A stretch of 64,000 nucleotides of DNA from Eggerthellaceae bacterium. GTDB taxonomy: Bacteria; Actinomycetota; Coriobacteriia; Coriobacteriales; Eggerthellaceae. Positions 1 to 64,000 of the stretch are shown piece after piece. The stretch lies in NCBI GenBank assembly GCA_017431165.1, contig JAFRLO010000048.1, forward strand, positions 1-64,000, in the 5' to 3' direction. Both the position numbers and the translations under genes were made by a program. The notes under the pieces were generated by a model. That model was not told where the DNA came from, did not search any database, and saw only the letters and a list, made by a program, of their open reading frames with translations. The first letter of the stretch is position 1; each line of letters begins with the position of its first letter.

Positions 1-63
1 GGAATGGGATCATCGAGGGCGGGTATGTAATCGTCTTGTTGGTGTTTCCCTGAACTAGTACTG

Positions 64-122
64 GACAAAATATTTTTGTCAGCACGAATATTAAATTTGT
101 CCTAGGGGATAATGCATTTGTC
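64..122 (+). promoter_or_regulatory. Operator-like TTTGTC array upstream of the LysR gene
   Basis: TTTGTC occurs at 75-80, 96-101 and 117-122, spaced exactly 21 bp, which is two helical turns. An inverted GACAAAA at 64-70 pairs with TTTTGTC at 74-80 to make a palindrome with 7-bp arms around TAT. A GATAAT-like -10 element lies inside the array. The array ends 60 bp before the LysR start, the usual position for autoregulatory LysR sites. Sequence spacing is seen; assignment to the LysR protein is inference. Confidence 0.45.
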
Positions 123-181
123 AGATGAGGTTAGTACAATAATCAATTAGTTAGCGATTTTCAACAGGAGGGGAAGGGTCT

Positions 182-1108
182 GTGGAAATCAAGCAATTGC
201 GGCATATGCAATCGGCTGCACGGTACTCGAGCTACGCGCGCGCTGCAACCGAATGCTTCACGAGCCGCCAGAACATCGCGCACTCCGTGAAAACGCTCGA
301 AGCCGAACTCGGTGTTTCGTTGTTTGAGCGTAAACGCAGCGGCGTGGTTCTCACGCCAGCAGGCAAGGTCGTGGCACGACACGTCGATGAGATAATCTCT
401 TCCGTCGACAATCTGCGTTACCTGTTCGTTGACGCGGGGGATTTGAACCGCACGCTGAACCTGGCAATCAGCACCAATCTGTTCGCAGGCATCCCGCATG
501 TCGTAGACGAATACTTCATGGAGTGGGGCAATAAGCTGCGTTTTGTCGAGATGGATCCTGAGCGATGCTATCAAGCGGTCCTCTCGGGAATGGTCGATGC
601 CGCCATCGTGTCGTGCATGAAGCGTGAGTTTCCAGGGTGTAGTTCGTATCAGGTCATGGATTCGCCTGCCTTTATTGTCACCGATGAGTCCTCGCCTCTG
701 GCTGCTGAGGATTTCGTGTCGCTTTCCGATTTGGCGGATCAGCGCCTTCTGCTCCAGTCCATGCCTACGTTCCAGTATGAGCCGCTATTCGCTCAGCTTG
801 AGCAGCTTGGTTTCAACCGCGGTGACGTGAACGTCATCACATCCACTGGATCGATGGTGCACATGGTGCGCAGGCATGGCGGCGGCATCTGCGGCATCGT
901 GTCTGCCAAGTTCGCCACCAATCCGCCTGCAGGCACGACTGTCGTGCGGTTAGCCGATTCCCAGCTTAAGTGGCATTTCTATATCCTTTACCGTTTATCT
1001 GCGGAAAGCTCGAGCATAGTTATGAAGTTGGCGCAAGGGGTACGTGCGGCTTTCAAGGCGGAGAACTTCGATATGAATTCGCTTTTGATACCAGGGGATG
1101 GTCAGTAA
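182..1108 (+). CDS. LysR family transcriptional regulator
   Basis: A 308-residue LysR-type regulator, normal length for the family. The N-terminal 60 residues form the winged helix-turn-helix, with the typical pattern ending in LGVSLFERKRSG and LTPAGK; the remaining ~220 residues are the periplasmic-binding-protein-like effector domain. The start is GTG at 182, 6 bp after a strong AGGAGGGGAAG. It precedes a hydroxyacyl-CoA dehydrogenase and a molybdoenzyme on the same strand, so it is probably their pathway regulator; the effector would then be the substrate or an intermediate. The TTTGTC array upstream suggests autoregulation. Family assignment is firm; target and ligand are inferred from position only. 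Confidence 0.93.
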   Translation: MEIKQLRHMQSAARYSSYARAATECFTSRQNIAHSVKTLEAELGVSLFERKRSGVVLTPAGKVVARHVDEIISSVDNLRYLFVDAGDLNRTLNLAISTNLFAGIPHVVDEYFMEWGNKLRFVEMDPERCYQAVLSGMVDAAIVSCMKREFPGCSSYQVMDSPAFIVTDESSPLAAEDFVSLSDLADQRLLLQSMPTFQYEPLFAQLEQLGFNRGDVNVITSTGSMVHMVRRHGGGICGIVSAKFATNPPAGTTVVRLADSQLKWHFYILYRLSAESSSIVMKLAQGVRAAFKAENFDMNSLLIPGDGQ

Positions 1109-1172
1109 GCGCTTCGCTTCGGATGGGCTTTGCACCGATCGATTACATGGGTTCGCGCAAAAAAAGGGGTTT

Positions 1173-2402
1173 ATGATGGCTGGTAAGCCGAAGATTCTCG
1201 TGGTCGGCGCTGGCACGATGGGCAATAGCATCGCGCACGTATTCGCTGCACACGGGTATGTCACCTACATGTCGAGTCGTCATCAGGAGTCTCTCGATAA
1301 GGCGCAGGAGTGCATCGCTGACGCTGTGGCATTGCTGAAGAACGAGGGCATAGCTGACGATGCGTACGAGGAGACATTGCAAAAGAACCTGCATCCCGTT
1401 CGTGCAGACAGGATTCCCGATATTGCGCAAGAAGTCGACGTGGTGTTCGAAACCATCGTCGAGGATCCGCAAGCCAAGCGTGAAATCTATGGCATGCTCA
1501 GCGAAAATTGCCGTGCCGATTGCATTTTGGCATCCAATACCTCGGGTATGGATGTCTTTACGTTATGCGAGGGCACTGTCGAGAACATGGAACGCCTCAT
1601 CATCGCCCATTGGTTCAATCCCCCGCACCTCATGAAGCTCGTTGAGGTGGTGAAGGGCCCGAAAACATCCGATGCGACGGTTGCCCGCATGCGTAAGCTA
1701 TTAGAATCTGTGGGTCGCAAACCAACCGTATTGAACACGTTCGTGCCCGGTTTCATCGTGAACCGCATGGCCACAGTCATCAATCGCGAGTTGTACTACA
1801 TGATCGACCAAGGCTGGGTCACCGCTCAAGATGCCGAGGATGCCATCAAATACACCCACGGCTTGCGCTTCGGCTTCGAAGGACCACTTGCGCTCTGGGA
1901 TTTCGTGGGCCTGAAGACAACTATGGCAGTCGCGCATGAGGGCGTCCTGGAAACGCTGTGCAACGACACTGACACGTTACCATTAGGTGAGAAGCTTGTT
2001 GCCGAAGGAAAAACGGGTGTCAAGGCGGGCGAGGGGGCTCTGAAGTACGGCGATATCGAAGAATATGCTGAAAAGCGCAGCCATCGCGTAGTCCAGATGA
2101 CCAAGGTCATCGAGGCGTGGGATCGCGAAGATGTGTGCGATGAGCCAGCATGCCACGACCAGATTGGCACGCCAATGCAAAAGACGATTGTCGCTGATGG
2201 CATAATCAGCCAGTTCGAAATGAGCGAAGAGGACCTAGGCGATTTCTCCGTCAGCGATGTTGCATGCATCTCCTGTCGTCCTCTGTGCACGAATAAGGTC
2301 ATGCGACGCTATCATGGTGGACCGTTGTTCATGTGTACGCGCAAAGAGGCGACCAAGCAAATCCTCGAGCGTGAATACGCCCGTATGCATCCCGGGGAAT
2401 AA
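1173..2402 (+). CDS. 3-hydroxyacyl-CoA dehydrogenase family protein with Cys-rich C-terminal tail
   Basis: A 409-residue NAD-dependent dehydrogenase related to 3-hydroxybutyryl-CoA dehydrogenase. The Rossmann motif GAGTMGNSIA lies at the N-terminus; the catalytic region AHWFNPPHLMKLVEVV (His and Glu of the HxFxP/E pattern) and the helical C-terminal dimerisation domain follow. It is longer than the usual ~285-310 residues: the extra ~90 residues include CISCRPLC and a further Cys ~24 residues on, possibly a metal or cluster site. ATG at 1173 follows AAAAAGGGG and fits the family N-terminus, so the longer frame upstream is not used. It lies 64 bp after the LysR gene. The reaction is probably oxidation of a beta-hydroxy acyl-CoA or beta-hydroxy acid; substrate unknown. 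Confidence 0.88.
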   Translation: MMAGKPKILVVGAGTMGNSIAHVFAAHGYVTYMSSRHQESLDKAQECIADAVALLKNEGIADDAYEETLQKNLHPVRADRIPDIAQEVDVVFETIVEDPQAKREIYGMLSENCRADCILASNTSGMDVFTLCEGTVENMERLIIAHWFNPPHLMKLVEVVKGPKTSDATVARMRKLLESVGRKPTVLNTFVPGFIVNRMATVINRELYYMIDQGWVTAQDAEDAIKYTHGLRFGFEGPLALWDFVGLKTTMAVAHEGVLETLCNDTDTLPLGEKLVAEGKTGVKAGEGALKYGDIEEYAEKRSHRVVQMTKVIEAWDREDVCDEPACHDQIGTPMQKTIVADGIISQFEMSEEDLGDFSVSDVACISCRPLCTNKVMRRYHGGPLFMCTRKEATKQILEREYARMHPGE

Positions 2403-2672
2403 GCCAACCGACCTAGATGAATCAAAAGGCCGTATTTTTTGAGATGGCTTACATGCTCCTACTAAAACGGATTACTTAAAGTATTCCGTAAACCCTTTCT
2501 GTCTTAGATTGTTTGACACAAGGTTTCAAACGTCAATTTTTCTTTGTCCACCTGCAAATACGCAGTATCTTCTCATCTTTCAGGCCCTCCTACAAAATGG
2601 GAATCGAATTAATAGCTGAAAGGCTATTAGGAGAAGAAGTATGCGAGATAAGACGAATTGAAAGGAGAGGGT
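2403..2672 (+). promoter_or_regulatory. Intergenic region upstream of the molybdoenzyme operon
   Basis: This 270-bp gap carries no gene. Overlapping dyads are visible: TTTGA at 2512-2516 with TCAAA at 2526-2530, and TTGAC at 2513-2517 with GTCAA at 2532-2536. TTGACA at 2513-2518 could be a -35 element, but no good -10 is found 17 bp on. A single TTTGTC at 2543-2548 matches the box repeated in front of the LysR gene. A regulated promoter is likely here; the exact start is not visible. Confidence 0.35.
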
Positions 2673-5219
2673 ATGATAGATATGAATAAGGTTGCCAGTG
2701 ACGTACTGGCTGCCACGCCGAAAACCGGGCCGACTAATGCGACTGCATGGAAGACCCAAGACGGCGATGAAACCATCTTCAGGACGTGTGCGTGGTCTCC
2801 TCCGGGATGCCATCCGGTAGGATGCGGCCTTCGCGTGCATGTGAAGGACGGCGTTGTCACGAAGATCGAGGGCGATCCCGAACATCCCATCACGCGCGGC
2901 TCCCTGTGCCCGCGTTGCTTGGCTCTGAAGGAATACATCTATCATCCTGACCGCATCATCCACCCGATGAAGCGTGCTAAGGAATTCCGCGGTCAGGCTG
3001 ACAAGTGGGAAGAGTGCTCTTGGGACGAGGCAACCACGCTCGTCGCAAATGCAGCAATCGAGATTCGCGAGAAGTTCGGTCCTGAGACCATCATCGTCTT
3101 CGGTGGTACCGGCCGCGAGGCCAACAACTGGTATCCACAGTGGGCGAACCTGGTCTTCGGTACGCCGAACTCCGTGTATGCCCAGCCTGGCTGGTCTTGC
3201 TACGGTCCTCGCATGACGAACACCGCGTTCATGATGGGCGGCGGCTATCCTGAGATCGACTACGCTTCAAAGTTCCCGCTGCGTTACGACGATCCTCGCT
3301 TCACGCCTCCCGAACTCATTCTCCTCTGGGGTAAGGAGCCGCTGCGCTCGAACCCCGACGGTCTGTATGGCCATGCGATCATCGAGATGATGCGTCGTTT
3401 CGGCACCAAGATCATCTGCGTCGATCCTCGCGTGACTTGGATCGGCACGCGTGCAGAAGAGGTTCTGCAGCTGCGTCCCGGCACCGACACCGCCCTGGCC
3501 ATGGCATTCATCTATGTCCTTGCACATGATGATTTGGTCGACCATGAGTTCATCGATGCATGGACCTACGGTTACGATGCGCTGGTTCAGCGCGTTTCTG
3601 AGATGCCGCCTTCTCGCGCTGCCGAGATCTGCGGTCTCGATGAAGAGCAGATTTGGCGTGCTGCCCGTCTGTTCGGCAATGCCAAGCCGTCCAGCGTTGC
3701 TTGGGGTCTCGCTACTGACGAGTCCACGAACGGCGCTCAGCTCGGTATGTGCCTCGTTGCTCTTATGAGCATCACCGGCTTCTTGGATGCTCCTGGTGGC
3801 ACGACGCTCGGCATGGGCGACGACCAGGGCAACGTCGTTCGCGACGGCGGTTCCATTTCCGCTGACGAGAAGGTTGACGATGCTACTGACTCCACGCTCG
3901 AGTTGGCTCTCAAGCATGGCATGATGTCTGAGGATACCTGGTTCAACAAGCGCATCGGCGTCGATAAGTATCCGTGCGTCGGTTCCGTTATGTGGACCTG
4001 CCAGCCTGACGAGATGCTCAAGGCTCTCGAGACCGGCAAGCCCTTCAAGCTTCACATGGCTCAGTTCGTTTCCTCGAACCCCATCTCCTGCATCGGCGGC
4101 GAGCCGCAGCGTTGGTGGAATGCCCTGCGTGAGCTCGACTTCAACTTCGCATGCGATCTGTTCATGAACCCAGTCATCCAGGCGTGCTGCGACGTGTTCC
4201 TGCCTGTTTCTTCCACGATTGAGCATGACGGCCAGGTCGTTACGCACTATGGCCTCAACAGCTCCTTCTATGGTGCTGAGAACAAGTGCGTCCAGGTTGG
4301 CGATTGCAAGTCCGATATCGAGATCATGCGTATGGTCGGCAAGAAGATTTTCCCCGAGTTCTGGAACCGTTTCGACACCGATGAAGACTACAACAACTTC
4401 CATGTATTCCGTTCATGGCTGCCGTGGGATACTCTGCGCGACAACGTCGTCACGATGTCCGACGAAGAGTACTTCAAGTACAAGACCGGCCGCCTGCGTC
4501 CCGATGGCAATCCTGGCTTCCCGACCATGACCGGTCGTCTGGAGCTCTATTCGTATGCATATGCGAACTTCCAGGAAGACGCGTTGCCGTACTTCGAGGA
4601 TCCGGCCTACGGTCCTGTCAGCATGCCCAAGATGATGGAGTCCGAGTATCCGTTCGTGCTCACTACCGGTGCACGTCGTCAGGAATTCTTCCATTCCGAG
4701 CATAAGCAGGTTCCGTCGCTGCGTCAGATCAGCCCGTATCCCGAAGTCGACATCAACCCGGCCGACGCTACGCGTCTCGGTATCGAAGAGGGCGACTGGG
4801 TTGAGATTTGGTCTCCGTACGGCAAGTGCCGTCAGAAGGCCAAGGTCACCCCGACCATCAAGGAAGGCGTCGTCCACGCAGTGCATGCGTTCTGGTTCCC
4901 AGAGCAGGAAGCTTCTGAGCCGAACCTGTTCGGTGCTTTCAAGTCGAACATCAACAACCTCATGCCGACGAGTGTCAATGCGAAGTCTGGTTTCGGTAAC
5001 ACCTTCAAGTCGATGATCTGCAACATCAAGAAGGTTTATGACAACGACGACGTGAACTTCCCGACTGACACGGGCATCATGCTCGAGGCAAGCCGTCAGT
5101 GCGAGTTCACCTATCAGGAGACGTGGCGCCCGACTGACGCTCCGGTTGTCGACCCAATTCCTCAGGATCAGATCCTTAGTTTCGAGAAGACCCCGGAAAT
5201 TGACAACATCGTCAAATAA
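2673..5219 (+). CDS. Molybdopterin-dependent oxidoreductase, large (catalytic) subunit
   Basis: An 848-residue member of the DMSO reductase superfamily. Near the N-terminus, Cys39, Cys46, Cys51 and Cys79 (CAWSPPGCHPVGC then SLCPRC) give a variant [4Fe-4S] motif, C-x6-C-x4-C-x27-C. Molybdopterin-binding domains follow, and the molydopterin dinucleotide-binding domain starts near residue 660 (LTTGARRQEFFHSEH). No twin-arginine signal or membrane segment, so it should be cytoplasmic. Start is ATG at 2673 behind AGGAGAGG. The next gene is a two-cluster ferredoxin subunit. The N-terminal signature resembles, from memory, the Eggerthellaceae catechol dehydroxylase and transhydroxylase group; that is a recollection, not an alignment, so the substrate stays open. 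Confidence 0.9.
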   Translation: MIDMNKVASDVLAATPKTGPTNATAWKTQDGDETIFRTCAWSPPGCHPVGCGLRVHVKDGVVTKIEGDPEHPITRGSLCPRCLALKEYIYHPDRIIHPMKRAKEFRGQADKWEECSWDEATTLVANAAIEIREKFGPETIIVFGGTGREANNWYPQWANLVFGTPNSVYAQPGWSCYGPRMTNTAFMMGGGYPEIDYASKFPLRYDDPRFTPPELILLWGKEPLRSNPDGLYGHAIIEMMRRFGTKIICVDPRVTWIGTRAEEVLQLRPGTDTALAMAFIYVLAHDDLVDHEFIDAWTYGYDALVQRVSEMPPSRAAEICGLDEEQIWRAARLFGNAKPSSVAWGLATDESTNGAQLGMCLVALMSITGFLDAPGGTTLGMGDDQGNVVRDGGSISADEKVDDATDSTLELALKHGMMSEDTWFNKRIGVDKYPCVGSVMWTCQPDEMLKALETGKPFKLHMAQFVSSNPISCIGGEPQRWWNALRELDFNFACDLFMNPVIQACCDVFLPVSSTIEHDGQVVTHYGLNSSFYGAENKCVQVGDCKSDIEIMRMVGKKIFPEFWNRFDTDEDYNNFHVFRSWLPWDTLRDNVVTMSDEEYFKYKTGRLRPDGNPGFPTMTGRLELYSYAYANFQEDALPYFEDPAYGPVSMPKMMESEYPFVLTTGARRQEFFHSEHKQVPSLRQISPYPEVDINPADATRLGIEEGDWVEIWSPYGKCRQKAKVTPTIKEGVVHAVHAFWFPEQEASEPNLFGAFKSNINNLMPTSVNAKSGFGNTFKSMICNIKKVYDNDDVNFPTDTGIMLEASRQCEFTYQETWRPTDAPVVDPIPQDQILSFEKTPEIDNIVK

Positions 5220-5258
5220 TGGCTGCGGATTACTAGAACAGAGAAGGAGGTAAGAATA

Positions 5259-5591
5259 ATGGCAAATGGTCTGTATATCGATTTCGAGTTCTGCTCTGGT
5301 TGTCACAGCTGCGAGATTGCGTGCCGCAACGAGTTGGAGCTTGGTATCACCGACTTTGGTATGAAGGTTCTCGAGGACAAGCCACGTCAGAATCCTGATG
5401 GCTCTTGGCACTGGGATTACATCGCCTATCCGACCGAACTTTGCAACCTGTGCGAAGACCGCGTTGCTGCTGGCGGAATCCCGGCATGCGTGCAGCACTG
5501 CCAGGCCAAGGTGCTGTACTACGGCACCATCGAAGAGCTGACGGCACAGATGCTCGAGAAGGGTAGCAAGGGAGCTATCTTCATTCCGTAA
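5259..5591 (+). CDS. 4Fe-4S ferredoxin-type electron transfer subunit
   Basis: A 110-residue ferredoxin-like small subunit. Two cysteine groups are visible: CSGCHSCEIAC near residue 12 and LCNLCEDRV with ACVQHC near residues 66-88, enough for two [4Fe-4S] clusters. No signal peptide or membrane anchor. It starts 39 bp after the molybdoenzyme stop behind GAGAAGGAGG, so the two genes are co-transcribed and probably form a soluble heterodimer that passes electrons to or from the Mo site. It is shorter than the partner subunits of the two other molybdoenzymes in this window (132 and 137 residues), and its sequence is more distant. Confidence 0.9.
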   Translation: MANGLYIDFEFCSGCHSCEIACRNELELGITDFGMKVLEDKPRQNPDGSWHWDYIAYPTELCNLCEDRVAAGGIPACVQHCQAKVLYYGTIEELTAQMLEKGSKGAIFIP

Positions 5592-5600
5592 GGCAATCGC

Positions 5601-5622
5601 GCTGCATGCGAATCCATGCAGC
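5601..5622 (+). other. Intergenic hairpin after the ferredoxin gene
   Basis: GCTGCATG at 5601-5608 pairs with CATGCAGC at 5615-5622 around a 6-nt loop. It is followed by six A, not T, so it does not look like an intrinsic terminator in this direction. It may stabilise the upstream mRNA or separate expression of the enzyme and the transporter. Confidence 0.35.
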
Positions 5623-5729
5623 AAAAAAGCTTTCGGACCAAAGGCTTTAACGGGGGTTGGTGGCCTTGCAAAAGCAGGGTCATCAACACCCGAAGAGAGA
5701 AATCAAGTTTAGTTTTTTTAGGAGGGGTT

Positions 5730-7226
5730 ATGGGTTCTGAAGACATCGTCTCGAAGCAAACATTCGGGACGCCGTTTCCAGATGGGAAGATTCTGCGCAA
5801 CCGCCTGATTGGCTGTATTGTCGCTGCTGTCATCTTCCTGCTGTTCCAATTTGTGATACCGACACCCGAGGGTCTTCCTCATCAGGCTATGTCGGCTGCT
5901 GGTATCCTGTTCTGCTCTATCGTCCTGTGGTGTACTGAGGGTGTTCCCTTCACAATCACCGTTGTGTTGATTTACTTCTTGCTGCCGATCACGGGCATTC
6001 TTCCCTACAATGCCATCACCGATCCGGCGCAGAGCTTCAACGGACAGCCTCTTATGAGCGTGTTCAACTCTTCGAGCTTGCTGGTACCTATCTACTGCTT
6101 GTTCGTGTTCACGGTTTCCGGCGCTGTTATGGCAACCCCGATTCCGTATCGTGTTGCCAGGGCTGCCCTGAACGCTGCCGGCACCAATGTCACCAAGCTG
6201 TTCGTTATGTTCGGTCTTGGCTGCTCCGTCCTGTCCATGTTCATCTCCGACCTCGCGGCATCCGCCATCTTCTGCGGCATCGGCATCTCGATTGTCCAGG
6301 CTAATGGTGGCAAGCCGAAGATCTCCGAATTGGGCAAGGCATTCACCGTCTTGTGCGGTACCACTGCTGCTATCGGCGGTATCGGCACCCCGGTTGGCAA
6401 TTCACTTAACATGCTCTGCATGAACATGGTCGGTCAGGCCATGGGTGTCACCGTGACCTTCGGCCAGTGGTGCCTCACGATGATTCCGATCGCCATCATC
6501 ACGTCCCTCATCGCAAGCTGGGTTGTCATCAAGCTCTACAAGGTTGAGGAGATCAAGCCTGAGGCTCTCGAGGTCGTCCAATCCAAGCTGGCTGACTATG
6601 GCAAGATGACTGCACGCGAAATCAAGATTATCGTCTGGTTCATTATCGTGTTCGGTATCTGCCTGGCCTCCACGTGGGTTCCGTCCATCAACTCCATGCT
6701 CGTCTGCTTCATTGGCGCCGTCATCGCCTTCATCCCGGGTCTCAACCTGTTGACGAAGGAAGACTTCGACGCATCCGTGTCGTGGGACATCATCATGCTG
6801 ATCATCGGCGTGCAATGCCTCATCAACGGCATGATGGGCACCGGTCTTGTTACGTGGGCCGTTAAGCTCATCTTCGCTGGTGCCGCGTCCTGGCCGTTCA
6901 TCGTCGTGGTCATCGTTGCCGTCGTTGTTACGGGTATACTGCACATTCTCATTCCAATCGGCCCGCCGACCGTATCCGTTGCTCTGCCCATTATGTTCGG
7001 CATCGCTGCTATCGTTCCCGAACTCAATGGCTGCCTGATTGCTGCCATCGGTGGTTCTATTGGTGCTGTGACCTCGTTCCTCCCGTTCGATGCTATCATG
7101 CTGTGCTCCTACAAGTACGGTTGGATCAGCATGGGCGACTGGCTGAAGAAGGCTTGGGTCCCGACGGTCATCCTGTGGATTGTGGTCATCATCCTTGGCC
7201 CGGTCATTACTGGCTTCTTCTACTAA
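5730..7226 (+). CDS. SLC13/DASS-type anion permease
   Basis: A 498-residue polytopic membrane protein of the divalent anion/sodium symporter type (ion transporter superfamily). About a dozen hydrophobic segments are readable, with the two re-entrant-loop regions typical of the fold: GGIGTPVGNSLNML in the first half and PIGPPTVSVALPIMFG in the second. The start is ATG at 5730 with AGGAGGGG 2 bp away from it; the longer frame upstream is mostly non-membrane and unlikely. Family members carry dicarboxylates, citrate or sulfate. Its position directly after the molybdoenzyme pair suggests it imports the substrate or exports the product as a carboxylate. Substrate is inference. Confidence 0.87.
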   Translation: MGSEDIVSKQTFGTPFPDGKILRNRLIGCIVAAVIFLLFQFVIPTPEGLPHQAMSAAGILFCSIVLWCTEGVPFTITVVLIYFLLPITGILPYNAITDPAQSFNGQPLMSVFNSSSLLVPIYCLFVFTVSGAVMATPIPYRVARAALNAAGTNVTKLFVMFGLGCSVLSMFISDLAASAIFCGIGISIVQANGGKPKISELGKAFTVLCGTTAAIGGIGTPVGNSLNMLCMNMVGQAMGVTVTFGQWCLTMIPIAIITSLIASWVVIKLYKVEEIKPEALEVVQSKLADYGKMTAREIKIIVWFIIVFGICLASTWVPSINSMLVCFIGAVIAFIPGLNLLTKEDFDASVSWDIIMLIIGVQCLINGMMGTGLVTWAVKLIFAGAASWPFIVVVIVAVVVTGILHILIPIGPPTVSVALPIMFGIAAIVPELNGCLIAAIGGSIGAVTSFLPFDAIMLCSYKYGWISMGDWLKKAWVPTVILWIVVIILGPVITGFFY

Positions 7227-7240
7227 GGTTTGGGAAGCTT

Positions 7241-7277
7241 TGGTTGCAGGTGCCGGATTCTTTGGTACCTGCAACCA
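7241..7277 (+). repeat. Hairpin 1 downstream of the anion permease
   Basis: Arms TGGTTGCAGGTGCC (7241-7254) and GGTACCTGCAACCA (7264-7277) pair with one mismatch over 14 bp around a 9-nt loop. There is no T-run after it. The core GCAGGT/ACCTGC resembles the GGCAGGTA hairpins found later in the window. It may be a terminator of the permease transcript or an mRNA-stabilising structure. Confidence 0.5.
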
Positions 7278-7287
7278 GATGTATTAC

Positions 7288-7324
7288 GATAATCACCGGG
7301 TGGGTTAACTGCTCGGTGATTATC
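7288..7324 (+). terminator. Hairpin 2, likely terminator after the anion permease
   Basis: GATAATCACCG (7288-7298) and CGGTGATTATC (7314-7324) form a perfect 11-bp stem with a 15-nt loop, followed by TTCT. It lies 10 bp beyond hairpin 1, so the permease 3' end carries two tandem stem-loops. The T-run is short, so termination efficiency is uncertain. Confidence 0.5.
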
Positions 7325-7350
7325 TTCTAACGATTGGATGCGAGGGACTT

Positions 7351-7545
7351 ATGGAGCAAACGATCATTTGGGTGGTTCTGGCAGTATTCGTCATCTTTGT
7401 TGCCGTTAAGTCGCTCAAGCAGCGTAATCAGGATGGCAAAAAGACGCTCGACCAACGTCGTGAGGAAACATATGCGCGTTATGAGCAGCGCATGGAAGAA
7501 TTCCGCAAGACTGAAATGAAAAAGGACGAATCATCCGAAGAATAA
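7351..7545 (+). CDS. Small single-pass membrane protein
   Basis: A 64-residue protein with one N-terminal hydrophobic helix (residues ~4-20, IIWVVLAVFVIFVAV) followed by a highly charged tail that is probably helical (KTLDQRREETYARYEQRMEEF). ATG at 7351 is preceded by GAGGGAC at a good distance. It sits alone between two permeases, after tandem hairpins. I do not recognise a family. Small proteins of this shape sometimes act as accessory subunits of transporters, which would fit the neighbours, but nothing in the sequence proves that. Coding status is likely rather than certain. Confidence 0.55.
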   Translation: MEQTIIWVVLAVFVIFVAVKSLKQRNQDGKKTLDQRREETYARYEQRMEEFRKTEMKKDESSEE

Positions 7546-7644
7546 GCATTGCTGCACCTTCGTTGATGAACTGAAAGATTCATCCAGGCATCGATATCTG
7601 CCGAGTACCCAAAGCTCTTCCTCGAGAGCGTTGCATGTGGTTTA

Positions 7645-7672
7645 TTGTCAAGAGTATGCTTTGCCCTATAGG
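7645..7672 (+). promoter_or_regulatory. Candidate sigma-70-type promoter of the second permease
   Basis: TTGTCA at 7645-7650 and TATAGG at 7667-7672 are separated by 16 bp, 28 bp before the start codon. Both hexamers match consensus at four or five of six positions. This suggests the second permease has its own promoter. Confidence 0.42.
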
Positions 7673-7699
7673 GTGCGTATGTGTTAGGAGGGAAACTCG

Positions 7700-9016
7700 T
7701 TGACCGCAGCGCAAATCATATCTGTCATAGTGTTCGTCGTTGTTATGGCGATTGTGGTTTCGGAGAAGATTCACCGTGCCGCCGTTGCGTTGGCAGGTGC
7801 TGTGATCATTCTCATTATCACAGCGGTCTCTCCTCTGTTCGGCGATCCAATCAATATCCTCACCTGGGAACAGGGTATGGAGGAGATTGACTTCAACACG
7901 CTCGCGGTACTCTGCGGCATGATGCTTTTCGTTGCTGTGGTGAAGCTCTCTGGCATGTTCGAGTTCGTGGCAATTAAGTCAGCCAAAATCTGCAAGGGCA
8001 ATCCATGGAAGATCATGATTGCCTTCTGCATCATCACGGCGGTGTTCTCGGCATTTCTGGATAATGTGACCACCATCCTACTCATGGGCCCCATGACCAT
8101 CATGCTGTGCCGCATGCTCAAAATCGATGCCACGCCGTTTCTGATTGCCGAGATCCTCTCATCGAACGTTGGCGGTACGGCCACGCTCATTGGCGATCCG
8201 CCCAATATCATGATTGGCTCGCAAGCCGGTCTCACGTTCTTCGACTTCATCAAATACGATGCGCCGTGCGTTCTCATCATCATGGTGGTCATCATCGTCA
8301 TCTTCAAGTTCATGTACGGCCGCAATCTGGGCGTTGATCCAGAAGACATGCAGCACGTGATGGAGCTTAACGAAAAGGATGCCATCAAGGATGAATCCCT
8401 GTTCAGGCTCAGCATCGTCATGATTGTCTTCGTCACTGTAGCGTTCATGGCTCATGGTGCGCTCAACTTGGAATCGGGCATCATCGCGCTGACGGCGGCA
8501 GCAGTTATCCTGATTGCCTCGGGTGCCGACATGGAAGAGGTCATCCACGATGTCGAATGGACGACGATAGGCTTCTTCTTAGGCTTGTTCATGGTCGTTG
8601 GCGGCATGGTGCAGACTGGCGTCATCGAGATGGTCGGTACATGGATGGTCGAAATCACGGGTGGTGACACGGTGCTTCTCATCATCGTGCTCATCTGGGG
8701 CTCGGCGATTCTTTCTGCCATTCTGGACAACATCCCGTTCGTTGCAACAATGATCCCCATCATTGCGGTCATGGGAGCTCAGGGCGTCGATGTTGCCCCG
8801 TTGTGGTGGGCGCTTTCGCTTGGCGCATGCCTTGGCGGCAACGGCACACTCGTCGGTGCATCAGCTAACGTGGTGTTGTCTTCGATTGCGAATCGCGAGG
8901 GGTATCCGATATCCTTTGTCAGTTTCACCAAGGTCGGATTCCCCATCATGGTCGTTACGGTTCTCATCGCTATGGCGTACATGCTGGGTCTGAATTCCAT
9001 CGGTTGGTTCGTCTAG
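7700..9016 (+). CDS. ArsB/NhaD-type ion transporter superfamily permease
   Basis: A 438-residue permease with about eleven membrane segments and the duplicated signature of this superfamily: LDNVTTILLMGP with GGTATLIGDPPNIMIG in the first half, and LDNIPFVATMIPI with GGNGTLVGASANVVL in the second. Those Asn-containing hairpins line the transport site in relatives that move Na+/H+, arsenite, citrate or other anions. The start is a TTG at 7700, supported by AGGAGGG 7 bp upstream; no ATG fits near the first hydrophobic helix. It is a different subfamily from the SLC13 permease at 5730, so the cluster carries two dissimilar transporters. Substrate unknown. Confidence 0.87.
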   Translation: MTAAQIISVIVFVVVMAIVVSEKIHRAAVALAGAVIILIITAVSPLFGDPINILTWEQGMEEIDFNTLAVLCGMMLFVAVVKLSGMFEFVAIKSAKICKGNPWKIMIAFCIITAVFSAFLDNVTTILLMGPMTIMLCRMLKIDATPFLIAEILSSNVGGTATLIGDPPNIMIGSQAGLTFFDFIKYDAPCVLIIMVVIIVIFKFMYGRNLGVDPEDMQHVMELNEKDAIKDESLFRLSIVMIVFVTVAFMAHGALNLESGIIALTAAAVILIASGADMEEVIHDVEWTTIGFFLGLFMVVGGMVQTGVIEMVGTWMVEITGGDTVLLIIVLIWGSAILSAILDNIPFVATMIPIIAVMGAQGVDVAPLWWALSLGACLGGNGTLVGASANVVLSSIANREGYPISFVSFTKVGFPIMVVTVLIAMAYMLGLNSIGWFV

Positions 9017-9165
9017 CCTGTATCGTTAACTTCAGACACCCGCCCAGATTTCCGTCTTTCGTGCGGAGCTTGGTTATATTCTAAGAATCATCTTGTAAGC
9101 CTTGTCCAATTAGCGAGATAAAATAATCGTAATCATTTTCTTATGACTCAATGGAGGAGTATTGA

Positions 9166-9603
9166 ATGGCGCAAAGCTACGAAAGCATTTTTGATGCGAT
9201 GATGCTGTATCGCTCCCTCATCGAACGCGATGTGTTTACGGTACGTGAGGGTCTTACGAAACAGCAGGAGACCGTGATTATCGGTATCGCGATTTGCGAG
9301 CCCATCAGTTCTGGTAAGCTTGCAAACTACTTGAGCCTCCCTCCTCAAAACGTGAGCCGAAACGTTATGGAACTTGAAGCACGAGGCCTCATAACGCGTA
9401 AAGTCGATCCCTTAAACCGTCGTCAGGTCATTCTTTCCTTGAGCGAAAAGGGGAGGCAGTTCATTTCGGTACACCGAAAGAAAGCGCATGATAAGCTCGA
9501 TGCATCATTGAGGGTCCTCAACGACGACGAGCGTGCTCTGCTTATCGATGCGTCTCGTGTTTCCGCAAACCTTCTTCGGAAAACCATCGAGCATTCCGTT
9601 TGA
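9166..9603 (+). CDS. MarR family transcriptional regulator
   Basis: A 145-residue winged-helix regulator, usual length. The recognition region reads ISSGKLANYLSLPPQNVSRNVMELEARGLI, followed by the wing VDPLNRRQVILSLSEKG with the Asp/Arg pair typical of MarR wings. ATG at 9166 follows GGAGG. It precedes an MFS transporter on the same strand, the standard layout for a MarR repressor and an efflux or uptake target. AT-rich TAATC words occur upstream of both genes. Ligand unknown. Confidence 0.9.
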   Translation: MAQSYESIFDAMMLYRSLIERDVFTVREGLTKQQETVIIGIAICEPISSGKLANYLSLPPQNVSRNVMELEARGLITRKVDPLNRRQVILSLSEKGRQFISVHRKKAHDKLDASLRVLNDDERALLIDASRVSANLLRKTIEHSV

Positions 9604-9667
9604 CCGAGCCGAAGTACGGAATAGGCCGAGCGCTATTATGTCAGATCTACCAACATGAAGTCAGAAA

Positions 9668-9704
9668 AAAGCCACTCGCTTTGCATAGCATCGTGAGCGG
9701 CTTT
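9668..9704 (+). terminator. Terminator-like hairpin after marR
   Basis: AAAGCCACTC (9668-9677) pairs with GAGCGGCTTT (9695-9704) with one A-C mismatch over 10 bp and a 17-nt loop. It is preceded by A6 and followed by a weak GGAGGGGTTT, so it could serve either strand weakly. Confidence 0.4.
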
Positions 9705-9809
9705 GGAGGGGTTTGGGCATGGATGTTATTGAAGCAAGTCTGCTGGCTGCCTCTGCATAGCAGACAGCAACACGATGCAACTAATACTGCCTTTGCCCAC
9801 GTTGAATAA

Positions 9810-9823
9810 TAATCAAACGATTA
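9810..9823 (+). promoter_or_regulatory. TAATC-AAAC-GATTA dyad, possible MarR operator
   Basis: A 14-bp inverted repeat with 5-bp arms lies 147 bp before the MFS start. A related TAATCGTAATC word is at 9124-9134 before marR, and both regions continue to a TCAATGGA string. MarR proteins bind AT-rich dyads of this size, so shared control is plausible but unproven. Confidence 0.3.
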
Positions 9824-9969
9824 ATAAGAGTCAATGGAAATGATGAAGCATACTTCGGTGAGCGGTGTGCCCAAGGTTAGGCCATCCGTTTCTTCAGCCT
9901 AGATTCAATCAGGCGTTTCGTGACCGATGCTTATTATGCTTCAGGAAGATGCAAATTGGAAGTACGTCT

Positions 9970-11208
9970 ATGGATAATGATGTATCAAGCGTTAAGCGAA
10001 CGCGAAACGGCTACCTGTATGTATCGGTAGTTGCGCTGTTGGTATACGGACTCGTGTATGCGTGGTCCATTTTCGCTACATCGCTCTCTGCCGATTTCGG
10101 ATGGGATGGCGGTGCGCTGCAGACGACGTTCAACATTGCGCTCATCTGCTTCTGCCTTGCACAGCTCGGTGCCTCCTTCGTTATCAAGGGGCTTGGTTAC
10201 TCTAAGACGCTCGTGATAGCAGGTGCGATTGCTCTTGCTGGTTTCCTCGTATCGGCGTTTTTCGCTGATAAGAGCATTTGGGGCATTTATGGGGGCTATG
10301 GCGTGTTGTGCGGCGCTGGGTGCGGTATGGCATACATCACCATCATCTCGGTCGTGAACAGCTGGTTCGCAGACAAGATAGGTTTCTCATCGGGCATCAT
10401 GATGATGGGTTTCGGTTTCGGCAGCCTGATACTGGGAACACCTGCTGCTACGCTCGTCGACCACTTCGGCTTGCGTGCGGTGTTCGTGGCGATTGCTATC
10501 ATCACGATGGCCATATCGTTGGCGCTTGCGTTCTATCTGAAGCCTGCTCCTGAAAACATCGGGCAATTCGTGAAGCCTGCCGGAGGCGATTTCGTGGACG
10601 AGTCCACATACGAAGACGATAGACCATGGACCGTCCCATCGTATTTCGTGTACTACGCATGGGCGCTGCTCATCATATCCATCGGCGTCACGCTTATCGG
10701 AGGCTCGCGCCAAGGTGCTGCTGTCGTTGGCATCGAAGGCATGTTTTCCGCCATGATCGTAGGGCTCGTGTCCACCATGAATGGGCTGGCTCGTCCATTG
10801 TTCGGCGCGCTTTTCGACAAAGCCGGTTTGAAGACGGTGCTGCTTTCCTCCACTGTGCTGAATCTCATAGCATCCGCATTGCTGGCGTTCTCGTTCTCGA
10901 CATCGACTAGCATCACGTATATCATCGCCGCCTTGCTTGTAGGTTTGGGTTACGGCGCCATTCCCGTCATCGCATCGGGCTATATGCGCCAACGATTCGG
11001 TGCAAAGAACTACGCACGCAATCTGGGCCTTACCAACATCAGCGCTGCTATTGCATCATTTTTGGCCATTGGGTTGGTGGCGCTTGTCAGCCCTGACGGT
11101 ACGTCTGCGAACGCCTCCGTATGGATTTGCTTTACTGCAGTAGCGGCTGTCGCAACCGTTTTCGGTGTTGCGTTCTGCCTGCTGTATAAGCGCGAATCGC
11201 GTCACTAG
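9970..11208 (+). CDS. MFS transporter
   Basis: A 412-residue major facilitator with twelve readable hydrophobic segments and a cytoplasmic central loop near residue 200 (acidic, KPAGGDFVDESTYEDD). The N-terminal half resembles the oxalate/formate antiporter group (VYGLVYAWSIFATSLSADFG, then GGYGVLCGAGCGMAYITI). ATG at 9970 has GGAAG 7 bp upstream and gives the expected short cytoplasmic N-terminus; longer frames add 35 non-membrane residues. It probably moves a small carboxylate. Control by the neighbouring MarR is inferred from synteny. Confidence 0.87.
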   Translation: MDNDVSSVKRTRNGYLYVSVVALLVYGLVYAWSIFATSLSADFGWDGGALQTTFNIALICFCLAQLGASFVIKGLGYSKTLVIAGAIALAGFLVSAFFADKSIWGIYGGYGVLCGAGCGMAYITIISVVNSWFADKIGFSSGIMMMGFGFGSLILGTPAATLVDHFGLRAVFVAIAIITMAISLALAFYLKPAPENIGQFVKPAGGDFVDESTYEDDRPWTVPSYFVYYAWALLIISIGVTLIGGSRQGAAVVGIEGMFSAMIVGLVSTMNGLARPLFGALFDKAGLKTVLLSSTVLNLIASALLAFSFSTSTSITYIIAALLVGLGYGAIPVIASGYMRQRFGAKNYARNLGLTNISAAIASFLAIGLVALVSPDGTSANASVWICFTAVAAVATVFGVAFCLLYKRESRH

Positions 11209-11254
11209 CGTACGCGTGCGGCGTTCCGTATGCTCAGAAGATCTTGCACTGCGC

Positions 11255-12484
11255 TTAATCCAGTGAAATTCTTTGCGGGAAGAGCTTTTTCACAATGCGG
11301 TTGGCCACCAGCTCTTCCGTATGCGAGATGATGCACGAAGTTCCTCCGAGGCTTGATAGTGTTTCCCGGAGAGCTGATGCGTTGCGGGCGAGTGAGGTAT
11401 CACAGCGAAGCTTCTCGATTGCCCCTGAGACTGATTCGGACGTGAAATCGGCGAGGCTGATGCCAGCACCTGCATCCACGATGCTTTGGGCGTTGTATTG
11501 GCGTTCGAACACCTTACCTGGGTAGATGATTTGCGGTACTCCGTACTCGAGTGCAGTCATCACGGAATTCTGTCCACCATGGTTGACGAACGCGATTGCG
11601 CAGGGGAGCAGCTCGGAGAAATCGAAGCGTTTCCCGAAATGAAGGTTTTTGCGGTTCTTGGCGCTTGCGGGCGCATCGGATTCATCGACTCCCGCCACAT
11701 AAAGCTCATAGGACACTGCGTCTGCAATCTCGCATACTGCTCTGTAGAGTCGTTTGCGCGGTACCGTACCCGTACCTAGATAGAAGACGAGCACGTTACG
11801 CTGGCCATCAGTTGGGGAATCAGGTGTTTGAACAGGCGCTATAGCATCTAGGAAGCCGCAGAAGGCCAGGTTTGGACCTTCCATGGGTTCGAGTTCATAG
11901 CAGCTGGGTACGAAGCGGAAATCAAGCCATGTGAAGAGATTGAGCGCGGTGCCTGCACGGGGAAGGCCAACTTCCGAAAGCACGCGATTGATGCCTTGTG
12001 CTTTGCGTTTCGCATTCGCATATGCCGCCTGGGTCGGATACGAAACTGAGCCGACGACGGGTATTCCCTCGGCCTTCGCGGCGATGATGGCGGCGAGGTT
12101 GAATTCGGAATATATCACGTCGATTTGCTTGCTTTGGATGTACGCGCGCAGCATATTCACGCATTTCGTTGTGTAGCTGTATGAGAGATTGCCCGTAAGC
12201 CATAGAACCTCCTCGAAGCTTTTAACGGGCTTTCGGCCAGCAATGCCGAGCTTAGTTGCGATGGGGAACGTTCGTGATGCGATTGCCATAGGTAAGCCAA
12301 GCGGTGACGGTGCAGGCAAGGTGAGCACCTTCGGGCTTGCCGGATGATAGCAGTTACCATCTGCTGCACGCGCGATTGCCACATCATGCCCTGCTGCGAG
12401 GAAGGCACGTGCAATCGCTTGCGTGCGCATCCAAGGTCCGTTCATGGGCGAGAGTGCGAACATGGGAACGATGAGAATCCGCAT
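11255..12484 (-). CDS. GT1-type glycosyltransferase
   Basis: A 409-residue glycosyltransferase of the UGT/macrolide-type GT-B fold. The N-terminus (MRILIVPMFALSPMNGP) is the usual acceptor-domain start; the donor-binding signature NHGGQNSVMTALEYGVPQI is in the C-terminal half, with the HGG turn that contacts the nucleotide diphosphate. Start ATG at 12484 follows GGGAGGTCATT. It lies 17 bp after the cydC stop in the same direction, so it is probably translated from the cydDC transcript. No link between cydDC and glycosylation is known to me; candidate acceptors are a lipid, a quinone-related compound or a small hydrophobic molecule. Confidence 0.85.
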   Translation of the reverse strand: MRILIVPMFALSPMNGPWMRTQAIARAFLAAGHDVAIARAADGNCYHPASPKVLTLPAPSPLGLPMAIASRTFPIATKLGIAGRKPVKSFEEVLWLTGNLSYSYTTKCVNMLRAYIQSKQIDVIYSEFNLAAIIAAKAEGIPVVGSVSYPTQAAYANAKRKAQGINRVLSEVGLPRAGTALNLFTWLDFRFVPSCYELEPMEGPNLAFCGFLDAIAPVQTPDSPTDGQRNVLVFYLGTGTVPRKRLYRAVCEIADAVSYELYVAGVDESDAPASAKNRKNLHFGKRFDFSELLPCAIAFVNHGGQNSVMTALEYGVPQIIYPGKVFERQYNAQSIVDAGAGISLADFTSESVSGAIEKLRCDTSLARNASALRETLSSLGGTSCIISHTEELVANRIVKKLFPQRISLD

Positions 12485-12501
12485 AATGACCTCCCGCGTT
12501 C

Positions 12502-14337
12502 CTATGATACACCCTGATCGAAAGCGAGCAGTTTACGGAATCGATCGTTCATTTGCGCGAGATTTGCAGGGGTGCCTTCCAAGGCGATGGCGCTTTGTTC
12601 GATAAAGATGACCCTGTCGAATCGGTCGATGTCGAGCAGGTGATGCGTGATCATGATGACAGTACGGTTGGCGAACACTTCGAGGATGGTGGAGAGCAGG
12701 TCGTGCTCTGTTTGCGGATCGAGGCCGACCATCGGTTCGTCGAGGATGATGATAGGCGTCTGCCTAAGCAGGACACGTGCGATGGCGATGCGGTGCCTCT
12801 CTCCGCCGGAGAAACGCCATCCCGCCTCGTCTACCATCGTGTCAAGGCCTTTCGGGAGCCTGTTTAAGAGTCCTTCGAGACCCACCGCGATAAGCGCTTC
12901 TTGAGCTTGTTCGCGCGTAATAGACGAATCGCCGAGGCGTAGGTTGCCAAGGAGCGTTGCGTTGAACAGGTAGGTTTCTTGCTGGATGATGCCGATGCGG
13001 TTTGCAATATCGTCTGCGAGCGCCGCCGAGTTTTCTCTGCCGATGGTTATGTCGCCTGATGTGGGCACGAGGTCTCCGCGTAGGAGCGAGGCAAGCGTCG
13101 ATTTGCCTGCTCCGCTCGGTCCAAGGATGGCGAGCTTCTCGCTTGGTTCAATACTCAGAGTAATCGAATCGAGGACGGGCTTTCCTTCGTACGAGAACGA
13201 GACATCCTTGAGCTCGATGCGAGCATCTTTGGCTGCATTACTGGTTTTTTCAGGTTGCACGGCCGTCGTAAGCTGCGTCACGCCAGATGGTTCATCTAGG
13301 ATGGCCGGCACGCTTTCGAGCGCGTTGAGCCGCTTGATGGAATCGATGTGCGAGAAGCCTTGCGTAGCGGCATCTGAGAGCGGTACGAACGCCTCGAGCA
13401 GTGGGAACAGACCGAGCACGAAGGCAGCGATCCAATCAGCAGGACGATCGAGAACTCCTATGGCGGCAGGAGCTTGTGCGATAGAAGCGAAATGGTAGCT
13501 TGCCCAAACGCACATGCCTATCACGAAGAACGCGAATAGCGTCTGGCCTGCGAAGTCGCGCTTCCTGCTGAATGCGTGCATCGTGTGCGCTTCCCGGTGG
13601 ATCGCTTCATGGGCATCCATGACACGGCGGGTGAACTCGTCTTTGCGTCCCGAGAATGTCCAGTCGGCAATGCCCAGCACGTTGTCGTAGACATCGGCAT
13701 ACAGTTCGTTCGTGTGCGATTTGATGCGCTGTTGGCGTGCGCCATTGACGCAGACGGACAGGATGGGCAGTGCGATGGTATAGATGCCGACGATGATGAA
13801 GGTGCCCAACCCTATCAAAGGCGAAATAATGCCAAGCGCAATCGTGACGATGAACCAGATTGCGGTGGCGATGATTGTGGGGAAGATGGTGCGCAGATAC
13901 AGGTTCTGAAGATGGTCGGTATCTTCCGAAAGCAGGCCGAGCGTATCGCCGAGACGTTTCGTGAGGCTCCAGAATGCCGCATTCTTCTCGACCGAGAGGT
14001 AGAGGCGCAACCTCAGCTTGCTCGTCATATGCAATATCCAGTCATGGCTTTCCAGGCGCTCGAAGAAGCTTAAGAACGGCTTGCCGATTCCGAAGATCTG
14101 CACGAATGCGAGCGGGATGAACAACGCCCAGACGCCGATTTCAGGACGTTCGGCAGAAAGCGAGATGAGGTATCCCGAGGTGAACATGAGGGCACTGGCG
14201 AACACCATGGCGATGATGCCGAGCAAAAGCGAAACGATAAGCGCTTTACGATACAGCTTGAAGTACGGTTTGACCCACCTGTCGCGTGCGAGGGCTTGTC
14301 GTGCCCTTTTGATGGTGGAGGAGAATGATTGCGTCAT
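12502..14337 (-). CDS. cydC: Thiol reductant ABC exporter subunit CydC
   Basis: A 611-residue fused permease-ATPase. Six hydrophobic helices occupy residues ~30-330; the ATPase domain has Walker A GPSGAGKSTLASLL, signature FSGGERHRIAIAR and Walker B IIILDEP. With CydD it exports cysteine or glutathione and heme-related reductants needed to assemble cytochrome bd. I place the start at ATG 14337, which overlaps the cydD stop as ATGA and has GGAGG upstream; a GTG 6 bp earlier is also possible. The pairing with CydD and the divergent cydAB operon makes this assignment firm. Confidence 0.93.
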   Translation of the reverse strand: MTQSFSSTIKRARQALARDRWVKPYFKLYRKALIVSLLLGIIAMVFASALMFTSGYLISLSAERPEIGVWALFIPLAFVQIFGIGKPFLSFFERLESHDWILHMTSKLRLRLYLSVEKNAAFWSLTKRLGDTLGLLSEDTDHLQNLYLRTIFPTIIATAIWFIVTIALGIISPLIGLGTFIIVGIYTIALPILSVCVNGARQQRIKSHTNELYADVYDNVLGIADWTFSGRKDEFTRRVMDAHEAIHREAHTMHAFSRKRDFAGQTLFAFFVIGMCVWASYHFASIAQAPAAIGVLDRPADWIAAFVLGLFPLLEAFVPLSDAATQGFSHIDSIKRLNALESVPAILDEPSGVTQLTTAVQPEKTSNAAKDARIELKDVSFSYEGKPVLDSITLSIEPSEKLAILGPSGAGKSTLASLLRGDLVPTSGDITIGRENSAALADDIANRIGIIQQETYLFNATLLGNLRLGDSSITREQAQEALIAVGLEGLLNRLPKGLDTMVDEAGWRFSGGERHRIAIARVLLRQTPIIILDEPMVGLDPQTEHDLLSTILEVFANRTVIMITHHLLDIDRFDRVIFIEQSAIALEGTPANLAQMNDRFRKLLAFDQGVS

Positions 14338-16118
14338 GCGCACTCACCTCCACGCAACTGAGCGGTCAGTTTGCGGTACGCGCCTTCATGGGCGAGAAGT
14401 TCGTCATGCGTTCCGCATTCGGCGATAGTGCCGCCGTCAAGCACCCAAACCTCGTCCATGTCGGCCATCCAATGAAGGCGATGCGTGGCGAAGAACACGA
14501 GCTTTCCCTGCATGAGATTCAACATCGGTTGCTTGAGCGCATACTCCGTTTCGATATCGAGGTGCGCGGTCGGTTCATCGAATACAACGATCGTTCGCGA
14601 TTCATCGAGGAATGCCCGCGCGAGCGCGATGCGCTGCGCCTGTCCGCCAGAAAGCGGGCGCTCGCCCTGACCTATGACGGTGTCTAGTCCACAGGGAAGT
14701 TCATCGATCAGTTCACCGAGCTGCATGGCTTCGATGGCGCGCGCAAGCGCTTCGTCGGAGGCATTCGGCGCATAAAAGCGTAGGTTATCAGCAAGCGATG
14801 CGTGGAAGATGTACGGGTTTTGAGGGATGAACGCCACATGCTTGCACCATTCATCCGCATGCAAGGTTGAAACATCCCTGCCATTCAGCTTGATCGAGCC
14901 GCATTCTGGATTCGAGAAGCCAGCGAGCATCTGCGCAAGCATCGATTTGCCTGCACCGCTCATTCCTACGATGCCTATGTGCGCAAAGCCGTGTGCACCT
15001 GCGTTGACGTTCGTGAGTACGTGGTGCAGCACACCATCTTCTTCTATATGTGAGAGCCCGATGCCACACAGTTCCAATTGGTTGTTCGCATGCCAAGGCA
15101 AGGTTTCGGCCGCCTGTTTCGGCAATTTCGGCGCGTTATCGGAAGAGCTGTTCAGCATCGCCATGATGGTGGCGAGCTGGTTCTTCCCGTCGAGAGATGC
15201 ATGGAAATCGGTCGAGAACCGTCGAACTGCTCCGAAAAACTCGGGCACGATGATGAGCACGGCGAGCGCAGGCATAAGCGCGATCGATCCGTCCATGAGC
15301 CGAAAGCCCAACATGATAGCGATTGCAGCGAGTGCAAAGGTGCGGAACAGGTCGATGACAAGGCTCGATAGCGTTGCCACTTTGATGGTCTTGATGGTTG
15401 CGTTGCGGAATCTCTCGCTGATGTCGTAGACCTTTTCAGCATATGCCTTGCTTACACCGAAGAACTTCAGCGTTGAGATGCCGCGCAACGTATCTGAGAA
15501 ATGATTTGCCATCTGCTCGTAGCGGTCGTGCTGCGCTTCGGCAGCCATCTTCGCGTTGAGTCCGAGGAAGCGCATGTACAGCATGATGAAGGGAAGCATG
15601 ACGAGAGCGATGACGCCGCTGATCCAGTCGAGCAAAAATAGCGTTACCGCGAGCGCAATTGGAATGGCGAATAGATCAGCAACCTTGGGTAAGATGAGCC
15701 AGAGATAGTTCTCAACCTGCGAAACGCCCTCGATGAGCGTCGTGGTTATCGCACCGCTGCCGAAACGTGATACGAACGCCTGACCCTGATTGAAGGCATG
15801 TTCGGTCAGGCCACGGCGCAAATCGGTGCCGATACGCTGTGAGAAGCGTTCCATAGCTGAGGACCGTGCCGTGGCAATGATTTGGCGCACAATATAGCAA
15901 ACGAGGAAGATTGCCAGGTAGAGCCACTGGTCTGCTATCTGCGCTCCGTACCAGACGTTTGAAATAGCAAATGCCAATCCTACTGCTTGCCCAGATATCG
16001 CTGCGGCATCGAGTATCCCCGATGCGATAAGCAACGCGAGTACTCGCTTGCTTCCGGCAAATCCCAATATCTGTTTATCGAGTAATTGCATGCTTTGGCG
16101 AACTCGTTTCTTGGACAT
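14334..16118 (-). CDS. cydD: Thiol reductant ABC exporter subunit CydD
   Basis: A 594-residue ABC transporter half with an N-terminal six-helix permease and C-terminal ATPase (Walker A GMSGAGKSMLAQML, signature LSGGQAQRIALAR, Walker B IVVFDEPTAHLD). The permease end shows the DFHASLDGK region seen in CydD proteins. It is the first gene of the cydD-cydC-glycosyltransferase operon and diverges from cydA across a 203-bp region. The ribosome binding site is weak (GCGGAAAC). Role: assembly of the bd oxidase by exporting thiols into the extracytoplasmic space. Confidence 0.92.
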   Translation of the reverse strand: MSKKRVRQSMQLLDKQILGFAGSKRVLALLIASGILDAAAISGQAVGLAFAISNVWYGAQIADQWLYLAIFLVCYIVRQIIATARSSAMERFSQRIGTDLRRGLTEHAFNQGQAFVSRFGSGAITTTLIEGVSQVENYLWLILPKVADLFAIPIALAVTLFLLDWISGVIALVMLPFIMLYMRFLGLNAKMAAEAQHDRYEQMANHFSDTLRGISTLKFFGVSKAYAEKVYDISERFRNATIKTIKVATLSSLVIDLFRTFALAAIAIMLGFRLMDGSIALMPALAVLIIVPEFFGAVRRFSTDFHASLDGKNQLATIMAMLNSSSDNAPKLPKQAAETLPWHANNQLELCGIGLSHIEEDGVLHHVLTNVNAGAHGFAHIGIVGMSGAGKSMLAQMLAGFSNPECGSIKLNGRDVSTLHADEWCKHVAFIPQNPYIFHASLADNLRFYAPNASDEALARAIEAMQLGELIDELPCGLDTVIGQGERPLSGGQAQRIALARAFLDESRTIVVFDEPTAHLDIETEYALKQPMLNLMQGKLVFFATHRLHWMADMDEVWVLDGGTIAECGTHDELLAHEGAYRKLTAQLRGGECA

Positions 16119-16129
16119 GTTTCCGCATA

Positions 16130-16157
16130 TTGCTGGTCTATATCCTGCTATTATAAA
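16130..16157 (+). promoter_or_regulatory. Candidate promoter of cydAB
   Basis: TTGCTG at 16130-16135 and TATAAA at 16152-16157 are 16 bp apart in the region between divergent cydD and cydA. This would leave a leader of about 155 nt before cydA. Several partial dyads occur in the leader but no clear Rex or FNR consensus is seen. Confidence 0.35.
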
Positions 16158-16321
16158 GGCAATGAGTTTGGCAGGGCAGACGTCGTTTGCGTTGCGAACC
16201 TGCCTGCTCTGGAGAGGGTATGCATTCTACGTTTTCTCGCCATGCGATGCGCATGTGCGAGCAGGGAGTTTTGACCTGTCCAGAGCGTGGTTTTTGTGCG
16301 TGAAAAAGGGAGGAGGTGCTC

Positions 16322-17698
16322 ATGGACGTCCTACTTGATGCCACCTTCTTGGCAAGGCTTCAATTCGCAGGAACGGCTATATATCACTACATGTTCGTTC
16401 CGCTTTCCATCGGCTTCGGTATGATCCTCGCGATTCTGCAAACCAAAGCTTACAAGACGAAAGACGCTCATGATGAGGCACTCGCTCGGTTCTGGCTGCG
16501 TTTGTTCGCGGGGACCTTTGTCGTCGGTGTGGCGACAGGTATCACCCTCGAATTCTCGTTTGGCACGAACTGGGCGGATTATTCGAGGTTCGTGGGAGAC
16601 ATTTTCGGAGCTCCCCTAGCAGCTGAAGCGCTGTTCGCCTTCTTCCTCGAGTCGGTGTTTTTAGGTGTTTTGTTGTTCGGCAAAGGCAAGGTCTCGCCGA
16701 AGTTCTATTTGGTGAGTGCTTGGCTGGTGTGGCTCGGCTCCTGCCTTTCGGCGCTGTGGATCATCATTGCTAACTCGTGGATGCAAACGCCCGCTGGTTA
16801 TGAAGTGGTCGGCACGGGTGCAGCGGCAAAAGCGGTGCTCACGAGCTTCTTCGAAGCTGCGTTTAACCCGTCCACGTTGCAACGCTATGCACACGTGTTG
16901 TTGGCGCTGTTCATCACAGGTGCATTGACGTGCCTAGCCGTAGGTGCCTACTATAAGCTGAAGGGGCGCGATGGCAAGGCTGCTGACAAGCTCATCAAAA
17001 TCGGCGCCATCGCTGGTCTCATCACGGGCATCCTGATGCTTCCTGCGGCTCATATGCAAGCGGTTGTGGTCGCCGAAGAGCAACCTGCCAAGCTCGCGGC
17101 CATGGAGGGCCAGTTCGAAACCCAAGCGGCCGATTTGTCACTCATCGGATGGGTTGACGAAGAAGGGCAAGAACTGCATGCGATTTCGATTCCCGGTTTC
17201 ACATCGTTTCTGGCTTCATGGGATTTCGATACGCAGTATCCGGGTTTGAACGACTTCCCGGCTGACGAGGTGCCAGGCGGCATCAATGCGATATTCCAGG
17301 TGTATCACCTCATGGTTGCCTTGATCGGTGTACTCGCGATTGTTGTTCTGCTTGGCCTTGCCGTCTGGCGCGGTATGTTCGCGGGTAAGAAATGGCCCTT
17401 GCGCATCATTCTCATAGGCCCCGTTGCGGCCATCATAGCGATACAGATGGGTTGGCTTACTGCCGAGCTCGGTCGCCAGCCGTGGATCGTCTACGGTGAG
17501 CTTAAGACGGCGGATGCGATCTCTCTTTCGGTCGACCCGTGGATGCTCATCATTACGCTCATCCTTTTCCTTGTGATTTATACGGTCATCTACGTCATCT
17601 GGTGGAAAACCTTCGCTCGTGCTGTGAAAGAAGGTCCCGAGAAATACATGGTGGCAGATGTGCCTGCTTCCTTTGAGGGAGAGGGGGTGCTTGAGTGA
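16322..17698 (+). CDS. cydA: Cytochrome bd-type quinol oxidase subunit I
   Basis: A 458-residue integral membrane oxidase subunit. The heme ligands expected for CydA are present: His22 in IYHYMF and His191 in QRYAHVLLAL; conserved Glu102 and Glu110 lie in the AEALFAFFLES helix, and the GRQPW motif follows near residue 383. The length indicates the short Q-loop form rather than the long form of E. coli. ATG at 16322 has GGGAGGAGG at good spacing. The enzyme reduces oxygen to water with menaquinol and generates proton motive force; in an anaerobe it mainly removes oxygen. Confidence 0.96.
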   Translation: MDVLLDATFLARLQFAGTAIYHYMFVPLSIGFGMILAILQTKAYKTKDAHDEALARFWLRLFAGTFVVGVATGITLEFSFGTNWADYSRFVGDIFGAPLAAEALFAFFLESVFLGVLLFGKGKVSPKFYLVSAWLVWLGSCLSALWIIIANSWMQTPAGYEVVGTGAAAKAVLTSFFEAAFNPSTLQRYAHVLLALFITGALTCLAVGAYYKLKGRDGKAADKLIKIGAIAGLITGILMLPAAHMQAVVVAEEQPAKLAAMEGQFETQAADLSLIGWVDEEGQELHAISIPGFTSFLASWDFDTQYPGLNDFPADEVPGGINAIFQVYHLMVALIGVLAIVVLLGLAVWRGMFAGKKWPLRIILIGPVAAIIAIQMGWLTAELGRQPWIVYGELKTADAISLSVDPWMLIITLILFLVIYTVIYVIWWKTFARAVKEGPEKYMVADVPASFEGEGVLE

Positions 17699-18708
17699 TG
17701 ACTGGTTTCGGAATCCTTTGGTTCATCCTGATCGCTGTGCTCATCATCGGATACTTCGCTCTTGATGGATTCGATTTAGGTGTCGGCGTCCTCTATCCAT
17801 TCCTCGGGAAGAATGAGAGAGATAAGCGTATCATGCGCGACTCCGTCGGTCCGATTTGGGATGGAAACGAGGTATGGCTGCTTACGGCAGGTGGGGCATT
17901 GTTCGCAGCATTCGCGCCTGCGTATGCGACGAGTTTCTCGGGCTTTTACCTGGCGATTATGCTCGTTTTGTTCGGCTTGATTATCCGCGCGATTTCGGTC
18001 GAGTATCGCTCGCATGAGCCTGGACACGAGAAGCTGTGGGACGTGTGCTTCTTCATAGGCAGCCTGCTTCCTGCGCTTTTGTTCGGTGTCGCGGTCGGCA
18101 ACGTCATCGCGGGTCTGCCGCTCAATGCGCATGGTGACTATACGGGTACATTCCTTGCGCTACTCAACCCGTTCGCGCTTATCTGCGGCGTGCTCGGGCT
18201 CGTCCATATGCTCGCCCAAGGCGCGGCATGGCTTGCCTTGAAAGCTCCGCTCGGCGAAGCGTTGCGCGGGAAGGCCAGTCGCCTGCGTAGGCTGTTCGCT
18301 GCCATCGATTTGGTTGTGTTCGTTGTGGCGGCTATCATCTTCTTCGTCGCAGTGCTGCCGAATTCTAATGGGACCCTGTCCGTTAACGTGCTTGCCGTCA
18401 TCTTCGCCGCGCTCTTCATCATCGGCGATGTTGGCGTAATCGCGTGCGGAATGGACGATCCTAAGCGCGATGTGCTCGGCATCGTTTCGGCTGGTGCGGG
18501 CTGCGTGGGACTCGTGGGCATGACTTTTGCGAGCTTGTTCCCGAATATCATTCCCGCAATCAATCCTGCGTATTCGATCACGATCGCCAATGCTGCTTCG
18601 AGCGATACGGCTCTTCTCGCCATGACGATCATCGCGTGTATCGGTGTGCCGCTCGTGCTGATTTACCACGTCATCGTGTACCGAGCATTCAGGGGGAGAA
18701 TCAAGTAA
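17698..18708 (+). CDS. cydB: Cytochrome bd-type quinol oxidase subunit II
   Basis: A 336-residue polytopic membrane protein with the CydB N-terminal signature YFALDGFDLGVGVLYPFL and GPIWDGNEVWLLTAGGALFAAF. The ATG at 17698 overlaps the cydA stop by one base (TGATG), with GGGAGAGGGGG upstream; GTG at 17695 is an alternative. Translational coupling with cydA is expected. It completes the bd oxidase with CydA. A strong hairpin follows 35 bp after the stop. Confidence 0.96.
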   Translation: MTGFGILWFILIAVLIIGYFALDGFDLGVGVLYPFLGKNERDKRIMRDSVGPIWDGNEVWLLTAGGALFAAFAPAYATSFSGFYLAIMLVLFGLIIRAISVEYRSHEPGHEKLWDVCFFIGSLLPALLFGVAVGNVIAGLPLNAHGDYTGTFLALLNPFALICGVLGLVHMLAQGAAWLALKAPLGEALRGKASRLRRLFAAIDLVVFVVAAIIFFVAVLPNSNGTLSVNVLAVIFAALFIIGDVGVIACGMDDPKRDVLGIVSAGAGCVGLVGMTFASLFPNIIPAINPAYSITIANAASSDTALLAMTIIACIGVPLVLIYHVIVYRAFRGRIK

Positions 18709-18742
18709 CTTCAACGCTTTCGGTAAACACGACGCCCTTCGC

Positions 18743-18771
18743 ATAAGGCAGGTATCCGATACCTGCCTTAT
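18743..18771 (+). terminator. GGCAGGTA-type hairpin, copy 1, after cydB
   Basis: ATAAGGCAGGTA (18743-18754) and TACCTGCCTTAT (18760-18771) are perfect 12-bp arms around a TCCGA loop. It ends the cydAB operon and is followed by only a weak T content. Two more hairpins with the same GGCAGGTA core occur at 22713 and 28223. Confidence 0.6.
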
Positions 18772-18800
18772 GTGCTATCATGCGTGGGCAATTGAATAAC

Positions 18801-18837
18801 AGGTGTCTCTTGATAACCACCTCTAAAAAACAAGGAG
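18801..18837 (+). ncRNA. preQ1-I-type riboswitch
   Basis: The leader before the VUT-family gene fits the class I preQ1 aptamer. P1 is AGGTG (18801-18805) with CACCT (18818-18822); the loop contains CTTG (18809-18812), which can pair with CAAG at 18831-18834 to form the P2 pseudoknot; an A-rich linker CTCTAAAAAA joins them, and AACC before the P1 3' arm and the AAAACAAGG tail match the family pattern. The P2 partner overlaps the ribosome binding site AAGGAG (18832-18837), so ligand binding should block translation. The downstream transporter family (queuosine precursor) agrees independently. Confidence 0.85.
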
Positions 18838-18845
18838 TTTCATTC

Positions 18846-19760
18846 ATGCTTTCATTCAGCCTTGCGGCTTTAGGTTCTGCCGCACATGAGACTGGGGGTT
18901 TAAAAAAACCCTCCGTCGTTTCCGATTTCCGCTATCTCTTGCGAAATACTCCGCCGCTCATCGTTGCCATGATGATCCTTTCCATCGTGGGCATGAACCT
19001 TTTAGCAAACAAGAGCATCGATACTGGCCTCGATTGGCTTGCGCTCGATTGCGGCATCCTGTTCTCGTGGATGTGCTTTTTGTCGATGGACGTGCTGACA
19101 CGTTGTTTCGGTCCGCGTGCGACCACACTCCTGTCTATCGTCGCGCTCGTGGCGAATTGGGTGGTGGCATTGATCTTCTTCATCGCGAGCATCATTCCCG
19201 GCATGTGGAGTGCGAGCTACGTGGAGGGAAGCGAGGCAATCATCAATGGCTCGCTTGACGGTATGTTCAGCGGAACATGGTTCATTATCCTAGGCAGCTC
19301 GGTCGCATTCATCGTTTCCGCATTCATCAACAATTACCTCAACGCCGCCATCGGTAATCGTCTTGCTGACGATACGGGTTTCGGTGCATTCGCATTACGC
19401 TCGTACGTGTCGACTTTCGTTGCACAGGTTGCGGACAACTTGGTCTTCGCCATTCTTGTTAGTCAGGTCTTCTTCGGTTGGTCGCTCCTGCAGTGCTTCA
19501 CATGTGCACTCACGGGTGCATTGATGGAGCTTTTGTTCGAGGTGGTCTTCTCGCCACTCGGATACCGTATGACACAGGGCATCTTGGCGGAGCGATCGGA
19601 CAATGCAAACGACATCTCGCTTGGAACGGCGGCGCGTGCGGCGAATGATGTGGCCTTTTCAGGAGTTGCGATCGGCATGAGGGCTGCACGGGTAGGAAGC
19701 GCCACGCAAATCGCTCTCGAGGAAGCATCGCGATTCGCTAGCGATAGGCGGGAGGAATAG
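18846..19760 (+). CDS. VUT family queuosine precursor transporter
   Basis: A 304-residue membrane protein of the COG1738/VUT family. Hydrophobic segments begin near residue 38 (LIVAMMILSIVGMNLLANK), and the family pattern with LDCGILFSWMCFLSMDVLTRCFG and FINNYLNAAIGNRL is readable. ATG at 18846 is 8 bp after AAGGAG, which lies inside the predicted preQ1 riboswitch. The protein probably imports queuine or preQ0/preQ1 for tRNA queuosine synthesis, under feedback control by preQ1. It is followed 2 bp later by an SDR gene, so they may be co-transcribed. The C-terminal ~50 residues are hydrophilic. Confidence 0.88.
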   Translation: MLSFSLAALGSAAHETGGLKKPSVVSDFRYLLRNTPPLIVAMMILSIVGMNLLANKSIDTGLDWLALDCGILFSWMCFLSMDVLTRCFGPRATTLLSIVALVANWVVALIFFIASIIPGMWSASYVEGSEAIINGSLDGMFSGTWFIILGSSVAFIVSAFINNYLNAAIGNRLADDTGFGAFALRSYVSTFVAQVADNLVFAILVSQVFFGWSLLQCFTCALTGALMELLFEVVFSPLGYRMTQGILAERSDNANDISLGTAARAANDVAFSGVAIGMRAARVGSATQIALEEASRFASDRREE

Positions 19761-19762
19761 TC

Positions 19763-20434
19763 ATGAACGTAATCATCTCTGGAACGAGCTCGGGCATCGG
19801 CTTGGCCATAGCGCGTAAGTTCCTTGCGGACGGTTTCGAGGTTTTCGGTTTCGACTCGGCGGAAAGCGCTATCGAAAATGAGCGCTATCATCATGTCATC
19901 CACGATATCCGCGATGAGATTCAAGCTCGGCTCGTAGCGCAGGATGGGACATGTGTGCCCGATCCAGATTACCTGATCAACAATGCCGGCACGCAGGATG
20001 ACGCGCTGGCGATTGATGTCAACCTTGAGGGCACCATCCGTTTCACGAGGGCCTTCATCGACAGTTCTGCGCTCAAATCGGTTCTGTTCATCGCATCGGC
20101 CTCTGCGCGAAACGGTGCAGAGTTTCCGCGTTACGTGGCCAGCAAGGCCGGCGTGGTCGGCTACATGAAGAACCTCGCTTTGCAGCTCGCGCCGCGGGGC
20201 ATCACCGTGAATAGCATCTCCCCAGGCGGAGTGGTGACGCCGATCAACGATCACATCATGAAAAGCGATGAGCTCTATACGGCGGTTAAAGCCGAGACGC
20301 TTCTCGGCAAGTGGGCGCAGCCTGAGGAGATAGCGGATCTGGCTTACTTCCTTACGGTGACGAATCGCTCCATCACGGGCGAGGACATTCTCATCGATAA
20401 CGGCGAGATGCTCAAATCGAACTTCATTTGGTAG
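19763..20434 (+). CDS. Short-chain dehydrogenase/reductase (FabG-like)
   Basis: A 223-residue NAD(P)-dependent SDR. The glycine-rich motif SGTSSGIGLAIA is at the N-terminus, NNAG follows at residue ~74, and the catalytic Ser (FIASASA) and YVASK pair are present. The C-terminus has the usual SPGGVVTPI and ITGEDILIDNG. ATG at 19763 follows GGGAGGAATAGTC. It starts 2 bp after the VUT gene, so it belongs to the riboswitch-led transcript; whether it has a role in queuosine metabolism cannot be judged from sequence. It is slightly shorter than the 240-250 usual for FabG. Confidence 0.85.
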   Translation: MNVIISGTSSGIGLAIARKFLADGFEVFGFDSAESAIENERYHHVIHDIRDEIQARLVAQDGTCVPDPDYLINNAGTQDDALAIDVNLEGTIRFTRAFIDSSALKSVLFIASASARNGAEFPRYVASKAGVVGYMKNLALQLAPRGITVNSISPGGVVTPINDHIMKSDELYTAVKAETLLGKWAQPEEIADLAYFLTVTNRSITGEDILIDNGEMLKSNFIW

Positions 20435-20575
20435 CGAAGTCAACCATCGGTTGATTTTTTCTACCAAAATCAACGCATAATCGCTTGCTATAAGCGCGAT
20501 GACAGCGCATTCTGAATACGTGAAGTGAAACGCATTACCGAAGCGTTTGCGTGCACAACGTCAAAAGGAGCATCC

Positions 20576-21685
20576 ATGGCATCGTCGATAACCCTTGGCA
20601 AGAACATCTTCTCGCTGCGCAAGGAGGCACGTCTCACGCAGGATGACCTTGCGTCCTTCCTCGGCGTGACGAAGGCATCGGTCTCGAAATGGGAGACGGG
20701 GCAAAGCTTTCCGGATATCGAGCTTTTGCCCAAGATCGCTACGTACTTCGGTGTGACGACAGATGAGATCATCGGCTATGAGCCGCAGATGTCGAAGCAG
20801 GAGATCTCGCGTGAGTGCGCTCGCTTGCGTGCGGCGTTCGCCGAAAAGCCGTTCGAAGAGGTGCATGCAGAATGCCAGCAGCTCGTGCGTGACTACTATT
20901 CATGCTTTCCGCTGCTTGCTTCGATCGTTAGTCTCTACATCAACCACGCGAGTCTTGCCGATATGGATGCGCGCATGGCGCTTTTAGACGAGGCACTCTC
21001 GATTTGTCGGCACATAAGGCGTAACGCTAGTTCGTCCGCAGATGTCAAGCAGGCAGAGGGCATCGAATCGGGCGTCCTGCTCATGATGGGGAAGCCCGAA
21101 GAGGTCGTCGAGCTGTTGCACGATACGGTTGAGGTCGATGTAGGAGCGGATATTGTTCTCTCGAATGCGTATTCCGCGCTTGGTCAGCTCGAGGCGGCCG
21201 ATAAGACGCTGCAAAGCTCGCTCTTCCAATCGCTCGTGCTTGACGTGAACCGGCTCTCGCAGCTCGGCATGCTCCATGCCGCTGATCGTGAAAAGCTCGA
21301 TCAAACGCACACCCGCGCACTTGTGCTCATCGAAGCCTTCGAAATGGAATCGATTTATCTGAATTGCGGGGTTATCCATCTTTCGTTCGCGATGGCGTAT
21401 CTCAAAGGGGGAGATGCGCAGGCAGCGCTCGATTGCCTTGAGGATTACGAGCGTGCCTTAAGAAAGCTCGAGTTTCCGCTTAAGCTTCACGGCGATGCCT
21501 ACTTCGACAAGCTTGAGGATTGGATCGAGGAGCAGACCACGATGGATGCTAGTGTGCCTCGTGATGATGCGCTCATCAAGAAGAGCATGGTAGAAAGCGT
21601 AACGGCGAATCCCGCGTTCGCCGTGCTTGCGGACGATCCGCGGTTTTTGCGCATTGTCGCGAGCTTGGAGGAAATCGCTCGATGA
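20576..21685 (+). CDS. XRE family regulator with TPR-like C-terminal domain
   Basis: A 369-residue protein with an N-terminal Cro/C1 helix-turn-helix (LGKNIFSLRKEARLTQ then LGVTKASVSKWETGQSF) and a ~290-residue helical C-terminus that reads like tetratricopeptide repeats. The start ATG at 20576 follows AAAAGGAG and matches the HTH family N-terminus. It overlaps the CPBP protease gene by 4 bp (ATGA), so the two are co-translated. Such HTH-TPR regulators often sense a peptide or control a membrane protease partner. No operator could be assigned. Confidence 0.87.
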   Translation: MASSITLGKNIFSLRKEARLTQDDLASFLGVTKASVSKWETGQSFPDIELLPKIATYFGVTTDEIIGYEPQMSKQEISRECARLRAAFAEKPFEEVHAECQQLVRDYYSCFPLLASIVSLYINHASLADMDARMALLDEALSICRHIRRNASSSADVKQAEGIESGVLLMMGKPEEVVELLHDTVEVDVGADIVLSNAYSALGQLEAADKTLQSSLFQSLVLDVNRLSQLGMLHAADREKLDQTHTRALVLIEAFEMESIYLNCGVIHLSFAMAYLKGGDAQAALDCLEDYERALRKLEFPLKLHGDAYFDKLEDWIEEQTTMDASVPRDDALIKKSMVESVTANPAFAVLADDPRFLRIVASLEEIAR

Positions 21686-22617
21686 AGCGCCTAGTCATCT
21701 ATCTGGTCGCCACGTTCGGTTTATCTTGGGGCCTGTGGATTCCCGCAGGCTTTGCGCTGGGAACGTTTGAAGCCGGTGAGGCATCGTCGACGCTCATGAT
21801 CGTGCTTATCGCCGTGGGCATGTTCTTCTCGCTCATCGGCGCGCTCATCGCCAATTTCGCATGCAAGCCAGAGAAGCGCATCGATCTTTGCTTCAAGCCG
21901 CATATTAAGGGGAACGTGAAGCATTATCTTGCCGCTTGGTTCTTGCCGGCGCTGATCTCTCTTCTCGGGATCGCCGTGTTCTACGTGCTGAATCCCGACA
22001 GGTTCGACCCGACGATGATGACCTATCTGGAAGCGACTGCCGCCCAGATGGGCGCATCTATCGATGAGCTTGTGACAACGATGCCCCCGACACCGATTCT
22101 GATCGCTGGGGTCTTGTTCTCATCGCTTACCTATGGCCCCTTCATCAACATGATATTCGCTTTCGGCGAGGAGGCGGGTTGGCGAGGCATGCTGTTCCCG
22201 ACGCTTGCCGAGTGCATGCCCGTGCGTGCTGCTGCGATCGTTTCGGGTGTCATCTGGGGACTGTGGCATGCTCCGATCATCGCCATGGGGCACAATTTTG
22301 GGATGGGGTATTCGGGCTTTCCCATCGCAGGCATCTTGGTCATGATGCTTACCTGCACGGCATTCGGTTCATGGCTGGCGATCTTACGTCTGCGCACGAA
22401 AAGCGTGTGGCCCTGCGCGCTCGCACATGGCGCCTTCAATGCGATTGCCAATCTCGGCGTAATGTTCAACGTGGGTGCGATTGACATCTTCGGTCCTTCG
22501 CCGCTTGCCTTGGTTGCCGGTATCCCGCTGCTTGCGCTCGGCGTGATCTGCATCGTGAGAATCGGTCGTATTCCGAGGGGGAGCTCTTTCGAGCATGCGC
22601 CTCAAATCCGTGCATAG
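21682..22617 (+). CDS. CPBP family intramembrane metalloprotease
   Basis: A 311-residue membrane protein with eight or so hydrophobic segments. The first CPBP/Abi motif reads EEAGWRGMLFP (Glu-Glu plus Arg), the second has the conserved His in GVIWGLWHAPI, and a third region contains CALAHGAFNA. These residues form the glutamyl-protease-like active site in the membrane. Translation is coupled to the upstream XRE gene by a 4-bp overlap. Bacterial members process or protect against peptides and bacteriocins; the substrate here is unknown. Confidence 0.9.
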   Translation: MKRLVIYLVATFGLSWGLWIPAGFALGTFEAGEASSTLMIVLIAVGMFFSLIGALIANFACKPEKRIDLCFKPHIKGNVKHYLAAWFLPALISLLGIAVFYVLNPDRFDPTMMTYLEATAAQMGASIDELVTTMPPTPILIAGVLFSSLTYGPFINMIFAFGEEAGWRGMLFPTLAECMPVRAAAIVSGVIWGLWHAPIIAMGHNFGMGYSGFPIAGILVMMLTCTAFGSWLAILRLRTKSVWPCALAHGAFNAIANLGVMFNVGAIDIFGPSPLALVAGIPLLALGVICIVRIGRIPRGSSFEHAPQIRA

Positions 22618-22712
22618 CATCGCCACCGATAATTCCGAAATCGTCCTGCGCCGTACACCGTGCGCAGGGTACAATGGAATGTGGTTTTTCTGTGTTCAAT
22701 CGCATGTAATTT

Positions 22713-22733
22713 GGCAGGTATCCATTGCCTGCC
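22713..22733 (+). repeat. GGCAGGTA-type hairpin, copy 2
   Basis: GGCAGGTA (22713-22720) pairs with TGCCTGCC (22726-22733), 8 bp including one G-T wobble, with a 5-nt TCCAT loop. It sits in the gap after the CPBP gene and 25 bp before the start codon of the giant surface protein, unlike copies 1 and 3 which lie at operon ends. It may influence translation of that gene. Confidence 0.5.
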
Positions 22734-22757
22734 TTAGGCATTGTCAGGAGACGGCGC

Positions 22758-25700
22758 ATGACCTTAGAGATAGACGATCGCTATCCGGAGTTCGCAGCGC
22801 CGTATGCTCCTGAAGGGCTCGGGAAGCATCGGAAGGGCCTGACATGGGGAGGGTTCGCCTTTTCGGGTTTCCTTTTGATTCTGCTTGTAGCTCTCGTGCA
22901 TCCCGCGCCATTCATCCCTGACATCCCAGAGCCCATATTGACCACACCGGAGATCGTCGTAACCGAAGAGCAGACGCCACCTCCTGAAATCATCAATCCG
23001 CCTGAAGAGCCGATTATTCCTCCCGACGAACCCACGCCGCCTCCGGAAGAACCGGTCATCACCCAATACACGGTGACCTTCGTCGATTGGGACGCTACCA
23101 CGATCTCATCTGCCAAATATGATGAGGGTACGAAAGCCTCGGACATCTCCGTTCCCGACGATCCGGTCCGTCCGAATGACGATGAGTTCAGTTACATCTT
23201 CATCGCTTGGACGCCCGAGCTCGCGGATGTGACGGGCGATGCAACGTATACCGCCGCATATCTTACAGGGGAGCTCCCTCGCTACAATGTCACGTTCTTC
23301 GATTACGATGGCTCGACAGTGCTTCAGGCTGAGACATCCTATGCCGAGGGCACGAAAGCAGCCGATATCGTCCAGCCTGCTGAACCCACGCGTGCTTCCA
23401 CGGCTCAGTACGATTACGCCTTCGCCGGTTGGTCGCCTGAGGTTTCGGACGTGACGGGCGATGCCACGTATACGGCCACTTATGACGAGACGCTGCGCCA
23501 GTACAATGTGACCTTCGTCGACGAGGATGGTTCCACGGAGCTCTTGCCGGCTACGGCTTACGATTACGGAACGGCCGCTGCTGACATCTCGCAGCCGACC
23601 ACGCCCACGAAGCCTTCCGATGCAAGCTATGACTATACGTTTGCGGGCTGGAGTCCTGACTTAGCCGAGGTTACGGGCGATGCCACATATACGGCGACAT
23701 ACACGGCGACCCCCATCGCCTATTCCGCTCCGACAATCGAGCTCGTGCCTAAGATCGAAACCGATGGGACAGGAGACTGGCCTGGCGCCATCTTCACGTC
23801 GATAGTTACGTTGAACGACGTTGCGGGAAACGTCGGCCAGCTGAAGCTTCAGCACTATAACTATGACACGCAAGAGTGGGACGATGTGTCGTTCTACAAT
23901 GATGGCGATGAGGGCTGGCCAGAAGGTTATGTGGACCTCTACGCCAAGACAAGTGAGGATGACGCGGGAACGCTGTTATCGCCGAGCGACAAGAACGCTC
24001 TCTACGACATCCCCGAAGATGCCAAGACCCTCGAGGCAGAAATCAATTGGCTTCTCCCCTTATTCGATGACGAGGGAGTATGGCTAGAGGGGCACAGAAC
24101 TCGTGACATCGTGCGCCTCGTCTTCGATTACGAATTCCCTAATGGCGAAACGGGAACCGCGAAGCTACCCGAAGATTTCTTCTACGTATACTATGATTGG
24201 TTCTTCGAAGGCGAATACGCCAACGAATGGGAATTCGACTCATCCACCAAGACGCTCACGCTCACCATCCCGTACCAGGTCGATCGTGGCGGGCCGCTCG
24301 ATTACGACAGCATCTACTGGTATCCGCATCTATATGACGAAGAGACGGGTGCCGAGCTCAACATACCGTACGAGATATCCAATTACACGGAAGCGGACGG
24401 TACGGTCGTAGCCAAGATCGTATACACGTTCGACACGCTCGTCCCTGGTAGCACATACAGATTCAATGCTGATGCCATCTACAGCGATTACGGCGATGAA
24501 GAGCACTGGAATAATTGGTTGTCATATACTCAGGAATGGGGTATAGAGTACGTCGGCCCCGAATATGTGGCACCGACCATCGATCTCGTACATGAGCTGT
24601 ACTACTATGAAGGTGGGGATGACCACTTCGTCGACTTCACGGCCACCGTCGATTTGAACGATGTTGCGGGCAGCACAGGCCAATTAAAGCTCAAGAAATA
24701 CGATGCCTTTAAGGGCGAATGGGTATGGGTGGCGCTCACCGATGATACGAGCGAGGTCTTCGCGGACTTCCTCGCCTATGTGCAGCTCTATACCACGAAG
24801 GATGGAGAGCGCACGGCGCTATCTCCCAGCGACTACAACGCCCTCTACGATATCCCCGAAGATGCCGAGGGCCTTGAGGCGGATATCGGCTGGCGTTTCC
24901 CGTGGTATATCGATGATGAGGACAATTTCTGCTGGAGCGTCCGCGAGACCATGAGCCTCGCATTCGATTATGTGCTGCCTAACGGGGAAACAGGCACGGT
25001 TTCGCTTGCCGATGATTTCTATCTGTACCAGGATTGGTTCTTCGGTCAAATCGACAAGCCGGTGCTCGATGAAACCGCGAAGACGATCACGCTCTATTAC
25101 CAATACGAAGTCGATTACGGTGGACCTCTCAACTACGATAACATCTACTGGCATCCCCATCTGTATGATCATGCGACGGGCGAAGAGTTCGATATGACGC
25201 CTGTGATAACCCGCATCAACAACGATGATGGCACCGTCGGTGACAAGCTGGTCTATACCTTCGATACCCTCGTTCCCGGTAAAAAATACGATTTCACCGC
25301 CCAGGTCATCTACAGCGATTACGGTGTCGATGACGCGGATCATTGGAACAATTGGGTGATCTCCCACAGCACGTATGATCCCATGGAGTTCGATATCGAT
25401 TATGTGGAGCCGACCATCTCTCCGATTTCGAGTTCGAGCATTGCGTACGACCATGGCAGCGCTGGCAGTATCGCGCATGTTGCATCGGAGGTGACCTTAA
25501 ACGACGTTGCGGGCAGCACGGGCATGCTTGCGCTTCTGCGCGAGGATCCTGACGATCCCGACGTATGGGTTTTTGAAACGCTTGGCGACGATAAGGCTGC
25601 GAATGTTGTTGATCTCGAGTATTACAACGGGAGCGCATGGGTCGCGCTTGACGCTCCGAGCGACCTGAATGTCGAATACGAAATCCCCGCAGATGCGACA

Positions 25701-27188
25701 CAGCTTCGCGCGGACATGACGCGTAGCCTCATTCCTCCCGGTGGGATGGGGGGCATACGCGTGAAGTCGAAGATTGCGTTCGAATACACGTTCCCGGACA
25801 ACAGGGTAGGCGAAGTGACAACGAGCGAATTCTTCCTGTATAGGGGCAGCTTCGTTCAAGGGAATGGCACGCCCGTACTCGACCGTGATGCCGGAACCAT
25901 CACGATGGACTTCATCTACCATCTTGTCGAAGGCGGCGAGATTGATCCCGATAAGGTCACGTGGCTTGAGCATCATCTGTACAAAAAACCCAAGAGCGAT
26001 ACGTCCTCCGACTACGGCACCGAGATCACGGGTCTCACGCCGACGGTAGTCCATTCTGACGAAGGCGGCGTCCATCATGTGACTGTGACGTACACGCTCG
26101 GTGAAGATGATATCTCCAGTGATTCCTACTATACCTACCAGGCCAAGGTTCTCGATGACGAATGGGGCGATTCTACGCACTGGAACAATTGGGAAACCTC
26201 TGCATACCGATTCGACATGGAGTTCCCGGCTTCGGATGCGCATGAGAAGCCTACGATCGGCATCTACTCGAGCTATGAGTATGGCGGCGATAGCGGAGAT
26301 TGGCATATCGGTTTCGGCATCGTGGGCACTGACGAAACGACTGGCATTCCGGATGATCTCAAGGGCGGCAAGGCGCGCATCAAGTTCATGCGCTATGACG
26401 AAGACGCGGACGCATGGGTGGATATCGACTTCATCTCGGCCGCAGAATGGGAAGCCAACGACGCGAAGCCGTGGTCGGATCCGACCAAGGTAACGATCGG
26501 CGATAAGCAGATGTTCTTCGGCGACGTCGTATATCTGTATAAAGATGGGGATGACTCAAGCACCACGGTGAGCACCGCTTCGGATCCGACTGCGATGATC
26601 GAGCTGGGCGACAGCGACTCCATGTTCGCGTCCATGATGTATCATCTGCCCGAGAATCCAACGTGGGAGCCAGTAAGCACATTGATCAAGCCCGTCATGG
26701 ATTACGAGTATCCGGATGGGACGACGGGTACGGCGGAGGGCAATCCGATGCGTGTGTTCAGTGGCAGTTTCGTGAGCACGAACACCGATTATGGCAGCTT
26801 GGGTGTGATTACGAATACCGAAGAGAAAACCATCAGCATGGATTTCATCATCGACGGCGGCTCGTACGCAATCAATTCCGATGATGTCCATTGGAATGAT
26901 AATAGCCTTCACTGGCAGGATGTGAGCGATGGTTCCTACAATTCGGAGCGTTACAAGGACCCGCCCGATGATACGCACGGCTGGGTGACGATCGAAGGGC
27001 AGCCCACGATGAATACATACACGGGCGATGACGGCAAAACCCATGTGACGATTACCTACACGCTCGATGAGATTAACACGGCTTATGCTTACGATTATCG
27101 GGGTGTGGTGTATTACTTCAATAATGACGGCGGCGAGAGTGGCATGTGGGAGGCATTTCCGACGCAGTTGTATATTCGATTCAGCTAA
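22758..27188 (+). CDS. Giant membrane-anchored repeat protein (InlB B-repeats plus four novel repeats)
   Basis: A 1476-residue protein. A short cytoplasmic N-terminus with KHRK precedes one hydrophobic helix (residues ~29-48), so it is an N-in, C-out signal anchor; no cleavage site or LPXTG sorting signal is seen. A Pro/Glu-rich stalk (~50-103) leads to three InlB B-type repeats (104, 176, 249) and four large repeats beginning near residues 322, 603, 882 and 1163. ATG at 22758 follows AGGAG. The protein is very acidic and rich in Tyr, Trp and Asp, like extracellular adhesins. Function is unknown; adhesion or carbohydrate contact is a guess. MscS follows after 53 bp. Confidence 0.85.
   Translation: [1476 protein letters not shown]
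23067..23720 (+). repeat. Three tandem InlB B-type repeats
   Basis: Repeats start at 23067, 23283 and 23502, each 72-73 residues. Shared landmarks are YNVTFxDxDGST, the middle EGTKAADI and the end [25 protein letters not shown]. This is the Listeria-Bacteroides (Flg_new/InlB B) repeat, a beta-grasp-like module found on surface proteins. The close similarity of copies two and three suggests recent duplication. Confidence 0.85.
23721..27185 (+). repeat. Four divergent ~280-residue repeats
   Basis: Units start near 23721, 24564, 25401 and 26244 and are about 281, 279, 281 and 314 residues long. Landmarks recur in order: P-T-I at the start, [30 protein letters not shown], a [11 protein letters not shown] stretch, a Y-Y-WFF region, HLYDxxTG, [9 protein letters not shown] and YSDYG-x-HWNNW near the end. 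Units 1 and 2 are closest; unit 4 is most diverged. I do not recognise the domain; each unit may hold two or three beta-sandwich folds. Confidence 0.8.
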
Positions 27189-27241
27189 TAAGCCAGCATA
27201 AACTTGGTTCAGATAGGTAGAGCGAGGCAAGGAGTATAAGG

Positions 27242-28162
27242 ATGAAATACGTAAAGAGCCTGATAGGAATCGTGATCGCGATCATCTTGATCGTGGTGTT
27301 AGTTAACCCCGAGTGGTTGCCGCTCTCCTCGACGACGATCGGCACGATGAACGAACTTGAGATCCAGCATTTCCTGATCGATGGAAGCGGGTCGATTACC
27401 GTGGCGCACATCCTTACGCTTGTGCTTGCATGCGCGGTTGTATGGCTGGTCTACACGGTCATCAAACTCATCTTGGGTGTGATAGGAGATCGTAATAACC
27501 ATACGGCAACCGTCACCACGCTCGTTGCGAGCGCGCTCAAATACATTGCCGTGATCATCGCGATTGTGTGGGGTTTGAGCATTCTCGGCGTGAACACCAC
27601 GGCGGTTCTTGCCGGCATCGGCATCATCGGATTGATCCTAGGCTTCGGTGCGCAAAGCCTTATCGAGGATATCATCACCGGTCTGTTCGTCATCTTCGAG
27701 CGTCAGTACGAGATCGGCGACATCATCATCTTGGGTGATTTCCGCGGCGTTGTGAAATCCATCGGCGTGCGTACGACGACGATTGAAGATCCGGGTGGCA
27801 ACCTCAAAATCGTGAACAATTCCGACATCCGCAATCTTCAGAACCGCTCCAAAGCGCTTTCGAAAGCGATTTGCGAAGTGAGCGTTGCCTACGATACCGA
27901 TATCCCGCGCATGGAGGCGATCCTGGCCGATGCATTCCCGAAGATGTACGATGCGCATCGCGATTTGTACCTGGAACCGCCGATTTACCTCGGTGTCGAG
28001 GAGCTCGGCGATAACGGGATCAAGCTTAAAATCATCGCGACGACGCGGGAAGCTGACGTTTTCAAGGCACGCCGCCAGCTCAACCGCGATGTCCGCGTGC
28101 TGTTCAGCCAGACAGGCGTGGAGATTCCGTTCCCACAGGTGGTCGTACACAAAGGAAAGTAG
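27242..28162 (+). CDS. Small-conductance mechanosensitive ion channel (MscS family)
   Basis: A 306-residue channel protein with three hydrophobic segments: an N-terminal helix, one near residues 60-80, and TM3 with the pore pattern GIGIIGLILGFGAQSLIEDIITGLFVIFE. The beta domain follows with YEIGDIIILGDFRGVVKSIGVRTTTI, then the C-terminal alpha/beta domain. ATG at 27242 follows AAGGAG. It lies 53 bp after the giant surface protein and may share its transcript. Role: relief of turgor on hypo-osmotic shock. Confidence 0.93.
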   Translation: MKYVKSLIGIVIAIILIVVLVNPEWLPLSSTTIGTMNELEIQHFLIDGSGSITVAHILTLVLACAVVWLVYTVIKLILGVIGDRNNHTATVTTLVASALKYIAVIIAIVWGLSILGVNTTAVLAGIGIIGLILGFGAQSLIEDIITGLFVIFERQYEIGDIIILGDFRGVVKSIGVRTTTIEDPGGNLKIVNNSDIRNLQNRSKALSKAICEVSVAYDTDIPRMEAILADAFPKMYDAHRDLYLEPPIYLGVEELGDNGIKLKIIATTREADVFKARRQLNRDVRVLFSQTGVEIPFPQVVVHKGK

Positions 28163-28222
28163 TGCTTCGTCTTAGTGTTGCCTTGCTTCGTTGCTAACGC
28201 GCGACGTTATCTTTTCCGCTTG

Positions 28223-28251
28223 ATAGGGCAGGTACTTGATACCTGCCCTAT
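28223..28251 (+). terminator. GGCAGGTA-type hairpin, copy 3, after mscS
   Basis: ATAGGGCAGGTA (28223-28234) and TACCTGCCCTAT (28240-28251) are perfect 12-bp arms with a CTTGA loop, followed by TCATGTTTAT. It lies between the convergent mscS and DUF169 genes and probably terminates mscS transcription. Same core as copies at 18743 and 22713. Confidence 0.6.
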
Positions 28252-28257
28252 TCATGT

Positions 28258-29022
28258 TTATCGTTCAGGTCGCAGGCGCTCTTCGATCGCCTTCCATGCG
28301 TGCGTGGTAAGACAGCTCTTATCCAAGTCGCACGACAATTTCTCCCACATCGCAAATGGCATCGTGAGCGAGAGATAATCTTCAATCGCCCTGTTGCGCT
28401 GCGAGATGTCGAACAGGCCCATGACAGCGAGGGGCTCGTCTTGCTCCATCTGTTCTACCGAATACACGATGGAATGGCATGCGGCCCCGAAAGGAGCGAT
28501 GGTGTTGAGCGCGCGTCCGTTGTGGAACCCGAGTAGAGCCACCATCGCTGAAATCTGGTCCGCATTCGCGAACACGAGCACGAGATCGGGGTTGCTGATA
28601 CCTCCCCAGCGGCTTTGCGGCGCGAACACGACGCGTGGGTAACCCTTCTCGGAGTAAGGCATTTCAGCCCGCCATTTCAGGGCAAGTTCTTCGGTGCAGT
28701 AAAAACGTTCTCCTTCTTTCATATGGATGGGCGCGTTCGGCGGCGCCGCATCACCCATGCCTTGCGAGAGCATAATGTGGATATTCGGGTTCCCACGGGT
28801 GAACCCGTCTCCGAAACAGCAACCGACAGCGCCTCCAGGGCAGTTGCAGCTCTCCTCGTCTACTGAAATCACCTTGCCGCGTGCCGCCGACAACAGGAGC
28901 GGAACGATGCAATTGCGCTTTTCGGGTGAGGCGGCGATGTCGCATTCGGCATCTGTGTTGCCGAGAAATATGCCTACGGGTTCAAGTTCAAGGTGGAGCA
29001 TCTGGATCAGCTGAACGTCCAT
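28258..29022 (-). CDS. DUF169 family protein
   Basis: A 254-residue protein matching the general layout of DUF169: an N-terminal LELEPVGIFLGNTD, a Cys-rich middle (CNCPGGAVGCCFG), and a C-terminal cluster of aromatic and basic residues. Start ATG at 29022 follows GGAAGGGAC. The cysteines could bind a metal or a cluster. DUF169 proteins are common in anaerobes and methanogens, with no established function that I can name. It stands alone between mscS (convergent) and the histidine kinase gene. Confidence 0.8.
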   Translation of the reverse strand: MDVQLIQMLHLELEPVGIFLGNTDAECDIAASPEKRNCIVPLLLSAARGKVISVDEESCNCPGGAVGCCFGDGFTRGNPNIHIMLSQGMGDAAPPNAPIHMKEGERFYCTEELALKWRAEMPYSEKGYPRVVFAPQSRWGGISNPDLVLVFANADQISAMVALLGFHNGRALNTIAPFGAACHSIVYSVEQMEQDEPLAVMGLFDISQRNRAIEDYLSLTMPFAMWEKLSCDLDKSCLTTHAWKAIEERLRPER

Positions 29023-29147
29023 AGTAGTCCCTTCCTCGCTGGATTATCGATATGAGGTGACGTTCCAATGCGTTGTAATTCATGGCGACATTCGGGGTGA
29101 CTGCCGCTGCCGTATAGTATACCTTTTCATTTTACGGGGTGGTTTGC

Positions 29148-30503
29148 CTACAATGGGAGTCTTGCTGTGAAGGTCGTGCCTGCTTCAGCGGTGCTTGCAA
29201 CTTCGAGTGAACCGCCATGCTCTTGAGCGATGCCGTATGCGATGGCTAAGCCGAGTCCGTGGCTGTCGCCATCGTTTACGCGTGCCTTATCCACGCGATA
29301 GAAGCGATCGAAGATATGCGGCAGGTCCTCTGCCGGAATCGGATCACCCTCGTTATGCACGGTCATCCGTGCCATGCGATCCTCACGCTCAAGCTCCAAT
29401 GTGACTACGGATCCAGCTGGCGCATACTTGCATGCGTTGTCGATGAGCGTTTGCACGAGCCTGCGAACGCGTGATGGTGTACCGACAACGTGGATGTTGG
29501 GGGCAACTGTGCTTGTGAATTCCACGTTGCGCTCGAACGCGACGCTTTCGAATTCGAGGAACTCGCCTTGAACCATCGTACTGAAATCGATGTCCTCGCG
29601 CGGCATCGTTGTGTCTCCTTCATCGATCTGCGCCATGGTAAGCAAATCGTCGACCAGCTGCTTCATATGCTCTGCCTCAGTCTTCGTGCTTTCCACCCAT
29701 TGCGAGTTCTTCGCGATGGTTTCGTCGGCGTTGTCGAGAAGAATTGAGCTGTTTGCAAGGATGACCGTGAGCGGGGTCTTGAGGTCGTGCGAGGCATCGC
29801 TCACGAACTGCCGCTGCTTATCCCATGCTTCCTCGACGGGACGTAATGCCCAACGACTGAAGAATAAACTGATTATGAAGAAGATCAAAAGCGCGCCGAT
29901 GCCAACGAGTGCCAACGTGGCTGCAAGGTCCTTCCATCCAGATGTCTCACTCTCGTCTACGAACGCGACGTAGGTCGTCTGATTCACGGTGCGCTTCAAA
30001 TAGTGCACACCGAGGGCATCGATGGTGTCGTCCTGCGCTGCTTGGTCAATGATGGTATTGCTTGCCGTGCTCAAATCGGCATCGATAAGATACGCTGAGC
30101 TTGAAGCGCTCGCCAATGTGAGCTTGCCGTCTGAGATGCGGTAGACGGCCACGGGAATCGAGCTCATCCGATCATCTTTACCTCCTATGCGCGGTGGCAT
30201 GCCTTGATCCATGCCCTCGTTCGGAGGCTCTGGTGGAATGGTGCCATCGTAGTTGAGAATCTCTCCTTCGCGTGAAGCCATTCCGTTCGCATCGAGCCCG
30301 CCACCGAAATTGCCGCCATCGCGATTATTCGTTTGGCGGAATGCCGCATCGTTGATCGATGTTTCCATTGCTTCATGGACGTTGGTGAGGGTTTGCTGAT
30401 GGTTGATAACGACAATCCCAGAGAAAACGACGATGATGACGGCGGCAACCGTCACCATGTTGAGCGCGATGAATTTTTGGCGTAGCTTCTTAAGCATCGG
30501 CAT
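29148..30503 (-). CDS. Sensor histidine kinase
   Basis: A 451-residue membrane kinase. Helix one is at residues ~12-32; an extracytoplasmic sensor of ~160 residues, rich in Gly, Asp and Met in its first part, runs to the second helix (LAATLALVGIGALLIFFIISLFF region). The H-box DASHDLKTPLT contains the phospho-accepting His; the N-box DNACKYAP and the G-box GLGLAIAYG complete the ATPase domain. The gene overlaps the response regulator by 14 bp and is transcribed after it. The stimulus is unknown. Confidence 0.92.
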   Translation of the reverse strand: MPMLKKLRQKFIALNMVTVAAVIIVVFSGIVVINHQQTLTNVHEAMETSINDAAFRQTNNRDGGNFGGGLDANGMASREGEILNYDGTIPPEPPNEGMDQGMPPRIGGKDDRMSSIPVAVYRISDGKLTLASASSSAYLIDADLSTASNTIIDQAAQDDTIDALGVHYLKRTVNQTTYVAFVDESETSGWKDLAATLALVGIGALLIFFIISLFFSRWALRPVEEAWDKQRQFVSDASHDLKTPLTVILANSSILLDNADETIAKNSQWVESTKTEAEHMKQLVDDLLTMAQIDEGDTTMPREDIDFSTMVQGEFLEFESVAFERNVEFTSTVAPNIHVVGTPSRVRRLVQTLIDNACKYAPAGSVVTLELEREDRMARMTVHNEGDPIPAEDLPHIFDRFYRVDKARVNDGDSHGLGLAIAYGIAQEHGGSLEVASTAEAGTTFTARLPL

Positions 30504-31227
30504 CCCCGTCCGCCTGTGCGGGGGAGGCCTCTGGGCCGTTGCCGTCCATATCTTTGACGGCTTCTACGAGGCGATAGCCCGCTTTGCGCAGCGTTTCGAT
30601 GTGTGCATTCGAGCCAAGGAAATCGAGCTTCTTGCGTACGAACCTGATATAGGATTCCACGTTGTTGTCTTCTGCGGTGGAATCCGAGCCCCACACGCGG
30701 TCGATCAGCAGCTCCTTGCTGATGGTCTGACGCGGGTTGCTCATAAAGGTCTTCATGATGCCGAATTCCTTGAAACTGAGATGGATGCTTTTATCGCCAC
30801 AGGCCAAGTCATAGCTCTTGAGGTCAAGTGACAGGTCCGAGAACGTGAGTTTCTCGAAGATAACTTCGCCTTGGCGCCTGGTGAGCGCGCGGATGTGGGC
30901 GAGTAGTTCTGCCGGCTCGAAGGGCTTCGTCATGTAGTCATCGGCTCCGCTGTCAAGCCCGGTGATCTTATCGCGTACCTGGTCTCGTGCGGTGAGCATG
31001 AGAACCGGTGTGCTGACGTTCTTACGGCGCAGATTCGCCACGACCTCGAAGCCATTCATTTTCGGCAACATCACATCCAGAACGATGACGTCATAGATGC
31101 CACTTGCAGCCCAATCGAGTCCGTCTTGCCCGTTATGTACAGATTCGGCTTCGTAGCCATTGTGGCGAAGCACCTGCTCTAAAGCACGTGCTAAAGCTAT
31201 ATCGTCTTCAACAACTAGGATTCTCAT
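30490..31227 (-). CDS. OmpR/PhoB family response regulator
   Basis: A 245-residue regulator. Receiver residues are clear: the acidic pair in VVEDD, phospho-acceptor Asp in VLDVMLPKMNG, Thr/Ser in LMLTARD and Lys in TKPFEPAEL. A winged-helix DNA-binding domain fills residues ~125-225 (LSFKEFGIMKTFMSNPRQTISKELL region). I use ATG at 31227, with GGGGA 6 bp upstream; a frame 15 codons longer exists but lacks a family match. It is the first gene of the operon with the histidine kinase. A tandem TTTCAG box 78 bp upstream suggests it controls its own promoter and, through further copies, moeA and the VTC operon. Confidence 0.94.
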   Translation of the reverse strand: MRILVVEDDIALARALEQVLRHNGYEAESVHNGQDGLDWAASGIYDVIVLDVMLPKMNGFEVVANLRRKNVSTPVLMLTARDQVRDKITGLDSGADDYMTKPFEPAELLAHIRALTRRQGEVIFEKLTFSDLSLDLKSYDLACGDKSIHLSFKEFGIMKTFMSNPRQTISKELLIDRVWGSDSTAEDNNVESYIRFVRKKLDFLGSNAHIETLRKAGYRLVEAVKDMDGNGPEASPAQADGDADA

Positions 31228-31304
31228 GTGCGTCCCCAAGTATCGTATGTGTAAGTAGTGCATCGCTTTCATGCGGTGCGTTACACCATATTCTACTAGT
31301 CCGT

Positions 31305-31326
31305 CTGAAAAGAACCTGAAAGAAAT
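31305..31326 (-). promoter_or_regulatory. Tandem TTTCAG box, site 1, upstream of the response regulator
   Basis: On the minus strand TTTCAG occurs at 31321-31316 and again at 31310-31305, start to start exactly 11 bp, with GTTCT between them. PhoB/OmpR regulators bind direct repeats with this period. A TAGAAT -10-like hexamer lies 9 bp beyond the second repeat, pointing to the response regulator gene. Confidence 0.55.
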
Positions 31327-31396
31327 ATAGGGTAAATATGAACCAGCGCTTGCGCCAGGATGACCGCTTGAAGGCGACTTCGGAACGTATTCGCCC

Positions 31397-32662
31397 CTAT
31401 TCTCCCATTGGCAGGCTTTCGTCGGCTGTGCATACGATGCACGTTACGATATCGCCCATACGTACACCGTCCAGACCCTCGGGAATCACAGCGAAGCAGT
31501 TGCAACGTTGGAGCGCGCCGAACAAGGCCGACGATTGGTTCTTCAGCAAAACGACCTCGTACCCATCATCTGTCTGCGAAAGCACGGCTCGTTCGAGGAA
31601 CACACGCGGATCCTTTTTACGAATGTCGCAGGTGATGCGTGCTTGTACGGTCGGGCGATCAAGCTGTGTATAGCCCTGCATGATGCGCATGGCAAGCCGT
31701 ACATATAGTTCGAAGCCCATCGAAGATGCCGCTGGGTTGCCGGACAGCACGAACACCGGCGCACCGTTGATTTCTCCAAATGGTTGAGATTTACCCGGTT
31801 TAACACTCACACGCTCGAAATGCATGGTGCCGAGTTCTGTAAGGATGCCTGGTGTCAGATCAAAATCGCCCAGACATGCCCCGCCGGTGGAAACAACGAG
31901 ATCGCATTCTGCAACGGCTTGGAGATAAACCTCCTTGATCGCATCGACGTCATCGGGAACGGTGGGGTAGACCTTCGGGATACCGCCTGCGGCGGCAACA
32001 TATGCCTGCATCGCCCATACGTTCGAATTGCGGATCATGCCGCGAGCGGGAACCTCGTTGGCCTCAACGAGCTCGCTACCGATGGAGATGAGCCCTACGA
32101 CAGGACGTGCGTACACCTCGACGTACAGGTTGCCACATGCGGAGAGCAGGCCGGCGCCTGCGGCAGTGATGACTTCGCCTGCCTCGACGACTACGTCTCC
32201 CGCTTTTGCTTCCTCTCCCGCGTAGCGGATGTTCTTGCCAACAGTTGTTGGCGCGCAGAACGTGATGGTATCGCCGATGGTTCCTTCTCCTGTGAACGTG
32301 ACATCTTCGATCTTTACGACGGCATCTGCGCCCTCGGGGATGATCGCGCCAGTCATGATGCGAGCCGTTTGCCCAGGTTGCAGAATGCCTTCGAACACGC
32401 CGCCGGCACCGATATGGTCAACGCATTCAAGTGCGACAGGAGCATCGTCGGTTGCCGTTTCGATATCAGCCGCGCGAACCGCGAATCCGTCCATGGCGCT
32501 GTCATCGAATGGGGTGACATCGATATCGCTTGTCAGGTTGCGAGCTACGACTCGTCCAACTGCATCCGTGACCAAAACGGTTTCCGTGCGTCCTGGTTTG
32601 ATATGGTTGCGGACGATGTTCCGGGCTTCTTCGATGGAGATCGGAGTTGGGGCTTGTCTCAT
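31397..32662 (-). CDS. moeA: Molybdopterin molybdenumtransferase MoeA
   Basis: A 421-residue MoeA, the enzyme that hydrolyses adenylated molybdopterin and inserts molybdate to give the molybdenum cofactor. Recognisable blocks are DVTPFDDSAMDGFAVRA, the PGQTARIMTGAIIPEGADAVV region, ISIGSELVE, the VVSTGGACLGDFDLTP active-site loop and PVFVLSGNPAAS. ATG at 32662 follows GAGG; a frame extended by ~117 codons upstream crosses the regulatory region and is not credible. This cofactor step serves the three molybdoenzymes encoded in this window. The gene lies alone, with a tandem TTTCAG box 157 bp upstream. Confidence 0.93.
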   Translation of the reverse strand: MRQAPTPISIEEARNIVRNHIKPGRTETVLVTDAVGRVVARNLTSDIDVTPFDDSAMDGFAVRAADIETATDDAPVALECVDHIGAGGVFEGILQPGQTARIMTGAIIPEGADAVVKIEDVTFTGEGTIGDTITFCAPTTVGKNIRYAGEEAKAGDVVVEAGEVITAAGAGLLSACGNLYVEVYARPVVGLISIGSELVEANEVPARGMIRNSNVWAMQAYVAAAGGIPKVYPTVPDDVDAIKEVYLQAVAECDLVVSTGGACLGDFDLTPGILTELGTMHFERVSVKPGKSQPFGEINGAPVFVLSGNPAASSMGFELYVRLAMRIMQGYTQLDRPTVQARITCDIRKKDPRVFLERAVLSQTDDGYEVVLLKNQSSALFGALQRCNCFAVIPEGLDGVRMGDIVTCIVCTADESLPMGE

Positions 32663-32818
32663 GGTAAGACCTCGTTTTCGGTGTATTCCGACAGTACACG
32701 CATAGCATGCAGATGGTTCTTGCTTAACAATAATACTCTTTCTCGACGATTGTTGTGGCGGGAAAAGAAAAGACATTCGCATCGTATCAGCATAGGGAGA
32801 GAGCTCCCTGGAGTCATT

Positions 32819-32840
32819 CTGAAAAGAACCTGAAAGAAAC
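32819..32840 (-). promoter_or_regulatory. Tandem TTTCAG box, site 2, upstream of moeA
   Basis: Minus-strand TTTCAG at 32835-32830 and 32824-32819, 11 bp apart with GTTCT between. The 21-bp core is identical to site 1 and similarity extends over about 38 bp. It reads toward moeA, 157 bp from its start. Confidence 0.55.
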
Positions 32841-32878
32841 TTGGGGGAATTATGAATCCGATGAAACATGCCGTGACC

Positions 32879-32895
32879 TTTCAGATTGTTTTCAG
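32879..32895 (+). promoter_or_regulatory. Tandem TTTCAG box, site 3, upstream of the VTC operon
   Basis: Plus-strand TTTCAG at 32879-32884 and 32890-32895, again 11 bp apart, with ATTGT between. Including the preceding C, 16 of 18 positions equal site 1. CACAAT follows 10 bp later as a possible -10, and the VTC start is 112 bp downstream. Confidence 0.5.
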
Positions 32896-33006
32896 CTTGC
32901 ATGGGCACAATGCAAACCGTCAGATGGGGCGAAGGGTTCAAAACCGCTAAGCGAATCGAACTCGCGCCCAGCTCCGAAAGACGGAGTGCAAACCAAGGAG
33001 GCGCAC

Positions 33007-33885
33007 ATGGCAAGCTACAACAACACCTTCCAGCGCAAGGAAGTGAAATATCGCCTGACGCCGCGTCAACTGCAGGCGATCTTAGAAGCCATCGAAGGCC
33101 ACATGAAGGTCGACCGCTATGGCGATACCGTCATCGAGAGCCGTTACTACGACACGCCTCACCGCGAGCTCATCGAGCGTTCCCTGGATAAGCCTTTGTA
33201 TAAGGAAAAGCTCAGGCTGCGCTCGTACGGGCCCTTCTCCTTGGCGGGAATCGTGTACGTGGAGCTCAAGAAGAAGTACAAGGGCATCGTGTATAAGCGC
33301 CGCATTGGCATGTCGAAAGCTGCAGCGCAGGCTTTCGTCGCCGGTATGGACTTCGAGGATGCCGCGACGCGTTATCCGTTGGCGGACGCCGCACTGCAAA
33401 ACGAGCTTTTAAGCCCGCATGGGCGCCAGATCGCTGCCGAGATCCGCGCGTTCTGCCTGCGCTATCCGGGGCTTGTCCCCTCGATGGACATCTCGGTGGT
33501 GCGCCGCTCCTATGAGCCTGCATCGCACGCAGCAGCAAGCACCATCACCTTGCAAGGCGCGCCGAGTACCGATCTGCGCATCACGTTCGATATGCAGATG
33601 CGTGGTCGCGACCTGATGCGCGACTCACATCCGACCTACGAGCTTGCCGGTCGCGGCGAAGCTGTCATGGAGATAAAAAGCATCGGTTCCTACCCGCTGT
33701 GGCTAACCGAGGCGCTTTCCTCCAATAAGATCTATCCGCAATCGTTCAGCAAGTACGGCGAAGCGTATAGGCAAAGCGTTATGCCCACGCCCATCAAACC
33801 TGCCGCGTCTGTTGCGGTTGCCCTGACCACTGCAGCCAATATGGCCGTCCTGAAAGGAAGTGCATCATGCTTGAAAGCCTCGTAA
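33007..33885 (+). CDS. VTC-domain protein (polyphosphate polymerase-like)
   Basis: A 292-residue protein with the VTC tunnel-fold domain over most of its length. Basic residues expected in the polyphosphate/triphosphate tunnel are present: QRKEVKYRL at the start, ESRYYDTP, KEKLRLRSYG and VELKKKYKGIVYKRR, with the late VMEIKS segment carrying the acidic metal ligand. ATG at 33007 follows AAGGAGG; a longer frame begins inside the regulatory region. In yeast Vtc4 this domain makes polyphosphate; bacterial copies are paired with DUF4956 proteins, as here. Whether it polymerises phosphate or binds another polyanion is open. Overlaps the next gene by 19 bp. Confidence 0.88.
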   Translation: MASYNNTFQRKEVKYRLTPRQLQAILEAIEGHMKVDRYGDTVIESRYYDTPHRELIERSLDKPLYKEKLRLRSYGPFSLAGIVYVELKKKYKGIVYKRRIGMSKAAAQAFVAGMDFEDAATRYPLADAALQNELLSPHGRQIAAEIRAFCLRYPGLVPSMDISVVRRSYEPASHAAASTITLQGAPSTDLRITFDMQMRGRDLMRDSHPTYELAGRGEAVMEIKSIGSYPLWLTEALSSNKIYPQSFSKYGEAYRQSVMPTPIKPAASVAVALTTAANMAVLKGSASCLKAS

Positions 33886-34562
33886 CCAGCGTCTACGGGT
33901 CTGCTGATTCCCTTGCTGGCAACGTAACCTCGTTCGATTTTTTGCTTTGCTGTTTGTTCTCCATCGTGCTCGGCGTGGCTGTCGCATGCATTTACATGTT
34001 CCGCCACAACTACTCGAAGAACTTCGTCGTGACGCTCGCGCTCATGCCGCTCATCGTGCAGATGGTGATCACCTTGGTCAACGGCAACATCGGCGCCGGC
34101 ATCGCTGTGATGGGCGTGTTCAACCTTGTGAGATTCCGCAGCATCCCTGGTTCTGCGAAGGATATCGGAAGCGTGTTTCTTGCCATGGCAGTCGGCCTGG
34201 CAACGGGCATGGGATACTTGGCCCTCGCGGTGGTGTTCACCATCATCACGGCCATCGCGAACCTTATCTTCGTGCTCTCACCGCTTGGCAAGCAGAAGGA
34301 GCCTGGCAAATCGCTTACGGTGACCATTCCAGAGGATCTTCCATACGAAGGCGTCTTCGACGAAGTGCTTGACCACTATACCGACCGCTGCGAGCTTGTC
34401 GAGGTGTCGACCTCGAACATGGGAAGCCTGTACCGTTTGCGCTATGACATCCGTATGAGGCAGGCGGGCATGGAGAAGCAAATGATCGATGAGCTGCGCT
34501 GTCTGAACGGTAACCTCAAGATCACGCTCGGGCGACAAGCAGCGACGAAAGATGTGCTATAG
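33867..34562 (+). CDS. DUF4956 family membrane protein
   Basis: A 231-residue protein with four hydrophobic segments in residues ~28-135, including LLCCLFSIVLGVAVACIYMF and IGAGIAVMGVFNLVRFRSIPGSAKDIG, followed by an ~85-residue soluble C-terminus. Starts inside the VTC gene (19-bp overlap) with GGAAG at good spacing, so translation is coupled. DUF4956 next to VTC and a Cthe_2159-type protein is a recurrent arrangement; a membrane partner for polymer export or sensing is an inference. Confidence 0.88.
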   Translation: MLESLVTSVYGSADSLAGNVTSFDFLLCCLFSIVLGVAVACIYMFRHNYSKNFVVTLALMPLIVQMVITLVNGNIGAGIAVMGVFNLVRFRSIPGSAKDIGSVFLAMAVGLATGMGYLALAVVFTIITAIANLIFVLSPLGKQKEPGKSLTVTIPEDLPYEGVFDEVLDHYTDRCELVEVSTSNMGSLYRLRYDIRMRQAGMEKQMIDELRCLNGNLKITLGRQAATKDVL

Positions 34563-34635
34563 GCAATATGAAGCTCCGATTCTTTCGCCAAAGGCACTTT
34601 AGATTCGGAACGAAACGATAGGAAAGGTGATATCC

Positions 34636-36195
34636 ATGATGACAATGAAGAGATCGCATCGTATCGCAACGGCTGCGGCGGCGCTCCTTTTAGTGGCGGG
34701 GCTGGGGCTTCCCGGCTGCGCGGCGGCGACGTCGAGTTCGAGCTCGGGCACTTCGAGCACGACTGCTACGGCGACCTCGTCTAGCTCGAGCAAGCTTGTG
34801 AGCAAGGTCGCAGGCATGACGCAGATCTATAGCGGCAAGGATCTCCTTGACGTAAGCCAGATGGATTTCGAGTATTCGAAGAAGGATCAGGATTCAAACT
34901 ATGACGCATCTTCGGCGACCACCATCACGCTTTCGGGTTCTTCGGCGACGTCGAGCTCGAGTACGGGCGTGAAGATCGACGGCTCGACGGTCGCCATCAC
35001 GGCCGAGGGCACGTATGTGCTCTCCGGTACGCTGACGGACGGTCAAATCGTAGTCGAGGCGACCGATGCGGACAAAGTGCAACTCGTGCTCAACGGTGTG
35101 ACCATCAAAAATAACGATGGGCCGGCCATCTACGTGAAGCAGGCCGATAAGGTGTTCATCACGCTTGCAGCTAACTCGAAGAACGTCCTTGAAGACGGCA
35201 GCACGTACACGCTGGAGGCTGGCGAGGATGAACCCGACGCAGTCATCTTCAGCAAGGATGACCTGGCTATCAACGGTACAGGCTCGCTGTCCATTACCGC
35301 GAACTATTCGAATGCCATCAAAAGCAAGGATGATTTGATCATCACGGGTGGCACCTTCGACATAACTGCAAAAGATGATTGTTTGAAGGGCAAGGATTGC
35401 GTCAAGATCCTCGATGGAACGTTCACGTTGAACGCAGGCGATGACGCCATCACTGCGAGTAAAGAGCAAGACCCCTCGAAGGGCTTCGTGCTCATCGATG
35501 GCGGCACGTTCGCCATCAAGGCCGATGGCGATGCGATCAAAGCGGTTAATCTGGTAGCCATCACAGGTGGCACTTTCGACATCACGTGCGGTGACGATGC
35601 CGTGAAGAGCGATATCGAGACGTACATCTGCGGCGGAAACCTGAAGATCAATGCCGGCGATGACGCGATCCATGGCGAATTCGGCCTGACGATTGACGAC
35701 GGAACCATCAACATTTCAACGTGTACGGAAGCGCTCGAAGCCGAGGTCGTACGCATGAACGGCGGCGATGTGACGCTGTACGCCACGGATGACGGCGTGA
35801 ATGCTAGCGTGGGCGAGCTCTACACCGAAGAAGACTCCTCAAGCTCCTCAAGCTCCGGCAGCCAACAGGGCTTCGGCGGCATGGATCAGCCTGAAGTATC
35901 CACGAACTGCCTGATCGAGATCAACGGCGGTAAGCTCGACATCACGATGGCGCAGGGCGACACTGATGCGCTCGATTCCAACGGCTATCTCAAGATCAAC
36001 GGAGGCACGGTTACGATCAGTGCGCAGTTCGCATTCGACTACGAGCTCGGTGCTGAGCTCAATGGTGGCACCGTTACCGTGAATGGGCAGCAGGTTACAC
36101 AGATTACCGAGTCCATGATGGGCGGCGGTGGTATGGGCGGTCAGCAGCCCGGTGGCATGGGCGGCCAACGGCCTGGCGGCGGTATGCGCCCATAG
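34636..36195 (+). CDS. Cthe_2159-type carbohydrate-binding lipoprotein
   Basis: A 519-residue secreted lipoprotein. A lipoprotein signal peptide ends in GLGLPGCA, so the mature protein begins at Cys; a Ser/Thr-rich linker follows. The rest is a right-handed parallel beta-helix with repeats such as ITGGTFDITxGDDAV, matching the Cthe_2159 carbohydrate-binding family, whose founding member binds polygalacturonate and cellulose. The C-terminus is Gly/Met/Gln-rich. ATG at 34636 follows GGAAAGG. It lies 73 bp after the DUF4956 gene and ends with a strong terminator, so it closes the three-gene operon. Confidence 0.87.
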   Translation: MMTMKRSHRIATAAAALLLVAGLGLPGCAAATSSSSSGTSSTTATATSSSSSKLVSKVAGMTQIYSGKDLLDVSQMDFEYSKKDQDSNYDASSATTITLSGSSATSSSSTGVKIDGSTVAITAEGTYVLSGTLTDGQIVVEATDADKVQLVLNGVTIKNNDGPAIYVKQADKVFITLAANSKNVLEDGSTYTLEAGEDEPDAVIFSKDDLAINGTGSLSITANYSNAIKSKDDLIITGGTFDITAKDDCLKGKDCVKILDGTFTLNAGDDAITASKEQDPSKGFVLIDGGTFAIKADGDAIKAVNLVAITGGTFDITCGDDAVKSDIETYICGGNLKINAGDDAIHGEFGLTIDDGTINISTCTEALEAEVVRMNGGDVTLYATDDGVNASVGELYTEEDSSSSSSSGSQQGFGGMDQPEVSTNCLIEINGGKLDITMAQGDTDALDSNGYLKINGGTVTISAQFAFDYELGAELNGGTVTVNGQQVTQITESMMGGGGMGGQQPGGMGGQRPGGGMRP

Positions 36196-36243
36196 CGCTT
36201 TCAAGCTTTTCGCTGACTTGCAGTTAAAAAGTCCACTTTAACG

Positions 36244-36276
36244 CATGGCCCCCGAGTTTCGGGGGCCATGTTTTTT
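36244..36276 (+). terminator. Rho-independent terminator of the VTC operon
   Basis: CATGGCCCCCGA (36244-36255) and TCGGGGGCCATG (36259-36270) pair perfectly around GTT and are followed by T6. This is the clearest intrinsic terminator in the window; it also separates the operon from the convergent DUF4405 gene. Confidence 0.92.
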
Positions 36277-36286
36277 GCATTCGGTT

Positions 36287-37003
36287 TTAACGTGCTCTGT
36301 CGAAACGCCTTGCCAGTTTTGCGATGCCGATGCCAAAAAGCATCCAAAGCATCATCATGGTGATGTTCTCGATAAAGACCATCACCGATGTCGTTCCATA
36401 CGTCAGATGCGTTACGAATGTATGGAATAGCATATAGTTGATTATTCCGCTTTTCAGAAAAAAGAACAGACCTGTGCATGCGATGCATGCAAGCACGATC
36501 AATAGCACTCTTTTTGTCGTCTTGCTGAGTTTTGCCGCGATTATGGGGAGATGGAAGCCAAGATGTATACCCATCAATATGAACAGCCAGTACGAGATGG
36601 CGCGGTGGATGCGCCGCGCTAGCGATGCGCGTATCATGCCGTACAAAAACGGCGTCGCATGGCTGCTGATCGCCATGCCGCTGAATGTGTCAAGCGCGAA
36701 GACGATGAGCACAATCACATCCAATATGGTCATGACGATGCGGCTTGCGCGGTATTTCCCTTTGATGAGTGAACCATACCATTTCCGGTTGAGGAGCTGG
36801 TGCGCGATGACGATGACGAGCATGGCTATGCCGACCCATTCATGAATCTTATTGCCCGTGACTTGGAACGACATCAGAACGATCAAGAGTGCGGTCAGGA
36901 TAATATCGGCCGTCCGCTTTCCGATGCGTTTCGTTCTCGTCTGTGCGTTTCCCGATATTCCGAGAACCTGCCGCATATGCCCCGATTCATCGTCACCGTG
37001 CAT
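36287..37003 (-). CDS. DUF4405-type membrane protein, probable b-type heme carrier
   Basis: A 238-residue membrane protein with about six hydrophobic segments. Paired histidines in adjacent helices (HEWVGIAMLVIVIAHQLL and RIHRAISYWLFILMGIHLGFH) fit axial ligands of b-type hemes, as described for DUF4405 and related cytochrome b561-like proteins. I place the start at ATG 37003 with AAGGAG just upstream; a TTG 45 bp earlier lies in the flavodoxin gene. It begins 16 bp after the flavodoxin stop, suggesting the two form a membrane-to-flavodoxin electron path. Function is not established. Confidence 0.75.
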   Translation of the reverse strand: MHGDDESGHMRQVLGISGNAQTRTKRIGKRTADIILTALLIVLMSFQVTGNKIHEWVGIAMLVIVIAHQLLNRKWYGSLIKGKYRASRIVMTILDVIVLIVFALDTFSGMAISSHATPFLYGMIRASLARRIHRAISYWLFILMGIHLGFHLPIIAAKLSKTTKRVLLIVLACIACTGLFFFLKSGIINYMLFHTFVTHLTYGTTSVMVFIENITMMMLWMLFGIGIAKLARRFDRAR

Positions 37004-37019
37004 ATGCTCCTTATGGTGG

Positions 37020-37478
37020 CTAGGCTTCTTCTTCAATGATCTCGGCAAGGTCCTTGTTTAGAAGCTTGCCCTCCACGATGGTCAGATCTGGGAACAGCTT
37101 CGTCAGATCCTTGATGGCCCGGTCGATCCTCGAACCGCCTGAGGTCGCGAAGATCTTTATCTTTTTGCCTGAGAGGTCATAGGTGTCGAGGAAGGTGTGG
37201 ATGAGCGTCGGTGCGGTATACCACCAGATGGGGAAGCCCAGATAAACTTCGTCGTATGCGCTGAAGTCGGCATCGTGATCGGCGATGTCGGGCTTCTCGG
37301 ACCAGTCGCGCATTTCCATGGTCGCACGGCTATCGCGGTTCATCCAATCGAGGTCGAGCCTGTTGTAGGGAAGTGCGGCTTCGATTTTGTACAGGTCGGC
37401 GCCAACGAGCTCTGCGAGCTGCTGCGCCTTCTCCTCGGTCGTCCCGGTTGCTGAGAAATATGCGACGAGCTTGGTCAT
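37020..37478 (-). CDS. Flavodoxin
   Basis: A 152-residue flavodoxin. The FMN phosphate loop reads YFSATGTTEEKAQQLAE at the N-terminus, and the later loops with LGFPIWWYTAP and FATSGGSRI surround the flavin. Start ATG at 37478 follows AAGGAA. It is the first gene of an operon with the DUF4405 membrane protein and diverges from a molybdoenzyme operon across a 323-bp region. It is likely a one- or two-electron carrier that can replace ferredoxin. Confidence 0.9.
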   Translation of the reverse strand: MTKLVAYFSATGTTEEKAQQLAELVGADLYKIEAALPYNRLDLDWMNRDSRATMEMRDWSEKPDIADHDADFSAYDEVYLGFPIWWYTAPTLIHTFLDTYDLSGKKIKIFATSGGSRIDRAIKDLTKLFPDLTIVEGKLLNKDLAEIIEEEA

Positions 37479-37801
37479 TTCCTTGCCTTTCTGCGGTGTT
37501 TTTAGCATCGGTCGTTGTGATGCCTATCGTTTTGCGATGCCATTTTAGCAAAGGGAGGGCTTTGCCCGTGCCATAAAGCTTTTGTGTGGACAGCATTCGC
37601 GACGAGCATCCTATCCCATACTTGGTATAAGCAATCAAATCTTTTGTATATACACAACAAAAAGTTGCTTATAGACATTGTGATAACACCAGTAAACTCT
37701 ATGATGGGTTGTTTTCCGGAGAGGAAGCCAAAGACGCTTACGGGCGTGCGAAGCGCTTCATACTCCGGCAAGGAGAGAAGAGGGAGAAAAGGAGGAAGTG
37801 C
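37479..37801. other. 323-bp divergent region between flavodoxin and a molybdoenzyme operon
   Basis: No gene is seen in this stretch. Its main feature is a nested dyad at 37626-37673 (described separately). AT content is clearly higher at 37610-37700 than in neighbouring genes, as expected for promoters serving both directions. Confidence 0.55.
37626..37673 (+). promoter_or_regulatory. Nested dyad operator upstream of molybdoenzyme operon 2
   Basis: The outer arms TATAAGCAA (37626-37634) and TTGCTTATA (37665-37673) are a perfect 9-bp inverted repeat. Inside lies CAACAAAAAGTTG (37655-37667), a CAAC-N5-GTTG dyad. The 22 bp at 37651-37672 match 59721-59742, upstream of the paralogous operon, at 17 positions. 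The site is ~130 bp before the molybdoenzyme start. Confidence 0.55.
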
Positions 37802-40195
37802 ATGGGCGAAGAATCTTTTGTCTACACTTGTTGCCCAGGTTGGGGCGACCATGAGTTCTGCGCGATCAAGACTATCGTGCGCGATGGCAAGATCGTCAGA
37901 ACCGAGAAGGCGCAGTACACGGGCGCCGAAGCCAACGAAGGCTATATCTGCCAAAAGGGAATCATGTCATGCCGCCAGCCCTACAACGAAAAGCGCCTCA
38001 CGCATCCTCTGAAGCGCGTGGGCGAGCGCGGCGAGGGAAAGTGGGAGAAGATAAGCTGGGATCAGGCGATGGACGAAATCGCCGCAAAGCTGCTCGAGAT
38101 CCGCGACAAATACGGTCCCGAGGCGCTTGCCATGTGGGACGTCGTCGCATCGGTGCCGCCATCGCAGGGCCTTCAAGCTGTTTTGGCATCGCGTTTCATC
38201 GGACTGTGGGGTGCAACCGATCCCATCCAAGCATATGGCTTGGATAACGGACCGTTCTATGCGGCATTCTTCGATTTCGGGAACTTCTACAAGTACATGA
38301 CGACCGATCCAAAGAATTTCGACACATCCGACTACATCATCGTGTGGGGTGCGAATCCCGTCGAAAACCAGCAGCGCATCGCCAAGCACCTCGTCGAGGC
38401 GCGCTCAAATGGCGCGAAGATCGTCGACATTGGCTTGCTGTTCGATGCGACGGCTGGTTTCGCTGACGAGTTCATCCCCGTGAAGCCGGGAAGCGATCCA
38501 GCGCTTTCGATGACGATGGTCAACCTCATCATCCAGCGCAAGCAGTACAAGAAAGACTTCCTGCTCGCATACACCGTCGCTCCGTTCTTGGTACGCGATG
38601 ACGATGGTATGTTCCTGCGCGATGCGGACGGCAATTACCTGGTATGGGATCTGGACGCGGATGCTCCTGCGGCGACGGTTATGGGCGAGCAGGCGCTGCC
38701 GATCGCCAATCCCGAACTCGATGGCGAGCATGTGGTCGATGGCGTTGCATGCAAGACCGCGTTCGCGCGTCTGCGTGAGCATGCGGCGCAGTATACGCCC
38801 GAGTGGCAGGAGCCCATCACCGGCGTGCCCGCCGACGTGGCCATCCGACTGACGGACGAGTACGTTGCAGCTCCGAATGCCTACATCTTCGGTGCGTTGG
38901 GTCTGCGTTATCAGAATCAGGGTGAGTCGTATCGTTCGTTCTATCTGCTCGGAGCTCTCACGGGTAACTTGGGCCGTCCAGGCGCAGGTGTCACCTCTGA
39001 GATGCTTCCCGCAGGTTTCCCACTCATCTTCAACGATGCGGCCATCACCATGCCTTTGGGTCGCGAGGGTTACAAGGGCAAGCTTTTGCGCCAAGCCGAC
39101 TTCATTGAACAGGTCAAGACGCAGAAGCCCTATCCGATCAAGGCATTCTGGAACATCGCGGGCAACCCGGTTCACAACTGCCCGAACCGCGGGCTTTGGA
39201 TTGACGAGATCTTCCCGCAGATGGAGCTCATCGTCGATATCGACATCTGGATGACCGATACCGGCGAGTACTCCGACTATGTGCTTCCCGACTGTATGCC
39301 GTTCGAGCGTTACGAGCTCGTCGCATCGGCATCGTACAACCATGTCGTGCTTCAAGAGCCGGCCATCGAGCCGATCGGCGAGGCGAAGGATTCGACCTTC
39401 GTGTACTCCGAGTTGGCAAAGCGCGTCGGCCTCGGCGAGTACTTCGACAAAACGACCGAAGAGTGGATTGCGGTTCGCTTGGCATCGAAGTACCCGTTAA
39501 TCGCCGGCATCCAACCGCCGCTTACGTACGAGCGCTTGAAGGAAGAGAAGATGGTTCGCGCCGCGACGCCGCCTGTGAACTGGGATCCGTTCATGGGCAT
39601 GCAGTTCGACTTGCCGCATAAGCGCATGGAATTCTACAGCGAGCGCCTCGTTCCTGTCGATGATGCGTTGGCGAAATACCTGCCGCCGCTTGAGGCTCCG
39701 ACGCCTACGACCTTGGCGAATGGCACCGCGAAGGGCAAGTACCACTTCTTCAGCGGACGCCAGCGTTTCTTCATGCAGTCGATGTTCACCGACGATCCGG
39801 TTATGGCGCAGCTTTCGGGCGGCAAGCCGACAGGCCGTATGAACCCGATAGATGCCGCGGCCGAGGGCATCAAGGATGGCGACAAGGTCGAGGTCTTCAA
39901 CGGACGCGGACATGTCGTCATCGAGATGAAGCTCGACCAGGTCATCCCGCCCGGAACGGTTCAGGTGTGGTTCGGCTGGCGTCATGAAGCCTTCGAAGAG
40001 GGCATGTACTCCGAACTTATCGTTCCTCTGGGAAGCTATGAGACGATCGACGACCGTGCTGAGAACTGGGTGAAATGCGTTGAGGCAATCAACGGCTACC
40101 AGCCCGGTTTCGCAACGGGCGGTATCGGCGGCATGGCCGGCGCTTGGGATACGATTTGGGACTGTGCATGCGACGTCCGCAAGGTCGAGGAATAG
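37802..40195 (+). CDS. Molybdopterin-dependent oxidoreductase, large subunit (operon 2)
   Basis: A 797-residue DMSO-reductase-superfamily enzyme, cytoplasmic by lack of signal or membrane segment. The N-terminus has CPGWGDHEFC with Cys11, His17 and Cys20, then Cys50 in YICQKG: a C-x5-H-x2-C-x29-C pattern instead of four cysteines. Molybdopterin domains follow, and the dinucleotide domain (FSGRQRFFMQSMFTDDP) starts near residue 650. ATG at 37802 follows AAAGGAGGAAG. It is a close paralogue of the enzyme at 57133 in length, Fe-S motif and C-terminal region. The small subunit gene begins 12 bp later. Substrate unknown. Confidence 0.9.
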   Translation: MGEESFVYTCCPGWGDHEFCAIKTIVRDGKIVRTEKAQYTGAEANEGYICQKGIMSCRQPYNEKRLTHPLKRVGERGEGKWEKISWDQAMDEIAAKLLEIRDKYGPEALAMWDVVASVPPSQGLQAVLASRFIGLWGATDPIQAYGLDNGPFYAAFFDFGNFYKYMTTDPKNFDTSDYIIVWGANPVENQQRIAKHLVEARSNGAKIVDIGLLFDATAGFADEFIPVKPGSDPALSMTMVNLIIQRKQYKKDFLLAYTVAPFLVRDDDGMFLRDADGNYLVWDLDADAPAATVMGEQALPIANPELDGEHVVDGVACKTAFARLREHAAQYTPEWQEPITGVPADVAIRLTDEYVAAPNAYIFGALGLRYQNQGESYRSFYLLGALTGNLGRPGAGVTSEMLPAGFPLIFNDAAITMPLGREGYKGKLLRQADFIEQVKTQKPYPIKAFWNIAGNPVHNCPNRGLWIDEIFPQMELIVDIDIWMTDTGEYSDYVLPDCMPFERYELVASASYNHVVLQEPAIEPIGEAKDSTFVYSELAKRVGLGEYFDKTTEEWIAVRLASKYPLIAGIQPPLTYERLKEEKMVRAATPPVNWDPFMGMQFDLPHKRMEFYSERLVPVDDALAKYLPPLEAPTPTTLANGTAKGKYHFFSGRQRFFMQSMFTDDPVMAQLSGGKPTGRMNPIDAAAEGIKDGDKVEVFNGRGHVVIEMKLDQVIPPGTVQVWFGWRHEAFEEGMYSELIVPLGSYETIDDRAENWVKCVEAINGYQPGFATGGIGGMAGAWDTIWDCACDVRKVEE

Positions 40196-40207
40196 GGAGG
40201 AGTTGCG

Positions 40208-40606
40208 ATGAACGAGAAGACCATCTTAGTTGACTTGCAGCGCTGCACTGGCTGCTGGACCTGCTCGCTCGCCTGCAAGGTGGGCAACAACCTGCCTGAT
40301 TCCGACTTCTGGCTGACGGTGCGCACACTCGGTTCCGGAGAGGGCATCGACCGTCCCGGCGGCACGTGGCCGAACTTGCACATGAGCTGGATGCCGATCT
40401 GGTCGAAGAGCTGCATCAAGTGCCCCGCACGTATCAAGGGAGGGCTCGAGCCGTATTGCGTGTACGCATGTCCGAATAGTGCACTCTCCATCGGCGAAGC
40501 TGCCGAGGCGAAGGAAGCTGAGCTTCGCGATAAGGGCTTCCGCTTCTTCACGTTACCCGCATGGGAGAACTCGAAAGAGGATGTGCTTTACGCCGAGAAG
40601 AAGTAG
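40208..40606 (+). CDS. 4Fe-4S ferredoxin subunit of molybdoenzyme operon 2
   Basis: A 132-residue electron transfer subunit. CTGCWTCSLAC at residue ~15 and CIKCPARI with CVYACP further on provide two [4Fe-4S] clusters. ATG at 40208 follows GGGAGGAG and begins 12 bp after the large subunit stop. No membrane anchor is encoded next to it, so electrons probably come from a soluble donor. It is the counterpart of the protein at 56707 (shared VDLQRCxGCWTC and the GxGIDRPxGTxPNL segment). Confidence 0.9.
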   Translation: MNEKTILVDLQRCTGCWTCSLACKVGNNLPDSDFWLTVRTLGSGEGIDRPGGTWPNLHMSWMPIWSKSCIKCPARIKGGLEPYCVYACPNSALSIGEAAEAKEAELRDKGFRFFTLPAWENSKEDVLYAEKK

Positions 40607-40643
40607 GATAGCGATCACCGTACCTGCTATCACTGCAAAAAAG

Positions 40644-40670
40644 AGAAGGGGCTGCGATGCAGCCCCTTCT
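40644..40670. terminator. Bidirectional terminator between operon 2 and nitroreductase
   Basis: AGAAGGGGCTGC (40644-40655) pairs with GCAGCCCCTTCT (40659-40670), 12 bp around GAT. The A-run before it becomes a T-run on the minus strand, so it is strongest for the nitroreductase transcript, while ferredoxin transcripts meet it from the other side. Confidence 0.85.
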
Positions 40671-40705
40671 TGTGCGCTTTGCTCGTGCATAAACATCTAA
40701 GGCAC

Positions 40706-41227
40706 CTAGACGCGATACACCCAGCCTTCCTTGCGTGCGGGAGCCTTTGGCTCATCGCAGTCCGGATAACCGACGATAACGTGCCCGACGCCTTCCCAGT
40801 CGCCTTCGGGGATGCCCCAATCGGCGAGCATGGCCTTGCCCTCGTCCATTTCGAACTCAGGCTTCGCACGCCAGATATAGCAACTTGCCAAACCCAGGTC
40901 ATGTGCGGCCAAGAGCATGTTCTCGATGACGAGCTCGCCATCGTTTGGATACGTGGGAACGTTCTTGTCGACCAGCACGACGAGTACGCAGGGGGCGCCG
41001 TAGAAGCCGTCGGCCTCAGGTTTTCCCATGATCTCGGCGTTCAGGCGCATGAGGCGGTCGCGCTGTGTCTTATCGTTGATGGCGATGATGATGGGGGCCT
41101 GCTTGTTCATGCCGGTCGGGGCCCACATGCCCGCCTCGATGATCTTTTGCAGCAACTCTTCGGGGACGGGGTCTGGCTTGTACTTACGATACGAACGGCG
41201 CGTTTTGATGCATTCCAGTGTTTCCAT
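40706..41227 (-). CDS. Nitroreductase family protein
   Basis: A 173-residue FMN-dependent nitroreductase-fold protein of normal length. The N-terminus METLECIKTRRSYRKYKPDPV carries the Arg pair that contacts FMN phosphate; GMWAPTGMNKQ and the late GYPDCDEP segment are also typical. Start ATG at 41227, ribosome binding site weak (AAAGCGAG). It is a stand-alone gene between terminators. The substrate may be a quinone, nitro compound or enone. Confidence 0.9.
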   Translation of the reverse strand: METLECIKTRRSYRKYKPDPVPEELLQKIIEAGMWAPTGMNKQAPIIIAINDKTQRDRLMRLNAEIMGKPEADGFYGAPCVLVVLVDKNVPTYPNDGELVIENMLLAAHDLGLASCYIWRAKPEFEMDEGKAMLADWGIPEGDWEGVGHVIVGYPDCDEPKAPARKEGWVYRV

Positions 41228-41278
41228 AGGGACTCGCTTTCTGTTTGCTGAATAGGATGGACTTGCTCATACTAAGAG

Positions 41279-41306
41279 ACGAGCCAGCTCTTTCGAACTG
41301 GCTCGT
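41279..41306 (-). terminator. Terminator of the ferritin gene
   Basis: ACGAGCCAG (41279-41287) and CTGGCTCGT (41298-41306) form a 9-bp stem around a 10-nt loop, directly after the ferritin stop on the minus strand. The following T-run is weak. Confidence 0.65.
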
Positions 41307-41326
41307 TTGGTGCTTGTACCGAATCC

Positions 41327-41842
41327 TTACTCAGCTGCAAGAGGCGAGGGAACCGTGTACACGCGAGCTGCGCACTCGGCGTTCAGGTCGTACAGGCCCT
41401 TCGGGTCGCTGCCGAAGAGCTTCATGTTCGAGATCATGCCCTCGGCGTTGTCCTCTTCCTCCATCTGCTCGTCGACGAACCAGTTCAGGAAGTTCATCGT
41501 GCGGAAGTCCTTCTCCTTGAAGGCGGCGTCGTAGATCTTGTTGATGAGCGCGGTCACGAACTTCTCGTGCTCGAGTGCCTTCTCGAGCGGCTCGAGGAAG
41601 TTGTCGAACGAAACGTCGGGTGCTGCGATCTCGGTCAGCGTGACGGCTTCACCGTTCTCATGCAAATACTTGCGGAAAATAAGCGCATGGTCGCGTTCCT
41701 CGGCAGCCTGGATCTCAAAGTAGTTGGCATAGCCGCCCAGACCCTCTTCGGCATAGTAATCCGCGAAGGCAAGGTACAGATATGCGCTGTAAAGCTCGGC
41801 GTTGATCTGCTCGTTGATGAGTTTGGCAATCTTCTTGTCCAT
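41327..41842 (-). CDS. ftnA: Ferritin
   Basis: A 171-residue non-heme ferritin. The ferroxidase ligands are visible: Glu in INEQINAELYSAYLY, the EERDHA pair (Glu and His) and later Glu residues in the FVDEQMEEEDN helix. ATG at 41842 follows GGAGGTCC; an upstream extension of 27 codons is not supported. It stores iron and limits Fenton chemistry, in line with the other oxygen-defence genes here. Its upstream region holds an unusual inverted/direct repeat. Confidence 0.94.
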   Translation of the reverse strand: MDKKIAKLINEQINAELYSAYLYLAFADYYAEEGLGGYANYFEIQAAEERDHALIFRKYLHENGEAVTLTEIAAPDVSFDNFLEPLEKALEHEKFVTALINKIYDAAFKEKDFRTMNFLNWFVDEQMEEEDNAEGMISNMKLFGSDPKGLYDLNAECAARVYTVPSPLAAE

Positions 41843-41982
41843 AAGGACCTCCTTCGGTTGAGGAAACTTGATTACACGGCTAGTATACGCCATTCGTGCA
41901 GGAAACCACTGGTAATTGCGCATTACAAAAGAATGCGGGTGGTCTTAGCTAGGTGTTTTTTCGATAAGCCCATATAACCGGT

Positions 41983-42037
41983 CAACATGGCCATTTCTTT
42001 CCGAAATGACTATCTTGACTGGGAAATGACCATGTTG
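41983..42037. repeat. Composite inverted and direct repeat upstream of ferritin
   Basis: CAACATGGCCATTTC (41983-41997) is inverted-repeated at 42023-42037 as GAAATGACCATGTTG, one mismatch over 15 bp. GAAATGAC also occurs at 42003-42010, 20 bp before the second arm, so three copies of the word GAAATGRC exist. It lies 141 bp upstream of ferritin and after the radical SAM gene. It could be an operator, a structured RNA or a remnant of a mobile element end. Confidence 0.6.
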
Positions 42038-42080
42038 GGGCAGTTGCCTGAGCGTCACCTGTGATTAAAAAGCGGGATAC

Positions 42081-43517
42081 TTACATCAGGCTTTCCATCG
42101 TGCGACCGATATCCTCGAACTTTACCAAATCGGATGCCGACATGCTGACAAGCGGCGTACAGCGTTTTTCGTAGCGCGGGTCGTTCTCGTTTCTCCAAAT
42201 ATCGAGGGATATCGGTTCCCATTCCTCTGCGAATCCGCGGCATTTCGCGCACAGATCTTCTGCGTCCTCTTGGGCGGTTAGGTTCGTGCACGTGGCACCC
42301 GAACGCTCGATCATGCCAGGCAGGCAATCGGGGTTCTCGAGCATCGGACACGGTCTCAGCAGGTTATCGTTGAACGGCTGCTCCTTGTAGTATTCCATGA
42401 ACAGGGGCGATTTCAGCGCTTCGAGCAGCGTCACGTCGTGGATGTTGACATTCGCATAGTGAATGAAAACGCATGGTTCCACGTCACCGCGCGCATTGAT
42501 ATGAAGATAGCGGCGTCCGCCCGCGATGCAGCCGCCAACGTATTCGCCATCGTTTTGGAAGTCGAGGACGAACAGGGGCTTTTTAAAGCGCATGTCGCGG
42601 ACGACATCATACAGCTTGATGCGCTGTTCGACGGTGGGCATGAGCTCGACGACTGCGTCTGACCCGACGGGCATGTACGTAAAGATCCAACAGAACAGAG
42701 CGCCCTGCTCGATCATCCAATCGTAGTATTCCTCGCAGGCGATGCTTTCTGCGTTTTGGCTGGTATAGCAAGCGGAGATGCCGAAGGGGAGGCCATGTGC
42801 CTTGAGAAGCCCCATTGCCTTCACGATGCTTGCGTAGGTGCCTTCGCCGCGACGTGCATCGGTCGATGCCTCGTCACCTTCCGCGCTGATGGCGGGTACG
42901 AAGTTTTTAACGCGCAGCATGTCCTGGCAGAACGCCTCATCGATCAGTGTCGAATTGGTGAAGCACAAAAAGATGCAATCCTGATGCGCTTCGCACAGCT
43001 TGATGATGTCCTTCTTGCGAACGAGTGGCTCGCCGCCGGTGTAGATGTAGATGTGAGTCCCGAGTTCTTTGCCTTGCGTGATGATCGAGTCGATGTCGTC
43101 ATAGCTCAAGTTGAGGCCATGACCGTAATCCGCTGCCCAGCATCCTTTGCACTTAAGATTGCAGGCGCTTGTTGGATCGAGCAGGATGGCCCAGGGAATA
43201 TTGCACTTGAGCTCGTTGCGCATCTTTTCTTGCACAGGCCACGCCATTAGGTTCGCGTCGACGGCGAGCGTGCGTACGAACTGCTTTCTGAATTCGGGAG
43301 GCATCTCCATGGCTCTCATGAGGAGCTGATACCAATTGCCCCTGTCCTCGATGGCTTCGCGGATGGATTTACGCTGCTCAGGGAACAGTTCTGCTGGAGC
43401 GACTTTGTCGAGTAGATCCATGATCTTCGGAAGATTCTTCTCAGGGTCGCTTGTGAGCGCATCGACGATCTTATACATGGCTGCGCGCTTGATCTGATCG
43501 GCTGCTTTCATGGGCAC
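42081..43517 (-). CDS. Radical SAM/SPASM-type protein
   Basis: A 478-residue radical SAM protein. The cluster motif is C119-x3-C123-x2-C126 (ACNLKCKGC); GGEP for SAM binding follows at IYIYTGGEPL. The C-terminal ~150 residues contain many further cysteines (GGCIAGG, VEPCVFIH, RPCPMLENPDC, CAKC), as in SPASM or twitch domains with one or two extra [4Fe-4S] clusters. The first ~100 residues are an extra helical domain. The start is probably GTG at 43517, spaced 5 bp from AAGGAA; ATG at 43511 is an alternative. It diverges from a TetR gene. It could act on a peptide or another enzyme; no precursor peptide gene is seen nearby. Confidence 0.88.
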   Translation of the reverse strand: MPMKAADQIKRAAMYKIVDALTSDPEKNLPKIMDLLDKVAPAELFPEQRKSIREAIEDRGNWYQLLMRAMEMPPEFRKQFVRTLAVDANLMAWPVQEKMRNELKCNIPWAILLDPTSACNLKCKGCWAADYGHGLNLSYDDIDSIITQGKELGTHIYIYTGGEPLVRKKDIIKLCEAHQDCIFLCFTNSTLIDEAFCQDMLRVKNFVPAISAEGDEASTDARRGEGTYASIVKAMGLLKAHGLPFGISACYTSQNAESIACEEYYDWMIEQGALFCWIFTYMPVGSDAVVELMPTVEQRIKLYDVVRDMRFKKPLFVLDFQNDGEYVGGCIAGGRRYLHINARGDVEPCVFIHYANVNIHDVTLLEALKSPLFMEYYKEQPFNDNLLRPCPMLENPDCLPGMIERSGATCTNLTAQEDAEDLCAKCRGFAEEWEPISLDIWRNENDPRYEKRCTPLVSMSASDLVKFEDIGRTMESLM

Positions 43518-43594
43518 ATCGTTCCTTCCAAATTGTGTAACAATGTGGTAAAAGTAACTCTGTGTATAAAGTTAAGATTATTCACGTTTGAGTT

Positions 43595-43627
43595 CAATTA
43601 CCAATCTAATTTCCCGTGAGGTAATTG
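43595..43627. promoter_or_regulatory. CAATTACC/GGTAATTG inverted repeat between rSAM and tetR
   Basis: CAATTACC (43595-43602) is inverted at 43620-43627, an 8-bp perfect dyad with a 17-bp gap, 28 bp before the TetR start and in the 137-bp divergent region. A TetR dimer pair could bind it and control both genes. Confidence 0.4.
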
Positions 43628-43654
43628 CCACATTCGAGAAAGGTCTGGGCAAAA

Positions 43655-44266
43655 ATGGAAATGGAGCAGACGCTCGATAGGCGCACGAGACGTACGAAGG
43701 CGGCAATTCGGGGGGCTTTTTCCGAGCTAGCTGAGGAAAAAGGACTTGCGAAAGTTACCGTTTCCGATATCGCCGAGCGCGCCGATATCAATCGCAAGAC
43801 GTTCTATCATCATTACGATTCCATTGGAGCACTCATCGACGAGATCGTTGAAGACGAGGCGAAAAGAGCGGCAAATTCCATCAAGGAGGGCATGCTCGAC
43901 GAAAACGGCAAAATCGACGTCATGCAGCTCTTCCAAGCTCTGAGCGTATTCATTGCGCAAAATGCTCAGCGCAATGGCGCGGTGTTCGCGAATGTCGATG
44001 CCGAGAAATTCATCCGGCATTTCGAGCCTGTTTTGACGCGCGTGGCTTCCGATTACATTCCCGAAGTGTACGGCGATGCGCCGAAAGAGCAGATGCGTTA
44101 TCTGAAAACGTTCGTCTTCTCTGGCCTCATCAGTACCTATCATCGATGGCTTTCCGAGGGTTCGGAATACGATTTAACGGAACTTGCGGAAACCGTAAGC
44201 GTTCTGATTGCGGAGGGTCTTGCAGGTTTCAGGGAACACACATCTGCGAAGCAGACGATGAAGTAA
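43655..44266 (+). CDS. TetR/AcrR family transcriptional regulator
   Basis: A 203-residue TetR regulator. The helix-turn-helix is VTVSDIAERADINRKTFYHHYDS, closely following the family pattern, and the ligand-binding C-terminal domain fills the rest. ATG at 43655 has AGAAAGG upstream; a TTG 30 bp earlier is less likely. It is divergent to the radical SAM gene and ends at a terminator. The ligand is unknown; the divergent gene is the natural target. Confidence 0.92.
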   Translation: MEMEQTLDRRTRRTKAAIRGAFSELAEEKGLAKVTVSDIAERADINRKTFYHHYDSIGALIDEIVEDEAKRAANSIKEGMLDENGKIDVMQLFQALSVFIAQNAQRNGAVFANVDAEKFIRHFEPVLTRVASDYIPEVYGDAPKEQMRYLKTFVFSGLISTYHRWLSEGSEYDLTELAETVSVLIAEGLAGFREHTSAKQTMK

Positions 44267-44269
44267 GAA

Positions 44270-44296
44270 GCGCCGCAGACATGATGTCTGCGGCGC
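44270..44296. terminator. Bidirectional terminator between tetR and the ligase fusion
   Basis: GCGCCGCAGACAT (44270-44282) and ATGTCTGCGGCGC (44284-44296) are perfect 13-bp arms; the real loop is probably ATGAT. It sits between convergent genes, starting 4 bp after the TetR stop. T-runs are short on both sides. Confidence 0.75.
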
Positions 44297-44302
44297 ATTC
44301 GG

Positions 44303-46822
44303 CTAATCTTCCTTCGTGGCTAATCCGAGTTTTTCGGCAGCCCATGCGCGCATGAGGTGTTTCTGGATCTTTCCAGCTGCATTCATCGGGAAACTGTCGA
44401 CGAACTCGATGTAGCGTGGCACCTTATGGCGAGCGATGTGCGAAACGGCGTATTCGCGCATCTCTTCCTCGGTTGCTTCCTCGCCATCCATCAGGATGAT
44501 GCACGCCATGGCTTCTTCGCCATACTTCTCGTCCGGAACCGCGATGACCTGGCAGTCGCTGACCTTCGGATGCTCGAGGAAGAACTCCTCGATCTCCTTC
44601 GGGTTGATGTTCTCGCCGCCGCGGATGATCATATCCTTCAGGCGGCCGGTGATGATGTAATTGCCCTGACCATCGTTGCGGGCGAGGTCGCCCGAATGAA
44701 GCCAGCCATCGGAGTCGATTGCCTTGCGCGTGGCGATGGGCATCTTGTAATAGCCCTTCATCGTATTGTAGCCACGGCTGCAGAATTCGCCGTTCTCGCC
44801 ATGCGGGACCTCTTCGCCCGTGTCGGGGTCGATGATCTTGCACTCGACATGCGGGAACGCATAACCGACGGTCTCGATGCGGACGTATTCGGTATCAGTC
44901 CATGCGCTCATCGTGGAGCCAGGTGAGCTTTCGGTCTGTCCGTACACGCTGATGATACCGGTCATGTTCATCTCGTCAGGTCTTGCAGCACGACGCATGA
45001 GTTCAGGCGGGCAGCCTGCGCCAGCCATGATGCCCGTGCGGATGTACGAGAAGTCCGTCTTGCGGTAGTTCTCGTGGTTGAACATGGCGATGAACATCGT
45101 CGGTACGCCGTTAAAGCACGTGATGCGCTCTTGGTTGATGCACGCGAGGCTCGCCTTCGCGTTGAAGTAGGGCATCGGGCACATAGTAGCGCCATGCGTC
45201 ATGCTGGACGTCATGGAGAGTACCATGCCGAAGCAGTGGAACATCGGCACCTGGATCATCATACGGTCTGCCGTGGAAAGGCCGAGGCGGTCACCGATGC
45301 ACTTGCCATCGTTCACGACGTTGTAGTGCGTGAGCATGACGCCCTTCGGGAAGCCCGTGGTGCCGGAGGTGTACTGCATGTTGCATACATCATCCGGGCG
45401 CACCTGCGCAGCGAGACGCTCCACTTCGGCAGCGGGTACGAGGTCGGCACGTGCCATGGCTTCGTCGAACGTGAGGCTACCTGGCTGGCGGAAACCGACC
45501 GTGATGACGTTGCGCAGGAAGGGGAGCTTCTTGCAGTGCAGGGGCTCGCCGGCCTTCGTCTGCGCGATTTCGGGGCACAGCTCGTTGATGATCTCCTGGT
45601 AGTTTGAATCGAGGCTGCTGTGTTCCATGACAAGCGTATGCGTATCGGATTGGCGGAACAGGTATTCTGCCTCGTGGATTTTATACGCGGAGTTTACCGT
45701 GACCAGAACGGCACCGATCTTCACGGTTGCCCAGAACGTGAGGAACCATGCGGGGATGTTTCCCGCCCAAATGGCAACCTTGCTACCTGGCTTTACGCCC
45801 ATGCTTACGAGAGCACGGGCGAAGTTGTTCACGTCATCGCGGAATTGCGAATACGTACGCGTGTAATCGAGCGTAGTGTACTTGAAGCAATACTGATCCG
45901 GGAAGGTCTCGGCCATGATATCGAGCACTTCAGGGAAGGTATGGTTGATGAGTTCGAACTTCTCCCACACGTACTGGCCGCTGCCATCGTGATTCGGAAT
46001 CGTCATGCGCTTTTTATCGCGACCGGCATCGTAGCGTGCCATGTAATTCACGAAGTAAGGGAAGATGATCTCGGGATCATCGAGGTCATCCATCCACTGC
46101 GGCTTCCATTCTTGCGAGATGTAGCCATCGTAGTCGATGGAGCGCAGCGCCCGCATCACATCGTCAATGGGCAGCGTGCCCTCGCCGATGACCTGATAGG
46201 ACAGCTCCCCGGTCTTCTTGTCGACGATGCTGTCGCGCAGGTGCACGTGCTTCACATAGCTGCCGAGATTCTCGATGGTTTTCGAAGGCATCTCGTTGAC
46301 GTCGCGCACGGGATGATGCACATCCCAGAGCGCCCCCAGCTCATCGCAAGCGAATCGGTTCAAAAGCTCGCGTAAGCGTGCAGTATCTGCGAATGCGTAG
46401 CTCGTCTTGATAAGCACGGTGACGCCTGCTTTCCCAGCCTTCGGGATGAGCGCGGAGAGCACGGCGTCAACCTGCTCGTTCTCCTCAGTCGCGTATGCGC
46501 TCACGTACGGCACGTGCGCATCATGCGCGAGGGCGATGAGCATCTCGAGCTGGCCTAAAGGATCTTCGCCATCGATTCCTTCGGCTTTTCCTGCGAGGTC
46601 GATATAAGTGTCAAAACACGGGATCTCAAGGTTTTCCGCGCGCAGCTTTCGCACGGTCGCCGCCACGGCGTACTTGTGCAGCGGGCCGTCCTTTGCCATG
46701 AGCTCAGATGTTTTGACGGGGTTGTAAACCTCGATGCCGTTGAAATGCATGCTTGTAGCGGCCTGGACCCATTCGTCCCAGGTCATACCCGCCCAACCGC
46801 GGGTGGAGAATGAGAGTTTCAT
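44303..46822 (-). CDS. Fusion: sugar-isomerase-type TIM barrel plus acyl-CoA ligase
   Basis: An 839-residue natural fusion. Residues ~1-270 are an AP-endonuclease-2/IolE-like TIM barrel with metal-site candidates Glu31, Asp167, His170, His194 and Glu238 (WDVHH, HVHLRD, SQEW). Residues ~285-839 are an ANL-family ligase: A3 TSGTTGFPKG (485-494), A5 YGQTE (627-631), then HSGD, GRLKDMIIRGGENINPKEIE and the C-terminal NAAGKIQK with the catalytic Lys. Codon usage and frame run through without a break, so it is not a frameshift artefact. ATG at 46822 overlaps the upstream stop by one base. The ligase is closest to medium/long-chain fatty-acid CoA ligases. The barrel may make or bind the ligase substrate. 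Confidence 0.88.
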   Translation of the reverse strand: MKLSFSTRGWAGMTWDEWVQAATSMHFNGIEVYNPVKTSELMAKDGPLHKYAVAATVRKLRAENLEIPCFDTYIDLAGKAEGIDGEDPLGQLEMLIALAHDAHVPYVSAYATEENEQVDAVLSALIPKAGKAGVTVLIKTSYAFADTARLRELLNRFACDELGALWDVHHPVRDVNEMPSKTIENLGSYVKHVHLRDSIVDKKTGELSYQVIGEGTLPIDDVMRALRSIDYDGYISQEWKPQWMDDLDDPEIIFPYFVNYMARYDAGRDKKRMTIPNHDGSGQYVWEKFELINHTFPEVLDIMAETFPDQYCFKYTTLDYTRTYSQFRDDVNNFARALVSMGVKPGSKVAIWAGNIPAWFLTFWATVKIGAVLVTVNSAYKIHEAEYLFRQSDTHTLVMEHSSLDSNYQEIINELCPEIAQTKAGEPLHCKKLPFLRNVITVGFRQPGSLTFDEAMARADLVPAAEVERLAAQVRPDDVCNMQYTSGTTGFPKGVMLTHYNVVNDGKCIGDRLGLSTADRMMIQVPMFHCFGMVLSMTSSMTHGATMCPMPYFNAKASLACINQERITCFNGVPTMFIAMFNHENYRKTDFSYIRTGIMAGAGCPPELMRRAARPDEMNMTGIISVYGQTESSPGSTMSAWTDTEYVRIETVGYAFPHVECKIIDPDTGEEVPHGENGEFCSRGYNTMKGYYKMPIATRKAIDSDGWLHSGDLARNDGQGNYIITGRLKDMIIRGGENINPKEIEEFFLEHPKVSDCQVIAVPDEKYGEEAMACIILMDGEEATEEEMREYAVSHIARHKVPRYIEFVDSFPMNAAGKIQKHLMRAWAAEKLGLATKED

Positions 46823-48237
46823 TATTCGCCTGCTTCCTCGTAGACGATTTTGTTGACAGCGGAAATGTACGCAAGGATGGACGACCCGATGACGTCGGTC
46901 GAAAGACCGCGGCCGGAGTACACGCGTCCATCATCGGCGCGGAGACGAATGACCGTCTCGCCTAGAGCTTCGCGCCCTTCGGTGACGGCGCGGATCTTGA
47001 AATCGTCCAACTCGTAGTGGTGACCGACGATCTGCTCGATCGCGAGGAAGGACGCATCGACTGGACCATCGCCGAGGGCGACGCTGTCAAGGATTTCGTC
47101 ACCACGGCGAAGGCGCATGTGGCTCGTTGCCATGATGGTGTTGCCAGAATTGATGACGAAGCTTTCAAGCTTGAATGTCTGGGGAACCTGCAAGGCCTCG
47201 GTTGCCACGATGGCGTCGAGTTCGGTTGCGCTGATGGTATCCTTACGGGCTGCCAACTGGCAAAATGCGTCATAGACCTTCGTGATGTCCTCTTCGGGCA
47301 GGTCATATCCCATTGATTCGATAGCGCGGGCGACTTCTTCGATTGAGTCGTGGGCTGTGAATGTCGCCTCGTCTCCGCTGTCGCGTACGCCGTTATCGAA
47401 CGGGGAATTGTCGGAACGCTGGGTCTCGCACATCCATGCGATTTGCTTCACGATGCGGTCGAGTTCCACAGTGCGTACGCCAGAGGTCACGCCGAAGGAG
47501 GAGCCCTTCGTGTCGATGACACGCGCGATGTTGGGTAAAGAAGCGGTGAACGTGGCGTTGGCAGATGCCTTCACCTCGCAAGCACCGGCCTGAATGGCAG
47601 CGATGGTGTTTGCGTCGGCCATGAACAGCGCATTCGAACATGCGACGCCGAGTTGCACGTTTTCGGGCAGGGCGGCGCGGATTCGCGCGATGAATGCGCC
47701 GAACTCCTCGACGAGCATAGCGCCGGCATCGTCTTTGATAGTGATAAGCGTGGCACCAGCCTGAGCAGCCGCTTCGAGGGCATGTGTCAGGAACGCCTCG
47801 TCAGCGCGAGTGGCGTCTTGCGCGACGAACTCCACATCGGGGCAGATAGCGGCACAGGCCGCGATTTTCTCGGCGATGAACGTCGGAACGGCATCTGCCT
47901 TCTTGTGCAGGAAGTATTCCATTTGCACATCGCTTACAGGCAGGCACACCTGCAGACGGGGATGGGCAGCTTGCGTAAGTGCATCCCATGTAAATGCGGT
48001 GTTATCTTCAGTCACGCTTACGGGTACAGCGACGATGCTGTCTTTCACGGCACTGGCGATAGACTTGATGAGCAGACGATCGCTACGAGGATTCTCGATG
48101 GGTGAAAGCTCTATGACGGAAGCGCCCAGCTTATCTAGTAGCTTCGCTAGTTCGATCTTCTCGCGGAAGCTAAGAAGGATGCCGCCTGCTTCCACGGTTT
48201 GTTGCATCGTGACGTCGCTGATCATGATAGTACGCAT
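46822..48237 (-). CDS. LeuA-like protein with degenerate catalytic site
   Basis: A 471-residue homologue of 2-isopropylmalate/homocitrate synthases with a TIM barrel (~1-280), a linker and the LeuA allosteric dimer domain (~385-471). The catalytic block normally DTTLRDGEQ reads DVTMQQTVE, so Arg is Gln12 and Glu is Val15. The metal motif HCHND reads ACSNA at 199-203, losing both His and the Asp. Asp8 and KDDAGAM remain. A Claisen condensation seems unlikely; a regulatory, binding or altered catalytic role is inferred. ATG at 48237 follows AAGGAAG; the longer frame lacks any family match. It is co-translated with the TIM-ligase fusion. Confidence 0.82.
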   Translation of the reverse strand: MRTIMISDVTMQQTVEAGGILLSFREKIELAKLLDKLGASVIELSPIENPRSDRLLIKSIASAVKDSIVAVPVSVTEDNTAFTWDALTQAAHPRLQVCLPVSDVQMEYFLHKKADAVPTFIAEKIAACAAICPDVEFVAQDATRADEAFLTHALEAAAQAGATLITIKDDAGAMLVEEFGAFIARIRAALPENVQLGVACSNALFMADANTIAAIQAGACEVKASANATFTASLPNIARVIDTKGSSFGVTSGVRTVELDRIVKQIAWMCETQRSDNSPFDNGVRDSGDEATFTAHDSIEEVARAIESMGYDLPEEDITKVYDAFCQLAARKDTISATELDAIVATEALQVPQTFKLESFVINSGNTIMATSHMRLRRGDEILDSVALGDGPVDASFLAIEQIVGHHYELDDFKIRAVTEGREALGETVIRLRADDGRVYSGRGLSTDVIGSSILAYISAVNKIVYEEAGE

Positions 48238-48580
48238 AACGGCTTCCTTTCTTTGCTCGGGCGAGGCACCTGTTGCCCCGCGGTTTTTCCGTTGCGTTCG
48301 GCTATTGGGATGTGCCCAGGTACGGGCAAATGCCGTTAAGCCGTAATACTGTACTATAGCGAACTGGGGGAACAATTACGTTTGTCAAGGGAAAAATAGC
48401 GCCAAATGGGCGGTTCACGACACGTGTGGCGCAGTTTTATAGCCCAGGTGCAAAGAGCGTGATGGATGTGTAAGCAGTTGCTGTACGAAAACGATAGACA
48501 TGTGTATATACCCAGTACGGTATACTTAAAGTGTTGTTCTCATACATGTGATTATCGATTGCGGATGAAAGGGGAAGCTG
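48238..48580. other. 343-bp divergent region between the LeuA-like gene and desulfoferrodoxin
   Basis: No gene is visible. On the minus strand TATAGT (48358-48353) lies ~115 bp before the LeuA-like start, with TTGACA at 48388-48383 but a 24-bp gap, so not a standard pair. On the plus strand TATACT at 48521-48526 with TAGACA at 48495-48500 (20-bp gap) could serve desulfoferrodoxin. The LeuA-like leader is GC-rich and may fold. Confidence 0.4.
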
Positions 48581-48964
48581 ATGAAGAAGCGCGAAACGTT
48601 CTATGTATGCAAGAGATGCGGAAACATCATCGTCAAGGTGGTTGATGCTGGTGTGCCGGTTATGTGCTGCGGTCAGAAGATGGAAGAAATCGAGCCGAAT
48701 ACATTCGATGCTGCGGGCGAGAAGCATGTCCCCGTCATCCAAATCGATGGCAATGTGGTTCGCGTAACTGTCGGCGAAGTCATCCATCCGATGGAAGAGG
48801 ATCATTTCATCCAATGGATTTACCTCGTCACCGCAAAAGGTGTCCAGGCGAAGTGTCTGAAGCCGGGCGAAGAGCCTTTAGCTACGTTCGTCTTAGAGGA
48901 CGATGAGGCGGTAGCCGCGCTCGAGTACTGCAACAAGCATGGTTTGTGGCGCGCTGAGGCTTAA
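48581..48964 (+). CDS. dfx: Desulfoferrodoxin (superoxide reductase, two-iron type)
   Basis: A 127-residue desulfoferrodoxin. The N-terminal Dx centre has Cys10, Cys13, Cys29 and Cys30. The superoxide reductase centre has His49, His69, His75, Cys117 and His120 (EKHVPVI, IHPMEEDHFIQW, EYCNKHGLW), all expected ligands, and Glu47/Lys48 sits beside the active iron. ATG at 48581 follows AAAGGGGAAG. It converts superoxide to hydrogen peroxide without making oxygen, a typical anaerobe defence. It ends at a good terminator. Confidence 0.96.
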   Translation: MKKRETFYVCKRCGNIIVKVVDAGVPVMCCGQKMEEIEPNTFDAAGEKHVPVIQIDGNVVRVTVGEVIHPMEEDHFIQWIYLVTAKGVQAKCLKPGEEPLATFVLEDDEAVAALEYCNKHGLWRAEA

Positions 48965-48992
48965 TCAGCGTTCTTGTTGCCAAAAAATGTGG

Positions 48993-49016
48993 AGGGCTCG
49001 TCTTTCGACGAGCCCT
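48993..49016 (+). terminator. Terminator of desulfoferrodoxin
   Basis: AGGGCTCGTC (48993-49002) and GACGAGCCCT (49007-49016) make a 10-bp stem with TTTC loop, followed by TCGTTTGTCTTTT. It also faces the convergent guaA gene. Confidence 0.85.
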
Positions 49017-49075
49017 TCGTTTGTCTTTTGGGATGTGCGCGTGACCGGCGGATGCATCAGTCCAGCCGAAAGCGC

Positions 49076-50062
49076 TTACTCGCACTCGATGGTCGCAGTG
49101 GGTTTGGGGCTTAAGTCGTATGCAACGCGGCAGATTCCCGGTACTTCGGTCATGATGCGAGATGTCATCTTCTTAAGCAGTGGCCAATCGAGCTCGGGTA
49201 CTTCGGCCGTGATGGCATCGATGGAGTTCACGGCGCGGATGATGCACATCCAATCATAGGCGCGCTGATTGTCGACGATGCCGGTTACACGGAAATCGGG
49301 CACGATGGCGAAGTACTGCCAGATCTTGTCGCCCAGACCGGCGGCGCCGATTTCCTCGCGCACGATGGCATCGGCTTCGCGGAGCGCTTCGAGTCTGTCA
49401 CGCGTGATGGCACCGAGGCAGCGAACGCCCAGACCGGGACCAGGGAATGGTTGGCGATATACCATGGAGTCGGGCAAGCCGAGCTGCTTTCCGACCACGC
49501 GCACCTCATCCTTATAAAGCAGTTTGACGGGCTCGACGAGCTCGAATTGCAGATCGTCCGGCAAGCCGCCGACGTTATGATGCGCCTTGATGCCTGCTTC
49601 GCTTTCGAGGATGTCGGGATAGATGGTGCCCTGGCCGAGGAACGAAACGTCATCGGCGACCTTGCGGGCTTCCTCTTCGAACACGCGGATGAACTCAGCG
49701 CCGATGATCTTGCGTTTCGTCTCCGGCTCGTCAACGCCTTCGAGCTTGTCGAGGAAACGGTCGACAGCATCGACATAAATCAGGTTTGCGCCCAGCTCGT
49801 CTCTAAACACCTTTACGACTTGCTCGGGTTCGCCTTTGCGTAACAGCCCGTGGTTCACGTGCACGCACACGAGGTTCTGACCGATGGCGCGGATGAGCAG
49901 TGCGGCGCACACGCTGGAATCGACGCCGCCCGATAAAGCGAGCAGAACCTTGCCATCGCCGATCTGCTCTTTGAGTGCGACGACTTGTTCATCGATGAAT
50001 GCCTGTGCGAGCTCGGGGGTCGTTATACGAGCCATATCGGCGGGACGTACGTTAGAATCCAT
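49076..50062 (-). CDS. guaA: GMP synthase ATPase subunit without glutaminase domain
   Basis: A 328-residue protein with the ATP pyrophosphatase domain (LLALSGGVDSSVCAALL) and the C-terminal dimer domain of GMP synthase (ending KPTATIECE, with the QPFPGPGLGVR block). It aminates XMP to GMP using ATP. Class I glutaminase residues (~190 aa in the usual 510-525-residue enzyme) are absent: only 186 bp separate it from the next gene. ATG at 50062 has GGAGGAACC directly before it, so the start is well supported. Ammonia may come from a separate subunit, as in archaeal GuaAa/GuaAb, or from free ammonia. Confidence 0.93.
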   Translation of the reverse strand: MDSNVRPADMARITTPELAQAFIDEQVVALKEQIGDGKVLLALSGGVDSSVCAALLIRAIGQNLVCVHVNHGLLRKGEPEQVVKVFRDELGANLIYVDAVDRFLDKLEGVDEPETKRKIIGAEFIRVFEEEARKVADDVSFLGQGTIYPDILESEAGIKAHHNVGGLPDDLQFELVEPVKLLYKDEVRVVGKQLGLPDSMVYRQPFPGPGLGVRCLGAITRDRLEALREADAIVREEIGAAGLGDKIWQYFAIVPDFRVTGIVDNQRAYDWMCIIRAVNSIDAITAEVPELDWPLLKKMTSRIMTEVPGICRVAYDLSPKPTATIECE

Positions 50063-50287
50063 GGTTCCTCCTGATCGTGTGTTCGACGCGTTCCGTAAGC
50101 GATTGCTGCGTAAGCGCGTTGTATTCGTACCTCTACACTTTACTATGTTTTCGCTATTTGAACGGTTCATTTTCTGCGGGTCGCAGGAATCAATCGTTGG
50201 AGGCACACGTCGGTTGCAGTGATAGAATAATCACAGGTATGCCATGGTATGGCGCCAGTGAACAACGCGACAAAGAACAGAGAGCCC

Positions 50288-50575
50288 ATGCAAACGTTTA
50301 TCGCACATTATCATTCTCCCAACGCTTCCGCTCAGCGCTCTGTCGGGCTGTTCGAGTTTGAAAGCGAGGGGAGGGTCGGCTCGAAGGAAAATACGCACGA
50401 TGCTCGTATGGCCATGCTCACGCAATTCGGTAACGATGCTGTGTCGTGGACGATAGATTCCATCGAGCGGAAGACGGCGGCGTCAAAGGATTTGGATGGT
50501 CAGCTCGCGCTTGATTTCCGAGAGCCGGTTGAACAGCCGAAGCATGCGAGGAAGGTTGTACGCGGACGGCTCTAA
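50288..50575 (+). CDS. Hypothetical small protein
   Basis: A 95-residue frame starting at ATG 50288 (MQTFIAHYHSPNASAQRS), or 108 residues from ATG 50249. The middle reads GLFEFESEGRVGSKENTHDARMAMLTQFG, which looks like an alpha/beta fold, and the C-terminus is basic. The ribosome binding site is weak (AGAGAG), and no family is recognised. It precedes an M42 peptidase by 27 bp, so it may be the first gene of the peptidase-smpB operon. Confidence 0.55.
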   Translation: MQTFIAHYHSPNASAQRSVGLFEFESEGRVGSKENTHDARMAMLTQFGNDAVSWTIDSIERKTAASKDLDGQLALDFREPVEQPKHARKVVRGRL

Positions 50576-50602
50576 GCCGTGTGCGGATATGAGGTGGTAG
50601 GT

Positions 50603-51682
50603 ATGGAACGAAGCGATATGGATTACCTGAAGGAATTGCTTGAGACGCCCTCGCCGACAGGATACGAGCAGCGCGTGGCAGAAGTTGTGCGCGCGCGCCT
50701 TGCCGATACTGCTGACGAGATTCGCACTGACACGATGGGTTCGGTGCAAGCGATCCTCGATGGCGCGCAAGGTGGTCCGAGTGTGATGTTGGCCGCCCAT
50801 ATGGATGAAGTCGGCTTGATGGTGACGTATATAAGCGATGACGGGTTCCTTTCCGTCGCTGCAGTTGGCGGCGTGGATGCGGCGATATTGCCTGGTTTGC
50901 GCGTCGATGTGCATACGAAGGACGGCACGCTTCGCGGTGTTGTCGGTCGCAAACCCATCCATCTCATAAAAGCTGATGATCGTAAGACGGTCACGTCGCT
51001 AGAAAAGCTTGTCATCGATTTGGGTATGCCTGCCGAACGCGTAAAGGAGCTTGTACGTATCGGCGATACGATCACCTATGGCGTCGGATTTGAGGAGTTC
51101 GGGGATGGTATGGCCGTCTCACGCGGCTTCGACGATAAGGCTGGCGTGTGGGTCGCGACGCGCGCCATGGAGAAGATTAAGGATGCTGGGCGAGCGGCTG
51201 GTGCGTTCATTGCCGTGTCGACCGTGCAGGAGGAGATCGGCACACGCGGTGCGATGACGAGTGCCTATAGCGTGCAACCTGATGTCGCGCTTGCGTTCGA
51301 TGTGACGCATGCAACGGATTATCCGGGCATCGATAAGACCGAATACGGCCAAATCGTCTGCGGGAAAGGCCCTGTGATCGCGCGCGGGCCCAACATCAAT
51401 CCGGTCGTGTTCGATCGCCTGATCGCTGCTGCCGAAGCGTGCGGCATCGCCTATCAGCTCGAGGCAGAGCCAAGCGTCACCGGCACCGATGCACGTGCCA
51501 TCCAGGTGACGCGCTGCGGCATTCCCACGGGTCTTGTCTCAGTGCCTCTTCGGTACATGCATACCTCAACCGAGGTTATCTGCCTTGCCGACCTCGAGGC
51601 GGCAGCTGAGCTTATTACGCGTTTCGTGCTTGATATGAGCGAAGATGCGTGCTTTGTTCCCGGGGTGGAGGCACATGGTTAA
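50603..51682 (+). CDS. M42 family metallopeptidase
   Basis: A 359-residue M42 (FrvX/glutamyl aminopeptidase-like) protein. The metal ligands are His in AAHMDEVG, Asp in FDDKAG, the EE pair in VQEEIGTRGA, Asp in FDVTHATD and His in PLRYMHTSTEV, all present in order. ATG at 50603 follows GAGGTGGTAGG. These enzymes trim peptides in the cytoplasm as large tetrahedral complexes. The gene overlaps smpB by 8 bp, so they are co-transcribed. Confidence 0.93.
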   Translation: MERSDMDYLKELLETPSPTGYEQRVAEVVRARLADTADEIRTDTMGSVQAILDGAQGGPSVMLAAHMDEVGLMVTYISDDGFLSVAAVGGVDAAILPGLRVDVHTKDGTLRGVVGRKPIHLIKADDRKTVTSLEKLVIDLGMPAERVKELVRIGDTITYGVGFEEFGDGMAVSRGFDDKAGVWVATRAMEKIKDAGRAAGAFIAVSTVQEEIGTRGAMTSAYSVQPDVALAFDVTHATDYPGIDKTEYGQIVCGKGPVIARGPNINPVVFDRLIAAAEACGIAYQLEAEPSVTGTDARAIQVTRCGIPTGLVSVPLRYMHTSTEVICLADLEAAAELITRFVLDMSEDACFVPGVEAHG

Positions 51683-52142
51683 ACGCGAAGAGAAAACCAT
51701 CGCGAAGAATCGTCGTGCGTATCACGAGTACGAGATTCTGGAATCCTTTGAGGCTGGAATCGAGCTCAAGGGAACGGAAGTGCGTTCTTTGCGCGAGAAC
51801 AACTGCCAGTTAACGGATTGCTTCGCGCTCGTGCGCGATGGTGAAGTGTGGCTGCACAACGTGCATATCCCACCGTATTCGCATGGTAATCTCAACAACG
51901 TCGACCCCGATCGCAAGCGCAAGTTGCTCTTGCATCGCAAGGAGATCCGTCGTCTTAATGAACTCACGCGTGAGAAGGGCATGGCGTTAGTGCCGTTGCG
52001 CATGTATTTCAAGGAGAATTCCCTAGTCAAAGTCGAGCTCGCGATAGCTCGCGGCAAGAAGCTGTACGACAAACGCGCCAGCATGGCCGAGCGTGATACG
52101 CGCTTGGCGATTGAGCGCGCTCTCAAGGAACGGAGCAGATGA
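51675..52142 (+). CDS. smpB: SsrA-binding protein SmpB
   Basis: A 155-residue SmpB of normal length, the tmRNA partner in ribosome rescue. Conserved blocks are KNRRAYHEYEILESFEAGI, EVRSLRENNCQLTDCF, HIPPYSHGN, DPDRKRKLLLHR and the basic C-terminal tail KKLYDKRASMAERD. ATG at 51675 overlaps the end of the peptidase gene with GGTGGAGG upstream. The ssrA gene is 2 kb downstream on the opposite strand. SmpB overlaps the next gene by 4 bp (ATGA). Confidence 0.96.
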   Translation: MVKREEKTIAKNRRAYHEYEILESFEAGIELKGTEVRSLRENNCQLTDCFALVRDGEVWLHNVHIPPYSHGNLNNVDPDRKRKLLLHRKEIRRLNELTREKGMALVPLRMYFKENSLVKVELAIARGKKLYDKRASMAERDTRLAIERALKERSR

Positions 52143-52837
52143 TGGTCGCTGACGGACAATCCGGAAATCTTCTCGATGCTATCGAAGATGCAGTCGAGAA
52201 AACGATCGAGGCAGCGGATGAGCTTCTCGACGAGTATGTCGAATCCGAGGTTATCGAGCTCGAAATCGATGAGGATGACATCCTGTACTACATCACCGAT
52301 CAAGACGATAACGAAATCGGGTTCGCCATCTTAGAGGATGGCAAGGAAGTCGAGTACTACTACGAGACCGATGAGGATTACCGTATCGCCGAAGTGCTCG
52401 AGGACGTGTACGAAGACGTCGAGAGCGACGATGATGAGGTTGATGAGGAAGACGAATTGCTCATCGAGATGGAAATCAACGACGATGATATCCTGTATTA
52501 CCTTGTCGATGAAGACGACAATGAGATCGGTTTCGCCATCTTAGAGGATGGCAAAGAGGTCGAATACTATTACGTCGATGAGGAAATCGACGTTGCCGCA
52601 GAGGCAGATGCGGATGAGGTTGAGCCAGAAGCAGAAAACAAACCTGCTGCCGCAACCGAAGAAAAGGCGGACGGCAAGGACGGCGCGCTATTCACCGCTG
52701 AAGAGATTGCTGACTTCAAGGACGATATGGTCGAATTGCTCAAAGACGGCGCTTCGATTGCTAAGGAGCTGAAATCCACATACGACGAATTCAGCGATGT
52801 GCTCGATTTCCTGCCCATAAAGAAGAAGCACCGTTAA
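52139..52837 (+). CDS. Acidic protein with internal duplication
   Basis: A 232-residue, very acidic protein coupled to smpB by an ATGA overlap. A ~38-residue block is present twice: DEDDILYYITDQDDNEIGFA then ILEDGKEVEYYYETDED, and again as NDDDILYYLVDEDDNEIGFA with ILEDGKEVEYYYVDEE. A low-complexity linker (Glu/Ala-rich) follows, and a C-terminal helix-rich region (FTAEEIADFKDDMVELLKDG) ends with KKKHR. No family is recognised. Its position after smpB hints at translation-related work, but that is inference. Confidence 0.75.
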   Translation: MMVADGQSGNLLDAIEDAVEKTIEAADELLDEYVESEVIELEIDEDDILYYITDQDDNEIGFAILEDGKEVEYYYETDEDYRIAEVLEDVYEDVESDDDEVDEEDELLIEMEINDDDILYYLVDEDDNEIGFAILEDGKEVEYYYVDEEIDVAAEADADEVEPEAENKPAAATEEKADGKDGALFTAEEIADFKDDMVELLKDGASIAKELKSTYDEFSDVLDFLPIKKKHR

Positions 52838-52912
52838 TCATCTTGCGTGTTCAGCGGTCTAGGTCGATATGCACGTTTACGTATAGCCACATTTGGAAGA
52901 GGGAGGGGAGCC

Positions 52913-54043
52913 ATGACAGCAGCAAAGGCGAAATCGATAGGAGGGAAGATCCTCCGCGCTATTTTGTGGATCGTCTGCATTATTGTCGCAGCGTTCGCGA
53001 TTTTCCTGATCGTGATGAGCGTCACGGAATACAAGCCAGCTGCGCTTGAGAAGGCGGAGTTGTCGAACACGACGGCGACGGCACCTACGAAAACCGTTTC
53101 CGCGGGTGACAGCTTCACCATCATGACATGGAACATCGGATATGGCGCATTGGGCGACAACGCGGACTTCTTCATGGATGGCGGCACGATGGTGCGAACC
53201 GCCGATAAGGCACGCGTGCAGCAGAACATGAACGCCATTACCGAGTTCTTCAAGAGCACTTCTCCCGATATCGCCATCTTCCAAGAGGTCGACCAGGATA
53301 GCGATCGCAGCGAGCATATCGACGAGTCCGTGCTTTTGAAGGAGGCCTCGGCTGCTTCTGCGATGGGCGCAGCGCAGACCATGTTCGGGACGAACTATAA
53401 AACGCTCATGGTGCCTTTGGGCTGGCCGCTCTACGGCTCCATAGATGGCGGCATCATGAGCTTCTCGACCTTTGCTGTCGATGCCGCCGAACGTGTGAGC
53501 CTTCCCAATTCGTATTCGTGGCCGATGAGCTTGTTCCAGCTTAAGCGCTGCGAGCTCATCACGCGCATCCCCGTACAGGGCACTGACAAACAGCTTGTCA
53601 TCATCAACCAGCATCCTGATGCGTACACCGATGAGGCGCACCACGCCATGCAGGTTGCAGCGATCCTCGAAACCCTCAAAACCGAGGCCGCGAAGGGCAA
53701 TTATGTCATTTCAGGTGGTGACTGGAACCATACATTCAGCAATATAGACGTGAGCGCGTATCCCTTGCTTCCTACAACCGAATGGGAAGCCGGCCATATC
53801 AATATCGAGGACTTCGGCGAGGGTTGGCAATTCGTTATGGATAATTCTGAGCCGACATGTCGCCTGCTCGACCATCCGCTCGTGAATGCAGATGGCACGC
53901 CAAGCGATTTGCCGATCCAGTACTACATGATCGACGGCTTCATTGTGAGCAGCAACGTGCGTGTTGACACGGTGAAAACGCATAATTTGGGCTTCGTCAA
54001 TTCCGATCATAATCCCGTAGTCATGCGGGTGACACTGCAATAG
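52913..54043 (+). CDS. Membrane-anchored endonuclease/exonuclease/phosphatase family protein
   Basis: A 376-residue protein with a hydrophobic N-terminal helix (residues ~17-40, IVCIIVAAFAIFLIVMSV region) and an extracytoplasmic EEP domain. Active-site residues are visible: MTWNIGYG, IFQEVD, DWNH with the catalytic Asp/Asn pair and SDHNPV with the terminal Asp-His. ATG at 52913 follows GGGAGGGGAG. EEP members cleave DNA or dephosphorylate phosphoinositides and sphingolipids; the exported position suggests extracellular nucleic acid or lipid-headgroup hydrolysis. It ends at a strong terminator shared with tmRNA. Confidence 0.85.
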   Translation: MTAAKAKSIGGKILRAILWIVCIIVAAFAIFLIVMSVTEYKPAALEKAELSNTTATAPTKTVSAGDSFTIMTWNIGYGALGDNADFFMDGGTMVRTADKARVQQNMNAITEFFKSTSPDIAIFQEVDQDSDRSEHIDESVLLKEASAASAMGAAQTMFGTNYKTLMVPLGWPLYGSIDGGIMSFSTFAVDAAERVSLPNSYSWPMSLFQLKRCELITRIPVQGTDKQLVIINQHPDAYTDEAHHAMQVAAILETLKTEAAKGNYVISGGDWNHTFSNIDVSAYPLLPTTEWEAGHINIEDFGEGWQFVMDNSEPTCRLLDHPLVNADGTPSDLPIQYYMIDGFIVSSNVRVDTVKTHNLGFVNSDHNPVVMRVTLQ

Positions 54044-54067
54044 GCACGAGGGACAATCGGAAAGAAA

Positions 54068-54092
54068 AAAGGCCGCCCATCAGGCGGCCTTT
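54068..54092. terminator. Bidirectional terminator between EEP gene and ssrA
   Basis: AAAGGCCGCC (54068-54077) and GGCGGCCTTT (54083-54092) form a perfect 10-bp stem around CATCA. An A-run on one side and TTTGAA on the other allow use by both convergent transcripts. Confidence 0.88.
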
Positions 54093-54100
54093 GAATTGAC

Positions 54101-54463
54101 TGGTGGAGGCGCGGAGAATCGAACTCCGGTCCATACTACCCTGTCCACTAGGCTCTACAAGCTTAGTCGGCTTTTCGGTTTAAGAATCGGTCTGCCCGTC
54201 GACTGGCGGACCTCATCCGAGTCGGTTCGATCTTAGCTCGGGATATACCGTCTACGTTCCCAAGAGCGTCTCCCTGAGATGACGCGTCCGCAGGGGCGGG
54301 AGAAAACCCTGCTTCAGCGCGCTAGCTTCTATTAAGCAGCGAGGGCCAAACGGCCAGTGTTGGTTTTGCCATTTAATTATGACAGGTACCCCTGTTTAAC
54401 GTGGCGAGGAGACCACGGCCTGCTCCTCATTTTCAACGTACCATGTCGAAACCAGTCACCCCC
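54101..54463 (-). ncRNA. ssrA: Transfer-messenger RNA (ssrA)
   Basis: A 363-nt tmRNA. The minus strand begins GGGGGTGACTGGTTTCGAC, the standard tmRNA 5' end, and closes with the T-arm GGTTCGATTCTCC-like segment and encoded CCA at 54101. The tag frame at 54370-54332 reads GKTNTGRLALAA and stops at TAA, followed by TAG; a preceding AAT leaves the resume codon slightly uncertain (GGC chosen by analogy with GCAAAC-type starts). The ALAA end is the proteolysis signal. SmpB is encoded nearby. Confidence 0.95.
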
Positions 54464-54478
54464 AAAAGTGGGAGATGA

Positions 54479-54507
54479 ATCATAGCACGTCTGGATGCGG
54501 CAGACAA
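54479..54507 (-). promoter_or_regulatory. Promoter of ssrA
   Basis: On the minus strand TTGTCT (54507-54502) and TATGAT (54484-54479) are separated by 17 bp and lie 16 bp before the tmRNA 5' end, a near-consensus vegetative promoter. Confidence 0.7.
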
Positions 54508-54678
54508 GCTTTTGAAGCAGGCTTTTATATGGATTCGCGTTGCTTTGCGCGATTATGATGCGCAATTATTCGGGAACGCTGTAAGATGCGCATGTTTTTT
54601 CTGCCGAACACCATATATGGTGGTTTTCGGATTATTTGCCTGATAGAATGTGCATGATAAAAACGAGAGGACAGCTCA

Positions 54679-56607
54679 GTGGGTTTATTTTCCAAATTCC
54701 GTGCGAAAAAGGATGATGGGGAATCGGTGTTTACCACCGGTCCTATTCTGACGCCTGAGCAATTCGCGGGTGTTGCGCCATCCGGGGAAGAGGCATCAGA
54801 CGCGGCTTCCGTTCAGGTTTCAGAAACCGCATCCGCTCATCCCGTCGTTCCTCCCGCACCTGTGCCCCCGCCGGTGATTCCGCCTTCTGGGGCGGCTTTA
54901 GACGCACAGGCCTTGCCAGCCATCGAGATTCCGCCTACAGAAGGGGAAGCGCAAGTTTCCCAGATTCGAGGCGATGCGCCGCGCGGAAAGCATGCACGCG
55001 TTGACGACCTTCCGCAAATCGCGTCAGATACGGAGAAATCGCCCGCCCATGCAGCTGACGCGGAGATCATCATGCCAAAAGATTCAGGCGCTGATGCTCC
55101 CGTGCCTTTGGAGGCGGGAGAATCGGCCGAGCCTGCTTCGTTCGAGGATACGTTCTTTGCGGAGAACGGCTTCGACCTATCCGATGATTCCAAGCACGGC
55201 AAGCATCGCGGACTCAAGATCGCGGGTATCTCAGCTGCTTGTGCTCTCGTCGTCGCTTATGGCGTTGGCGTTGGCGTGTTCATGGGGCATTTTTATCCCA
55301 ACACGACAGGTGCAGGCGTCGATTTGTCAATGAAGACGGTCGATGAGGCATCCTCTGCTCTTGAGGCGAATGTGGTGGATTATAGCCTTGCTGTTGACGG
55401 CAAGGACATGGACCTCGTCATCTCCGGCAACGATATCGACTTCAGTTTAAGCGGCGATAACGTCGCATCAAAGATGCTCGATAAATCCAATCCGTGGTTA
55501 TGGCCCTACGAGATATTCCAGACGCATGACGTAAGCGATGCGTATACGACTGATTTCAATGAGGCGAAGCTGGCTGAGATCTGCGAAAAGGCGATTTCCG
55601 AGCATAATGAAACGGCAGTGCCAACGAAGGATGCAAAGCTCGGATTCGTCGAATCGACGGGCAAGATAGGCGTCGTTCCCGAGTCATACGGCACCGAGCT
55701 TGTTCCCCAAAAGGTCGTAACGAAGATCAGCGACGGCGTCATGCGCGCTCAGCGCAAGGTGACGCTTGACGACAAGGATGTTGTCGAGCCGCGTGTGCTC
55801 TCTACCGATCAAGGCTTGAAGAAGGCTGCCGAGAACGCTCAGAAGATCTCTCATGCGGATGTGAAGCTGACGATAAACGATGAGCCGGTCGCAGAGATCA
55901 ACGCGAAGCAGTACGCCGAATGGCTTACCGTCGGCGAGGACTATTCGGTCTCGCTTGATGAAGGGAAGATGAACGACTATCTCTCAGATCTATGCGCTAG
56001 CTTCAGCACAGTTGGTTCAACGCGAACATACACGCGCCCCGATGGCAAAGTCATCACGGTTTCAGGTGGATCATACGGCTGGGAAGCTGATACCGATTCT
56101 CTGCTCGCGGCAGTCAAGGATGCCGTGGCGAACAATACCGTGGGAAATATCGAGGTTCCCGTTTGGCAGTCAGCCCAGGTGTTCACGGCTCCCGGGGAGC
56201 AGGATTGGGGTTCGCGTTATGTCGATGTCGACATCAGCGAGCAATACGTGCGCTTCTATGATGGTGGCGAGATCATCTGGGAAAGCGACTGCATCACAGG
56301 GGCTGGCTACGATTACGAGCGCATCACTCCCGAAGGGGTGTATGCGGTCACGAACAAAGCCAACAATGTTCCGCTTCGCCCATGGGAGAACGGCAGGCAA
56401 GTTGAAGAGCCGACGTACGTGACGTATTGGATGCCGTTTGTCGGCAACATGATCGGCCTGCACGATGCTTGGTGGCAACCGTATTTCGGAGGAAGCGCGT
56501 ATCTGGATGGCTTGGGAAGCCATGGGTGCATCAATTTGCCGACGTATGCGGCTGCGGATCTTTTCAACATCATCGAAATCGGCGATGTGGTCATCACACA
56601 CTACTAA
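54679..56607 (+). CDS. L,D-transpeptidase with VanW/PG-binding-like domain
   Basis: A 642-residue membrane-anchored cell-wall enzyme. Residues ~1-177 are a Pro/Ala/Glu-rich cytoplasmic region; one helix spans ~178-203 (GLKIAGISAACALVVAYG). An extracytoplasmic domain of ~280 residues with two similar halves precedes the C-terminal YkuD domain, whose catalytic motif SHGCINLP places the active Cys at 617 and His at 615. Start is GTG at 54679 after AGAGGA. The enzyme forms 3-3 cross-links or attaches proteins to peptidoglycan. The long disordered cytoplasmic tail is unusual and may be a regulatory or phosphorylation region. Confidence 0.92.
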   Translation: MGLFSKFRAKKDDGESVFTTGPILTPEQFAGVAPSGEEASDAASVQVSETASAHPVVPPAPVPPPVIPPSGAALDAQALPAIEIPPTEGEAQVSQIRGDAPRGKHARVDDLPQIASDTEKSPAHAADAEIIMPKDSGADAPVPLEAGESAEPASFEDTFFAENGFDLSDDSKHGKHRGLKIAGISAACALVVAYGVGVGVFMGHFYPNTTGAGVDLSMKTVDEASSALEANVVDYSLAVDGKDMDLVISGNDIDFSLSGDNVASKMLDKSNPWLWPYEIFQTHDVSDAYTTDFNEAKLAEICEKAISEHNETAVPTKDAKLGFVESTGKIGVVPESYGTELVPQKVVTKISDGVMRAQRKVTLDDKDVVEPRVLSTDQGLKKAAENAQKISHADVKLTINDEPVAEINAKQYAEWLTVGEDYSVSLDEGKMNDYLSDLCASFSTVGSTRTYTRPDGKVITVSGGSYGWEADTDSLLAAVKDAVANNTVGNIEVPVWQSAQVFTAPGEQDWGSRYVDVDISEQYVRFYDGGEIIWESDCITGAGYDYERITPEGVYAVTNKANNVPLRPWENGRQVEEPTYVTYWMPFVGNMIGLHDAWWQPYFGGSAYLDGLGSHGCINLPTYAAADLFNIIEIGDVVITHY

Positions 56608-56617
56608 GCACGCAATG

Positions 56618-56645
56618 AGAGGGGCCGCCCGAAGGCGGCCCCTCT
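56618..56645. terminator. Bidirectional terminator between the L,D-transpeptidase and operon 3
   Basis: AGAGGGGCCGCC (56618-56629) pairs with GGCGGCCCCTCT (56634-56645) around a CGAA loop, a 12-bp GC-rich stem between two convergent genes. The T-run is short. Confidence 0.85.
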
Positions 56646-56706
56646 ATTCATGCAGACGATGCATGCGTAATGCTGAAAGCGACTGTCTGCATCCCTTTTC
56701 GTTTTG

Positions 56707-57120
56707 CTACTCGCGTACCGCGTAGGTGACGTTCGCACGCGTTCCCTCGCGAACCGGGAGCTCGAACAGGTGATAGTGCAAATCGAGGCAACGTTGCACT
56801 GCCTGGCAGTAAGCGCCTTCGGGATCGGCGTCATCGCCCCACGCGAGTGCATGGGTTGGGCAATCCTGCACGCAATACTGCACGTTGCCCTCGGCTACGT
56901 TCTGAGCGCAGAACGTGCAGCTCTTCTGATAAATGGGCTGCCATCCCATGCGAAGGTTCGGGTAGGTGCCTTGCGGACGGTCGATACCCGCACCGGAGCC
57001 GTTCGTGCGGACGATGATGCGATAATCGTCGTCATCCAGACCGTTGCCAACCTTGCAGGCCATGGCGCATGTCCAGCATCCAACGCAGCGTTGGAGGTCG
57101 ACCAACATCTTCTTAGCCAT
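56707..57120 (-). CDS. 4Fe-4S ferredoxin subunit of molybdoenzyme operon 3
   Basis: A 137-residue subunit with CVGCWTCAMAC (two plus two cysteines) near residue 12 and CTFCAQNV with CVQDCP further on, enough for two [4Fe-4S] clusters. Start ATG at 57120 follows AAGGAGG and lies 12 bp after the large subunit stop. Paralogue of the protein at 40208, sharing VDLQRC, ACKVGN and GIDRPxGTxPN. Its C-terminus is longer and includes an additional Cys-containing helix (YCQAVQRCLDLHYH). Confidence 0.9.
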   Translation of the reverse strand: MAKKMLVDLQRCVGCWTCAMACKVGNGLDDDDYRIIVRTNGSGAGIDRPQGTYPNLRMGWQPIYQKSCTFCAQNVAEGNVQYCVQDCPTHALAWGDDADPEGAYCQAVQRCLDLHYHLFELPVREGTRANVTYAVRE

Positions 57121-57132
57121 AGTGATTCCTCC

Positions 57133-59520
57133 TTACGCGGTCTCGTATTTACGGATATTGCAGACCGAATCCCAGTAGCAGTCGGTTCCGCCGATTTCGG
57201 TTGCCATGAACTCAACCCACGAATTGCCTATATGGCCTGCGGCGATCCAGTCGTTGTACCACTTGTCCTCGACTTCCGTTTGGGAATCGAGGTTCGGGCA
57301 CTGGTGCACCATCTCCGCGTAGGTGCCTTCCTCGAAGTGGTGACGGCGCCAGCCGAACCAAACGTGGATGGTGCCAGCGGGGACGCACTCGTCGATTTCG
57401 AGGCGGGTGACCACATGGCCGCGGCTGTTGTAGACTTCGACTTTGTCGCCGTACTTCAAGCCGAGTTCGCGTGCGTCAATCGGATTGATGCGCGTTGACG
57501 GCGTACCGCCGGATAGTTCGACGGTAACGGGATCGTCGGTGAAGCTCGACTGCATGAAGAAGCGCTGACGTCCGGTGAACAGCTGATACGGGTACTCGGG
57601 GAACTTGCCAACGTAGTTGGGCTCGATCGGATGAGGAACGGCGAGACCGAATTCCTTCAAGCGCTCTGCGTAAATCTCGAAACGGCCGGTTTCGTTCGGG
57701 AAGATCTCGTTCGGATTCATCCACGGGTTCCAGGGGAATTCGGGAGCAGCCGCGCGAAGCCTCTTCTCTTCCTTTAAGCGTGCATACGTGACCTTCGGCT
57801 GGATACCGGCGATGAGTGGATAATCGGTGTCGAGGCGGACATCAATCCATTCGCCGATGCTCTTGTCGAAGTAATCGCCCAGACCGACGCGCTTGGCCAA
57901 CTCGGACCAGTACCACACGGGCTCACGCGGATCACAACCTTCGGGTGGCTCGATAGCCGCTTCTTGCAATACGAGGTGGTTATAGCAAGCGCCAGTGATG
58001 AGGTCCTCGCGCTCGAACGGCATGCAGTCGGGTAATACGTAGTCGGCGATTTCACCTGTATCGGTCAACCAGATATCGTAATCGACGACGAGTTCCATTT
58101 GGTTGACGATGTCGAGCCAACGCTTGCGGTCGGGCTGCTGATGAACCGGGTTGCCGCCAGCGACGATAAGCGCCTTGTAAGGGCTTCCGGGCGCTTCAGC
58201 CTCGGCGAACCAGTTTGCCATGCGTACGGGAACAGACTTGACGGAAGCAAGCGTGCCTTCTGGCAACACGATTGCAGTGTCGGTGAAGTTCAGCGGGAAG
58301 CCCTGCAACTGCAGGCCCTCTATGACGCCTGCGCCAGGTCGGCTGAACTTACCGGTGATAATGCCCAACAAGTGCTGGAGTCGATAGGTTTCGTTGGTGT
58401 TGTGATAGCGCAGACCGTAACCGCTGCAAATAAAGGCCTTCTCAGTGGTTGCCCAATCCTTTGCGAGCTTCTCGATGATGTAGACTGGCAAGCCGGTCTT
58501 CTCGGAGACGCAGTCGAGCGGGTATTGCGCAGCGCATTCTTTGACGCATTGCAAGGCGGGCTTCAAGGCGATGCCCTCCCATTCGAATTCGCCGTAAATC
58601 GCCAGATTCTCGCTCGGCAGCTCGCCGCCCTTCGGAGCAACGGCCATGAACTCCTGGGCATCGTTGTCGAACACGATGAAGTTGCCGTTCTCATCGCGCG
58701 CGAGATCGCCGGTGTCCATGCGCACCATATACGATGCGATGGAGCGGCGGGTCAGGTACGCGGTGTCCTCGAGGCCGTTCTCGAGGATGTAGTTGATCAT
58801 GCCGATGGCCAGATAGCCGTCGGTGGACGGGCGGATGCCATAGAACTCATCGGCGAAGCCGGCCGTGCCATCGAAGATAAGGCCGATGTCGATGATCTTC
58901 GCACCGCCTTCGCGCGCCTTCACCAAGTGCTGTGCGAAGCGCATCTGGTTCTCGATGGGGTTGCAACCCCAGATGTACACCAGATCGGTGCTGTCGAGAA
59001 CACGCGGATCGATAAGAACGTGCGCGGCGGTCGAGCCGACGCTGTAGAACTCGGTGTAGAACGGACCGTTGTCAAGGCCGATCGACTGCATCGGGCATGT
59101 CATGCCGAACGTATTGCCGAAGCGCTCGGGCATGAGGGCTTCGAGGCTGTACGCGGGCGGAACGCCTGCGCGCAGGTTCCACATGACGATTGACTGTGGA
59201 CCATACTGGTCACGAAGCTCGACCATCTTGGCACCGATTTCATCGAGTGCTTGATCCCAGCTGATTTCTTCCCACTTGCCTTCACCGCGCTCACCAACGC
59301 GTTTGAGAGGCTTCTTCAGGCGCTTGGGATCGTATGGCTGACGGCCGGAAAGGCATCCCTTCTGGCAAATGTGACCGTCGGCGGCCTCCGGGCCGAAGTA
59401 ATCCACGGCTTCGGTGCGTACGATCTTGCCATCCTTGACGATGGTCTTAAGCGCACAGTAGTCGTGGTCGCCCCACCCAGGACATGCGGTGTAGACGAAA
59501 GACTCGCCTTCCTTCAACAT
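57133..59520 (-). CDS. Molybdopterin-dependent oxidoreductase, large subunit (operon 3)
   Basis: A 795-residue cytoplasmic molybdoenzyme, paralogue of the enzyme at 37802. Its N-terminus has CPGWGDHDYC with Cys13, His19 and Cys22 and then Cys52 in HICQKG, the same C-x5-H-x2-C-x29-C pattern. The molybdopterin domains and a dinucleotide domain (FTGRQRFFMQSSFTDDP) are present and the C-terminus ends in CNIRKYETA. ATG at 59520 follows AGAGGAGGAAAG. The operon has only two genes. The 200 bp upstream carry a dyad shared with operon 2. The physiological substrate is unknown. Confidence 0.9.
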   Translation of the reverse strand: MLKEGESFVYTACPGWGDHDYCALKTIVKDGKIVRTEAVDYFGPEAADGHICQKGCLSGRQPYDPKRLKKPLKRVGERGEGKWEEISWDQALDEIGAKMVELRDQYGPQSIVMWNLRAGVPPAYSLEALMPERFGNTFGMTCPMQSIGLDNGPFYTEFYSVGSTAAHVLIDPRVLDSTDLVYIWGCNPIENQMRFAQHLVKAREGGAKIIDIGLIFDGTAGFADEFYGIRPSTDGYLAIGMINYILENGLEDTAYLTRRSIASYMVRMDTGDLARDENGNFIVFDNDAQEFMAVAPKGGELPSENLAIYGEFEWEGIALKPALQCVKECAAQYPLDCVSEKTGLPVYIIEKLAKDWATTEKAFICSGYGLRYHNTNETYRLQHLLGIITGKFSRPGAGVIEGLQLQGFPLNFTDTAIVLPEGTLASVKSVPVRMANWFAEAEAPGSPYKALIVAGGNPVHQQPDRKRWLDIVNQMELVVDYDIWLTDTGEIADYVLPDCMPFEREDLITGACYNHLVLQEAAIEPPEGCDPREPVWYWSELAKRVGLGDYFDKSIGEWIDVRLDTDYPLIAGIQPKVTYARLKEEKRLRAAAPEFPWNPWMNPNEIFPNETGRFEIYAERLKEFGLAVPHPIEPNYVGKFPEYPYQLFTGRQRFFMQSSFTDDPVTVELSGGTPSTRINPIDARELGLKYGDKVEVYNSRGHVVTRLEIDECVPAGTIHVWFGWRRHHFEEGTYAEMVHQCPNLDSQTEVEDKWYNDWIAAGHIGNSWVEFMATEIGGTDCYWDSVCNIRKYETA

Positions 59521-59720
59521 ACGCTTTCCTCCTCTTCTCTTATCGCTTGCTTTTGCTTACTTGCGCCGCTTGTGCTTCATGCCACAGCGCGAAAACAACT
59601 CTCGCACGGAAGGAAAGCCTATGATGAAGCTTTGCACAGGCTTCGAACTGTGCAAGAACCTAACGCATTAGAGTGTATGGTGTTCTGACGCAATCATATA
59701 GAAACGAAAAGATGTTGGAC

Positions 59721-59742
59721 TATACAACTAGGAGTTGCGTAT
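59721..59742 (-). promoter_or_regulatory. Dyad operator upstream of molybdoenzyme operon 3
   Basis: CAACTAGGAGTTG (59725-59737) is a dyad of CAACT and AGTTG around AGG, extended by ATAC/GTAT on the flanks. The 22 bp match those at 37651-37672 in 17 positions, including all of ACAAC and GTTGC at the same spacing. It is ~200 bp before the large subunit start. Confidence 0.5.
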
Positions 59743-59779
59743 TGTCTACGCCCAAGCCTGTATCCCGCATTCGCGCAAA

Positions 59780-59810
59780 AAAGCCGCAAGCCATGATAGC
59801 TTGCGGCTTT
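59780..59810 (-). terminator. Terminator of the rdgB/tRNA transcript
   Basis: AAAGCCGCAAGC (59780-59791) and GCTTGCGGCTTT (59799-59810) are perfect 12-bp arms with a 7-nt loop; on the minus strand the stem is followed by a T-run (from the A6 at 59777-59782), so it ends the tRNA-Pro/tRNA-Gly transcript. Confidence 0.88.
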
Positions 59811-59818
59811 GCTCTCGA

Positions 59819-59892
59819 TGGAGCGGGTGACGGGAATCGAACCCGCGTTAGCAGCTTGGAAGGCTGCAGTTCTACCATTGAACCACACCCGC
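59819..59892 (-). tRNA. tRNA-Gly (anticodon TCC)
   Basis: The minus strand folds as a tRNA: acceptor GCGGGTG with CACCCGC, anticodon loop CTTCCAA (TCC), T-loop GTTCGATTC, discriminator T and encoded CCA at 59821-59819. 74 nt including CCA. Confidence 0.95.
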
Positions 59893-59897
59893 GATTC

Positions 59898-59974
59898 TGG
59901 TCGGGATGACAGGATTCGAACCTGCGACATCTTGCTCCCAAAGCAAGCGCGCTACCAAACTGCGCCACATCCCG
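59898..59974 (-). tRNA. tRNA-Pro (anticodon TGG)
   Basis: Acceptor CGGGATG pairs with CATCCCG; anticodon loop TTTGGGA contains TGG; T-loop GTTCGAATC; discriminator A and encoded CCA. 77 nt. It lies 5 nt before tRNA-Gly in the same transcript. Confidence 0.95.
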
Positions 59975-60048
59975 ACTTTGCAGCGCAGGCTATTATACTC
60001 CATTTGCCGTTGATGCATAGAGCAATCGGCAGATTTCGTCCGGCGAGC

Positions 60049-60651
60049 CTATTTGCCCGACAATTTCCTTTTGAGCTGGCGTAGTGCATTCCCACGGTGG
60101 GAGAGCTTTGCTTTCTCGCCCTGCGATATCTGTGCGAATGTCGTTTTGCCATCAAGCTCAACAGGCAAAAACAAAGGATCGTATCCGAAACCGTTTTCGC
60201 CGCGCGCCTCATAGCCGATATGACCCTCGACCGTACCTGAGGCAACGGTCTCGGTGCCATCCTCGTCGATGAATACCAAACAGCACATGAATCGAGCCGT
60301 ACGGTCTGCTGGCTTGACGTTTTCAAGCTCGCACAATAGCTTCGTATTGTTATCGCCGTCATTGCCGTGTTCGCCTGCATAGCGCGATGAGTACACCCCT
60401 GGTGCTCCATCGAGCGCATCGACGACGAGTCCTGAATCGTCTGCCAGCGCTGCTAGTCCGCCGCTTGCCGTGTGGGCTGCGAGCGCCTTGATCCGGGCGT
60501 TGCCTTCGAAGGAGTCGGCGTCTTCATCCGGGTCGGAAATGATGCCGAGCTCTGCAAGCGTCTTAAACTCCCAGCCCTCGAAATCGAGCGCGCTTCTAAT
60601 CTCGTCGGCCTTATGGGCGTTGTTGGAAGCGATGACGACGGTCTTGGTCAT
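60049..60651 (-). CDS. rdgB: XTP/dITP diphosphatase (RdgB/HAM1 family)
   Basis: A 200-residue HAM1-fold nucleotide pyrophosphatase that removes dITP, XTP and similar non-canonical nucleotides. The N-terminal ASNNAHKADEIRSAL, the LADDSGLVVDALDGAPGVYSSRYAG block and GFGYDPLF are all present, with SHRGNAL near the C-terminus. ATG at 60651 has AAGG 9 bp upstream; a longer frame into murI is not credible. Same strand and order as murI (52 bp gap) and probably one operon with it. Confidence 0.95.
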   Translation of the reverse strand: MTKTVVIASNNAHKADEIRSALDFEGWEFKTLAELGIISDPDEDADSFEGNARIKALAAHTASGGLAALADDSGLVVDALDGAPGVYSSRYAGEHGNDGDNNTKLLCELENVKPADRTARFMCCLVFIDEDGTETVASGTVEGHIGYEARGENGFGYDPLFLPVELDGKTTFAQISQGEKAKLSHRGNALRQLKRKLSGK

Positions 60652-60703
60652 GAAAGAGGCCTTTCTTAAGCGAATCGGTGTTTTGCAGTCCGTTCGGTAT
60701 GGA

Positions 60704-61585
60704 TTATTGGGGCAGATCGACGTGGTAGACGTTTTCGAGCTCATGCAAAAACGCGCGGCTTCCGAATGAGCGGAACTCCTCGATGTCGTTTCCCGTGGTG
60801 TAGAACTCATATGTCGGCGTTGCGTCTGGCGAAGCTTGCGCACCGCACGCCTCAAGCACGCTTGCGGCATCGCGCGCAGCCTCTTCCGCTGACGAGATCA
60901 AGGTCACATCATGTCCCACGACACCTCCGATAAGCGTCTTGATCAACGGGAAATGCGTGCAGCCCATAACGAGCGTGTCGATATTGCACTGAGTGAGAGG
61001 AATGAGGTATTCGCGTGCGATCTCCTCGAACTCCGGGCGGATGTAGACCTTCGATGCAAGCGAGGTATAGCTTTCGATGGGTCCTTGGGCCATGCGGATG
61101 CCCTGCTCAGCGATGATGACGAATCGCGGGGTCGGAACGGAAAACACCGTGATCTGCGGGTCGATTGCGCGGATGGCCTCGGTATAGGCGCCTGAATCGA
61201 TGGTGCCTTTGGTTGCGATGACGCCGACGCGGCGGTTACGCGTCGTGGCGGCTGCAGCGCGTGCACCTGGTTCGATGACGCCGATGACGGGGATGTCAAG
61301 CGTTTGCTGGGCATGCGCAAGCCCAGCGGCGGTGGCCGTATTGCATGCGATGACGATTAGCTTGACTTTGCGGTCGACCAACCACGAGGTAATCTGTTGC
61401 ACGAAGGTGTTGACCTCGTCAAGGTCACGCGGACCATAGGGGCAGCGAGCTGAGTCACCCAAGTAGATGATGCTTTCGTGCGGCAGCGCCTTCGCGAGCT
61501 CACTGGCAACGGTCAAGCCGCCGAAGCCTGAGTCGAACACGCCGATAGGGGCGTTGTTGAATGATGCTGCCTTTGATTCCGTCAT
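60704..61585 (-). CDS. murI: Glutamate racemase
   Basis: A 293-residue racemase supplying D-glutamate for peptidoglycan. Active-site blocks are GVFDSGFGGLT, the catalytic Cys in IACNTATAAG and the second Cys in MGCTHFPLIK, both present. Start ATG at 61585 follows AGGA. It lies 33 bp after the argF stop and 52 bp before rdgB, so argF-murI-rdgB look like one transcript. Confidence 0.96.
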   Translation of the reverse strand: MTESKAASFNNAPIGVFDSGFGGLTVASELAKALPHESIIYLGDSARCPYGPRDLDEVNTFVQQITSWLVDRKVKLIVIACNTATAAGLAHAQQTLDIPVIGVIEPGARAAAATTRNRRVGVIATKGTIDSGAYTEAIRAIDPQITVFSVPTPRFVIIAEQGIRMAQGPIESYTSLASKVYIRPEFEEIAREYLIPLTQCNIDTLVMGCTHFPLIKTLIGGVVGHDVTLISSAEEAARDAASVLEACGAQASPDATPTYEFYTTGNDIEEFRSFGSRAFLHELENVYHVDLPQ

Positions 61586-61618
61586 AGTCCTGATACCGTT
61601 TTACGACGTTCGATTCCG

Positions 61619-62638
61619 TTACTCGAAATCCTTCGCATCGGGGTCTACGAGCGTTGCATACATGATCGCCTTGATGGAATGCATGCGATTTTCCGCCTCG
61701 TCGAACACGCGCGAACGCGGTCCCTCGAAGATCTCGTCGGTCACTTCCATCTCAATAAGGCCGAACTTATCGGCGATATCGGCGCCGATCGTGGTCTTCG
61801 TATCGTGGAATGCCGGGAGGCAATGCATGAAGATGGCGTTTTTTGCTGCTACGGAGAAGAGCTTCTCGTTGACTTGGTAGGGCGAGAGCAGTTTGATGCG
61901 CTGCTCCCATAGCTCGTAGGGTTCGCCCATCGAAACCCAGATGTCGGTGTAGATGACATGCGCACCCGTACACGCGGTCGTTGGATCGCTTTCAAGCGTG
62001 ACGCTGCCACCTGTTTGGGCTGCGATCTTGCAGCAAGTTTCTACAAGTTCAGCTGCTGGCATCTGCTCTTCTGGAGCGCAGGCTACGAAATGCATGCCGA
62101 GTTTGGCGCAAACGACCATAAGCGAATTCGCAACATTGTTGCGGGCATCGCCCATGAACACGAGCTTAAGGCCGCGATGTCCTTCTTCGAAGTTTTCCTC
62201 GATGGTCATCAAATCAGCGATCATCTGCGTGGGATGGAATTCGTCTGTAAGACCGTTCCATACCACGACGCCGGACTTCTCGGCGAGTTCCTCTACGATC
62301 GATTGGCTGTAGCCGCGGTACTCGATGCCGTCGAACATGCGACCGAGCACGCGTGCGGTATCGGCGATGGATTCTTTCTTGCCCATCTGCGAGCTTGCCG
62401 GATCGAGATAGGTGACGCCCATGCCCAAGTCATGGCCAGCGACCTCGAAGGAGCAGCGCGTACGCGTGGATGTCTTCTCGAACAGAAGCACGATGTTCTT
62501 ACCCGCAAGATAGGCGTGGGGGATGTGCTCGTGCTTGAGCTTTTTGAAGCGCATGCCGAGATCGATGAGGTATTCGATCTCATCTGGGGTGAAGTCGAGC
62601 AGTTTCAAGAAATTGCGATTGCTCAGTGATATGGTCAT
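61619..62638 (-). CDS. argF: Ornithine carbamoyltransferase
   Basis: A 339-residue transcarbamoylase. Carbamoyl phosphate is bound by STRTRCSFEVA, and the HPTQ, DARNNVANS and HCLPAFHD motifs confirm ornithine specificity over aspartate. ATG at 62638 follows AAAGG. It can work in arginine synthesis or, reversed, in the arginine deiminase pathway; no arc genes are near, so this cannot be settled here. It is followed by murI and preceded by tRNA-Arg. Confidence 0.95.
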   Translation of the reverse strand: MTISLSNRNFLKLLDFTPDEIEYLIDLGMRFKKLKHEHIPHAYLAGKNIVLLFEKTSTRTRCSFEVAGHDLGMGVTYLDPASSQMGKKESIADTARVLGRMFDGIEYRGYSQSIVEELAEKSGVVVWNGLTDEFHPTQMIADLMTIEENFEEGHRGLKLVFMGDARNNVANSLMVVCAKLGMHFVACAPEEQMPAAELVETCCKIAAQTGGSVTLESDPTTACTGAHVIYTDIWVSMGEPYELWEQRIKLLSPYQVNEKLFSVAAKNAIFMHCLPAFHDTKTTIGADIADKFGLIEMEVTDEIFEGPRSRVFDEAENRMHSIKAIMYATLVDPDAKDFE

Positions 62639-62669
62639 AGCGCGCCTTTCGCGGATCTGTGTAAAAAAC

Positions 62670-62745
62670 TGGCACGCCCGGTAGGAATCGAACCTACAAC
62701 CGGTGGATTAGAAGTCCACTGCTCTATCCATTGAGCCACGGGCGC
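62670..62745 (-). tRNA. tRNA-Arg (anticodon TCT)
   Basis: Acceptor GCGCCCG pairs with CGGGCGT (one G-T), anticodon loop CTTCTAA gives TCT, T-loop GTTCGATTC, discriminator G and encoded CCA at 62672-62670. 76 nt. Upstream TATACT at 62809-62804 on the minus strand may be its -10 element. Confidence 0.95.
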
Positions 62746-62968
62746 GCACTGGCAAATGCTTAATGAGGGAGTTGCTTCTAAACACCCCATGTGAAGCCGC
62801 AAAAGTATAGCACCTTAAGACGTTTAGGCGCAAAGCCAAGCCGTCCCTTGTGCGCAAAACTCCGCAGGATGCACGAACTTGGCACGCTCCGCATATGCTT
62901 CGGAATGCGGCAAAGTAGGTCGTGGTAATATATTCATTCGGGTATTTCAACGATGAAAAGGATTCAGC

Positions 62969-64000
62969 ATGCAGATCAAAGAGCAACTAGAGCACATCGT
63001 CGGTCAAGCGCTTGACCAGTGCGTCGTCTCGGGCCAGCTTGCCCTTGACGAGGTCCCCGCACCTTCCCTCGAGCGTCCGCGCGATATGGCGAATGGCGAC
63101 TGGGCTTCGACGGTTGCGATGCGCTGCTCGAAGGCTGCGCGCAAGAATCCCCGTGAAATTGCAAAGCTCATCGTCGATGCCATTCCTCAGAACGACATCA
63201 TTGCCGCTACCGAGATCGCAGGCCCTGGATTCATCAACTTCCGCTTGACCACCAAAGTTCTCGCCAATGTCGTTGCAGATGTTCGCGAAGCAGGCGAGGA
63301 TTACGGGCGGAGTGCCTTGCCTGAGCCTATGCGTGTGAACTTGGAGTACGTGTCTGCTAATCCGACGGGTCCGATGCATGTCGGTCATGGTCGCTGGGCT
63401 GCCTTGGGCGATGCCACGGCGCGTGTCATGCGTCATGCGGGCTATGACGTGTACGAGGAGTTCTATGTCAACGATCATGGCGTGCAGATGGATGTGTTCG
63501 GCAATTCCATCGCAATCCGCTATCTGCAGCTTCTCGGTCACGATGTCGAGCTTCCTGAAAACTGCTACGGTGGCTCTTATGTGACCGATATCGCACGTGG
63601 CATCCTTGAACGCGATGGCGATAAGTGGGAAAACGTCGGTGCCAAGGAGCGCCTTGTCGCATTCCGCGAGCTGGGATATAAAGCGATGCTCCAGGATGTC
63701 AAGGATACGCTTTCCCGTTTCGGTAACCATTTCTCGAGATTCTTTTCCGAGCGTTCGCTGTATGAGCCCGATGAGCAGGGCGCCACGGCGGTCGACCGAG
63801 CCCTGCAGGCATTCCGAGACAAGGGATACGTGTACGAGGATGCGGGAGCAACCTGGTTCGCCTCGACGGCATTCGGCGACGAGAAGGATCGCGTGCTCAT
63901 CAAGGAAAACGGCGAGATGACCTACTTCATGAGCGATTGCGCGTATCACTACAACAAGATGCAACGTAACTTCGATCATCTCATCGACATTTGGGGAGCA
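62969..64000 (+). CDS. argS: Arginyl-tRNA synthetase, partial at right edge
   Basis: 344 codons are visible from ATG 62969 (AAAAGGA 6 bp upstream) to the window edge without a stop; the full enzyme should be ~560-600 residues. The N-terminal additional domain (residues ~1-110, MQIKEQLEHIVGQALDQC) that binds the tRNA D-loop is followed by NLEYVSANPTGPMHVGHGR, which carries the HIGH-type motif HVGH. Later conserved parts such as EDAGATWF and DCAYHYNK fit ArgS. It diverges from tRNA-Arg by 223 bp. The long open frame on the other strand here is an antisense shadow. Confidence 0.97.
   Translation, partial: MQIKEQLEHIVGQALDQCVVSGQLALDEVPAPSLERPRDMANGDWASTVAMRCSKAARKNPREIAKLIVDAIPQNDIIAATEIAGPGFINFRLTTKVLANVVADVREAGEDYGRSALPEPMRVNLEYVSANPTGPMHVGHGRWAALGDATARVMRHAGYDVYEEFYVNDHGVQMDVFGNSIAIRYLQLLGHDVELPENCYGGSYVTDIARGILERDGDKWENVGAKERLVAFRELGYKAMLQDVKDTLSRFGNHFSRFFSERSLYEPDEQGATAVDRALQAFRDKGYVYEDAGATWFASTAFGDEKDRVLIKENGEMTYFMSDCAYHYNKMQRNFDHLIDIWGA

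Follow-up and report, generated by a model that had tools for sequence, protein, structure and literature searches.

A conserved TTTCAG tandem box as the predicted operator of a PhoP-type two-component system and its neighbouring VTC operon in Eggerthellaceae

The region 31305-32895 of the window (the whole stretch of 64,000 nucleotides analysed here) contains three copies of one short tandem repeat, TTTCAG-N5-TTTCAG, upstream of a response regulator (RR) gene, a moeA-like gene and a VTC-domain gene, and raises the question of which protein reads this box and whether all three genes belong to one regulon, as the earlier note had proposed. Our preferred reading, to which we give a probability of roughly 87% on the evidence of sequence comparison, is that the box is the tandem site of the adjacent PhoP-type RR and replaces the -35 element, that the RR would activate the rr-hk operon (hk being the sensor histidine kinase gene, HK) and the VTC-DUF4956-Cthe_2159 operon, and that the box upstream of moeA would be a duplicated ancestral operator. 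The features of the locus are displayed in Table 1. The three 17-bp boxes are exact at the positions and on the strands first reported for them, and every copy is oriented toward its gene (RR start at 31227, moeA start at 32662, VTC start at 33007).

Table 1. Genes, boxes, promoter elements and repeat copies of the locus (positions are those of the window).
Feature	Position	Strand	Remarks
Sensor histidine kinase (HK)	29148..30503	-	Pfam HisKA and HATPase_c; overlaps the end of the RR gene
Response regulator (RR), OmpR/PhoB type, 245 aa	30490..31227	-	PF00072 (E 1e-30), PF00486 (E 3e-19); recognition helix NNVESYIRFVRKK; predicted binder of the box
-10 of the rr-hk promoter, TAGAAT	31290..31295	-	9 bp downstream of box A
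45-bp repeat, box A copy (TTCATATTTACCC...TTTCAGGTTCTTTTCAGACGGACT)	31298..31342	-	
Box A, TTTCAGGTTCTTTTCAG	31305..31321	-	predicted RR binding site, rr-hk promoter
moeA-like molybdotransferase gene	31397..32662	-	Pfam MoeA_N, MoCF_biosynth, MoeA_C
45-bp repeat, box B copy	32812..32856	-	far side of moeA, same orientation
Box B, TTTCAGGTTCTTTTCAG	32819..32835	-	about 156-157 bp upstream of moeA
Box C, TTTCAGATTGTTTTCAG	32879..32895	+	predicted RR binding site, VTC operon promoter
-10 of the VTC operon promoter, CACAAT	32906..32911	+	10 bp downstream of box C
VTC-domain (polyphosphate-polymerase-type) gene	33007..33885	+	PF09359 (E 1.5e-32); first in the predicted target operon
DUF4956 membrane protein	33867..34562	+	PF16316 (E 2e-16); overlaps the VTC gene
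Cthe_2159-type surface beta-helix protein	34636..36195	+	PF14262 (E 1.7e-88); probable third operon gene

The RR carries a receiver domain and a Trans_reg_C winged helix, both above the Pfam gathering score, which places it in the OmpR/PhoB family. In Eggerthellaceae the usual gene order is HK-RR divergent from VTC-DUF4956-Cthe_2159. A search of the PDB by sequence gave no relatives of the VTC protein.

The comparison set consisted of 138 genomes of the same family, and within it a box facing the gene (one mismatch at most) was found in 63 of 75 distinct VTC upstreams (mean of Markov-shuffled sequences 0.07) and in 52 of 60 upstreams of adjacent RRs (shuffled mean 0.03), counts that have to be read with the fact that loci of related genomes are not independent of one another. 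Only N5 was enriched among the 16 spacings tried (0 to 15). These counts are in favour of two proposals made from the window alone, namely autoregulation of the RR and control of the VTC operon, both of which are strongly supported as predictions. The box is followed by a -10 element at a fixed distance, which is TACAAT or TAGAAT at 9 bp for RR genes and a TAGGAT-like hexamer at 10 bp for VTC genes. In the 72 distinct strict sites counted at RR/VTC/DUF4956 loci, the N9 spacing was present in 34 of 35 RR sites and N10 in 37 of 37 VTC and DUF4956 sites (VTC alone 33/33), all facing the gene, and none of the 72 was without an RR, VTC or DUF4956 gene downstream. The fixed orientation and the fixed distance from box to -10 hold across 28 genera, and the window conforms to this, with TAGAAT 9 bp downstream of box A and CACAAT 10 bp downstream of box C, the latter hexamer being CAGAAT in two congeners and box A being invariant in 17/17 columns within the genus. 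The RR-based two-component system (TCS) itself was detected in 37 of 48 sampled genera. The same box stands before the TCS operon and before a neighbouring target operon and is conserved in relatives, as in an autoregulated local TCS regulon.

Two side observations concern the arrangement of these promoters. In divergent RR/VTC regions the spacing of the two boxes tends to fall into four groups (28-31, 39-40, 49-50 and 59-60 bp, with peaks at 29, 39, 49 and 59-60 bp) that differ by roughly a turn of the helix; this phasing is suggestive, with relatedness uncontrolled and distances of 23, 43 and 56 bp also occurring. In genus g44 (four loci), DUF4956 is located outside the VTC operon with its own box and -10.

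The source genome is a 1.2-Mb MAG (67% complete), and exact TTTCAG-N5-TTTCAG has four matches in it, three of which are at the locus, while the 17-bp pattern at one mismatch or fewer has 6 matches in the whole MAG against 1 for the reversed pattern. The full-architecture pattern TTTCAGN5TTTMAGN9-10TANNAT, scanned over the 138 whole genomes, gave 118 sites, and the reversed control gave 1; since the locus promoters had served to design the pattern, the locus sites among these are not independent evidence, and about 40 sites lie elsewhere. The view that the repeats are due to chance or to a genome repeat family, and are not operators, could be based on the 45 bp shared by two of the copies, as is seen in repeat elements, but we regard it as refuted by the low copy number, by the reversed control and by the -10 distance and orientation kept across genera. 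The motif is thus not scattered through genomes, as had been anticipated for a true operator.

The presence of the RR and of strict sites was compared across genomes (RR called at E<=1e-60), and 68 genomes had both, 24 the RR only, 5 a site only and 41 neither (p=6.6e-13, in a test that ignores relatedness), meaning that 24 of 92 RR-bearing genomes are without a strict site. In genomes where no RR adjoins VTC, the best RR hit has the box in 10 of 12 cases (one mismatch at most), and it can be said that the box goes with the regulator both at unlinked genes and in the comparison of whole genomes. Together with the adjacent RRs above, this agrees with the expectation that relatives retaining the TCS retain the box, although a few (G050, G111) keep the RR without a recognisable one. 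The proposal that the adjacent OmpR/PhoB-type regulator reads the box is, by this conservation and linkage-independent co-occurrence, strongly supported as a prediction. It is improbable that a different regulator reads the box, such as the second OmpR-type RR that is nearly universal in the family: of 29 genomes, 5 do have TTTCAG repeats and a TACAAT -10 before the gene of the second RR, so that the box might be shared with another regulator, and five genomes have the site without a detectable VTC-type RR, but the other 24 of 29 second-RR copies have no box (those of both checked g1 genomes among them), completeness is only 70-77% in four of the five genomes that have sites but no RR, the presence of the site tracks the VTC-type RR, and the latter has the box almost always, linked or not.

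Where the unlinked sites could be read, the genes behind them are RR orthologs, Cthe_2159 genes and one DUF4956 gene standing alone, the second RR, PspA and, in all three congeners as well as in one further genus, a DUF4405 gene; some sites precede proteins read as HtrA-like and MreB, and about a dozen are without a clear target. The DUF4405 gene lies on another contig of the source genome and has a complete site (G000:C37:4015-4047), which recurs in the congeners (G091:C29, G092:C188), and this gene is therefore a predicted, conserved further target. The regulon had been described as local, which holds in the main but not entirely, due to this DUF4405 site. The DUF4405 membrane protein behind the site has the C-terminal cysteine motif CNLCKKRCPLSAPxCDKPYxAGLI, and in genus g39 a complete site is also present before a DUF4405-like gene. 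Another DUF4405 protein is encoded directly beyond the Cthe_2159 gene (window 36287-37048, minus strand), and no TTTCAG box was found before it. In other genera, isolated complete sites (five loci) were seen before HtrA-like, PspA and MreB-like genes, and such targets would suit an envelope-stress theme.

The closest solved structure to the RR by sequence is Mycobacterium tuberculosis PhoP (PDB 5ed4/3r0j/9ji3, E 1e-43). PhoP occupies TCACAGC repeats as a tandem dimer, and their period is strictly 11 bp (PMC4832192). The PhoP site TCACAGC-N4-TCACAGC is a direct repeat with the same 11-bp period as here, and the half-site bases T..CAG are in common (PMC4832192). The base-contacting PhoP residues N212, E215, S216 and Y217 are identical in the recognition helix of the RR, whereas V213 is replaced by N and Y220 by F. 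Both V213 and Y220 contact C5 of TCACAG, the base that is T in TTTCAG, while contacts to the common half-site positions T4, C7, A8 and G9 come for the most part from the residues that are conserved. We do not take the RR for the ortholog of M. tuberculosis PhoP, with four contacts the same, two different and a half-site that is TTTCAG instead of TCACAG; additionally, descriptions of PhoP call it an essential regulator of virulence, whereas the RR here has few predicted promoters outside its own locus.

PhoB was rejected as the identity of the RR as well, because the RR scores 192 bits against the curated PhoB model, for which the cut-off is 296. The Pho box bound by PhoB is an 11-bp direct repeat that stands for a -35 and is read by an OmpR/PhoB-type RR. 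The system here is alike in the type of RR and in an 11-bp direct repeat that appears to replace the -35, and differs in the half-site. By site format alone, a likeness is also seen to streptococcal CiaR, with its site TTTAAG-N5-TTTAAG followed by a suitably spaced -10 (PMC3091779): half-site length, N5, 5/6 bases and a -10 at fixed spacing are shared, but CiaR belongs to another phylum and its known targets differ, with small RNAs among them and 15 promoters counted in S. pneumoniae. Some VTC loci examined here carry exactly TTTAAG-N5-TTTAAG.

Repeats of TTTCAG, TTTAAG, TTTCAA or TTTTAG are also present at the same locus in Clostridia, in 9 of 21 RR upstreams (0.18 expected) and in 7 of 59 VTC upstreams (0.87 expected). 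Among the nine Clostridia-side RRs with a motif, all five with TTTCAG/TTTCAA have Glu or Asp at the PhoP-E215 position, and all four with TTTAAG/TTTTAG have Trp there; exceptions are two Eggerthellaceae RRs that have Glu but TTTAAG, and with a sample that is small and related, the apparent correlation of helix and half-site is a lead only. To hypothesize further, a PhoP-type lineage tied to VTC-DUF4956-Cthe_2159 loci in Actinomycetota and Bacillota might keep TTTNAR-N5-TTTNAR and swap half-site bases with single helix residues, with moeA rewired in this genus by insertion beside a duplicated operator; we hold this wider picture to be tentative.

The part of the proposal that is not supported is moeA as a third target equal to the RR and VTC genes. 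A -10 at 9 or 10 bp from box B is absent in all three congeners examined, where AGGGAG, GAAGAC or AGGGAA occupies its place, and the three genomes of this genus are the only ones in which moeA separates RR from VTC. In other genera checked, the canonical moeA (about 50% identity) is elsewhere, including one genome (G134) where it is downstream of the VTC operon. As a side observation, D16-34 and Adlercreutzia agrestimuris have moeA behind the VTC operon, on the strand of the operon (L153 8259-9494, L080 11849-13156), which is a second association of moeA with the locus.

Boxes A and B had been said to share a longer identity, and indeed 22 identical bases lie inside an alignable repeat of 45 bp (local score 62, shuffled maximum 31). 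A degenerate third half-site is found 3' of box B (32808-32824). The distance between boxes B and C is 60 bp, and the RR and VTC boxes of other genera are at nearly the same distance (60 bp in Eggerthella sinensis, 59 bp in Gordonibacter pamelaeae); box B also has the TTC prefix that is typical of RR-side boxes in the group of these two species. Because of the 60-bp spacing, the 45-bp repeats flanking moeA and the location of moeA elsewhere in other genera, the sequence suggests that box B is the ancestral RR-side operator, and that the duplicate came from moeA insertion. The element TTCATANTTNCCC was considered as a second operator and rejected; within G000 and G091 it is found only at the two repeat copies and, confined to two duplicated sites, it reads as part of the duplication, with its conservation unexplained.

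We hold it to be less likely that box B is a working third operator and that moeA, perhaps as a moeA-rr-hk transcript, is under the same RR from a promoter further downstream. Box B with its 5' flank is the best-conserved stretch between moeA and VTC (37 of 39 columns in the best window are invariant in the three genomes, against a background of 45%), its orientation is right, its distance to moeA is constant, and about 80 bp further downstream there is a conserved TATTAT. This is weighed against a missing -10 that nearly all other sites of the family have, against a position that ancestry explains, and against moeA at the other loci examined, where no box precedes it. The conservation of box B in the genus may point to some remaining role, on moeA or on VTC.

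If the reading of the box as an operator of the PhoP-type RR is right, the kinase would phosphorylate the RR, and the phosphorylated RR would occupy both half-sites, which are separated by one turn of the helix, as a head-to-tail dimer. The box would stand for the -35, with 9 bp between it and the -10 at rr-hk and 10 bp at the VTC operon, and there the RR would recruit RNA polymerase; through box A it would activate its own operon in positive feedback, and through box C it would activate VTC-DUF4956-Cthe_2159. Box B would be the RR-side operator of an old divergent RR/VTC promoter region, into which moeA may have entered between box B and the RR gene, with duplication of the operator segment so that one copy remained on each side, and only copy A would have retained a -10. 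The sequence supports this scheme in the positions, conservation and spacing of the boxes, in the -10 elements, in the linkage-independent co-occurrence and in the recognition-helix identity with PhoP, while we infer binding, the dependence on phosphorylation, the order of duplication and the direction of regulation, activation being favoured because the box occupies the position of the -35.

The VTC domains of yeast are polyphosphate polymerases. In other Gram-positives, polyphosphate-polymerase, DUF4956 and CotH genes accompany Pel clusters, where the polyphosphate-polymerase gene is next to the DUF4956 gene, as here (PMC7112168); the difference is that the Cthe_2159 protein joins this pair here instead. 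No TTTCAG operator was found in that description of Pel clusters (PMC7112168), and a literature search with Eggerthella, response regulator and polyphosphate found no description of this TCS. For Cthe_2159 domains a relationship to adhesive beta-solenoids is described (PMC9210967), and from the relations to VTC, Pel clusters and beta-solenoids, a response of the cell surface, or one that involves polyphosphate, is plausible.

The box is real and conserved and very probably an operator, and a PhoP-type autoregulated TCS is a known kind of system. The result gives a concrete, testable layout of operator and promoter for a TCS found in the majority of the genera sampled from a family that is common in the gut, ties this TCS to the VTC/DUF4956/Cthe_2159 operon and predicts the DUF4405 gene as a further target. 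Additionally, comparison of half-sites with recognition helices could test how PhoP-type regulators shift their DNA specificity.
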